From: a virus
Strand: one strand, 5' to 3'
Virus record (IMG/VR): IMGVR_UViG_3300017605_000281
Location: 1 to 34,206 of that record
DNA: 34,206 nucleotides
Of this stretch, positions 1 through 34,206 are shown one piece after another. The notes below the pieces were generated by a model, which had not been told where the DNA came from, searched no databases, and saw only the letters and a program-made list of their open reading frames with translations. The position numbers and the translations under genes were made by a program. Numbering within the stretch: position 1 is the stretch's first letter; each line of letters begins with the position of its first letter.

Positions 1-602
1 ACCACAAAGTTGGTTGCCTTATACGCCTTCGCAGCATCAACGATGATCCGGCGCCCGTACGGTGTGGTTACCGCTCCGGTCTTCCGGTACATGAGCCGAT
101 CAATCTCCATCTGCAATATGCGACGTGCCGACCGGCCTTCGGAGGTGGTAGCACGGTAGGCGTACATGCGGGATTGCAGGTTGCGGTAGGTCTTGTATTC
201 GTAGGAGTTAAGCGCCATGCGCAGCACCGAGTCTTGCAACCGTCGCTTGTAGCTGGTAAGCGCTGGGAATTCCTCCTGGTACTGCCCGATGATCGCGGAG
301 GCTGCCGTAATCGGGATGCCCGCTTGCTCGGATAGGGTCTTTGGCCCACCACCATAGAGCCACCCGAAATTAACGTTCTTGGTGTAGCGGTACTGGTCGG
401 GGGTGTAGTCCGGTCCGAACAGCTTGACAGCCGCAATCTTGTGCAGGCTCTCACCACGCTTCGCGGCCTCAATGAGACTCTGCTCTCCGGCCAGCCCCGC
501 GGCTATGCGTAGCTCAATCTGATCGTAGTCCGCGGTGAGGATGGCGTACCCCGGATCCGCGATCAGGCATCGCCGGATGGCATAGCTACTGAGGAGTTTC
601 AT
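1..602 (-). CDS. DNA polymerase I (family A), C-terminal catalytic part, 3' end outside window
   Basis: This ORF carries the palm/fingers half of a family A DNA polymerase and would catalyse template-directed DNA synthesis. It opens MKLLSSYAIRRCLIADPG, which matches the segment just before motif A. Motif A follows (TADYDQIELRIAAG, with the metal-binding Asp), then motif B in the O-helix (KNVNFGWLYGG). Motif C lies beyond position 1. The start is ATG at 602, overlapping the stop of the SLOG gene in ATGA fashion. The 3'-5' exonuclease and the first part of the polymerase domain are on a separate ORF at 1354-2559, with three small genes between. Identity is firm from the motifs. Whether the two halves assemble into one enzyme is inference. 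Confidence 0.93.
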   Translation of the reverse strand, partial: MKLLSSYAIRRCLIADPGYAILTADYDQIELRIAAGLAGEQSLIEAAKRGESLHKIAAVKLFGPDYTPDQYRYTKNVNFGWLYGGGPKTLSEQAGIPITAASAIIGQYQEEFPALTSYKRRLQDSVLRMALNSYEYKTYRNLQSRMYAYRATTSEGRSARRILQMEIDRLMYRKTGAVTTPYGRRIIVDAAKAYKATNFV

Positions 603-973
603 AGCCTAGCCCTGACTACCGGAATCCCTTGTTGTTCCGCGTAGTTGGCGCAGTGTGTAGCGCCGGGTGACTCGTGATAGATGAACGCCAGACAGACAGC
701 CGGGCGGGTGTCTACCATGATTTTGTTCCGGAGCATCCCCGCGGATCGCCCAACCCTATCCCATTCCGCAGGCCACCGTTGAACAGCGCAGCCAACCTCA
801 AGCGCCCAGTCATCGGCAAACTTGTCTGCTCCCGTAGGGCAGGCACCATGCACCAGGCACAAATCCTTGTCCTCAGCCAGCACAGCAGCCATTGCGACAT
901 CTAGTGCGTGCGCTACGTACCACGGATTAGGCCACCCGCGGGAACCAGTCACCAGCAGTCTAACTACGTCCAT
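599..973 (-). CDS. SLOG-family (DUF2493/YspA-like) nucleotide-binding protein
   Basis: The protein has 124 residues and a Rossmann-like N-terminus (RLLVTGSRGW). It then has LVHGACPTGADKFADDWA, RNKIMVD and a Gly-rich C-terminal strand, which is the pattern of DUF2493 proteins in the SLOG superfamily. Such proteins are thought to bind nucleotides or nucleotide-derived ligands; no substrate can be read here. The start is ATG at 973, inside the end of the preceding 52-aa gene. The stop overlaps the ATG of the polymerase C-terminal ORF, so the two are probably translationally coupled. Finding it inside a split polymerase gene is the odd feature. Small SLOG genes are common in actinophages. Confidence 0.8.
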   Translation of the reverse strand: MDVVRLLVTGSRGWPNPWYVAHALDVAMAAVLAEDKDLCLVHGACPTGADKFADDWALEVGCAVQRWPAEWDRVGRSAGMLRNKIMVDTRPAVCLAFIYHESPGATHCANYAEQQGIPVVRARL

Positions 974-1118
974 CGGGCAGCCTCACCCTGAATGTAGCTT
1001 TAACTAACACGCGCAGGGTTTCCAGTTGCACGCAATAGAGGTACTGCATGGTGTCATTGCCCGGGTAGAGCCGTGCGGCCTCGCGGAAATCCTCAGGTTT
1101 CAGGTTGTCGAATTTCAC
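960..1118 (-). CDS. Small hypothetical protein (52 aa)
   Basis: This GTG-start ORF begins MKFDNLKPEDFREAARLYPG and has one Cys and a basic C-terminus (RLPDGRS). The start overlaps the upstream stop as GTGA (1118-1115). The end overlaps the start of the SLOG gene by 14 bp, matching the tightly packed style of the neighbours. I recognise no family. It is one of three small genes separating the two polymerase halves. The overlaps on both sides are the main support that it is real. Confidence 0.6.
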   Translation of the reverse strand: MKFDNLKPEDFREAARLYPGNDTMQYLYCVQLETLRVLVKATFRVRLPDGRS

Positions 1119-1354
1119 GACTCGTCCTCTACGATGATCCCAAGCGGACCCATCGACAGCCCAGCCTCACGTACCGTGCGCTCCCCGTATGCCTGAATGC
1201 GGAGGTTAATCAACTCCACCATGAGATCCTTGTCCGAAGCCAGCGCTAGGCGCTCCGACAACTTGGCGTTCTGGCGTGCAGTGATCTCCCCGATAAGCTC
1301 ATCACGGCTCATCTCGCGGAGTAGCTGAGCCCCTAGGAATGTGTCGTCAACCAT
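1115..1354 (-). CDS. Small hypothetical protein (79 aa)
   Basis: The ORF begins MVDDTFLGAQLLREMSRDEL and is predicted to be largely helical and acidic, ending IIVEDES. ATG at 1354 shares one base with the polymerase N-terminal stop (TGATG), so I prefer it to the in-frame TTG (1360) or GTG (1357) just upstream. No domain was recognised. It is the first of the three genes lying between the exonuclease half and the catalytic half of the DNA polymerase. Confidence 0.65.
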   Translation of the reverse strand: MVDDTFLGAQLLREMSRDELIGEITARQNAKLSERLALASDKDLMVELINLRIQAYGERTVREAGLSMGPLGIIVEDES

Positions 1355-2559
1355 CACCAATCATCCTCGTCGTCTCGATCCTTGGTGGGCAATTGCTGTA
1401 GGGCGGGGTTGCTCACGCTCATGCGCGCGGTTACTGCCCCTAGGATATTGATGCTTGGGTGCACCCGGTCCGCCGAATCGCGCTCCCGTAGCATCGCCTC
1501 TGTGTAGCTCTCGCGGCGCTTATAGCACTGCTTGGCAACTAGCACAGCTTGAATGAATTCGCGTACTCCAGGATCGGTGGCCTCCGCCCGAACCTTGCGC
1601 AGGATCTCATTGGAGGTTTTGATTTGACCCTTGGGTGTGCGCTCAGTGAGCTTGACCCCTAGTCGCGCAAGGGTTGCCGCAAGCTTGGGGCCGCTGTTGA
1701 TGTTGTCACAACCGTAGTCCGCGGCAAGCTTCTCGCAGCGCTCAGCCTTCCGTAGGTATGCGGCGCTTAGCCGTGTCGTGAAGTCCACGTCAAGTCTGAT
1801 TGCCCTGCGCTGCAACCGATCCGCCGCTTGCTGTAGGCGCATGTCAAATGCAAACAGCCTCGCGTTATCGACTACGGTTCGCTTGTAGTGGTGCCATAGG
1901 TGGTACGTGAGAATGGGGTCTAGCCCTGCATAGAGGATGTACGCCCGATTACGCGGGTCGATGAGCCCCCATCCCTCGTCTAGGTGCGCGGCACGAGTGC
2001 GAGGCTCACCCTTGCGAGGGCCACTCTTGAATACCGCCCCGGGGATGGGTACGCGGATCTTTTTGAATTCGGCTTTTAGCGCCACTTCCCAGCGCCCCGC
2101 CTCACGATCAACGTTGGCTATCGCTTGCTCTTTCAAGCCGTGCGCTACGCCACCCTCAGCCGCATTGCGCGAGTCATGGTGATGCGAAGGTATGAAGGTG
2201 TCACCAACGCAGCGTCCCCCAGTCTCATAACCTAGGTATGCGTCGATGCAACGGAAATCGTGCGTTCCGTTGTGGCCCAGCCATTTAATCGGCTGCTGGA
2301 ATAGCCAGCCTATCCGTGAGGTGTTCCGCGGGGCAGGGATGACAAAGCTCCGGCGCCCATCGCCTACCTGTACCGTGCGCAACTCCCAGTCTGGCCGGTA
2401 GGGGTTGAGCCCGGTTGACTCGGTATCCATCCCGAGCAACCGCTTACCCTCAAGCCAGCCCTGAAACTTAGCCCAGTCTCCACGCTGGTCTAGGTAGTGA
2501 ACGCTGATCGGCTGCCCTCGCAGCGTGTCACGAAACGTGAGCATCGGCGGGGTGCTCAC
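1354..2559 (-). CDS. DNA polymerase I (family A), N-terminal part: 3'-5' exonuclease and start of polymerase domain
   Basis: The 401-residue ORF has a complete DnaQ-like proofreading domain: ExoI LLGMDTESTGL near residues 42-52, ExoII WLGHNGTHDF, and ExoIII YILYAGLDP. It continues into the thumb/palm of a family A polymerase and ends with INILGAVTARMSVSNPALQQ followed by LPTK and a short acidic tail. The conserved TGR(L/M)S..NP.LQQ(I/L)P block is therefore its last polymerase motif. Motifs A and B are on the separate ORF at 1-602. The start is GTG at 2559, overlapping the preceding gene by 32 bp. The break falls exactly between two conserved blocks, so gene splitting is more likely than random decay. 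Confidence 0.92.
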   Translation of the reverse strand: MSTPPMLTFRDTLRGQPISVHYLDQRGDWAKFQGWLEGKRLLGMDTESTGLNPYRPDWELRTVQVGDGRRSFVIPAPRNTSRIGWLFQQPIKWLGHNGTHDFRCIDAYLGYETGGRCVGDTFIPSHHHDSRNAAEGGVAHGLKEQAIANVDREAGRWEVALKAEFKKIRVPIPGAVFKSGPRKGEPRTRAAHLDEGWGLIDPRNRAYILYAGLDPILTYHLWHHYKRTVVDNARLFAFDMRLQQAADRLQRRAIRLDVDFTTRLSAAYLRKAERCEKLAADYGCDNINSGPKLAATLARLGVKLTERTPKGQIKTSNEILRKVRAEATDPGVREFIQAVLVAKQCYKRRESYTEAMLRERDSADRVHPSINILGAVTARMSVSNPALQQLPTKDRDDEDDW

Positions 2560-2803
2560 AGTGTTCGTGATGCGTGCAGGGCAGGGAGACCAGCGTCACG
2601 CGCTGAGCACGAATATTCAGCACCTCGTCTTCCGTGAACAGCATGCAGGAGTAGTGCAGGAGCACATCCGCGGGCACTAGGTGTGGACGGAAGCGAATCA
2701 TGGAGCCCACCTCGCGGTACGCAATGCGCCGTGGCCCCTGAATGTTCAGTGCATCAACTAGTGCTATAGATTCATCGACATCCTTACCAACTAGCCATAG
2801 CAT
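2528..2803 (-). CDS. Hypothetical protein (91 aa)
   Basis: The protein begins MLWLVGKDVDESIALVDALN and ends with a Cys/His-rich stretch (CTHHEHCEHPADAH) that could bind a metal. No family was recognised. Its start lies inside the 3' end of the uracil-DNA glycosylase gene (20-bp overlap). Its stop lies within the start of the polymerase N-terminal gene, consistent with coupled translation in one operon. Its position between DNA repair and polymerase genes suggests a role in DNA metabolism, but that is inference. Confidence 0.65.
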   Translation of the reverse strand: MLWLVGKDVDESIALVDALNIQGPRRIAYREVGSMIRFRPHLVPADVLLHYSCMLFTEDEVLNIRAQRVTLVSLPCTHHEHCEHPADAHVS

Positions 2804-3413
2804 CGCCTAACCCTGCCCAATCTCTTTCTAGACGTGGTTGCAGTGCGGGATGTTCAATCCCATATTTCGGGTGAATCATGGGCATCACAAGCATGTTGAG
2901 CTTGTGGCTGCCAGTGTATTTCAGCGGGTAACCACTGACACGAACGATAGAGAAGTGCTTGCCAGTGATGGCGTAGAGCGCCATACCGCCAATCGGAACG
3001 ATGATCCGGGGGCAGCCAACCATCCGCCACTCTGTCTTGAGCATGCGGCGGAAAGCCCTAATTTCCGGATCGGTCGGGGTACGGTTACCGGGTGGACGGA
3101 ACTTAACCACGTTGGTAAGCCAGGCATTAACCGTTAGCTCGGGGTGAGCGTCCCACCATGCCCCGGTACCTCGCTTGGTGCAGAGCCCAGCAAGGAGCAT
3201 GAGATCACGCAGAACTACCCCCGACTTGCCCACGAATGGCCTACCCTGCAACGCTTCCGCGGCGCCTGGTGCCTCACCGATTAGCATGACGCGAGGGTTA
3301 ACGGGGTCACCCTCACCCATCACTAGCCGCGAGTGCAACGATGGAAAGGAGTTGCGGCGCATGAAGCGCAGTGCCTCGCGCCACGCATACCACTTATCCT
3401 CACTGGCTGCCAT
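2784..3413 (-). CDS. Uracil-DNA glycosylase superfamily protein (family 4/5-like)
   Basis: The 209-residue protein shows the ordered family 4-type UDG motifs. MLIGEAPGAAEALQGRPFVG is the active-site loop. NVVKFRPPGNRTPTDPEI and a hydrophobic strand IIVPIGGMA follow, then MIHPKY as the distal HP motif. Family members remove uracil from DNA; relatives occur as N-terminal domains of phage polymerases. The Cys residues that hold the 4Fe-4S cluster in family 4 are largely missing: the N-terminal region reads NSFPSLHSRLVMGEG with no Cys. It may therefore be a cluster-free variant. It lies directly upstream of the polymerase genes. Superfamily assignment is confident; activity is not. Confidence 0.85.
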   Translation of the reverse strand: MAASEDKWYAWREALRFMRRNSFPSLHSRLVMGEGDPVNPRVMLIGEAPGAAEALQGRPFVGKSGVVLRDLMLLAGLCTKRGTGAWWDAHPELTVNAWLTNVVKFRPPGNRTPTDPEIRAFRRMLKTEWRMVGCPRIIVPIGGMALYAITGKHFSIVRVSGYPLKYTGSHKLNMLVMPMIHPKYGIEHPALQPRLERDWAGLGDAMASW

Positions 3414-3684
3414 CGGTAGCCCACTTGATGAAGCCCATGATGAGCCCTTCGCGGGTGTGCACGGGGCACTCCGGGTGGTTGTCAGTGCGGCGCTTCCGCC
3501 GCTGGCCTTCGGGCTTCTCGCTATCGGCGGGATGAATCTGCCACGGGCACAGGCACCATGTCGCGGTGGGGTCTACCTCCAGGTGCACCACATAATCAAT
3601 GATCAACCCCTTTAGCACCGGGCCAATGGGCATGGGTACCAACTCCGCGGGGATGTCGGCAACAATCGGTTGGTGACCGCTCAT
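3400..3684 (-). CDS. Hypothetical protein with Cys/His cluster (94 aa)
   Basis: The protein begins MSGHQPIVADIPAELVPMPI. It carries WCLCPWQIHP in the middle and NHPECPVHTREG toward the C-terminus, spacing that could form a zinc site (C-x-C and H-x2-C-x2-H). ATG at 3684 follows a GGGAGAG ribosome-binding site. The 3' end overlaps the glycosylase start by 14 bp. Function unknown. Many phages of this type carry such small possible metal-binding proteins in the early region. Confidence 0.65.
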   Translation of the reverse strand: MSGHQPIVADIPAELVPMPIGPVLKGLIIDYVVHLEVDPTATWCLCPWQIHPADSEKPEGQRRKRRTDNHPECPVHTREGLIMGFIKWATDGSQ

Positions 3685-3693
3685 GTTCTCTCC

Positions 3694-4338
3694 CTATCCT
3701 ACAATGCGCCGTGCTGCATAGAACGCATACACGGTTTGCACACGCACCACCGACCCTGTGTGTGGTGCAACAACCATGAGCCCGCCACCTAGGTAAATAC
3801 CAACGTGATGGCTGGACAAAAACACTAGGTCACCGCGCTGCATGGTGGACCGGCTTACCCTGCGTCCGTAGCCAATGAGTGCACCCGTGTAGTGCGGAAG
3901 CTTGATGCCGATGCGTGCGAAGGCAGCCATTACCAGCCCGGAGCAGTCGTACGCATTGGGACCAGCCGCACCGTAGCGGTAGGGGTCACCCTTCTGAGCG
4001 AGGGCAAACGCGATGACAACTTCAATGGGCGGGGTGCGCTCCGCTTGCCGCGAGACTCGGTACTCCTCACGAGTCGCTACAAATGGCAGAGGTGCATCGG
4101 TAGTGCTTTCCACCTCCGGCGGCTGATCGGCTGCCAGCGTGGATTCTAGGGGGGTCGCTGGTGCATGTGTGGGAGACCCCGCGGCGGACAGTCCGCTCAC
4201 GCTCACCACAACAACCAGGATGAGGAAAAACCAGCGCCGCCCGTAGTGGGACGGGGGCTTGCGGTGGGATCGGATGATGCGGGCTTCGGTGATGTCGACT
4301 AGCTGACCTACTCGCTTCTCTTGCTCGGCACTTGTCAT
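3694..4338 (-). CDS. Membrane-anchored NlpC/P60-family cysteine peptidase/amidase
   Basis: The 214-residue protein has a cytoplasmic N-terminus and one transmembrane segment (about residues 36-54, WFFLILVVVVSVSGLSAAG). A Pro/Thr-rich linker leads to a C-terminal NlpC/P60 domain. Cys132 in YDCSGLV, His178 in SSHHVGIYLGGG and His193 in APHTGS match the catalytic triad. The family cuts peptidoglycan stem peptides. With the anchor, the domain would face the cell wall. It is not in the lysis module but amid replication genes, so it may act before lysis. A role in altering the host wall is inference. Confidence 0.85.
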   Translation of the reverse strand: MTSAEQEKRVGQLVDITEARIIRSHRKPPSHYGRRWFFLILVVVVSVSGLSAAGSPTHAPATPLESTLAADQPPEVESTTDAPLPFVATREEYRVSRQAERTPPIEVVIAFALAQKGDPYRYGAAGPNAYDCSGLVMAAFARIGIKLPHYTGALIGYGRRVSRSTMQRGDLVFLSSHHVGIYLGGGLMVVAPHTGSVVRVQTVYAFYAARRIVG

Positions 4339-4372
4339 GTCTTCCTGTCTGTTAGAGGTGGGGGCGCATGTT

Positions 4373-4406
4373 CAGGTGGTGCCTTACTGGCTAGCCGTAC
4401 CACCTG
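4373..4406. repeat. Inverted repeat / hairpin CAGGTGGT...ACCACCTG
   Basis: A perfect 8-bp inverted repeat surrounds an 18-nt loop that itself contains the palindrome GGCTAGCC. It lies in the short gap upstream of the NlpC/P60 gene. On the plus strand it is followed by TTTTAT; on the minus strand no U-tract follows. It could be a regulatory hairpin in the leader of the NlpC/P60 gene. Confidence 0.5.
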
Positions 4407-4470
4407 TTTTATCGCTGTCGTTTGATCGCAGGCCACGCACTGAGTACGCCGCGACCCCCAATGGAATCAC
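4384..4470 (-). CDS. Candidate micro-ORF (28 aa) in the gap before the NlpC/P60 gene
   Basis: GTG at 4470 directly abuts the stop of the upstream 105-aa gene. The frame reads MIPLGVAAYSVRGLRSNDSD and then KTGGTASQ before TAA. A second overlapping candidate in another frame runs 4436-4335 (33 aa, begins MACDQTTAIKQ) and its TGA overlaps the ATG of the NlpC/P60 gene. Neither has a strong ribosome-binding site. At most one is likely to be real; the alternative is a short untranslated leader containing the hairpin at 4373-4406. Confidence 0.3.
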   Translation of the reverse strand: MIPLGVAAYSVRGLRSNDSDKTGGTASQ

Positions 4471-4788
4471 TCAGGTGTTGCGCACTGCCGCTAGATATTC
4501 ATCGAACGTGTGCGGGTGTGCCATGTCGTGATCCGGTAGCCATGCGTTGGCAAGGGTCACCATCCACGCAGCCGTGCGGAACACATCATCTTTGTTCCGG
4601 AATTGGAACATCTGAGGGGACGTGATAGCGGGGGCAACGAACCTACCGCGCCCTGCGAGGGTCGCGGAGTGGTTAGCGAGATTCTGCCCCGCAGTCCACA
4701 GCAGCGAGTTAGTCACGTCCAACGCTGGGGGATCGGTGTCCAGCTTGACTAGCTCCGCGGGTGCCTGCTCATTCTCTTGGTGCGACAT
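4471..4788 (-). CDS. Hypothetical protein (105 aa)
   Basis: I start it at ATG 4788, one base after the TGA of the SSB-like gene, giving MSHQENEQAPAELVKLDTDP. A longer in-frame version from 4842 would run far into the upstream gene and is less likely. The C-terminal half (FRNKDDVFRTAAWMVTLANA, then HTFDEYLAAVRNT) is typical of a compact helical domain found in small actinophage proteins. Function unknown. Tight linkage to the SSB-like and Sak4-like genes places it in the recombination/replication operon. Confidence 0.7.
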   Translation of the reverse strand: MSHQENEQAPAELVKLDTDPPALDVTNSLLWTAGQNLANHSATLAGRGRFVAPAITSPQMFQFRNKDDVFRTAAWMVTLANAWLPDHDMAHPHTFDEYLAAVRNT

Positions 4789-4789
4789 G

Positions 4790-5464
4790 TCAGAAATCAT
4801 CCTCAGCAGCCGGGCGCCGCCGTGGGCGCTGCGCTGGTGCACGTCGCTGGGCAGGAGCAGACTTCCGCCGCGGAGGCGGAGTCTCCTCTACCTCATCCTC
4901 GTAGTCTGCTTCCTCGTCATCATCGTCTACGTCATCCGCGTAGTCGACATCGGAATCGTCAAACTCATCCTCCCCGTCATCAGGGGATTCAGTGAGCCCA
5001 CCAAACCACGTAATCTCCTTACGTGGCTGGTTGTTTTGATCAAGCCCATCCGCCAACTGAGCCAGCACGAGCGTGCGCCCATCGTTGCGCCACGCACCGA
5101 TACGCTGAATCTTGCCTTCCTCGTCCACGATGGTGCGATTTTCAAACTCCGCACCGCTAACGCCAATCGCGTCAAGGAAAGGCACGTATCGGAATGCGGT
5201 CTTCTCGCTGACTGGCAAGAAGGCCATGATGAAGTAGCCCTTGCACCGCTTCTCGTCGCGCTCAGCGTTGGCGCGAGGCACCAACTCAAGCCCCACCCGC
5301 AGCGAAGGAAGCTTTTCGCGGGTGCCCGGTACGTACTTCGCTACGTTGATTTTCCACTGATAGACACCGCTGGTTGGCGTGGGTCCGGTATACGGTGCGT
5401 ACTGACCTTCCCTATCGAAATTGTCTACGTCCCTAGACGAGACTCCCCATCGTGCGCGAGGCAA
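4790..5464 (-). CDS. Putative single-stranded DNA-binding protein with acidic Phe-terminal tail
   Basis: I start it at TTG 5464, one base after the ATPase stop (TAAATTG). A strong purine-rich site GAAGGGAAGGGGAA lies just ahead. The 224-residue product begins MPRARWGVSSRDVDNFDREG. Its beta-rich N-terminal two thirds (GVYQWKINVAKYVPG, LRVGLELVPR) could form an OB fold. A long acidic stretch rich in D/E, a basic Pro/Arg segment and the C-terminal end AAEDDF follow. An acidic tail closed by Phe is the hallmark of bacterial SSB and T7 gp2.5. The adjacent Sak4-like ATPase supports this, because Sak4 proteins are known to pair with a cognate SSB. Fold assignment is inference. Confidence 0.65.
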   Translation of the reverse strand: MPRARWGVSSRDVDNFDREGQYAPYTGPTPTSGVYQWKINVAKYVPGTREKLPSLRVGLELVPRANAERDEKRCKGYFIMAFLPVSEKTAFRYVPFLDAIGVSGAEFENRTIVDEEGKIQRIGAWRNDGRTLVLAQLADGLDQNNQPRKEITWFGGLTESPDDGEDEFDDSDVDYADDVDDDDEEADYEDEVEETPPPRRKSAPAQRRAPAQRPRRRPAAEDDF

Positions 5465-5465
5465 T

Positions 5466-6317
5466 TTATTCCCCTTCCCTTCCGTCAATCTTGCTGAGCA
5501 TCCGCGGGATGCTGGGCGCATCCATGTATGCGCCCAGCGCATCGTATTTGTCTCCCGCGATGTACCGTACTTCCTGCTCTCCTCTGCGGGTGCGCTCTGT
5601 GGGGCTCTCAAACCACAGGCGCCGCCGGGTAGTCACTGCTCCTGTCTCCCGATTGCGTACCTTCCTAGCCTCCATGTACGCGGTCACATCCATGAGACCG
5701 GAGATGGCGTTAGCAACCTCCGTGACTTTCCCTTGGAAACCCGGGTAGACCAGTAGCTCACCGTTTTCGGTCATGTCGGTGCGGTAAGCGTGAGCGGTAA
5801 TCAGAAGGTTCACGGGTAGGTCAACCAGACGCGGTATCCACGCCTTTAGGAAGTTCTGTGTATTGAAATAATCCGGCCGGTCCGGGAGGTTGCGATGCTG
5901 CCGCTTGGAGGGGTCGATGTCGAAAGCCTCCGCGGTGTAGGCCAGACGGAAACGATCTTGCATGGTGGTCACACCATCAAGCACGATCCAATCTAGCCGC
6001 CGGTACCGCTCGCGCTGCTCCAACCAGTCGACAGCCGCCCATGCCGTTGCGCTGTCGCTAATCTTCCGCGCGTGGCCCTGAGCCCCCGCCCTCTCTGCCG
6101 ACTTATAGCCAGGCTCGCCAACCAACCACAGCACCCGGCCCGGAGCAGTGCCACCGACGCGAGTCTTACCACAGTTGGAGTCACCATAAATGAGCCAATT
6201 CTTTGACTCACTTCCGCCATCTGCACCGAGTCTGATTAGCTCCGCGCCGAAGTCATCCGCGCTTACCTCGGTGCGTTCAGTGCGCACCCTGGCTGAGCGC
6301 CGCCCCGCCGTGCTCAT
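5466..6317 (-). CDS. Sak4-like RecA-family ATPase (single-strand annealing/recombination)
   Basis: The 283-residue protein has Walker A GDSNCGKT at residues 45-52 (after NWLIY) and Walker B LDWIVLDGVT around 108-117. The later DLPVNLLITAHAYRTD strand resembles the RecA/Sak4 core. Phage Sak4 proteins anneal single-stranded DNA with help from a partner SSB; the putative partner is the next gene. ATG at 6317 overlaps the previous stop (ATGA). The protein lacks the long extensions of full RecA. It could instead be a generic AAA ATPase, but context favours Sak4. Confidence 0.8.
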   Translation of the reverse strand: MSTAGRRSARVRTERTEVSADDFGAELIRLGADGGSESKNWLIYGDSNCGKTRVGGTAPGRVLWLVGEPGYKSAERAGAQGHARKISDSATAWAAVDWLEQRERYRRLDWIVLDGVTTMQDRFRLAYTAEAFDIDPSKRQHRNLPDRPDYFNTQNFLKAWIPRLVDLPVNLLITAHAYRTDMTENGELLVYPGFQGKVTEVANAISGLMDVTAYMEARKVRNRETGAVTTRRRLWFESPTERTRRGEQEVRYIAGDKYDALGAYMDAPSIPRMLSKIDGREGE

Positions 6318-6511
6318 AGCGACAGACTACGCAGGGCGTTAATGGCACAGTCGATGGAATGGAAGCCCCGCACCCGCCGCACCCGTTCCGGAGGGATGAC
6401 GATTACCCAGTCATTCGGGTAATCGTGCTCACCCGTACCTAGGTTAATCTGCGCCGGAGCGGATACGGGGCAACCGATATCATCACACTTCACGCTGTGA
6501 ATGATTGTCAT
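6314..6511 (-). CDS. Small hypothetical protein (65 aa)
   Basis: The protein begins MTIIHSVKCDDIGCPVSAPA. The CDDIGC pair and a later Cys (HSIDCAINAL) could bind metal or form part of a small zinc fold. ATG at 6511 shares its A with the previous stop (TAATG), and its end overlaps the ATPase start. I know of similar short CDxxGC proteins in actinophages but no function for them. Confidence 0.65.
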   Translation of the reverse strand: MTIIHSVKCDDIGCPVSAPAQINLGTGEHDYPNDWVIVIPPERVRRVRGFHSIDCAINALRSLSL

Positions 6512-6615
6512 TATGCCCCCTCAGGCTTCGGTACGCGGTGCTGGCAGTCGCATAGGTGCGACCCTGTGCACTCCTCATGCCGCTTGTCTCGGCACGGATT
6601 ACAAATGAAGCTCAA
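6511..6615 (-). CDS. Zinc-knuckle-like micro-protein (34 aa)
   Basis: A TTG start at 6615 overlaps the stop of the upstream membrane micro-protein. The product begins MSFICNPCRDKRHEECTG and continues SHLCDCQHRVPKPEGA. C-x2-C, a further Cys and C-x-C with flanking His make a convincing small zinc-binding pattern. The stop TAA overlaps the next ATG by one base. The start codon is non-standard, but the Cys pattern and end-to-end packing support it. Role unknown. Confidence 0.6.
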   Translation of the reverse strand: MSFICNPCRDKRHEECTGSHLCDCQHRVPKPEGA

Positions 6616-6719
6616 TGGTTCACCCGCCAAATCAGAGCGGCGCAGATCACGAGCAACACCGTACCCAGCACCACCAGCGCCAAACTAAACAGGAAGCTCC
6701 CAACAGCTTTACGTACCAT
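6612..6719 (-). CDS. Single-pass membrane micro-protein (35 aa)
   Basis: ATG at 6719 lies three bases after the nuclease stop. The product is MVRKAVGSFLFSLALVVLGT followed by VLLVICAALIWRVNH: a basic N-terminus, one hydrophobic helix of about 24 residues, and a short basic C-terminus. It is too short for routine gene callers, but the hydrophobicity pattern and spacing fit a real gene. Function unknown. Small membrane proteins of this kind in early phage operons often act on host membrane functions, but nothing here shows that. Confidence 0.6.
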   Translation of the reverse strand: MVRKAVGSFLFSLALVVLGTVLLVICAALIWRVNH

Positions 6720-6722
6720 CCG

Positions 6723-7748
6723 TTATCCCATCTCAAATGTTGCATGCTCATCGGTGGTCTCCGGGTATGCATACGGGTCAACCCGTTTGAACATCGACCG
6801 GCGGAGTTGCGTGATATCGTTCCCATTCTCGCGCTCAACACACATGGTGAAGTAATCGCAGAATTTCGGGCACGAGTGGTGCGGGGTGATGCTTAACCGT
6901 TCGGCTGCCGCGGGGTCCGCACGTATCATGGCTGCCATCCCCGCAACTTCTACCGCATCCGCCCTCAGGCGTTCCAGCGTCCTAACCTTCGCCTTGCGCG
7001 TGAGGATCACAGGCTTACGCAGGAAGCTCGCGGCTGGCTGCTTAGCGCTCACAGTGCCATTCTTATTGAGCGCCTGACCCTTGTCATTGACCGGGCGGGC
7101 ATCCGGTACGGCCTTGCGGAGGTAGTTATACATGATGCCCTTAAATTCGGACGGATCCGCGATGATGCCGAGCTTGGTTAGCGCTCGTGCTGCGAATACC
7201 CCGTAGGGTCGCGCCTGCCCATCGATCGGAAGGTGTTCCGTGCGGATGCTGGCTGCTGTTTTATTTTCCATAAGCCAGGCACCACCATTGAGCAAATCCC
7301 GATACACCATGTCAGGTTTGAACATGTACCGCACGCGAGGTACGCCCGGCCACGCCTCATAGCCAGGGATGATGAAGTCAAGCGGTAGCTCCGTAGCTAG
7401 CACCTCCACCGTGGGATCATCCCCATAGTGATCGGTGTAGCCGACCATCATTGCCTCACCCAGCGCCGCTAACTGGTCTGCCTTCTCAAGCTGGTAGTCA
7501 GGTGCACCAGCGCGCTTAGCCTCTATCATCGCGCTCTGTGCAGCGTCAGCTAGCAAATCGCGTAGGTCACCCTGCCGCCGTAGGCCAGGCTGATACCACG
7601 TTGCGAAAGCCTCATGCACCCACGTACCAAGGTCTAGCGCGCCGAAGGAAACAGCAGTAGGCACCAGCCCCATGCGCCAGTGCCAGTACCATTTAGTCGG
7701 ACAACGCTTGTAGTCCATAATTTCGTGGGATCGTACGCGGGGGATCAT
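6723..7748 (-). CDS. PD-(D/E)XK nuclease, Cas4/RecB-like with Fe-S cysteines
   Basis: I start it at ATG 7748 after GGAGCA; a longer in-frame start at 7796 lacks a site. The 341-residue product opens MIPRVRSHEIMDYKRCPTKW, with Cys15. Motif I is His45 in GTWVHEAFATWY. The catalytic Asp is in FKPDMVY, with E-x-K in WLMENKT, and QARPYGVFA is the QxxxY motif. C-terminal Cys293, Cys297 and Cys303 (CPKFCDYFTMC) with Cys15 would hold a 4Fe-4S cluster, as in Cas4 and AddB. It is probably a DNA exonuclease making single strands for the nearby Sak4/SSB pair. Confidence 0.88.
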   Translation of the reverse strand: MIPRVRSHEIMDYKRCPTKWYWHWRMGLVPTAVSFGALDLGTWVHEAFATWYQPGLRRQGDLRDLLADAAQSAMIEAKRAGAPDYQLEKADQLAALGEAMMVGYTDHYGDDPTVEVLATELPLDFIIPGYEAWPGVPRVRYMFKPDMVYRDLLNGGAWLMENKTAASIRTEHLPIDGQARPYGVFAARALTKLGIIADPSEFKGIMYNYLRKAVPDARPVNDKGQALNKNGTVSAKQPAASFLRKPVILTRKAKVRTLERLRADAVEVAGMAAMIRADPAAAERLSITPHHSCPKFCDYFTMCVERENGNDITQLRRSMFKRVDPYAYPETTDEHATFEMG

Positions 7749-7818
7749 ATCTGCTCCTAGATAGCCCAATGGCCCGGGGCGGCTTGCGCGGCGCACCCCG
7801 GACCACTAGGAGACTCGA

Positions 7819-8556
7819 TCAGAACAGGTATTCGTCATCCTCGTCTGCGGCAGCACGGCGGGACCGGGCCGGAGCAGCCTTCGCGGGTGCGGCCTTAGCC
7901 GGAGCGCGCTTGGCGGGAGCAGCCTTCTTGGCGGGAGCAGCGCGACGAGAGCGAGGTGCGGGAGCTTCCTCTACCTCATCCTCGTCGTCGAATTCGTCTT
8001 CCTCGTCGGCTTCCTCGTCATCGAATTCCTCGTCCGACTCCTCAGCCTCATCCTCGTCGTCGAATTCGTCTTCCTCGTCGAATTCGTCTTCCTCCTCAGG
8101 CTCAGGCTCCGGAGCCCGCCGGCGCGAGGCAGGAGCAGCCTTCGCAGTCGCACGCTTCCGCGGGGCAGGAGTCTCCTCGGGAGCTTCCTCACCCTTGGGG
8201 CCACGCTTGGCTACCCCGTTCTCCTCGCGCCACGCCTCCAGGAAGTCAGAAGACATGAAAGCGGGGCGGGTGGCGGTGGCAAGCTGCACACCGCGAAGGA
8301 AGGCAGCGCGCTTGGTGGAAGCGCTGTCGGGATCGAAGCCGACTTCCTGCACGATCCAACGCGCGAAGACCTTGTGATAGTCGCTGGGCTTGTCGGTGGC
8401 GTATTCGCTGAGCGCCTTCGCCTGCCGACCGCGGGGCCGGGGAGCTTCCGCCTCAGGAGCAGCCGTCCGCCGACGAGTGGTAGCCGGAGCGGCCTTCGCA
8501 GCCGGGGCCGAGCGTCGCGCTGGTGCAGCGCCCCGACGCGGTGGGGTAGTAGCCAT
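7819..8556 (-). CDS. Charge-segregated, histone-tail-like disordered protein
   Basis: The 245-residue protein starts at ATG 8556 after GGAAGGGA. Four zones are visible. They are an Ala/Pro/Arg-rich basic N-terminus (about 1-45), a folded-looking core (SEYATDKPSDYHKVFARWIV to LEAWREENG, about 50-115), a long acidic low-complexity zone of repeated EDEFDEE-type units (about 148-195), and a basic Lys/Ala/Pro zone with KKAAPAKRAPAK-type repeats. It ends DEDDEYLF. Basic Ala/Lys/Pro repeats resemble histone H1-like and actinobacterial HU tails. The acidic Phe-terminal end resembles SSB tails. It may bind or organise DNA at replication sites. I recognise no family. Confidence 0.8.
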   Translation of the reverse strand: MATTPPRRGAAPARRSAPAAKAAPATTRRRTAAPEAEAPRPRGRQAKALSEYATDKPSDYHKVFARWIVQEVGFDPDSASTKRAAFLRGVQLATATRPAFMSSDFLEAWREENGVAKRGPKGEEAPEETPAPRKRATAKAAPASRRRAPEPEPEEEDEFDEEDEFDDEDEAEESDEEFDDEEADEEDEFDDEDEVEEAPAPRSRRAAPAKKAAPAKRAPAKAAPAKAAPARSRRAAADEDDEYLF

Positions 8557-8638
8557 GTTGCTGGTTGTCCCTTCCTATAGGAATCCGCCGCCCCTCAGGG
8601 CGTGCGGAAGGTGAACCTAAGCCGGATGTGATTTTCTG

Positions 8639-10657
8639 TCAAGCCCGCCGATGGCTGAGGTTGATTACCTCACGCACGTACGCAACACCACGCCTACCAT
8701 CTAGCAGTCGGTGGCTGTCTTGTATGGCTTCCTTGTTAATCATCGCTGTGCCGACATCCACGGTACCCAGCGATCGGAGGTAGTAGTACATGCACTGGCG
8801 AGGGTTGCTCACTCGGTGAATCCGGTCTTCCGCCTGCTGTTGCTGATCGGGGATCCGAGTCTCACTAATGAACACCATACGGTCGGCAGTGTCGATGGTG
8901 ATTGCCGTACCGCCCGCCTTCACGTTGAGCAGCATAATTTGCGGGGTGCCCTTACGCCGCTCATTGAACCGATCGATGATCGCTTGCCGCTTGCTGGTTG
9001 GAGTCTGCCCTGTGATGTAGGAGCAGAGCGGCCTATCTGCACGGGTGCGGAAGTGCTTTTCGATGCCCTGACCGAAGGCGTTGAGGATACCCGTATAGAA
9101 GCTCACGATAACGATTTTCGTAAGCGGGTCACGCGGGTAGCCCCACTCCTCCAAGGTGCTAGCTAGCCAATCGAATTTGTTCGATGGAAGCTTGGGGAAA
9201 TACTTGTGGTGCACCTCGTCATGCCAGCCGCCATAGCGGCACTCCTTCGGCTGCCCCCGCCGGTCAACACACGGGTACTGCGACCGATCACACCGCACGC
9301 GCACGTCTACTTCGCGTATGTCACCGTAGCAGCAAGCTAGCTGCTTGAGCCGCGTAAGCTCCGCGAGCGAGGTAACCGCATCAAGCTGGCCGGAGTCTAG
9401 CTCCGCCATGCTCAATTCTTCCATCTGCTGATAGGCGCGACGCTGCTCCCCGTCCATCTCAAGCCAGATACCTATAGGTGACTCGGGATCATCGGGTACC
9501 AGCGGTGTGCCTACCTCCATCTTCGGAGGAAGGTCTTTGGCAACCTCGTCTTTGGTCCGGCGGATGGCGATAGCCGACAAGGAATCCCACAGCATCGACT
9601 CACGATCACGGCGGAATTCCCCGATTTGGAATCCGGTATAGCCGCCCTTGCGCCAGTACAACTCCGCCCACCGATGGAACGCCCCGTATTGCTTGGGGTC
9701 TAACCAATTCAGTGTGCCCCACAGTTGATGAGGCTTACTGTTAAACGGTGTTCCGCTGGCTGCAATCTTGAGCCCATCCGACCGGAGCTTGAGCAAATCC
9801 AGCCCACGGCGGCGCTGCGTCACCTTCCCGCTGGCATTGCGAATCAGGCTTTCGTGCGACTCATCAACCACGATCGCGCCCCATTCGATACGAAAGAGGT
9901 AGGGGTATGCATGGTCAATGATGTGCTTGGTACTGCGATTCTTCATGTGCCCGCACGATAGCTCTGTCTTCTGCCGGTATTCAGCCACCGTGCGTTTACC
10001 GCAGATGCCGCACTTAACCCATTCTCGCGTCTGCGCCATCTCAGGATTGATGATGAGCCACGTATGGGCGTTGAATCGCGTCAGAGCTAACCGCCGTTCA
10101 CGAGCGCGCCGCATCGTTGGCATGGTCACCGCGCGATGCTCCGGCGGTAGCCAGCGGTTGATTTCGCGGCGCCACACCACGTCAGCCGCCGTGCGCGGGG
10201 CAACCACTAGGTAGGGGCCACTTACGCCAGACTCCAGGATGCCGCCAAGCGCCATGAGGGTCTTACCTAGCCCTGGTTCGTCGGCTAGCAGCGTCGCTGA
10301 GTTATCGGCAATAAAGCGTGTGCCAACGCGCTGATAGGTGCGCGCATTCATCGCCTCATACAGCTTCGGTGCACTGTCCGGGAGGTAATCAAGCTCTGCG
10401 TCATCCGCGGAGGCTACCTCTGCCATGTAGCGGCGGGCATCCTGCACTCCGCGCGCCCAGCGGCGTAGCTGGTCACCAATCACCAACTGCTTGCCGAAGC
10501 GGCCTCGCAAGAGCTTGCAACTCTCGATGGCTAGGGGGACAGTCCAGATACCCGAGGTGTTGTAATAGGCACCCGGTACCGTCTCACGTAGCCCGGTAAC
10601 GGGTGCCTCACTACGGATTTCAATGCGCCGCCCCCGCTTTTCGATATGTACCGCCAC
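8639..10657 (-). CDS. SNF2-type DEAD/DEAH helicase (superfamily 2 translocase)
   Basis: The 672-residue protein has Walker A DEPGLGKT (residues 126-133), a DESH box (IVVDESHESL), motif III SGTPF, and the C-terminal lobe motifs YITGQTPTSKR, LLNVKAGGTAITID and QAEDRIHR. This order is typical of SNF2/SMARCAL1-like translocases. A Cys/His insertion (CGICGKRT ... LSCGHM) between Ia and II may bind zinc. The N-terminal region (about 1-90) is beta-rich and may bind DNA. The start is GTG at 10657 after GGGGAGGG. It probably remodels forks or recombination intermediates, working with the downstream nuclease and annealing proteins. Confidence 0.92.
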   Translation of the reverse strand: MAVHIEKRGRRIEIRSEAPVTGLRETVPGAYYNTSGIWTVPLAIESCKLLRGRFGKQLVIGDQLRRWARGVQDARRYMAEVASADDAELDYLPDSAPKLYEAMNARTYQRVGTRFIADNSATLLADEPGLGKTLMALGGILESGVSGPYLVVAPRTAADVVWRREINRWLPPEHRAVTMPTMRRARERRLALTRFNAHTWLIINPEMAQTREWVKCGICGKRTVAEYRQKTELSCGHMKNRSTKHIIDHAYPYLFRIEWGAIVVDESHESLIRNASGKVTQRRRGLDLLKLRSDGLKIAASGTPFNSKPHQLWGTLNWLDPKQYGAFHRWAELYWRKGGYTGFQIGEFRRDRESMLWDSLSAIAIRRTKDEVAKDLPPKMEVGTPLVPDDPESPIGIWLEMDGEQRRAYQQMEELSMAELDSGQLDAVTSLAELTRLKQLACCYGDIREVDVRVRCDRSQYPCVDRRGQPKECRYGGWHDEVHHKYFPKLPSNKFDWLASTLEEWGYPRDPLTKIVIVSFYTGILNAFGQGIEKHFRTRADRPLCSYITGQTPTSKRQAIIDRFNERRKGTPQIMLLNVKAGGTAITIDTADRMVFISETRIPDQQQQAEDRIHRVSNPRQCMYYYLRSLGTVDVGTAMINKEAIQDSHRLLDGRRGVAYVREVINLSHRRA

Positions 10658-10673
10658 GGGCGGGTGCCCTCCC

Positions 10674-10853
10674 CTATTCGTCTAGGTTGATTATTTTATA
10701 TGCGCTGGTGCCTGTGTGGCGGCTGCACTGGTTATCGCTCAACTCCGACTCAACCGCGCGGATGAACGATGCGCGAGCGCTACCGTCAGGATCGATGGTG
10801 AAGCCCTCAAACCGCCACCGACCGTTTACCTTGGTGAACAGTGCGAAGACCAT
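10674..10853 (-). CDS. Small hypothetical protein (59 aa)
   Basis: ATG at 10853 is three bases after the stop of the preceding gene. The product begins MVFALFTKVNGRWRFEGFTI, has one Cys, and ends YKIINLDE. It fits exactly in the gap before the helicase and is the only frame open there. It looks like a small alpha/beta domain. No family was recognised. Confidence 0.65.
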   Translation of the reverse strand: MVFALFTKVNGRWRFEGFTIDPDGSARASFIRAVESELSDNQCSRHTGTSAYKIINLDE

Positions 10854-10856
10854 GCG

Positions 10857-11612
10857 TCACCCGATCCCTATTTTCATGAGTGCATCGGCACGGAAGCTTC
10901 GGAAGCCTGAGCCGCTGTGGTCGGCAAACGTAATGACACGTTCTCCGGGGGTCTCATCACCGCTCCCGTTGAACACGTGACGGATCTCCACCTTGCTGCC
11001 TACGATCGCGGTCTCCGTATTGCGCGCGATGCGATTCCACCATGTAACCTGCATGCCTGTGATGTGCCGTGCAAGCTCCCGATCGGAAGTCTCGTCAGGC
11101 TCAAAGTCAAGCTCATGCGGGGGCATGCCGTTATTGCGGGGTTTGGTGGTGTCCCACAGGGTGTAGCTCTGATCGATAAGCGCTCCACCCTGCCACGTCA
11201 GGACTAGAAGCTCAGCCCCGCGGGTGCATGTGAGGGTGGCGTGACTCATCCCGCGCTCGTCAATCCAGCCCTTGCCCGCTGTTGCCCAACCTAGGGGCTC
11301 TAGCAAATCGCGTGCGGGCATAGCAGCCAGCACCGAATCATTCTGCCGTGGCGCCTTCGGACGGGTCGGAGAATCGACTACAGCGGGCGGAGTGGGGTCC
11401 GGAGCGTCAAGCGCCGCCTTGATTTCCGCCGTGCGATCCGGCAGGCGCTTCGCGGATGACGCCTTAGCAAGCTGACGTGCACTGGGCTTCCGCATATCCT
11501 CAGCAGGAGATTTGGTGCATTGGTTATCCAGAGTGCAGCGTACCGGAGGCCGACCCCGCCGCGGAGTTACCGTGAATGTCCCGCCGTGGTCACGGCACCT
11601 AATAGTTTTCAC
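10857..11612 (-). CDS. Putative DNA-binding protein with Cys/His finger and AT-hook-like motif
   Basis: I start it at GTG 11612 because a strong site (GGAGGGAAGGGGAAG) precedes it; an ATG far upstream at 11738 lacks one. The 251-residue product begins with IRCRDHG and later has RCTLDNQC, a possible zinc finger framing TPRRGRPPVR, which resembles an AT hook. A linker rich in Lys/Ala/Pro follows, then a C-terminal domain (LLEPLGWATAGKGWIDERG to the end) of mixed alpha/beta character. It heads the helicase-containing gene string. A role in DNA binding is inferred from the N-terminus only. Confidence 0.7.
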   Translation of the reverse strand: MKTIRCRDHGGTFTVTPRRGRPPVRCTLDNQCTKSPAEDMRKPSARQLAKASSAKRLPDRTAEIKAALDAPDPTPPAVVDSPTRPKAPRQNDSVLAAMPARDLLEPLGWATAGKGWIDERGMSHATLTCTRGAELLVLTWQGGALIDQSYTLWDTTKPRNNGMPPHELDFEPDETSDRELARHITGMQVTWWNRIARNTETAIVGSKVEIRHVFNGSGDETPGERVITFADHSGSGFRSFRADALMKIGIG

Positions 11613-11786
11613 ACTTCCCCTTCCCTCCATTGGATTAAATGATGTAGCCCTTTGTCCGGTCACACCAAGGTACGGGCTCATACAACCGAAGCGAGGAACG
11701 TTACTCCCGCTATCTCCCTCAACCAGCCCACGCATCATAGACCGTTCGGATACTGCCGGGGATACTCTGTGCGGCTACATCATCGC
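11613..11786. other. Short non-coding leader between the tRNA-like element and the 251-aa gene
   Basis: No convincing gene is seen. An in-frame extension of the downstream gene to 11738 is open but has no ribosome-binding site. I see no clear -35/-10 pair and no terminator hairpin. Confidence 0.4.
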
Positions 11787-11861
11787 GCCCTGAGCAGGAA
11801 TCGAACCACGCTGTACCTACCGGGAGAAAACTTAGCGGTAGACCATTACGCCAGTCAGGGC
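11787..11861 (-). other. tRNA-like element with atypical middle
   Basis: The 75-nt stretch has a perfect 7-bp acceptor stem (GCCCTGA/TCAGGGC), a D-loop-like GTAATGGT and a T-loop GGTTCGATTCC. The rest does not fold as a normal tRNA. The T-stem needs a bulge. The middle forms either a 4-bp D-stem (GGCG/CGCT) or a 6-bp CTACCG/CGGTAG stem with a 13-nt loop, but no standard 7-nt anticodon loop. If it is a tRNA, the central TTTTC would suggest Lys(UUU) or Glu(UUC). It may be a decayed tRNA or a tRNA mimic. Confidence 0.5.
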
Positions 11862-11870
11862 TAACCATTG

Positions 11871-11978
11871 CTAGACGTGAGTCGGACGGATGATAGCCCA
11901 AACCGCGGGCTTTACCAACTTCTTACCAGGGGTGTTGCCGTAGTGGACGCTGTTCTGTCCGCTGTTCCCACCCTTCAT
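11871..11978 (-). CDS. Basic micro-protein (35 aa)
   Basis: ATG at 11978 shares a base with the preceding stop (TGATG) after GGAGGTGA. The product is MKGGNSGQNSVHYGNTPGKK and then LVKPAVWAIIRPTHV. It ends ten bases before the tRNA-like element. It is short, basic and of unknown function. The excellent ribosome-binding site is the main support. Confidence 0.6.
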   Translation of the reverse strand: MKGGNSGQNSVHYGNTPGKKLVKPAVWAIIRPTHV

Positions 11979-12151
11979 CAACTCACCTCCTTTGAAACTG
12001 GGGCTAGGTGCGCCTTGTCCACTGCATACTCTGGTCCATGGTCGGCATCCCACTCGCTACCGCACGAGCGACGGATACAGACGAAATGCGTATCTACCCA
12101 ATCGCAAACACTGCCGCAAACACGGCACCTAGGTAGCTTGCGAGTGTTCAT
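11978..12151 (-). CDS. Zinc-ribbon micro-protein (57 aa)
   Basis: ATG at 12151 follows GGGAAGGGGAGG. The product begins MNTRKLPRCRVCGSVCDWVD and continues with THFVCIRRSCGSEW. C-x2-C-x3-C and C-x4-C around a beta hairpin make a clear zinc ribbon. Its stop overlaps the next gene's start. Such short ribbons may bind nucleic acid or host proteins; nothing here identifies a partner. It lies between the tRNA-Leu and the tRNA-like element. Confidence 0.72.
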   Translation of the reverse strand: MNTRKLPRCRVCGSVCDWVDTHFVCIRRSCGSEWDADHGPEYAVDKAHLAPVSKEVS

Positions 12152-12173
12152 CGTGCCTCCCCTTCCCGGGTAT

Positions 12174-12256
12174 GGGGCTAGGCGCCCCGATGGAAGTTAC
12201 GCCACCTGAGGCTTTCGGCAGTTGGTTTAGGCTGCCTTATTCGGTAACCAACCGAA
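12174..12256 (-). other. Hairpin-rich spacer downstream of tRNA-Leu
   Basis: Three small inverted repeats are packed together: TTCGGT/ACCGAA (12240-12256), GGCAG/CTGCC (12217-12236) and GGGGC/GCCCC (12174-12188). They lie between the 3' end of tRNA-Leu and the zinc-ribbon gene. They may direct tRNA 3' processing or be transcription pause hairpins. No U-tract marks a normal terminator. Confidence 0.4.
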
Positions 12257-12266
12257 CCTAGCGCGT

Positions 12267-12338
12267 GCCCCTAGTGCGATTTGAACGCACACTATCGCGG
12301 ACCTAAACCGCGTGCCTCTGCCGTTGGGCTATAGGGGC
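12267..12338 (-). tRNA. tRNA-Leu, anticodon UAG (short variable loop)
   Basis: All four arms fold. Acceptor is GCCCCTA/TAGGGGC, the D-arm closes with GCC/GGC, the anticodon stem is CGCGG/CCGCG with loop TTTAGGT, and the T-arm is GTGCG-TTCAAAT-CGCAC. The discriminator is A and no CCA is encoded. Anticodon UAG reads CUA (leucine), and G37 fits a tRNA with G36. The variable loop is only 5 nt (ATAGT), whereas bacterial tRNA-Leu normally has a long variable arm. CTA codons recur in this phage's genes and are rare in Streptomyces, so codon supply is a likely role. Confidence 0.85.
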
Positions 12339-12392
12339 TAGCTGGCAGCTTTGTGGGAGGGATGCCAAGCCCCGCCGTCGGATGTGCGTCCC

Positions 12393-12416
12393 GTAGGATA
12401 GCTCCCCGGCCCGATC
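12393..12416. repeat. Small inverted repeat AGGAT/ATCCT
   Basis: A 5-bp stem with a GC-rich 14-nt loop lies just outside the three-helix element at 12428-12492, in the stretch upstream of tRNA-Leu. It has little individual support and is recorded as part of a structured non-coding zone. Confidence 0.3.
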
Positions 12417-12427
12417 CTGCCCGGTAC

Positions 12428-12492
12428 CTAGCGAGCGGTGCACCCATGTGCGCTCCGAGTGCCGGTAACTCTTACCGTGCCCTACTCGCTAG
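12428..12492 (-). ncRNA. Candidate structured RNA or cruciform, three-helix junction
   Basis: An outer perfect 8-bp stem (CTAGCGAG at 12428-12435 with CTCGCTAG at 12485-12492) encloses two hairpins. One is GTGCAC/GTGCGC with loop CCAT (12438-12453, one G-T pair). The other is CGGTAA/TTACCG with a 3-nt loop (12463-12477). The layout resembles a cloverleaf without a T-arm, and there is no T-loop motif, so it is not a standard tRNA. It lies upstream of tRNA-Leu in the same direction. It could be an ncRNA, an RNA-processing signal or a DNA cruciform. Confidence 0.45.
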
Positions 12493-12497
12493 TTTGT

Positions 12498-12590
12498 TCA
12501 ATTAGCCGGTCTTTTATAATGTTTGTGCCTGCCGGGCGCCATACCAGCAGCCTTACGCTCGTCAGAATAGCGGAACGGAGTCGGTGTCAC
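12498..12590 (-). CDS. Candidate basic micro-ORF (30 aa)
   Basis: GTG at 12590 has AGGTGG six bases upstream. The product begins MTPTPFRYSDERKAAGMAPG and ends RHKHYKRPAN. It is strongly basic. Its only support is the ribosome-binding site and the position between a real small gene and the structured element. It could be chance. Confidence 0.35.
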   Translation of the reverse strand: MTPTPFRYSDERKAAGMAPGRHKHYKRPAN

Positions 12591-12626
12591 GCCCCGCCAC
12601 CTGTTGTAACCGATGGTTGATTTGCT

Positions 12627-12833
12627 CTACCGCATCCCAGTACGGGGTACGTGGTGCCGGTACCACACTTTGAATGGAAGGCATCCGTTGCCGTATTTTA
12701 CCCACTCGTGGTGTAGCCGCTCGGTGGTCTCCATATCCGTCTTAGTCAACGGATGTCCCCCATCGAGCAATTCTTTATTGATGTCCAACCGCCTGATTAG
12801 CTCACAGGCGATTTCGTAGGCTGGGCGTGGCAT
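12627..12833 (-). CDS. Small hypothetical protein (68 aa)
   Basis: ATG at 12833 follows GGAGAGG at good spacing. The product begins MPRPAYEIACELIRRLDINK, with amphipathic helices and a basic aromatic end (VWYRHHVPRTGMR). It overlaps the preceding gene by 37 bp. No family was recognised. A longer in-frame start at 12914 has no site and would overlap more of the neighbour. Confidence 0.65.
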   Translation of the reverse strand: MPRPAYEIACELIRRLDINKELLDGGHPLTKTDMETTERLHHEWVKYGNGCLPFKVWYRHHVPRTGMR

Positions 12834-13030
12834 GCACACCTCTCCAGGCGATGAGCCCGCGTACGGACGTGGGGAGTACGGGCGTTGCGCTCCGCGGCCT
12901 CTGTCGCTTTCCACTCACGGTGAGCCCGCAACACGCCGCGGGGGCCGTAGGGATGCGACTTACCCTGAGCGTCGATACGGGAGCGCGACTTAGGCACCTC
13001 GCGGTAGCTCCCACGGAAAGCGTTAGCCAT
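12797..13030 (-). CDS. Small basic hypothetical protein (77 aa)
   Basis: ATG at 13030 overlaps the upstream stop (ATGGCTAA). The product begins MANAFRGSYREVPKSRSRID and is rich in Arg, His and Lys throughout, with a late C-x-C. The basic charge suggests nucleic-acid binding, but no motif was recognised. A longer in-frame ORF from 13252 overlaps the whole upstream gene and is rejected. Confidence 0.6.
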   Translation of the reverse strand: MANAFRGSYREVPKSRSRIDAQGKSHPYGPRGVLRAHREWKATEAAERNARTPHVRTRAHRLERCACHAQPTKSPVS

Positions 13031-13280
13031 TGAGCGCCGCCTCAACCGTACGTAGTTCGCGCATAGCGCGTTTCCTGTCACTGTGCTGGACATCCAAGAA
13101 TTGGCGCCGTGCGGTCTTGGTGGGAAAGCGCATTCCCTGAGTGAGAAGCGCGTTATTCGCTTCCCGAGCTTTGGCAACATCCTTCCGGCGCTGCTTCCTA
13201 CCATTCTTGTTTGCCTTGATTTCGGTGCTGGCAGGGGATGGCGCACCGCCACGCTGGCCCTTACCGCTGTTCTTGCTCAC
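13023..13280 (-). CDS. Basic hypothetical protein (85 aa)
   Basis: GTG at 13280 follows AGAGAGG. The product begins MSKNSGKGQRGGAPSPASTE, has a Lys/Arg-rich middle (NKNGRKQRRKDVAKAREANN) and a C-terminal helix. The basic disordered N-terminus with a helical end suggests nucleic-acid binding. Function unknown. It is one of a string of small early genes. Confidence 0.65.
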   Translation of the reverse strand: MSKNSGKGQRGGAPSPASTEIKANKNGRKQRRKDVAKAREANNALLTQGMRFPTKTARRQFLDVQHSDRKRAMRELRTVEAALNG

Positions 13281-13292
13281 ACGTTGGCCTCT

Positions 13293-13427
13293 CTACTTGG
13301 GGGAGTCACTGACGTAGGGGTTGCTTGGTGCTACCGGATCCGCGGGGCTACAGAAGGCTACGAGAAGCAGCCCCATAACCCCACAGATAGCCAGCCACGC
13401 AAGCGTTACGCGCTTCCACGTGGGCAT
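13293..13427 (-). CDS. Small membrane or exported protein (44 aa)
   Basis: ATG at 13427 shares a base with the upstream stop (TAATG). The product has a basic start (MPTWKRVTLAWL), a hydrophobic helix (AICGVMGLLLVAFC) and a polar Pro/Ser tail (SPADPVAPSNPYVSDSPK). The Cys after the helix resembles a lipobox, but Phe at -1 is unusual. It may be a lipoprotein-like superinfection or membrane factor; this is only a suggestion. Confidence 0.6.
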   Translation of the reverse strand: MPTWKRVTLAWLAICGVMGLLLVAFCSPADPVAPSNPYVSDSPK

Positions 13428-13633
13428 TACCTAATTCCCCTGATTCGGTTGTACGCAGTCAGGAGAGCGTAAGTGCTCTCGTGCGACAACATGTCCAGCA
13501 CGCGATAGGTACCGTAGGTCTCCAGCCGCGGTACCGCAACGTAATCCGTCATCAACGGGCCACGTTGCCGAATCTGTGCGGAGCTAACGCGGGGGTCAAG
13601 CACAAGCTTCATGCTCGTCTTTGTGGGGGTCAC
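13427..13633 (-). CDS. Small hypothetical protein (68 aa)
   Basis: GTG at 13633 follows AAGGAG at 5 nt. The product begins MTPTKTSMKLVLDPRVSSAQ and has RLETYGTYRVLDMLSHESTY toward the C-terminus. No domain was recognised. Position and ribosome-binding site support translation. Confidence 0.65.
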   Translation of the reverse strand: MTPTKTSMKLVLDPRVSSAQIRQRGPLMTDYVAVPRLETYGTYRVLDMLSHESTYALLTAYNRIRGIR

Positions 13634-13642
13634 ACTGGCTCC

Positions 13643-13822
13643 TTAGTTTTGGCAGGGGGTGGGGAGCGTGATTGCGCGGAATTCCAGTGTAACTCCGGGG
13701 AAGTACCGCCCCTCAGCCTGCCACCGCGGCACCAGTACCGCCACTGGCTCAGCCGAAGTCGACCGGGCCATGTTCACTGCGAGCAGCCCCGCAAGGTCAC
13801 GTGGCTTCCGGCGCAATCGCAT
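13643..13822 (-). CDS. Small basic hypothetical protein, first gene of the leftward operon (59 aa)
   Basis: I start it at ATG 13822 after GAAGGGAG; the in-frame GTG at 13855 lacks a site. The product begins MRLRRKPRDLAGLLAVNMAR and is basic and compact. It is the first gene after the 600-bp control region that contains the predicted leftward promoter, so it is probably among the first early products. Function unknown. Confidence 0.65.
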   Translation of the reverse strand: MRLRRKPRDLAGLLAVNMARSTSAEPVAVLVPRWQAEGRYFPGVTLEFRAITLPTPCQN

Positions 13823-14124
13823 TTTGAAACTCCCTTCTGAGTGGTCTTCACTCACAGGGGTGCACCGACTTTCTGTCAGCCTCTGCGCAAAACCTGCGCG
13901 CAGTGTCCTTAAAATGGCTCATCACTCATCGGTGCACCCTTGTGAGTGCACGGCAATTCGGTCTGCTGAGCGTGGATAGCTGGCGTACCAGTCCAGACGC
14001 TACTGAGTTGGAACTACCGTGCACCCAGTCTAATCACACAGCGCGCTACGCCCTAACCTCAATGGGTGTCTACCGGGTGCCCTGCTCCGCATAGCGTCTA
14101 TGTCTGGGAGTAATTTAGTTCAAA

Positions 14125-14220
14125 GAGAGCAGCGCGCCTGTCGTTCTCAGGTCTGCCGGACGGCGGAGGTTCGGTATAACCGATTAACCTTTATTCCGCT
14201 TTCCCCGGGGCGCTGCTCTC
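14125..14220 (-). ncRNA. Candidate structured leader element, nested inverted repeat
   Basis: An outer perfect 11-bp repeat (GAGAGCAGCGC with GCGCTGCTCTC) closes a 74-nt interior. Inside, on the minus strand, GCGG, AGGTT and CGGT pair in order with ACCG, AACCT and CCGC around loop TAT. This gives a 13-bp nested helix with A-rich bulges (AATAA, AAT) only on its 5' side. The minus strand continues TTTG after the outer stem. It may be a regulatory RNA, an attenuator or a DNA cruciform at an origin. Confidence 0.5.
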
Positions 14221-14383
14221 AGCTTTTGATTTCTGAGAAGATTTCCATTCGGTACCTACTAAGCACACCGAGCGACGTGGTCTCGCGGGGCTTCCGGATC
14301 CGGGCTTACGTCCCAACTCTGCGCCAAGTGCGGGGAGCTATCAGACTGCCGGGCGGTTGTGCCGTTCTGCTGTTGTGGCGTTC

Positions 14384-14411
14384 ACACTACTCAGAATTTA
14401 ATTGCTGTCAA
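14384..14411 (-). promoter_or_regulatory. Predicted leftward early promoter
   Basis: A consensus -35 TTGACA (14411-14406) is followed after 16 nt by TAGTGT (14389-14384), which fits TAnnnT. It points toward the small early genes and starts directly after the holin gene. It is the best promoter-like sequence in the 600-bp gap. Confidence 0.55.
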
Positions 14412-14412
14412 A

Positions 14413-14428
14413 TGTGACCTACGTCACA
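14413..14428. promoter_or_regulatory. Crp/FNR-type operator TGTGA-N6-TCACA
   Basis: TGTGACCTACGTCACA is a perfect match to the Crp half-sites, and its core GTG-N6-G-N-CAC matches the Streptomyces Crp pattern as I recall it. Its centre lies about 41.5-43.5 bp upstream of the start site expected for the promoter at 14384-14411, the usual class II activator position. It overlaps the holin stop codon. Confidence 0.55.
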
Positions 14429-14666
14429 CCTTCGCGCTGGGCTGTTCTCCCTGGTCAAGCGGCTTATTGGCTCGCGCCGGAAGCTCGGGGAGCCCCGTCA
14501 CGGAGGTAAGCAGCGAGACCAGCGACATGGCCCCAGCGAGGGACAGTGCGCGCGTCCACGGCACGTCCACAATGCCGGTATTGTCCCCAAGTAGGAACAC
14601 CAAGAGCCCCTGAGCGAAGGTCCTAGCTGCACGTACCGCGGCAGCCTTAAGCCACGCCCAATTCAT
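14424..14666 (-). CDS. Putative holin (80 aa)
   Basis: ATG at 14666 shares a base with the endolysin stop (TAATG). The product begins MNWAWLKAAAVRAARTFAQG, has one hydrophobic segment (LLVFLLG) and a second (ALSLAGAMSLVSLLTSVTGL), and ends in a polar tail. Two membrane segments and direct linkage to the endolysin fit a small phage holin of actinophage type, which permeabilises the membrane at lysis. A longer in-frame ORF from 14693 is not favoured. Confidence 0.82.
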   Translation of the reverse strand: MNWAWLKAAAVRAARTFAQGLLVFLLGDNTGIVDVPWTRALSLAGAMSLVSLLTSVTGLPELPARANKPLDQGEQPSAKV

Positions 14667-15634
14667 TACTTCACGGCTCCACGCTCGATGCACACCGTGA
14701 GGTGACCCTCATACGGCATCACGTCGGTGACCGCAGGGAAGGGCTCCGGTAGGTGCAGCGACCCATCCACGGAGATGGCTAGCCGCTGAATTGAAATGCA
14801 ATACGTACCCGCGATGAGCCCATAGGAGTACCGCCCGCCGGAGTGGCACAGTACCTCCCCCGCGGCATTGGCGATCGGCCCCCAGCCCTTGGAGGTGCAG
14901 CCCCACAGGCGTAGGGCGTAATCGGCTCCCTGTGTGTCATTGGCGATGTTCAGCCATGCGGGGCGGGGGTCTGCTAGCCCCTGCTCTACCGGCGGGATGC
15001 ACAGCGAAGTTACGCCGTCCACCTGAATATCGATCGGTCCGAAGCTCGCGCCCATGTCCTCATCCTCTCCTGTTCCGCCTGCCATAGCCTGTGCTCTGCG
15101 CAGGATTTCGGGTTTCTGTGCGATGATCGGGTCACCCGGGCAGAAGCAGTGTCCCCACGCCCCATCCGGCCAATTGCAACCCATCGAGTGGTGCCCTAGC
15201 CCGTGCCCATCGGGGTCGGTGGCTAGCTGTAGCGGGTATCCGTATTCCACATGCCCCCGGTAAAAGAGCTTGGCTACCGCGGTCAGTTGTGCGTCAGTGA
15301 GCACATCCCACCCGGGGTAGGTCTCCAACCACGGCTTACCGTTGGGATCCTTGTCTCCGGCCGAGAAGCCTTCACACTCGAAACTCAGCCAGTGCCCGTT
15401 ACCGGCCTGCTGAGTCCACGCAGTATCCGCGGTGTCGACCATCTGTGCAATTTTGCCATCCCGTGCGATCACGAAATGGCTAGAAACATTGACATCGGGA
15501 TTCTTCTGCCACGAAATGGTGCCCTCATAGAAGCCTGAAGCGATGTGCACCACTCCGCCCCGCTGCTCGTGCACTCCTTTCGTCTGGTTGGGCGTTGGTC
15601 CGCGCCATTCGGCTAGGTCAGTCCATCGCGCCAT
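14666..15634 (-). CDS. Endolysin, N-acetylmuramoyl-L-alanine amidase (Amidase_2/PGRP fold)
   Basis: The 322-residue protein has a zinc amidase domain in residues about 1-175. His30 is in VVHIASG, SSHFVIARDG is the core strand, and His148/149 in GLGHHSMGC and Cys165 in CPGDPI complete the zinc site, as in T7 lysozyme. It cuts the bond between muramic acid and the stem peptide. After a Gly/Glu linker, residues about 195-322 form a beta-rich C-terminal domain (ASFGPIDIQVDG), probably for wall binding. No signal peptide is visible, so release depends on the adjacent holin. ATG at 15634. Confidence 0.92.
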   Translation of the reverse strand: MARWTDLAEWRGPTPNQTKGVHEQRGGVVHIASGFYEGTISWQKNPDVNVSSHFVIARDGKIAQMVDTADTAWTQQAGNGHWLSFECEGFSAGDKDPNGKPWLETYPGWDVLTDAQLTAVAKLFYRGHVEYGYPLQLATDPDGHGLGHHSMGCNWPDGAWGHCFCPGDPIIAQKPEILRRAQAMAGGTGEDEDMGASFGPIDIQVDGVTSLCIPPVEQGLADPRPAWLNIANDTQGADYALRLWGCTSKGWGPIANAAGEVLCHSGGRYSYGLIAGTYCISIQRLAISVDGSLHLPEPFPAVTDVMPYEGHLTVCIERGAVK

Positions 15635-15646
15635 TCTCTTACCTCC

Positions 15647-16138
15647 TTAGTTATTCATGCTAAGAACTAGCCAGTAAAGCTCTGCATCGGTGGTTGCACC
15701 GTTCTGGCGCAGGGTGCCCGTACCCGCATCGCGCTTGGTGGTGGCTACTACCGTCTGTGTACCGCTGGCAGCCGCTACAAACTGCCCAATGAAGCTGAAC
15801 GGGTTACCCTTAGATGCAGAGTCGCAGCCTCCCTTAAACGTTCGTAGCTGTGTGCCTGTGACATCGGTGGTAGTGGCTGCCAATCGCATTTTGAGGATAG
15901 CGATATCACCCGCAACGCTGGATTCGTAGCCAGCGCTGTAGTAGACGTAATAACGGATCCCCGTCACGGTGGCAAACTGAATGAAGCTCGAAACTAGCTC
16001 CGTACCAACAACCGCGACGTTGCTTGTGGTGTCTTTCTTTTCGGCAACGTGCCCCAGTGCGTCTAGCGCTGTGGCGATGGCTACCGCGTTGGTATATTCA
16101 TCCGCGGATACCCTGTGCCCTACTGGAAACGTCATCAT
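15647..16138 (-). CDS. Virion-associated hypothetical protein, distal tail position (163 aa)
   Basis: I start it at ATG 16138, which overlaps the stop of the large minor tail protein (ATGATG). The product begins MMTFPVGHRVSADEYTNAVA and is rich in Ala, Thr and Val with beta-strand patterns (RYYVYYSAGYESSV, LYWLVLSMNN at the end). Position between minor tail protein and endolysin is usual for receptor-binding or fibre-tip proteins. No motif decides this. Confidence 0.6.
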   Translation of the reverse strand: MMTFPVGHRVSADEYTNAVAIATALDALGHVAEKKDTTSNVAVVGTELVSSFIQFATVTGIRYYVYYSAGYESSVAGDIAILKMRLAATTTDVTGTQLRTFKGGCDSASKGNPFSFIGQFVAAASGTQTVVATTKRDAGTGTLRQNGATTDAELYWLVLSMNN

Positions 16139-18417
16139 CCCTCCACTTGAATCGGACCCAACGATGCGGGCAGATAGGGCACTACGGATTGACCATCGGG
16201 AATTTGGTAGAGCACGGTAACCGGATCGAGTGTGAAGGTCTGTGTCTGTCCTGCACCCACGATCGCGGTAACCGTGATGATCTGCCCCCACACGAGGATT
16301 TGCAGGGGGAAATCGTTAGGGTAGGTGGCTGTCGTTGTCCACGGCTGGCTAGTCCCTGCGGTGACCACGGTCATACTGCTTGCACCAGGAGCTACAGAGC
16401 CAGACACCGTGCTATTGATTCCATACAGGCGGAAGTCATCCGGATCCGGTACTGCGTTAGCTAGCGTTCCGTCTACTAGCTTCACCACATGGTACGGCGC
16501 AGCCGGAGTGCAGTTGGCTACCACCTCCCATAGCTTGCTGTTCCAGTGCTCTCCGTGCCCTTGCAGGATGAGGGAGGCGGTGTCCGCAGAGATACCGAAT
16601 GTGTCTCGCAGGTCAGTGATGTCAATCCGTGACAGAATTTTGGTGTCTAGCCACGTCTGCCGAGACAGGGCGTTGATTGCCTTATGCAGTGCTACGGAGA
16701 TGGTCGGATACCGCGGATCGATAACGGTGCCCAGCCACACCTCCCATTGCGCCCGGTCAGCGACGTACGGACTATCGGTGGACACGTTGAACGTTCCCGA
16801 TGATTCGTACGTACCAACACCACCCGGCCCGGAGCCCATTACAGAGGTAGCGTCCTCAAAGATGATGGATCCGCCATTCTTGCGTGTAGCGGTGTACCTG
16901 TTGACGTGCCCTTGATCCCCGGGTGCTGGCTTGAATGGGGGCATGAGTTGCGAAGCGCTGAGCGTAAGGTCCGCAGGCTGGTTCAGTAATTCCAGCAGGC
17001 AGACGTAGGTGTACCCCGGCCCCCGTCCGTCGTACAACAGCCCTCCATCGGCATCCGCGGCCTCATCTAGCAGCGCTTGGAATGTCGCTACCGACTGTGC
17101 ACCTAGCGGGATATTCGACGTACCCACAATTTCAATGCTCACGCTCTGCTCACGGCACAAGCGGCGTAGCCGTGCGTCTGCTAGCTCTCCTGTGTACCCG
17201 CTTCCGGCGCTGTATGCGGACGCAACAGCGGGGTTGTTATAGAAAGCAAGGCTTGAGTACCGCTCAGGGTAGTCAGCCGTTAGGGTGGCGCCTGTCACTA
17301 CGCCCAGCGTTTCGCCTCCAAGGAGCTGCTGCGCACCTAGCTGACCGTTTACATACAGCTTGCAGGTGACCCCAGCGGCTATCTGCTCAAAGGTTATGAA
17401 GGTCTCATACCACGCCCCATTCATCGGGTCTACGTTGATGATCCCTGACAACCCTGTATCCAAGTCCCACAGCGCACCCCCAGCGCCCACTAGGTGAATA
17501 ATTACCCCCGTAGGTGGCGCCGCATTACCCCATAGCTGCACGGTCCACGCGGAGAGGGTGCCTCCATTCATGGTTACTTTTAGGCTGTCGGTAGCTACAC
17601 CACCGTTCGTGCCGACGCTCACCCAGTAACGCATAGCAAGAAAACCCGTGTTGGAATAGCTTCCCGCTGTGCCTGAAATTTTCGTGAGGGCCGGTATGGT
17701 CACCACCGCTGTAGCACCGAGCAAATCAGAGGCAGCCGCACCGTAAGTGGCTACAGATGAGCCACTAGATATCAGCGTGGAGCCACCCGGTACCGCGGAA
17801 GCCGCCTGAGTAGCCGTGGAGGCGTCATCTAGCGTCCACGCAGCCACGGGCAGGGGGTCAAGCACTGCGCGCACCAGAGGCGATTTTAGAGGGCTGTTCC
17901 CCTGCCCGATCCGACGCTTGATCCCACTAGCTACCACGTCGGACACTGCGAAGCGCCGTGAGGTGTCCCACCGCGGAGCAAAGCCGTTGGAGCATTCCCC
18001 TTGGAAACGCAGGGTCTCTCCGTTACCCAAGTCTAGAGAGCAACGGATCGGGGTATTTAGTTTCACGTTAGGGAAGAATCGGGATCCGACGTTACCAGGG
18101 GTGAAATCACCCGTAAGATTCTTGAGGGTGAAAGAACACTGAGCGGGGGATGCCTTGCTGCGCTCATCCCCCCGCCCAATGTTCGGAATACTTACCCCCG
18201 GATCCCACAGCACCAACGACGTAATGTCATACCATGCCCACGTAGCCGGATCCGCGGTGAGATCCGCACCGAAGGCGGCTTCGATGATCTGCCTACCTCC
18301 GGGCATCACATCCGGCAGGAAGACCCCACCGCGAAGCGATGTGCCCATGACTGGGCCGGGCGGATTGCCCATCCGCAGCGCATAGGCTGCGTACCGTGGT
18401 GCGAGCGACCGGGGCAT
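16135..18417 (-). CDS. Minor tail protein with LamG/concanavalin-like domain
   Basis: The 760-residue protein lies just after the tape measure module, where tail-tip proteins occur. Residues about 1-190 resemble a distal tail/baseplate-hub start (ASPAQCSFTLKNLTGDFTPG). Residues about 195-420 show a LamG-type jelly roll (VAAWTLDD, then WYETFITFEQIAAGVTCKLY followed by VNGQLG). The rest is beta-rich and ends with a Thr/Val-rich tail. LamG folds bind glycans, so host-wall recognition is likely. Minor tail assignment is confident from context; the lectin call is by pattern. Confidence 0.82.
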   Translation of the reverse strand: MPRSLAPRYAAYALRMGNPPGPVMGTSLRGGVFLPDVMPGGRQIIEAAFGADLTADPATWAWYDITSLVLWDPGVSIPNIGRGDERSKASPAQCSFTLKNLTGDFTPGNVGSRFFPNVKLNTPIRCSLDLGNGETLRFQGECSNGFAPRWDTSRRFAVSDVVASGIKRRIGQGNSPLKSPLVRAVLDPLPVAAWTLDDASTATQAASAVPGGSTLISSGSSVATYGAAASDLLGATAVVTIPALTKISGTAGSYSNTGFLAMRYWVSVGTNGGVATDSLKVTMNGGTLSAWTVQLWGNAAPPTGVIIHLVGAGGALWDLDTGLSGIINVDPMNGAWYETFITFEQIAAGVTCKLYVNGQLGAQQLLGGETLGVVTGATLTADYPERYSSLAFYNNPAVASAYSAGSGYTGELADARLRRLCREQSVSIEIVGTSNIPLGAQSVATFQALLDEAADADGGLLYDGRGPGYTYVCLLELLNQPADLTLSASQLMPPFKPAPGDQGHVNRYTATRKNGGSIIFEDATSVMGSGPGGVGTYESSGTFNVSTDSPYVADRAQWEVWLGTVIDPRYPTISVALHKAINALSRQTWLDTKILSRIDITDLRDTFGISADTASLILQGHGEHWNSKLWEVVANCTPAAPYHVVKLVDGTLANAVPDPDDFRLYGINSTVSGSVAPGASSMTVVTAGTSQPWTTTATYPNDFPLQILVWGQIITVTAIVGAGQTQTFTLDPVTVLYQIPDGQSVVPYLPASLGPIQVEG

Positions 18418-18420
18418 ACG

Positions 18421-18936
18421 TCACTCGTCCCAGCAAACCCAGCAGCGCATATCCACGGCCGTGGTCGGTGTGGTCGCGCGCACTCGCAGGAATTTGGATA
18501 CAGCGATGATCGGACGCTCATCGGGCATCCACTGCCAACGGTACGTCAACACAGGAGCAGCCTCAGCCGAAGTGCTGGATACCGCCACAGTGTCAAGCAG
18601 ACGTGATGCAGTTGTGGCACCTTCCACCGTGAAGCTGTAGCCGGTCGCACCCGTACCCAGCGCCAGCAGCGAGGGCGGTAGGTTGGGATCAAGCGATGGG
18701 AGCCCGGACGCAACATGGGCAGCGCCACCCGTAGCCGCTACATCCGTTTGAATTAGCTCAATCACCGCATCCGCGCCTGGTGCATCATCAAGGGTGTAGC
18801 CCCACGAGATGAGTTGAATTTGCCTGGTGCTGGGGGTAGAGAGCTGCAACATGGTCTTGATGGCGGTACCCGTGGTCACCCCCGGGAGCGCCGCTGTCGT
18901 TGGTGCAGCACCATTCCACGTTAGATAGCGGTGCAT
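18421..18936 (-). CDS. Hypothetical tail-associated protein (171 aa)
   Basis: The product begins MHRYLTWNGAAPTTAALPGV and is a beta-rich Thr/Ala/Val protein (QLISWGYTLDDAPGADAVIE) ending with RVRAT and a Cys-Trp pair (RCWVCWDE). It sits between the tape measure and the large minor tail protein and shares the operon, so a virion role is likely. The ATG at 18936 overlaps the previous stop (TAATG). No family named. Confidence 0.65.
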   Translation of the reverse strand: MHRYLTWNGAAPTTAALPGVTTGTAIKTMLQLSTPSTRQIQLISWGYTLDDAPGADAVIELIQTDVAATGGAAHVASGLPSLDPNLPPSLLALGTGATGYSFTVEGATTASRLLDTVAVSSTSAEAAPVLTYRWQWMPDERPIIAVSKFLRVRATTPTTAVDMRCWVCWDE

Positions 18937-19106
18937 TACTGCACCTCCGGAACAGCGATTTCAACCACGATGTTCTCTTGGCTGATACCTGGATCCGCGG
19001 AGCACAGCACGACTAGCGCGCCTGTGTTGGGATCATTGGTGAGCCCGGTAACGATCGTGGGGTCAATGCCTAGCGCAACTGCTACGCTGTCAGTCTCGGC
19101 ACTCAT
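18936..19106 (-). CDS. Small tail-module protein (56 aa)
   Basis: ATG at 19106 follows a perfect AAGGAGG. The product begins MSAETDSVAVALGIDPTIVT and ends NIVVEIAVPEVQ; it is acidic, without Arg or Lys. It fills the space between the tape measure and the 171-aa gene and overlaps the latter by one base. A structural role is inferred from position only. Confidence 0.7.
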   Translation of the reverse strand: MSAETDSVAVALGIDPTIVTGLTNDPNTGALVVLCSADPGISQENIVVEIAVPEVQ

Positions 19107-19120
19107 TCGGTTATTCCTCC

Positions 19121-20602
19121 TTACGCCTGGATAGCTTGCGGTGAGATGGTGATCTGCCCAGTACGGACTAGCAGCATGAAGGCGGTTGCAAACGCACCAT
19201 CAACGTTGCCACCGAAGGTAATGGTTATCCCTCCGCTGCCCTGTTGTGCGCTCACGTCGTTGAATAGTCCGCGGGTACCGGCGGGCAACACGCGCTCACC
19301 CTTGTGCACCATCGCCACACCTTCGCGGAGGATTTCACCACCACGCTGTAGGTGCGGGATGTTGGGTACGTCAAAACCTCTTCCGCCGATCCCTGGTACC
19401 CAACTAGGCACCTCAAAGTGAAGTCGACCAGCGGTGTTATTCCAGCCATCGGCAATCTTGTTAAACGCCCATTTGAACGGCGCGTAAATGTAATCACCGA
19501 TAGCCAGGAAAGCATCCTTCACCTTACCCGGTATCCCGAAGATGAACTTGAAATAGCCCACCCAAAAGTCAACCATGAATTTGACATAGCCGATGATCAT
19601 GTCTTTGACCCATGAGACAGCCGCAGCAAGACCATCAACGAATTTCGACCAGGCATCACCTATCCACTTTATAGCGGCCTTGATGGGATCACCGATAGCG
19701 CCCCAAATTGCCGACCAGAGATCCTGAAACCACGTTGTTTTCGTGGCTATAAGCACGATGATGGCAATAAGCGCAACAATTGCAATGATAATCAACCCAA
19801 TTGGGTTAGCATCCATCGCAATATTCCACAACCACTGAACAGCCGTGATTGCGCTAATGATCCCAACTAGCGCCCCGAGTCCACCCGCTAACAGGTTGGA
19901 CATGTCGCTAACCTTCTTGAGCCCGGAGCTTTGCGCCGCGAGGTTGCCCTGTGCCTCCGCAAGATCCGTAGTAGCCCCTGTGTGGTCTAGCTCCGCCTGC
20001 TGAGCGTCTAGCTGAGCCTGTGTGGCATCCTCGGTGGCCTGCTTGGAATCTTCCTGCGCCTGCTTGACATCGACTCCCGCTTGCGCAAGGTCAATCGATG
20101 CCTGCTTCGCTTCATCGGAGTTTGCGCCGAATTTCTTTACAGCGTCGTTGTACGCCTTCTGCGCGGTTGCCTGGTCAAGCAGCGCTTGCTGCATGTCCAC
20201 AGCGGCTTGATTAGAGTCAATACTGGCCTGCGCCTCATCCCGCGTGGCCTGTTCTAGATCCTGCAAGCTTTGTGAGACATCCTGCGCCGCCTGGTTAACG
20301 TCCTGCTGAGCCCGCGCATATTCGATGGCATGGCGCTTGCCATAGCTCATCGCTTGCCCGATGGTATCCGCGGCTGCACCCACGCTGGCAAACGCCCCAG
20401 CCAGCTTGCCCGCACCATCCTGCACGTTACCTAGACGCTGCCCAAAGGTGACGGTTTGTTTACCTGCATCCTCCATAGCATCGCTAGCGCCACCCATTGA
20501 TTTCTCAATGGTGCCCCCGGCTTGCTCCGACGCTTTGCCGATGCTGACCATTACGCGGCTAGCCTGATCCTCTGCCCCTACGAGGATGCTTACATCATTC
20601 AT
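19121..20602 (-). CDS. Tape measure protein (short)
   Basis: The 493-residue protein has a long coiled-coil region (about 95-235) with repeated Gln/Ala/Asp units such as QASIDSNQAAVDMQQALLDQ and KQAQEDSKQATEDATQAQLD. A strongly hydrophobic section with membrane-like segments follows (about 238-290, GLIIIAIVALIAIIVLIAT). Its C-terminal part has Trp- and Gly-rich domains (WVPGIGGRGF) and a helical end. This composition and its place after the frameshifted chaperones mark it as the tape measure that sets tail length. At about 1.5 A per residue it predicts a short tail near 75 nm. ATG 20602 overlaps the chaperone stop. Confidence 0.92.
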   Translation of the reverse strand: MNDVSILVGAEDQASRVMVSIGKASEQAGGTIEKSMGGASDAMEDAGKQTVTFGQRLGNVQDGAGKLAGAFASVGAAADTIGQAMSYGKRHAIEYARAQQDVNQAAQDVSQSLQDLEQATRDEAQASIDSNQAAVDMQQALLDQATAQKAYNDAVKKFGANSDEAKQASIDLAQAGVDVKQAQEDSKQATEDATQAQLDAQQAELDHTGATTDLAEAQGNLAAQSSGLKKVSDMSNLLAGGLGALVGIISAITAVQWLWNIAMDANPIGLIIIAIVALIAIIVLIATKTTWFQDLWSAIWGAIGDPIKAAIKWIGDAWSKFVDGLAAAVSWVKDMIIGYVKFMVDFWVGYFKFIFGIPGKVKDAFLAIGDYIYAPFKWAFNKIADGWNNTAGRLHFEVPSWVPGIGGRGFDVPNIPHLQRGGEILREGVAMVHKGERVLPAGTRGLFNDVSAQQGSGGITITFGGNVDGAFATAFMLLVRTGQITISPQAIQA

Positions 20603-21269
20603 GACTCACCTACCCTCTGTGCCTGCGATTCCAATTCGGCTAGTTTCTCCTCCTGGTCCCTACGATCACCGAAGCTCTCTAGGTGCAACAGGCGGAGCAC
20701 TTCTGCGTCCTCATCCCTCACGTTTGCTAGGCTGCCGTAGCTGAACCGCTCAAGCAGCCCTAGCATCAATTCCGCGTGGGCTATTTCAATAGGCTTGCTT
20801 GCTCTCCTAGTTGCGACATCAAGTCCTGCTGTGGCGTCCCTCCATTCTTCATACTCTGCGCTTTTCCCGCGCTCACGCGGGTGAGAGCGGTCACCCAACC
20901 GAGAATCAAGTCCATTACGAAATCAAGGTCAAGGCAGAACAGCCCCGCCACGGTGGCCGGTACCGGCTGCCCTTCGCGGAGCCCGCACACAGGGCAGGCC
21001 ACGCCATCTAGAAGGTCAACGGCAGTAGGCGTATCCGTGTCTGTGAGCGAGATCGCAGGGTGCTCGATATTCCAACTGATAATTGCATCCGTGAAGGTGC
21101 GGAACGCCGGATGATTGTGCGCCTGCTCTACCGTCAGTTCTTTGATTTCGGTAGACGAGGTGAGCACATCCATTAGCCGGCCGAGACTGGTAGAGGCGGA
21201 GCGAATTTCAAGCCCCGGGTACTCCTCAATCTCGATCAGGTAGGTTTTGTGACTGGGGCGGTAGCCCAT
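20599..21269 (-). CDS. Tail assembly chaperone, -1 frameshift fusion product (gpGT-like)
   Basis: Ribosomes slipping by -1 at GGGAAAA (20868-20862) leave the 162-residue frame after about residue 136. They continue as SAEYEEWRDATAGLDVATRR to the stop at 20599, giving about 223 residues. The extension has no good start of its own and its stop overlaps the tape measure ATG. This arrangement is conserved in long-tailed phages, where G and GT proteins coat the tape measure during tail assembly. Confidence 0.85.
20781..21269 (-). CDS. Tail assembly chaperone, short form (gpG-like, 162 aa)
   Basis: The product begins MGYRPSHKTYLIEIEEYPGL and ends SQLGEQASLLK. The N-terminal half is beta-rich, as in gpG-like chaperones, and it contains ACPVCGLREG, a possible half zinc site. 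It lies directly upstream of the tape measure, the usual place. Most ribosomes should end here; a minority make the frameshifted fusion. Confidence 0.85.
   Translation of the reverse strand: MGYRPSHKTYLIEIEEYPGLEIRSASTSLGRLMDVLTSSTEIKELTVEQAHNHPAFRTFTDAIISWNIEHPAISLTDTDTPTAVDLLDGVACPVCGLREGQPVPATVAGLFCLDLDFVMDLILGWVTALTRVSAGKAQSMKNGGTPQQDLMSQLGEQASLLK
20862..20868 (-). promoter_or_regulatory. Programmed -1 ribosomal frameshift site GGGAAAA
   Basis: The heptamer fits X-XXY-YYZ with zero-frame codons GGA AAA. After slippage GGG AAA pairs in the -1 frame and the next codon AGC starts the extension. It lies inside the overlap of the two chaperone frames, exactly where such sites occur in siphoviruses. 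Confidence 0.85.
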
Positions 21270-21280
21270 TGATTACGCTC

Positions 21281-21685
21281 CTATGTCCACGCCGGTACGG
21301 TGCCATCCGCGAGAACGAATGGGCTCTGAGTGGTCAACTCACCACCCGCAGCACGGGTCACCGCGTAGCTAGTGAAAAGCACCTCATTGGGCAGGCTCTT
21401 ACCGCCCACGGTAAGAGACACCGTACGAATAACCCGGAGATCCCCCGCCCCTAGCACAGCGTGAATCTTGTTGGCACTCGGGTTAAACACACCGTTGAAC
21501 GTGCCCGAGAAGTCCGCGAGGAGAGCCAGCCGCTCGATAGCCGACTTGTCAACACCTGTGACATCCTGCGTGTTGTACGGGGTAGCGAAATCGAAGTTGG
21601 TGATGTCGTTACGGAGATCATTCGGAGACCCCGCGGCATCGTCAACCATGAGGGTTGTCCACCCTAGGCCAGAAATCTTTCCCAT
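21281..21685 (-). CDS. Tail tube-like protein (134 aa)
   Basis: The product begins MGKISGLGWTTLMVDDAAGS and contains VTGVDKSAIERLALLADFSG and then FNGVFNPSANKIHAVL. This resembles the tail tube/minor tail fold of actinophages. The same VTG-DK-A-ER block occurs in the 246-residue protein two genes upstream, so the two are probably paralogues. It lies next to the tail chaperones. It may be a second tube subunit or a tube-initiating protein. Confidence 0.65.
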   Translation of the reverse strand: MGKISGLGWTTLMVDDAAGSPNDLRNDITNFDFATPYNTQDVTGVDKSAIERLALLADFSGTFNGVFNPSANKIHAVLGAGDLRVIRTVSLTVGGKSLPNEVLFTSYAVTRAAGGELTTQSPFVLADGTVPAWT

Positions 21686-21691
21686 GCTGCA

Positions 21692-22144
21692 TCAACCTTT
21701 CTGAATTTCAATGCGGATACGGTCTAGGTGCGCAGCCATGCCCTCTGCCCAATGCTCAGGCTTCTTAAACTGCTGTGCGGTGCGAGTGGAGAACATGCGG
21801 GACCAGTGCCCCCGCCCCGCATAGAAGAATGCTGGGCGCTCCAATGAAATGCGGTGCTTCATCGCGTTAAAGCACGGCTGACCAGGCTCATACACGATGT
21901 AGTGCTCTCCCTCTGTCACCTCCAATTCCTTAAAGCGTTTACCTGAGTTACGCGCTACATGCAGTAGCTCCGGAGTCAGGCTCTCCACGCGCAGTTGCCA
22001 GCCACCGAGGTAGGCGCCACACTCCACCTCAGCGCACGTGGCTAGGCGGTAATGCGTCTGCATCGGCTGCCGGATAGCAAACGTGAGGTAGTTCTGTGGC
22101 GCCATTTTGAGCGGCGGGATAATAACCTTCCCCATGCCAATCAT
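21692..22144 (-). CDS. Hypothetical tail-module protein (150 aa)
   Basis: ATG at 22144 overlaps the stop of the major tail protein (ATGA). The product begins MIGMGKVIIPPLKMAPQNYL, has a CAEVECGAYLGGW block, a strand EGEHYIVYEPGQPCF, and ends in a basic helix (HWAEGMAAHLDRIRIEIQKG). Placed between two tube-like proteins, it is probably structural or an assembly factor. I recall such proteins in Streptomyces phages without a set function. Confidence 0.65.
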   Translation of the reverse strand: MIGMGKVIIPPLKMAPQNYLTFAIRQPMQTHYRLATCAEVECGAYLGGWQLRVESLTPELLHVARNSGKRFKELEVTEGEHYIVYEPGQPCFNAMKHRISLERPAFFYAGRGHWSRMFSTRTAQQFKKPEHWAEGMAAHLDRIRIEIQKG

Positions 22145-22881
22145 ATTGTGTAGTCCGCCTGATTCACTGTCGCTGAGACTGCAAACTGAATTGAGCTGAA
22201 CGTACCTGAGGTGACAACCCTCATGTACCGTTCAACCGCGAGGGTGCGGCTGGTCGCTATACGCTCATCCACGTGAGCGCCAGTAACCAACGTGAACGCC
22301 CCACCCGCGATGTCCGCGAAGGCATCGCCTGCACCGTTGTCGGAGGATCCCTGTAGCTTGATTGTGCAGTTAGTACCCGTAAATGCGAACACCTGCAAAT
22401 ACGCCTGTAGCCCGAAGGCGAAAGGCGTTGTGAAATCAACCCCTGTGCCGTTGGTCGGTGCAGCGTCGGTACGCTTGCCCGCGGTGAGGGTGAGCCCCCA
22501 GTCCAGCCACCACGCATTAGACAACGCCACAACGTCTAGCGTTAGCTCTCCTGACTGCTCCCGCTTGGGGTTATAGGTGGTCTGCTTGGCTACCATGTTG
22601 GCAGCCGGTACGCCCTGCTGGGCGCGATGGAAGTAGGTAACCACCCGGTCGGTACGCGGGAGCGGACCCAATGCTAGATGTGCATTGGTTGCGTTGAAAT
22701 AACTAGTCCAGTCAATCTCCCCGGTCAACTGCCCGGCTTGCCGCTCAAACGCTAGCTTGTCGATGCCGGTCATTTCGATCGGACCAGCATCCTTCGCAAT
22801 CTTCCCGACACTGTTGGTATCCCCCGATAGGTCATACCCACCAACGTAGAGATTGGCGCCCAAACCTGACTGCTTTGCCAT
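22141..22881 (-). CDS. Major tail (tube) protein
   Basis: The 246-residue protein begins MAKQSGLGANLYVGGYDLSG and has EMTGIDKLAFERQAGQLTGE, then FHRAQQGVPAANMVAKQTTY. This is the pattern of actinophage tail tube proteins: an N-terminal tube fold with a DK-ER block. The last 80 or so residues (TIKLQGSSDNGAGDAFADIA to QFAVSATVNQADYTI) may be an extra surface domain. ATG at 22881 with GGAGG upstream. Its position after the tail terminator candidate fits. Confidence 0.8.
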   Translation of the reverse strand: MAKQSGLGANLYVGGYDLSGDTNSVGKIAKDAGPIEMTGIDKLAFERQAGQLTGEIDWTSYFNATNAHLALGPLPRTDRVVTYFHRAQQGVPAANMVAKQTTYNPKREQSGELTLDVVALSNAWWLDWGLTLTAGKRTDAAPTNGTGVDFTTPFAFGLQAYLQVFAFTGTNCTIKLQGSSDNGAGDAFADIAGGAFTLVTGAHVDERIATSRTLAVERYMRVVTSGTFSSIQFAVSATVNQADYTI

Positions 22882-22893
22882 TCGTTCACCTCC

Positions 22894-23379
22894 TTAGGGT
22901 GTCTGTGTCCACACGTCATTGACAATCACTGGCACCTGAATATCGAACACCCGGAACATGCGGTTATCGATTTCCAAGAATCCAGCCTCCGCACCGAGCG
23001 GCGTGCCCGCGGCGCCTAGTAGGTCTACGTTGCTCACGCCAATTGCGTCTAGACCAAAGTCGAAATCATCATGGTACCGCCGGATGATGTTCGCAGTTGC
23101 CCGCAGCATCATCGGATCAATTGCGTCCTGCGGCTCTTTCAGCATGTCTTTGTAAAGCCGGATGATGAAGACCAACACCGCGCTTGTGCTGTTGACTCCG
23201 GAGCGCGCGACGAACGGCAGCATCCGCTGTACCCACACAGCAGCCGTCATGCCCGAGCGAGGTGCGCGCTTAGGCTCGTGCGTGTTCACCTTGTCGAAGT
23301 AGCCGGTAGCCTGCACGTCCGACACCACCGCATCGATGATGGGATCGATCCAACTTTCCGAAGCATCGGGCAGCGTCAT
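22894..23379 (-). CDS. Tail terminator-like protein (161 aa)
   Basis: The product begins MTLPDASESWIDPIIDAVVS, has the strand LVFIIRLYKDML and RATANIIRRYHDDFDFG, and ends DIQVPVIVNDVWTQTP. Size, alpha/beta pattern and position between the connector-type protein and the tail tube fit a tail terminator or completion protein, which caps the finished tail. Sequence alone does not decide between the two. Confidence 0.65.
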   Translation of the reverse strand: MTLPDASESWIDPIIDAVVSDVQATGYFDKVNTHEPKRAPRSGMTAAVWVQRMLPFVARSGVNSTSAVLVFIIRLYKDMLKEPQDAIDPMMLRATANIIRRYHDDFDFGLDAIGVSNVDLLGAAGTPLGAEAGFLEIDNRMFRVFDIQVPVIVNDVWTQTP

Positions 23380-23774
23380 TTGTTCATCTCCGCTATGAAG
23401 GCATTAACGAGAGGCTGCGCTAGCTTCGCCTTATCCTTCTGCATGCTCTGCTTCACGATGCGGAACGTGGAATAGCCCTTAAACCGCGTGAGCTTATTGC
23501 GGCTGCCCACACCCTCAAGCCAGCCGCCATAAATCACACCACTGTCGGATACTCCGCGGTAGGTCTGCCTCCGGTCGACAACTACCTTTGATTCGTAGTA
23601 GCCGGTAGGGTGTTGCAGCACTTGCCCTAGCCGCTGCATGATTCGCTGTAGGGCTTCCTGCGCGAGGGCATCGTTAATGCTGACCACCATCCGTGCTGCC
23701 GCTGCTTGCGTGGCAGAGGCGGAAAAGATGGTGCCCTTTTGCTTGATATCGACGTTCAGCCGGAGAGTAGGCAT
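23376..23774 (-). CDS. Head-tail connector/neck protein (HK97 gp10-like)
   Basis: The 132-residue protein begins MPTLRLNVDIKQKGTIFSAS. It has GYYESKVVVDRRQTYRGVSD, then VIYGGWLEGVGSRN and FKGYSTFRI, blocks typical of the neck family in actinophages. It joins head and tail at the connector. ATG at 23774 overlaps the adaptor stop; its own stop overlaps the tail terminator start. Confidence 0.8.
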   Translation of the reverse strand: MPTLRLNVDIKQKGTIFSASATQAAAARMVVSINDALAQEALQRIMQRLGQVLQHPTGYYESKVVVDRRQTYRGVSDSGVIYGGWLEGVGSRNKLTRFKGYSTFRIVKQSMQKDKAKLAQPLVNAFIAEMNK

Positions 23775-24844
23775 TAAATTGCCCCGATCCGCGTTCCGGG
23801 TGCTCGACCGATAGCACGCATGGCCCGGTCCCGTAGGTCTTCTAGACCCTGCCCTGCTCCCGCCTGGCGCTCAGCATCACCCGATCCCACGGTGCGCGCG
23901 TAGGCGCTGCTGTTCTGCTCAAGCAGCACAACCGCTTCGGCTATGTTCAGCTCATTCAGGATGGGCGGAAACTCGTGCGCGTAAACCGCTGTGGCTGCGT
24001 TGTGGGCGGCTGCCGTGGAGCCCAGCACCCCGCGGCGCAAGCTGAATTGTCGGGGCACGTAGACGGTTGCGCCAGAGGTGTGCGCGGCCAACGTGGTACC
24101 GTCCCACGCCCGAGCAACCAGGAGTGTATTACCAGCAATATCCTTGACTAGCATGCGCTCAGCGTCGATGAGGATCGTTTCACCCACCACGAAATTAGCC
24201 GCGGACGCGACCGTAAGAATCTGTGCGTTCTGGTTGGCGGTAGGAGAGTTGGTAATGGTCTGCCCGCTCGTGATGAAGCGGCGCCCGGAGATCACCACAC
24301 GCTCACTCTCAATCTTGAGCAGTGAGCCCACACCGAGGGGCAACAGGCCCGCTACGGGGTCAATGGTCACTGTGGCAGCGACGTTGGTAAGCGCGCCATT
24401 CAGCGTACCCGCTGCATCGGTGGTAGCCGTTTCCGAGTAGCCGGCTACACCCGTGATGTGTACGGACTGCTGAAATGTCGGACCCCCACCGAAGGCCGCA
24501 TTGCTCGACAAGTTGACTTCTAGGATGCTGTAGGGGGGCTCCGCAAGATCATCCCCACGGCGGAGGATGCACGATGACGTGATGTCGGTGCTGCCGACTA
24601 GCACCTGTTCTAGCGACACCATCTCGTTGCGCCCCAAGTAGATGCGCCAGTCAGGTGCGTACTGATAGTTAGGCCAGTCCATCGAGAAGGTACGCCGCTC
24701 GGGGTAGTAGCGCCGCCGTAGGAAGCCCTCCGCGGAACGCGCACCAGCGTCAATCTTCTGGTCTACCAATGCGTCGTTAAATGCTGTATCTGCGATTTCA
24801 AGTGAGCCCTTCACTTGCTCACGTGTCGCATACCAAATTCCCAT
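23774..24844 (-). CDS. Head-to-tail adaptor protein (long)
   Basis: The N-terminal region (MGIWYATREQVKGSLEIADT, then ARSAEGFLRRRYYPERRTF) is an HK97 gp6-like adaptor start that docks under the portal. The middle (about 90-280) is a beta-rich insertion (VTIDPVAGLLPLGVGSLLKI, TVASAANFVVGETILID). The C-terminal helices return to adaptor character. At 356 residues it is much longer than simple adaptors, and the insertion could be exposed at the neck. ATG 24844. Confidence 0.78.
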   Translation of the reverse strand: MGIWYATREQVKGSLEIADTAFNDALVDQKIDAGARSAEGFLRRRYYPERRTFSMDWPNYQYAPDWRIYLGRNEMVSLEQVLVGSTDITSSCILRRGDDLAEPPYSILEVNLSSNAAFGGGPTFQQSVHITGVAGYSETATTDAAGTLNGALTNVAATVTIDPVAGLLPLGVGSLLKIESERVVISGRRFITSGQTITNSPTANQNAQILTVASAANFVVGETILIDAERMLVKDIAGNTLLVARAWDGTTLAAHTSGATVYVPRQFSLRRGVLGSTAAAHNAATAVYAHEFPPILNELNIAEAVVLLEQNSSAYARTVGSGDAERQAGAGQGLEDLRDRAMRAIGRAPGTRIGAI

Positions 24845-24881
24845 GTCACCTCCCGGATGCTTTCTACGGACGTACGATGAC

Positions 24882-24906
24882 TAACTATTTAGTTATGCAC
24901 AACTAA
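24882..24906. repeat. Overlapping AT-rich palindromes upstream of the adaptor gene's downstream neighbour
   Basis: TAACTATTTAGTTA (about 24882-24895) is a 14-bp palindrome and TTAGTT-ATGCAC-AACTAA (24889-24906) is a second one sharing an arm. They lie in the 64-bp gap between the 84-aa gene and the adaptor gene, one of the few gaps in the structural operon. It may be an operator or promoter element. Confidence 0.45.
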
Positions 24907-24908
24907 GC

Positions 24909-25163
24909 TTATTTCAATTTGCAGTGATACTCGTGTCTCAGGTTGTGGATGGTTTCCGCGAATTGCTTGCCCGAAGCTGTAGGGGGAGGATGTGCCTGGT
25001 ATTGATCATCAATCTGAATCCACATTTTGCATAGGCGCTGGTCTGAACGCACCTGCACATAGTGTGTGTACCAAATTCCTGAGCCCGCCATGAGCATAAA
25101 CGCCAGCACCACTAGCACCCACGCAAACCGCCGGTACCACCGCGGAACAGCAATCCCTGTCAT
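24909..25163 (-). CDS. Membrane protein, single-pass (84 aa)
   Basis: The product begins MTGIAVPRWYRRFAWVLVVL, with a transmembrane helix at about residues 12-33 and an outside domain of 50 residues bearing two Cys (RLCKMW, YHCKLK) that may form a disulfide. ATG at 25163 lies four bases after the stop of a frame encoding a membrane helix (25167). A small membrane protein among head/connector genes is unusual. I recall similar genes in Streptomyces phages, with no set role; a spanin-like or superinfection role is conjecture. Confidence 0.65.
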   Translation of the reverse strand: MTGIAVPRWYRRFAWVLVVLAFMLMAGSGIWYTHYVQVRSDQRLCKMWIQIDDQYQAHPPPTASGKQFAETIHNLRHEYHCKLK

Positions 25164-25166
25164 TGG

Positions 25167-25250
25167 TCACCCCCACTGCTGACCGGCTAGGACAATGGCA
25201 ATCACGAGAGCAATTACTACGCAGATGGCGGAGATTGGGACGATGGTTCG
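25167..25250 (-). other. Open frame encoding a membrane helix without a usual start
   Basis: The frame ending at 25167 reads TIVPISAICVVIALVIAIVL and then AGQQWG before TGA, four bases before the next gene's ATG. No ATG or GTG precedes the helix locally; the nearest in-frame GTG upstream is 25457, which would make a 96-residue protein almost fully overlapping the 78-aa gene. It is in the -1 frame relative to that gene. It may be a frameshift extension, a rare-start gene or chance. Confidence 0.35.
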
Positions 25251-25453
25251 GACGTAGGCACTGGCTCCGTTGTGCGGGTGGACATCAAGGCTCGCACGTG
25301 GGAGAGGGGCAGACCTAGGAGCGTCGCGCAAATGAGCATCGCTACCGGATCCCACGAGTGGGTTACCGCCTGGCCCACTACCCCGATAAATCCTGCTGAC
25401 ATAGCTAGGATGTCCCGCACTATCTTGACCGCGTAGTCTGTCCTCTGGCTCAC
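25217..25453 (-). CDS. Membrane protein, two helices (78 aa)
   Basis: GTG at 25453 gives MSQRTDYAVKIVRDILAMSA, with hydrophobic helix FIGVVGQAV and a second one DPVAMLICATLLGLPLSHV, then a polar Thr/Ser/Pro tail. A longer in-frame ORF to 25822 would read through the antisense of another gene and is rejected. It resembles a small holin-like protein, yet it is between head and connector genes. The hairpin at 25494-25527 precedes it. Confidence 0.6.
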   Translation of the reverse strand: MSQRTDYAVKIVRDILAMSAGFIGVVGQAVTHSWDPVAMLICATLLGLPLSHVRALMSTRTTEPVPTSEPSSQSPPSA

Positions 25454-25493
25454 GCACGTTGCTACCTGTCTGCTGTAGGGGTAAAGGGTGGTG

Positions 25494-25527
25494 CGGTGTG
25501 GGGCACCCCGGAGAGTGCCCCACACCG
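25494..25527 (-). terminator. Strong hairpin after head genes (attenuator/terminator-like)
   Basis: A perfect 13-bp stem (CGGTGTGGGGCAC with GTGCCCCACACCG) closes an 8-nt loop, two bases after the stop of the 130-aa gene. On the minus strand it is followed by CACCACCCTTT, a weak U-tract. It may reduce transcription from head genes into connector and tail genes or protect the 3' end of head mRNA. Confidence 0.6.
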
Positions 25528-25529
25528 TG

Positions 25530-25922
25530 TCAGAAATCGAATTCCCCGCCCGCGGCCTCATCGTCGGCGGATGCGGTGCGCCGCCTACTGGTGCGCTTGG
25601 TTGGGCTCGATTTAGTGGATACCGTCTCCATCGTCGGGCCATGTCCACCCGTCGAAGTTGCAGCGGAGTTGGCTTCCTCGTCCTGTTGCTTGGAGGGGCT
25701 GTCCGTCGTTGGGGCATGCTGTGGGCGGGAGCGCGTCGCGGACGGCTTTGATGTCGTGCCGCTCTCTGAGGATGGCGTAGAGTCCCCACCATCCGCCTGA
25801 TTGGGTTGTGATGGTCGGTCAACCTCCCCCAGCATCGCGCGCCGGATCCGTACGGGTGGTGTCGGATCCGTCAATTCATGGTCGGTGTAACTGTCGCCAG
25901 CCGCACGAGTGGACTTAGCCAT
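25530..25922 (-). CDS. Disordered Ser/Thr-rich head-module protein (130 aa)
   Basis: I start it at ATG 25922, overlapping the previous stop (ATGGCTAA). The product begins MAKSTRAAGDSYTDHELTDP, is rich in Ser, Thr, Pro and charged residues, and ends in a basic patch (TKRTSRRRTA) and the acidic Phe-terminal end AAGGEFDF. No folded domain is seen. In this position it may be a minor capsid protein or assembly factor. The acidic Phe end is shared with two unrelated proteins in the replication module. Confidence 0.6.
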   Translation of the reverse strand: MAKSTRAAGDSYTDHELTDPTPPVRIRRAMLGEVDRPSQPNQADGGDSTPSSESGTTSKPSATRSRPQHAPTTDSPSKQQDEEANSAATSTGGHGPTMETVSTKSSPTKRTSRRRTASADDEAAGGEFDF

Positions 25923-26172
25923 TCGTGCCCTCCGGCTGGTCAGCGGCGGGCTCCTCGTCAGTATCGAACGTGAGCGTAAATGCCTGGCCCATCGGGAAAT
26001 GCACCGCAACCTCAGGGGTCACAGTCATTGCTAGATTGAGGCTGGGCGTGGCGTAAGCCCACTCCTGGTTACGCCCATCCGCGTAGTCCGCGGAGAGCCC
26101 CACGGAATGCGCGTACACAGGATCGCCAAGAGCGTCATTCTTGTAAACCTTGACCTTCGCGGTTACTGACAC
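25915..26172 (-). CDS. Small head-module protein (85 aa)
   Basis: GTG at 26172 follows AAGGAG. The product begins MSVTAKVKVYKNDALGDPVY, with beta-strand patterns (LNLAMTVTPEVAVHFPMG, FTLTFDTDEE) and a disordered acidic end. Linkage to the capsid and the 174-aa protein suggests a virion surface or decoration role. No family named. Confidence 0.65.
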   Translation of the reverse strand: MSVTAKVKVYKNDALGDPVYAHSVGLSADYADGRNQEWAYATPSLNLAMTVTPEVAVHFPMGQAFTLTFDTDEEPAADQPEGTNG

Positions 26173-26184
26173 TTAATTTACTCC

Positions 26185-26709
26185 TTAAGCGTTAGGCTGC
26201 GCGATGAGATCCGGGCGCCGCATGATCTTGAGCCCACTCAGGACGTAGAACACGCCACCGAGGATCGTGCCACCCGAACCGGGGTCCGCGATGTCGACAG
26301 ACAACCAGGCGTAGCCGGCATCGAGAGAAGCGGCCTCTACCTCAAAGAAAACCATTGCCTGGTTGGCAGCCTTAACCGCCCCAGCGTCAGCCAGCGCCAG
26401 CGTCGCAGAAGCGGCCTGAGTAACCTCAGTCCACGCCTCCGTGCCAGCGAGGGCAGCCGCCGTGCTCTTGTAGTACCAATCGGTGATGGCAGCCAAGTCC
26501 TGAGAGGTACCGCCCGTGTTAGCGGTGTGCTCCCGTAGCTTGATGTTGATGGTGTCAGTGCCCGCGCTGGCTGCGTTCTTAAAGAACAGCACCCCGAGGG
26601 AATCGTAATTCTTCATGTGCACGCGCTTGCCAGTGTTGGCACCCGCGGCAAGGTCAGCAACGGGGTTGATTCCCACCGCTAGGTCAACGGAAAAGCCTAG
26701 GCCACGCAT
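26185..26709 (-). CDS. Capsid-associated protein, possible decoration protein (174 aa)
   Basis: The product begins MRGLGFSVDLAVGINPVADL and has beta-rich sections (SLGVLFFKNAASAGTDTINI, AMVFFEVEAASLDAGYAWLS) ending YVLSGLKIMRRPDLIAQ. It lies directly after the major capsid gene. Gene order and a beta-sandwich-like pattern suggest a cement/decoration protein, but a minor head role is possible. ATG 26709 after AGAGAGGG. Confidence 0.6.
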   Translation of the reverse strand: MRGLGFSVDLAVGINPVADLAAGANTGKRVHMKNYDSLGVLFFKNAASAGTDTINIKLREHTANTGGTSQDLAAITDWYYKSTAAALAGTEAWTEVTQAASATLALADAGAVKAANQAMVFFEVEAASLDAGYAWLSVDIADPGSGGTILGGVFYVLSGLKIMRRPDLIAQPNA

Positions 26710-26727
26710 CTATTAATCCCTCTCTGC

Positions 26728-28080
26728 TTAGGCCAGCTTGATGAACGGGGAAAGCTTGTTGCTGGAACCATTCTGCGGGGTGATCGCGGAGTCAAGCCAC
26801 GGGCGCCCGTCAAGGCGCTCGATAACCCGGAACGCGGTCACATCGCTGTTGAACTTGAAATCTTCGGACTGACGCGCGCTCATCGCCTGTCGGTCACCAA
26901 TGAGGTAGAAACCGAAGTCGACAAAGTTGATGTCACCCGAGCTACCGACAGCGCGCGCCTTCTCAGACACGATGACCGGGCGCCCGAGGATGCTCAGCGG
27001 AGACTCAAGCGTGCCCGAGGGGAAACCCGCACCACCAAGCAGCATCGGGGTAGTGGTGCCACCAACCACGAATGGCATCGTGAGAAGGTTCGGGATCGCA
27101 TCCGGAGAAACAATCCAGATAGCCCGGTTAAGCGACTGGGGCAGCATCTGTGCGTACATGTTGGCGATGTCCGCCCAGTCGATATTCTGACCGGCGCCCG
27201 TACGGGTGATGGCGATAGCGGCATCCGCGTTCAGGAAGCCTAGCGGCTCACCAACGCCAGCACCGACAAAGAATGCCACATCCTCAAACCAGGCCAGCGC
27301 CTCAGGGAAAATGCTAGACAGGAAGGCATCCATGCTCGGCTGAGCGTCCCGAATAAGCTCATTCGGTACCTCGGTGTAGAGCACAAGCTTGTTAGCCCGT
27401 AGCTCGACACGGCCGAATTTCGGCTGGCTCTCCGTGAGGGTAGCGCCCTCCTCAGTCCAGTAGCCAGTCACACCACCGTAGACGCTGCTCACGTTGGAAG
27501 TGCTGTCCACCTTGGGGAACGGCACCGTAAGCGAATCCATCGGGATAACCCGCGCACGAGACCGCACGATAGCGGTCTCCAGGGATACAGACAGAAGCTC
27601 CGCCCGTAGCACCTCGGGAATCAGAAAGCCACCGTCGCTCGGCTTGACCGAAGAAAGGTCGTTGCGAAGCTCACCGAGCTTGCCAGACAGCGTGCTGTCC
27701 TTGTGACTGTGCTCAGAGATGGCGTGCATGAATCCCGCGAAGGTCTCAAACTTCGCATCATGCCGGGCGCCCAGCGCGGACTTGTTGTAAATGGTGCCCC
27801 GGACCGGGCGGCGCGAGTTGGGGTCACCAAGGTTCAACTTGCGGAACGTCTCGGCATCCGCGGTAGGGTGCTCACGCAGGTAGTTAATCATGAATGCCTG
27901 CGCCTGCTCGTCTACCTGCGCCTTGATACCAGGGTCGCTCTTGAGTCGGGCGTTTACCGTCGCGGTAGTGAATTCCGCGAATAGGTCCGGATCCGCCATG
28001 AGCTGCTTGACCTTGGCACGATCGGTGAGCATTTCGCGTAGCTCAACGTCGTTGGTGGGAATCGTGAGTGTAGCGCCCAC
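26728..28080 (-). CDS. Major capsid protein (HK97 fold)
   Basis: The 450-residue protein has an N-terminal helical delta/scaffold region (about 1-140) followed by the HK97 core. GGFLIPEVLRAELLSVSLET, LTVPFPKVDSTSNVSSVYGG, LVLYTEVPNELIRDAQPSMD and an adjacent ALAWFEDVAFFVGAGVGEPL are typical. The protease encoded upstream would remove the delta region during maturation. GTG at 28080 after GGAAGG. Assignment is firm. Confidence 0.94.
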   Translation of the reverse strand: MGATLTIPTNDVELREMLTDRAKVKQLMADPDLFAEFTTATVNARLKSDPGIKAQVDEQAQAFMINYLREHPTADAETFRKLNLGDPNSRRPVRGTIYNKSALGARHDAKFETFAGFMHAISEHSHKDSTLSGKLGELRNDLSSVKPSDGGFLIPEVLRAELLSVSLETAIVRSRARVIPMDSLTVPFPKVDSTSNVSSVYGGVTGYWTEEGATLTESQPKFGRVELRANKLVLYTEVPNELIRDAQPSMDAFLSSIFPEALAWFEDVAFFVGAGVGEPLGFLNADAAIAITRTGAGQNIDWADIANMYAQMLPQSLNRAIWIVSPDAIPNLLTMPFVVGGTTTPMLLGGAGFPSGTLESPLSILGRPVIVSEKARAVGSSGDINFVDFGFYLIGDRQAMSARQSEDFKFNSDVTAFRVIERLDGRPWLDSAITPQNGSSNKLSPFIKLA

Positions 28081-28086
28081 GGTCTA

Positions 28087-29028
28087 TTACCTTCCTGCTA
28101 GCAGTGACTTAGCCACAGCGACCATGTGGTCAACGTGAGATTGCGGTACGTGCGTATTGATTACCGGCGCCGGAGCACGATCGCGCCCAGCGTGCTTGTA
28201 GCCCCGGTTAGTCAGGGCGTGCTTGCGATGCATGAGCGCAGCGAGAGCCTGTGCAGGCTCATCCTCGTCAGGCTCATTCGGCCCCGGAGGCATCATCGGA
28301 TTTTCATCCTGATCAGGCTCCGGCGGAGCGTCCGCATCGTCCGGGGTATCGGTAGGTGCGGGCTTGCTGGAATAGACACTGTCCGCTAAGCCAAGGTCTA
28401 CGGCTTCCTGCGCGAATAGCCACGTCTCAGCCAGCATGCGGCTGCGCCACTCGTCAATCTCGCCACCCGCCTTAGCGGCGTAAATAGAGGCGATGTTGTC
28501 CGACTGCTTACCAAGGAAATCCGACATCTCGCGGAAGTCCTTGGCATTGCCCACGCCGTTGCCCAGCGCGTCATGGATCATCATCTGTGCGCCCACCATC
28601 ATCACGCACTCATCGCCACCCATCGCCACGATAGAAGCGGCGGAGGCGGCTAGCGCATCAACGTAGGTGGTCACGTTGGCAGGGCTACGCACCAGCGAAT
28701 TGTAAATAGCGATAGCGTCGAATACGCTACCGCCCGGCGAGTTGATATGGACGTTAATTTGCTCCACGTCCATCTCATTGATTGCCATCACCAATTCGTT
28801 GGCATCAACTCCGAATGAGCCTCCAATCTCATCGTAGATGAAGATGTCTGCTCCGTTGATGGTCGGGGAAGTGCCATCAACCTCGGGGTCTTCACCATCG
28901 GCATTACGGATGGTGAACCAAGGAAGCTTGGTGCTGGCAAACGCATCCGCTAGCTTGGGGTCGACGTTACGTAGGCGCTTGAGAATCTTCGCCTTAACGC
29001 CCGTGACTGCGCGATTGGTGGGATCCAT
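28087..29028 (-). CDS. Head maturation protease, ClpP-like (S14)
   Basis: The 313-residue protein has a ClpP fold in residues about 55-240. DIFIYDEIGGSFGV, INVHINSPGGSVFDAIAIYN, the nucleophile Ser129 in LAASAASIVAMGG and His152 in MMIHDALG are in the right order. It cuts the capsid scaffold region during head maturation. The C-terminal 90 residues are acidic/Pro-rich (DADAPPEPDQDENPMMPPG) and may act as an internal scaffold. ATG 29028. Confidence 0.93.
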   Translation of the reverse strand: MDPTNRAVTGVKAKILKRLRNVDPKLADAFASTKLPWFTIRNADGEDPEVDGTSPTINGADIFIYDEIGGSFGVDANELVMAINEMDVEQINVHINSPGGSVFDAIAIYNSLVRSPANVTTYVDALAASAASIVAMGGDECVMMVGAQMMIHDALGNGVGNAKDFREMSDFLGKQSDNIASIYAAKAGGEIDEWRSRMLAETWLFAQEAVDLGLADSVYSSKPAPTDTPDDADAPPEPDQDENPMMPPGPNEPDEDEPAQALAALMHRKHALTNRGYKHAGRDRAPAPVINTHVPQSHVDHMVAVAKSLLAGR

Positions 29029-29040
29029 GAATCTCCTTTC

Positions 29041-30357
29041 TTAACGGCGTGCTGCTAGCGCAGCGCTGGGCGGGGTATCGGTGGTGGGCGGGGCTTCCTC
29101 CGGGGCAAGAGCCAGCTCAGGGCTGGGCGCCGGAATGCCTACCCAGCGCATCGCAGGAAGCCCTACGGCTTCCGTGCTATCGTCCGGGTGGTAACCAGCC
29201 ATTACCAGATTGCGCAACGCGAGAGACTGTGCGGTGATGGTCTGGTTTTGCTGGTCCTGATTCGGGGGAATCGGGTTATCATAATCCAATTCCAGAGTCT
29301 TACCATTGGCAAACTGCGGAAGTAGGAAGGTGTTGATAGTTGCCTTCCATCGCTGCAACCGCGGTAGCGTCTGGCCTTCCGCCATGATCTCACGGCCGGC
29401 TTCCGCGTTGGCGCGGTTAACATCATCCACGGTGCCAAGCATCGGCTTCGGGAAGGCGAAAGCCTCGCGGATCAACTCGCGTGGCAGATTGCGCAGCGCC
29501 TCAAACTGCATGTCTTCCATACTGTATGGGGTAGGGATGTAATCCGCGTTCTCTAGTACCGCCACACGGTGAGCGTTGCTCACGCCCTGGTGCTGCTCAC
29601 GCCAGCGTGAGATAAATTCTTGAAACTCCCTATCCCCCATTTTGTAATCGACTTTGAGCACCCCTCCAGGCTGCGCACCGTTCAGGAAGAAATTGCGATT
29701 CCAGAGAGCGGCAGCACGCGACGAGTCAATGTCAGTAAGCACAGTCTGTACGGGTCCGCGCCCGCGGTACGGATCATCGGGGTTAGGGTACTTAAGTTGA
29801 ATTACCTGATCGGTCGTTAGCGGTACTTCCTCGCCATCGGGACCAATGTAAATCCAGCCAGTTAGGAATTTCGTCGGATGCTTCACGGGGTGCATGCGCT
29901 CCGGCCGGACTACCCACATTTCAACGGGTACGCCTGCAAACTTGTAGAGCACGATGAAGGTTTCCCCGGTCAATTCCATGTACTGCTGTGCGGCCTCGCG
30001 GAATAGCACACCCGGGTAGAAGTTATTAGGCATTTCCCATAGAATCGAGAAGGGGTGCCCGATGACTTCCTTGCGGCGCGACTTATCGCGCACGGAGGTA
30101 CGCTGGTATAGGTGCCAATCAACGGTACTGAACGCCCATGTAATTTGCGCTACGATGGCAAAGAGGGTACCGACTGCGCCGTGAGCCTCATAGGCTCGTA
30201 GCGCATCCGCACCCGGGGCGTTGCCGTTTGACCACAGCGAGAGGCCGCTAGTGTTGCGGCTGCTTGTGAAGGGGACCGGGGTCTCATTCCGGAGGATCAT
30301 GGCGCGCGCTCTGCCCGCCGCTGTTGCCGCTACTGACAGCAAATCACGCATTGTCAC
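29041..30357 (-). CDS. Portal protein (HK97-type)
   Basis: The 438-residue protein has portal landmarks: AVGTLFAIVAQITWAFSTVD, LTGETFIVLYKFAGVPVEMW, and a QVIQLKYPNPDDPYRGRGPV block. Further on are RNFFLNGAQPGGVLKVD, then PRELIREAFAFPKPMLGTVD. It forms the ring through which DNA enters the head. The last 40 residues are Pro/Ala-rich. The GTG at 30357 and ATG at 30351 are both possible; the start overlaps the membrane gene by 14 bp. Confidence 0.94.
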   Translation of the reverse strand: MTMRDLLSVAATAAGRARAMILRNETPVPFTSSRNTSGLSLWSNGNAPGADALRAYEAHGAVGTLFAIVAQITWAFSTVDWHLYQRTSVRDKSRRKEVIGHPFSILWEMPNNFYPGVLFREAAQQYMELTGETFIVLYKFAGVPVEMWVVRPERMHPVKHPTKFLTGWIYIGPDGEEVPLTTDQVIQLKYPNPDDPYRGRGPVQTVLTDIDSSRAAALWNRNFFLNGAQPGGVLKVDYKMGDREFQEFISRWREQHQGVSNAHRVAVLENADYIPTPYSMEDMQFEALRNLPRELIREAFAFPKPMLGTVDDVNRANAEAGREIMAEGQTLPRLQRWKATINTFLLPQFANGKTLELDYDNPIPPNQDQQNQTITAQSLALRNLVMAGYHPDDSTEAVGLPAMRWVGIPAPSPELALAPEEAPPTTDTPPSAALAARR

Positions 30358-30631
30358 CCGCTCGACTCGTCACCAACGTTGAGAGCACAAAGCACGAAAG
30401 CCCCCCGACCACTAGTCCGGCGATCATGTTCCAGTAAAAGCCGGCCGAAGTCAACGCAGCGAATCCGGCCAGATGGAGAATGACTCGGATAAATGCCTGC
30501 GCTATAGCTAGGGGCCGCCGGTCAATAGGCGCACCGACTTCATTCCGCTTTGCCCGATTGTTCCGCTGTATCATGCTCAGCACCCTAAGCGCCGCATACT
30601 GACGGAAAGTCGGCATTGTCTCAGTAGTCAT
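30344..30631 (-). CDS. Small membrane protein between terminase and portal (95 aa)
   Basis: The product begins MTTETMPTFRQYAALRVLSM and has two hydrophobic segments (AFIRVILHLAGFAALTSAGF, NMIAGLVVGGLSCFVLSTLV) joined by a short loop. It overlaps the portal start and follows the terminase stop by nine bases. A membrane protein inside the packaging operon is unusual. No family recognised. Confidence 0.7.
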   Translation of the reverse strand: MTTETMPTFRQYAALRVLSMIQRNNRAKRNEVGAPIDRRPLAIAQAFIRVILHLAGFAALTSAGFYWNMIAGLVVGGLSCFVLSTLVTSRAGDNA

Positions 30632-30640
30632 TTTTGTTCC

Positions 30641-32086
30641 TCACATCTCGACCATTGTCACTCGGGCCTTACCTTTGAAATCCTTATACATCGTCATGTA
30701 CCGATCGGTGTCCATACCGTCATCATCGCGCTTCACAGGCTCATCCTGAATGCGCCCATCCGCGGAGACCTTCCACACGTACGATGCGTATTCTTCCACC
30801 GTGCTGCATGGCAGTAATTTGTCTGCCTGCGACTGGTCACGCTCAACGAGCGCGTCAGCCATGTATAGAATTAGGGGACCGTTAGCATCACCCTTAAGCC
30901 TCTGCTTCTGTAGGTCAATGCCGGTAGATACCGCCTTCATAGCTGGCTGAGTGCCTAGCCCTGTAGCCTTCTCAAAGGTCCGCCGGTCTTCCGCATCGTG
31001 GTCACAAATAATCGCGGTAGGCTTAGGTTCTGTCCACTCGCGTGTCACTACCGTGCGCTCAACGCGGTTGATGTGATCCCAAAAGGTCTTACTTATTTCA
31101 CGACTTACACAATCCATGATCGTTGCGGCATGCTCCTGCACTGTGCGCCCGGTCATATAGATTTCGCGGTACATGTAGAGCGCGCCGTCTTCGGGATCCT
31201 CCGCGTAGCACTTGAGCACGAACGGGTGGCTAAAGCCGAAGTCCATAGCCCAATAGCGCTCCCATTCCTCGGGCAATGGAAGGGCGTTACCTTCCTCGTC
31301 AAACTGCCATTGCACCACGTGTTTAACGGGGTCGAATTCCTCATAGATGATGCCTTCCGCGGAGACCCACAGACCCAGCCTCAGACGCTTATAGCGCACC
31401 CCCGTGAGGTTATCCAGGATGTTGATATAGCTAGCACCCTTGGTAGTTACCTTATAGGTGCCATCCTCAAGCAAATCGAATAGGCGAGGGTTGTCCTCAT
31501 GCCGTGATTCGATGAGCCTGCATTTGCCATCATTACAACGGAGCTTGAGCCAGTGATGCTCCCCCGCGGGGTTGCAGTCCATTAGCAACTGCTGGAAAGT
31601 CACAGTCCAGTTACGCAACCGAGTCTTAACAAACTCTAGATCCTCAAGCGTGATCTCTGTTGCTTCCTGGATATACACGATGTCGTACTCAGACGACATG
31701 ACGCGCGTGGGGTTATCTAGCCCGCCGATCGTTACCGTGCTGCCATTCCTGAATCGATACTGTGGGGCTTCCTGGCTGCTACCGCCGTAGTAGACCACCG
31801 TGCCCGTAGCCAGCGCCTCACGCACCACGAAATTGCGCCAAGTCACAAGCGCGGTAGAGCCAAGAGAGCGCAGGGTCTTACGCAGGATGAGCACACGCAG
31901 GTTAGGCGTGAGAAGGCACATGGTGTATAGCTTCTCAAGACACGCACGAGACTTGCCCGTACCAGCCGGGCCAGATATCAGTACCTCATCCTCACGCGCA
32001 TCAAAGATTTCCTTGCAACCACCGCGAGGCGCGTAGACGTGCTTAAGCACCTTTCCGGTATTGCGTCGACGGGTAGCGGCAACCAC
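30641..32086 (-). CDS. Terminase large subunit
   Basis: The 481-residue protein has an ATPase domain with Walker A SGPAGTGKS (residues 38-46) and Walker B DIVYIQEATE (135-144). Its RNase H-like nuclease has Asp282 in AMDFGFSHPF and Asp362 in ICDHDAED. It cuts and pumps DNA into the procapsid through the portal. GTG at 32086 after AGGAAGG. Relation to PBSX-type terminases is likely from the motif context. Confidence 0.95.
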   Translation of the reverse strand: MVAATRRRNTGKVLKHVYAPRGGCKEIFDAREDEVLISGPAGTGKSRACLEKLYTMCLLTPNLRVLILRKTLRSLGSTALVTWRNFVVREALATGTVVYYGGSSQEAPQYRFRNGSTVTIGGLDNPTRVMSSEYDIVYIQEATEITLEDLEFVKTRLRNWTVTFQQLLMDCNPAGEHHWLKLRCNDGKCRLIESRHEDNPRLFDLLEDGTYKVTTKGASYINILDNLTGVRYKRLRLGLWVSAEGIIYEEFDPVKHVVQWQFDEEGNALPLPEEWERYWAMDFGFSHPFVLKCYAEDPEDGALYMYREIYMTGRTVQEHAATIMDCVSREISKTFWDHINRVERTVVTREWTEPKPTAIICDHDAEDRRTFEKATGLGTQPAMKAVSTGIDLQKQRLKGDANGPLILYMADALVERDQSQADKLLPCSTVEEYASYVWKVSADGRIQDEPVKRDDDGMDTDRYMTMYKDFKGKARVTMVEM

Positions 32087-32108
32087 CTTAATTTACCTTC
32101 CTAATCAA

Positions 32109-32576
32109 CTACCGCAGGTTGTCCATATCAATTCCCTGAATGTCCACAGAGAGCACGTCTCCCTCTCCAGTGTCCCCAGCGCCACGGTGGAGCAACTGCC
32201 CTAGCTCATTAGCCGCGAGCATGAGATAGGAGCGGAATTCCCGAAGCACAGTCGCATACTCCGCCGATGGCATGTCGGTGGTGCCGAACGTCAGCCGGTC
32301 GTACGCGCCCTCTGCCACGTCCTGATAGCGCTTGAGGCGCTGGTACTTATTGGTGATCCATAGGTCTGCGAGTTGACCGGGCGTGGGCTCCGCGGAGTCG
32401 GCTTCGCGCTTGGCTGCCTCAGCAGCGCTCAGGATCTCATCACGGTGCTCAGCGGTAAAGGCTCTCAACTCCTCCACAGAGCCCCCGTACCGCTCAGCCA
32501 GTACCCGGGCAGGAGCCGCCCGTGTAGCGATGTCCTGAACCAACTGAGCCTGGTCTACTGCGGTAAGCGTGCGCAA
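32109..32576 (-). CDS. Terminase small subunit
   Basis: I start it at TTG 32576, giving MRTLTAVDQAQLVQDIATRA (155 residues), because GGAGAGG lies seven bases ahead; an in-frame ATG near 32627 sits inside the operator. The N-terminus looks like a helix-turn-helix (PARVLAERYGGSVEELRAFT) and the C-terminus is an acidic helical region. It recognises the packaging site and regulates the large subunit encoded next. Small-subunit identity rests on position, size and HTH pattern. Confidence 0.8.
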   Translation of the reverse strand: MRTLTAVDQAQLVQDIATRAAPARVLAERYGGSVEELRAFTAEHRDEILSAAEAAKREADSAEPTPGQLADLWITNKYQRLKRYQDVAEGAYDRLTFGTTDMPSAEYATVLREFRSYLMLAANELGQLLHRGAGDTGEGDVLSVDIQGIDMDNLR

Positions 32577-32602
32577 CGCTCCCCCTCTCCGAGTTGGGCA
32601 GC

Positions 32603-32631
32603 ATGATAGCACGAGATTGATCACTCTCATG
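32603..32631 (-). promoter_or_regulatory. Predicted promoter of the terminase/head operon
   Basis: TATCAT (32608-32603) fits a TAnnnT -10. A 17-nt spacing places the poor -35 hexamer at 32631-32626, overlapping the CebR-type palindrome. A start near 32597 would leave a 20-nt leader with the ribosome-binding site GGAGAGG. A terminator directly upstream supports a new transcription unit here. Confidence 0.5.
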
Positions 32632-32644
32632 GGAGCGCTCCCAT
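32629..32644. promoter_or_regulatory. CebR/CelR-type operator, ATGGGAGCGCTCCCAT
   Basis: The 16-bp perfect palindrome contains TGGGAGCGCTCCCA at 32630-32643. That 14-mer is the published binding site of CebR in Streptomyces and CelR in Thermobifida, LacI-family repressors released by cellobiose or cellotriose. It overlaps the -35 of the predicted terminase promoter, as a repressor site would. Other LacI-family proteins bind related sequences. Confidence 0.7.
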
Positions 32645-32652
32645 CTGCACCC

Positions 32653-32676
32653 ATAAAGAAAGCCCCCGAAGGGGCT
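32653..32676 (-). terminator. Rho-independent terminator after the DUF2637-like gene
   Basis: AGCCCC-TTCG-GGGGCT followed by TTCTTTAT on the minus strand is a classic GC stem, stable tetraloop and U-rich tract. It ends the upstream unit just before the terminase operator and promoter. Confidence 0.85.
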
Positions 32677-32691
32677 CCCTTATTAGTTAGC

Positions 32692-33219
32692 CTAGGCAAG
32701 CAAGCTAGCCTCCAGGGTGGCTACCTCAGCCTTCCGACGACGGGTAGCGGCAGCCTTCTTAGCAGGGGCGCTAGCGGCTTTGTGAGCGCGCGTCGCGCGA
32801 CCCTTAGCAATAGCGGCAGCCTTCTTAGTAGCGGCCTCAGTAGCGGCAAGCTCGGCAGCCTCAGCAGCAGCGCTCTTAATCTGGTCGGACAGCCACTCAC
32901 TGAATACAAACAGCGCCACCGTAGCCACACCGAAGACTGCGGTACCCGCGTTGTGGGCCGCGTAGACATTGCCAGCGAGGCTCAGCAGGCCAGCCACAAT
33001 CTGCACCCGGAAGCCGATGGCGCGAGTGCGAGAGGCGAAGTCCGCGGAGCGCATGATCAGACCAATGCAGGCGATGCCGTCAATCATGAAAGGGACCGTC
33101 CACGCCTCCCACGTGAGCCCGCCCTTGTGGCCTGCATGCACGAGGTGGCTAAAGCTGAGGGTCAGAGCAGCGATGAAGTAGAGGCGGGTGATGACGCTTA
33201 CCAGGGCTACCTTGCGCAT
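32692..33219 (-). CDS. Four-helix membrane protein, DUF2637-like, with basic Ala/Lys tail
   Basis: The 175-residue protein starts at ATG 33219 after AAAGGGAG. Helices lie at about 7-30, 40-60 (WTVPFMIDGIACIGLIM), 70-88 (QIVAGLLSLAGNVYAA) and 93-108. The FSH, MIDG and GNVYAA signatures resemble DUF2637 (SpdB-type) proteins of Streptomyces plasmids. Residues about 115-175 are a cytoplasmic-type tail rich in Ala, Lys and Arg (KKAAAIAKGRATRAHKAASA), similar to histone H1 tails. It may tether DNA or a complex at the membrane; this is inference. It has its own terminator. Confidence 0.65.
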   Translation of the reverse strand: MRKVALVSVITRLYFIAALTLSFSHLVHAGHKGGLTWEAWTVPFMIDGIACIGLIMRSADFASRTRAIGFRVQIVAGLLSLAGNVYAAHNAGTAVFGVATVALFVFSEWLSDQIKSAAAEAAELAATEAATKKAAAIAKGRATRAHKAASAPAKKAAATRRRKAEVATLEASLLA

Positions 33220-33275
33220 TTCGTTTTCTCCCTTTGACTTAATTTACTTGATTAGGAAATTACCTGTCGTACCTT

Positions 33276-33304
33276 GGAAAAGCCCCGGGGGCCGAAGCCC
33301 CCGG
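33276..33304 (-). terminator. Rho-independent terminator after the 75-aa gene
   Basis: An 8-bp stem CCGGGGGC/GCCCCCGG with loop TTCG is followed by GGCTTTTCC on the minus strand. It ends the short unit beginning upstream of 33540. Confidence 0.8.
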
Positions 33305-33312
33305 AGCAGAGT

Positions 33313-33540
33313 TCAGTTGGTGCCAACGTTCTCCAGCGCCCAGCGGGTACCGCCCCAGTGAGCGTCACGTACCGCGGTCTCCAGCATCACGGGGAAGCAG
33401 TACTGAACGGTGCCATCCTTGGTGATCACGTCTACGCCCTGCTCCTTGCTGGGCTGAACCGCGAGAATGGTCGACCAGACCAGCACCGCGGCGTTGTCGA
33501 TTACTACGCCTACCTGAACCTGCATGCCGATGTAGTTCAT
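33313..33540 (-). CDS. Small hypothetical protein (75 aa)
   Basis: ATG at 33540 follows AAGGAGAAAACAA, an excellent site. The product begins MNYIGMQVQVGVVIDNAAVL, is beta-rich and has a single Cys, ending THWG-like aromatics (DAHWGGTRWALENVGTN). It is a single-gene unit between the right control region and its own terminator, implying strong independent expression. No family recognised. Confidence 0.7.
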   Translation of the reverse strand: MNYIGMQVQVGVVIDNAAVLVWSTILAVQPSKEQGVDVITKDGTVQYCFPVMLETAVRDAHWGGTRWALENVGTN

Positions 33541-33684
33541 TTGTTTTCTCCTTAGTAGCTGTTGCCTTGCTGACCCCTTAATTATGGCATTGTCAAGCGC
33601 GGGATTATATGGCCTCTGACCTGCGGAAACGCGCGCGCTATTGCTGCTAAGCCGCTAGGTGGCGCTATTGGCTCAATTTCAATT

Positions 33685-33886
33685 CGGACATTAGGGTGTA
33701 TTCCTGGCGCTGCTCAACGCTCAGTAACTAAAATCGTGATCTCTAAAATGTGATCTGTGTCACTCGGGGCAAATGTCCGATAAATTCAACCGAAAGTATG
33801 AGTAGTATTTAATACCAAAACGGACACGGTTACGAGATCGTTATAAATAATGGACATTCTGCCCTTGATCAAGAACAAAACGGACA
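33685..33886. repeat. CGGACA repeat cluster (iteron-like)
   Basis: CGGACA occurs at 33685, 33821 and 33881, TGGACA at 33851, and the inverse TGTCCG at 33774. The three at 33821, 33851 and 33881 are exactly 30 bp apart, and the outer two share an AAAA flank. This periodicity of about three helical turns suggests cooperative protein binding. Confidence 0.6.
33749..33764. promoter_or_regulatory. Second Crp-like site TGTGA-N6-TCACT
   Basis: TGTGATCTGTGTCACT has one mismatch to the symmetric site and shares the wider pattern AAATGTGA-y-CT-nn-GTCAC with the site at 14413. It again contains GTG-N6-G-N-CAC. No clear promoter lies at class II spacing on either strand. Confidence 0.45.
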
Positions 33887-33911
33887 TGACGCAGAGTTAT
33901 TAATAGGTGGT

Positions 33912-33925
33912 TGGAAGCGCTCCCA
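33912..33925. promoter_or_regulatory. Imperfect CebR/CelR-type box TGGAAGCGCTCCCA
   Basis: It differs from the perfect 14-mer at 32630 by a single base (G to A at position 4). It lies in the right control region about 370 bp upstream of the 75-aa gene. Paired boxes could allow looping by a tetrameric LacI-family protein. Confidence 0.55.
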
Positions 33926-33956
33926 TAGCCTAGCTAGGAGCCAACGCGATTACTTA

Positions 33957-34032
33957 CCTAGGTAATTAAATAAAGTAGGGCTCTCTGCCCGGCCTCCGCG
34001 GCGCGGCCTACCGTGGAAGCCTAGGTAATTGG
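33957..34032. repeat. Direct repeat CCTAGGTAATT (two copies)
   Basis: CCTAGGTAATTA near 33957 and CCTAGGTAATTG near 34020 are about 63 bp apart. A GGGC-TCTCT-GCCC hairpin lies between them. The first copy is in the control region and the second overlaps the end of the candidate 43-aa ORF. Confidence 0.45.
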
Positions 34033-34152
34033 TTGATGTAAACTAAATATCTGGGGTACTGGTAAGGACACCACCGAAGGTTTCTTCTCGCGCTGGGTTG
34101 TCGTGCCGTTCACGTCCTTTTTCCCAGCCGGTAAGGCCGACCCTAGGCTCAT
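34021..34152 (-). CDS. Candidate small ORF (43 aa)
   Basis: ATG at 34152 is preceded by GGAGAGGTGAGGG. The product begins MSLGSALPAGKKDVNGTTTQ and ends LPVPQIFSLHQPIT. It is polar and basic, with no family. GTG at 34158 is an in-frame alternative. The good ribosome-binding site supports it; the lack of a clear downstream partner and the repeat overlapping its end count against it. Confidence 0.35.
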   Translation of the reverse strand: MSLGSALPAGKKDVNGTTTQREKKPSVVSLPVPQIFSLHQPIT

Positions 34153-34206
34153 AGACACCCTCACCTCTCCGGCGAATTTACGGGGTTTGCTGAGGGCATC
34201 CGTGGG

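Follow-up and report, generated by a model that had tools for sequence, protein, structure and literature searches.

The regulon closest to the locus described here is that of CebR/CelR, LacI-family regulators of Streptomyces and other actinobacteria. CebR is a repressor reported to respond best to cellobiose and only partially to cellotriose (PMC5332605). The 14-bp operator of this regulon is identical to a word in the phage, and the position of the phage box relative to the start codon falls within the reported range (PMC5332605). The host regulon, however, comprises cellulase and uptake genes, whereas the phage box precedes a structural operon, and the phage carries no CebR gene.

Phages that respond to regulators of their hosts have been described. 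In the virulent Bacillus phage phi29, host Spo0A sites at promoters hold back lytic development, as summarized in PMC9437464. The phage analyzed here resembles phi29 in having host-regulator sites at its promoters; it differs in the regulator family, in the signal (sporulation in phi29) and in the placement of the site at the terminase operon. Host regulator sites are also found in the CtrA-controlled phages of the Alphaproteobacteria, whose behavior was given the name "lytic deferment" (PMC9437464). These share with our phages the convergent occurrence of host-regulator sites in phage promoters and the proposal that lysis is deferred to host state, but their regulator is a cell cycle response regulator whose binding has been shown, whereas ours would be sugar-binding repressors reporting on carbon source, as predicted from sequence. 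In phage GIL01, host LexA governs phage promoters (PMC4551915); unlike the present case, that phage is temperate and the signal is the SOS response. Control of lytic phages by host factors is already known from phi29 and the CtrA phages, and a sugar-repressor version would be new. A literature search for a CebR, cellobiose or sugar-responsive LacI-family site in a phage, with scarce coverage of subscription papers and preprints, returned nothing relevant. Two marks of host-regulator control are found here: sites lie at predicted promoters above chance and are conserved, and no phage-encoded regulator was detected in 21 records, some of them fragments.

The box ahead of the terminase operon

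We analyzed a stretch of 34,206 nucleotides of viral DNA (IMG/VR record IMGVR_UViG_3300017605_000281), referred to below as the window. On the minus strand, a DUF2637-like gene is followed by a terminator, the operator, a -10 element, a terS-like gene, terL and the portal, protease and major head protein genes. The features are as follows.

33912 to 33925, unstranded: second LacI-type site, TGGAAGCGCTCCCA, one mismatch to TGGGAGCGCTCCCA, upstream of the left-end genes
33313 to 33540, minus strand: 75-aa open reading frame upstream of the DUF2637-like gene
32692 to 33219, minus strand: membrane-protein gene, DUF2637 relative, whose own terminator precedes the operator
32650 to 32680, minus strand: predicted intrinsic terminator of the upstream gene (by folding; hairpin at 32661 to 32676, then TTCTTT)
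32630 to 32643, unstranded: LacI-type operator TGGGAGCGCTCCCA, an exact match to the CebR/CelR consensus, kept in six further phage contigs
32625 to 32630, minus strand: weak -35 candidate ATGAGA (consensus scan)
32603 to 32608, minus strand: -10 element TATCAT with TG extension
32109 to 32576, minus strand: terS-like gene, 155 aa, TTG start at 32576 after GGAGAGGGGGAG
30641 to 32086, minus strand: terL, large terminase subunit (PHROG 2, E value 7e-37)
29041 to 30357, minus strand: portal protein gene, downstream in the same gene string
28087 to 29028, minus strand: head maturation protease gene
26728 to 28080, minus strand: major head protein gene

The 14-mer at 32630 to 32643 matches the published CebR/CelR consensus exactly (PMC5332605) and is enclosed by a 16-mer palindrome, ATGGGAGCGCTCCCAT, spanning 32629 to 32644. 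The sequence-only reading had proposed a perfect CebR/CelR operator upstream of terS with a terminator just before it, and each of these elements was located where it had been placed. The base composition of the window predicts ~0.0003 exact copies of TGGGAGCGCTCCCA and ~0.011 copies with one mismatch, versus one of each present. The one-mismatch copy, TGGAAGCGCTCCCA, lies 1.3 kb from the operator and had been overlooked in that reading; it is the same word as the CebR box of S. scabies bglC (Table 1 in PMC5332605). The noncoding region near this second site (33700 to 33900) contains repeated TGTCCGTTTTG and CGGACA motifs, and similar motifs are found upstream in L170 and L018.

The operator lies ~53 nt ahead of the terS TTG start and 21 nt ahead of the -10 element. 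Most relatives have an equivalent -10 hexamer 6 to 8 nt ahead of the start codon. Together, ATGAGA and TATCAT match the consensus at 9 of 12 positions in the consensus scan, and the promoter score by itself was no better than that of shuffles (mean, 0.8). The further suggestion that the operator overlaps the -35 held in part: the TATCAT element is present and the operator touches ATGAGA, but the contact is only 1 to 2 bases and the -35 is not covered. On the other side, the end of the terminator hairpin (AGCCCC-TTCG-GGGGCT, 32661 to 32676) lies 17 nt from the operator by hand count.

The terS gene had no library match and is named from its position and from the 43 relatives, in which it is consistently paired with an adjacent terL. 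Among isolated phages, TerL is closest to that of Thermobifida phage P1312 (50%) and Streptomyces phage Dagobah (44%), and Thermobifida fusca and Streptomyces are the hosts of the closest isolated relatives. Pfam PF10935 was not matched in the window's own DUF2637-like protein; it fell just below the cutoff in the homologues from L002 and L150. Elsewhere the phage carries a tRNA-Leu gene (12265 to 12338), and its replication end holds a uracil-DNA glycosylase superfamily gene (2784 to 3413) and a YspA/SLOG-family gene (599 to 973).

Operators in related phages and in actinomycetes

Relatives of TerL were drawn from IMG/VR, and the 14-mer was searched for separately in the same collection, where it occurs in 41 stretches; this is the overall tally, and the enrichment described here refers to the terS family. 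The exact box was found upstream of terS in four of nine terL relatives. Two further box contigs from the 14-mer search, L012 and L017, were then recognized as terS/terL relatives, and a terS alignment then gave 43 loci. The relatives are metagenomic contigs, some of them fragmentary. Conservation upstream of the terminase, the check put forward in the sequence-only reading, was run and revealed the exact 14-mer in the terS slot of six IMG/VR phage contigs besides the window (L002/L136, L007, L008/L170, L010/L173, L012/L172 and L017/L141); the check thus did not refute the reading. The box is identical at 14/14 positions, yet the 30-nt downstream flanks agree at 4 to 16 of 30 positions (L008, a near-copy of L007, was omitted from the comparison). 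A perfect 14-bp palindrome centered on RCGY, which is the signature of the LacI family, was present in 10 of 29 upstream regions; shuffles gave 0.04, with a maximum of 1 in 300. A chance origin of the box was rejected on the basis of the expected copies, the shuffles and the flank comparison.

The slot is also used by other operators. In nine other terS relatives it holds TTGAAACGTTTCAA, a different LacI-type operator, or a one-mismatch form of it, always one per record. The exact word is present in L137, L139, L146 and L151, and also in L150, where an inserted convergent gene parts it from terS; one-mismatch forms are found in L059, L147, L161 and near-copies. L137 and L150 have a third type, built on a AAGCGCTT core, ahead of the DUF2637-like gene; the window and L008 have variants of it. 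Neither of the two main classes was found in the slot in 20 of 36 terS rows, indicating that such an operator is not essential and is optional in the family. On the terS tree, the closest kin of the window carry the other operator class, L002 excepted, and the CebR class requires three changes, two of which are forced by well supported branches; the class thus arose or was swapped more than once. No box within one mismatch was found in the nearest isolated phages (P1312, Dagobah and Woodruffvirus members). P1312 alone among the isolated phages checked has a two-mismatch match, far from its terminase, and a terL search of bacterial genomes gave no prophage relatives.

The distance from operator to -10 falls at 10 to 12 nt, at 20 to 23 nt and, in one clade (L007/L008/L010/L012), at 65 to 77 nt. 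The last of these gaps implies that simple occlusion of the -35 is not the whole mechanism. The gaps tend to place the operators on the same helical face (P ~ 0.002 at 10.5 bp per turn and 0.0003 at 11.0, but the test fails at 10.0, with P = 0.17). The -10 elements in this test were picked by eye and its rows share ancestry; helical phasing of the operators is thus suggestive only. The distance from hairpin to operator is 15 to 19 nt by hand count in every terminator-linked case, L019 and L046 included, and stays constant despite differing spacer sequence and a swapped operator class. Given this fixed spacing, a roadblock to read-through may be as important as obstruction of the -35.

On the host side, 67 of 297 actinomycete genomes contain TGGGAGCGCTCCCA, with up to 24 copies each, and the reversed control was near zero. 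Among the bacterial matches listed for the 14-mer, 72 of 80 belong to the Actinomycetota, as judged by eye from their titles. Actinomycete chromosomes use this 14-mer as a regulon site, in multiple copies. Few of the genomes contain TTGAAACGTTTCAA (4 of 297). In one of the four it belongs to a long repeat; in the other three it lies before the L-rhamnose mutarotase gene (rhaM), with a sugar major facilitator superfamily (MFS) gene next to it; beside a similar MFS gene, recognized by eye from its translation; and before an alpha-L-rhamnosidase gene. From these three places we infer that TTGAAACGTTTCAA is probably a rhamnose-regulator site. Seven copies of TTGAAACGTTTCAA in one Actinomadura genome were discarded as a candidate regulon, and the five inspected lie inside long palindromic repeats; in Actinomadura G040 (L414 to L418) the word centers a dispersed palindromic repeat of ~60 bp. 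A further word, GGAAAGCGCTTTCC, was found in seven genomes; two of them have it next to LacI-family genes, and some others have it near genes that appear by eye to encode carbohydrate-active enzymes.

Proposed working and rival readings

No LacI DNA-binding domain (PF00356) was detected in 21 phage records, the window included, which are partly fragments, and a phage-encoded LacI repressor was discarded as a candidate. The protein that binds the site is therefore most likely a host repressor. We estimate at roughly two in three the probability that the box serves as operator to a plant-sugar repressor of the LacI family encoded by the host (CebR/CelR), held in a dedicated slot that runs from the upstream gene's terminator to the terminase/head promoter and gating the terminase/head operon. 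As an operator the site is well supported; its role as a switch is putative.

In the proposed working, the host repressor would be bound when cello-oligosaccharides are scarce, lowering initiation at the terS promoter and blocking read-through from upstream, such that the assembly genes would stay low. Repression of the terminase/head operon, with relief by cellobiose, is the working that we consider most likely. The contributions could come from a block of initiation, from looping to the second site or from a stop to read-through. As the phage replicates, its operators would multiply and titrate the scarce repressor, and late genes could open even without sugar, which would provide a timer without a phage regulator. 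Such titration by replicating genomes would explain why a phage tolerates the operator in sugar-poor cells. The slot of sister phages bears what is probably a rhamnose operator, and the signal would therefore not be cellulose only.

The repressor could act chiefly as a roadblock 15 to 19 nt past the hairpin, stalling polymerase on the U-tract and so assisting termination; it would shield the structural operon from read-through, with control of the terS promoter secondary. Consistent with this, the distance is held across differing spacers and swapped operator classes, and L019, L046 and L150 keep terminator and box without an adjacent terS promoter (in L019 the box lies between convergent terminators). 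On the other hand, the operators of L139, L146, L151, L059 and L147 adjoin the terS promoter with no preceding terminator, the constant spacing may in most cases be inherited from a common ancestor, and L150 is accounted for by the gene inserted between operator and terS. The odds are against this reading, although it is a real possibility. A stimulating role, in which a LacI-type factor bound close to -41, or in phase further upstream, activates the promoter, would fit the operator centers near -40, -84 and -95 in many cases, which share one DNA face given the assigned -10 elements. We consider it quite improbable, as published work describes CebR as a repressor (PMC5332605) and the gaps of 10 to 12 nt place the operator over the -35.

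The box could also be a decoy: by titrating CebR as the phage replicates, it would switch on cellulase and sugar-uptake genes of the host to feed the infection, with any effect on terS incidental. In its favor, each genome has one or two sites whose number replication would raise, and the CebR regulon of the host is large. A decoy would need neither a fixed slot nor helical phasing nor, across several lineages, a location at the terS promoter, and most records have a single site; this explanation is improbable. The location just upstream of terS and near the contig end could also point to a packaging or DNA-processing site (cos/pac or terminase recognition) that is palindromic by accident, and in Dagobah, a related phage, a terminal repeat stops ~95 bp short of terS. 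A cos or pac site would be conserved in sequence with its terminase, whereas here the element is swapped or absent among relatives with the same terS: sister phages have an unrelated palindrome and others with the same terminase have none. The window has another copy at a distance of 1.3 kb, and both TGGGAGCGCTCCCA and TTGAAACGTTTCAA are host sugar-gene sites. This makes a packaging role very unlikely.

Returning to the host-repressor operator, a wider version of it would hold that lytic actinophages share an exchangeable terminase-operon slot for cellulose-, rhamnose- and AAGCGCTT-type repressor operators, with assembly gated by carbon source and timed by titration through a terminator-operator roadblock switch. 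We offer this version tentatively and regard it as unlikely in its full form. If the host-repressor reading holds, lytic phages of soil and compost would sense the diet of the host without a sensor of their own, and phage production would be tied to plant-biomass breakdown through a regulated switch at the packaging operon. The system would also permit a clean test of whether repressor titration driven by replication times late genes, and host regulon motifs could be used toward host prediction for metagenomic phages.

Boxes in other phage lineages

The exact CebR box was also seen in an unrelated, Streptomyces-phage-like lineage of MuF type, where it precedes a small gene (L049, 646 to 659; L029, 3877 to 3890). 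The kinship of L049 was assigned by BLAST, and L029 is tied to it through a common MuF-like gene. In both contigs exactly 42 nt separate the box from a downstream TTGAC -35 element, with spacer agreement at only 16 of 42 bases; L049 has a second box at 1224. In L046, also Streptomyces-phage-like, a box follows a terminator (3311 to 3324, plus strand), and two copies of GGAAAGCGCTTTCC flank a small HTH-like gene. In L030 the 14-mer is central in a perfect palindrome of 36 bp, AGTACTATGAATGGGAGCGCTCCCATTCATAGTACT, at 11004 to 11039.
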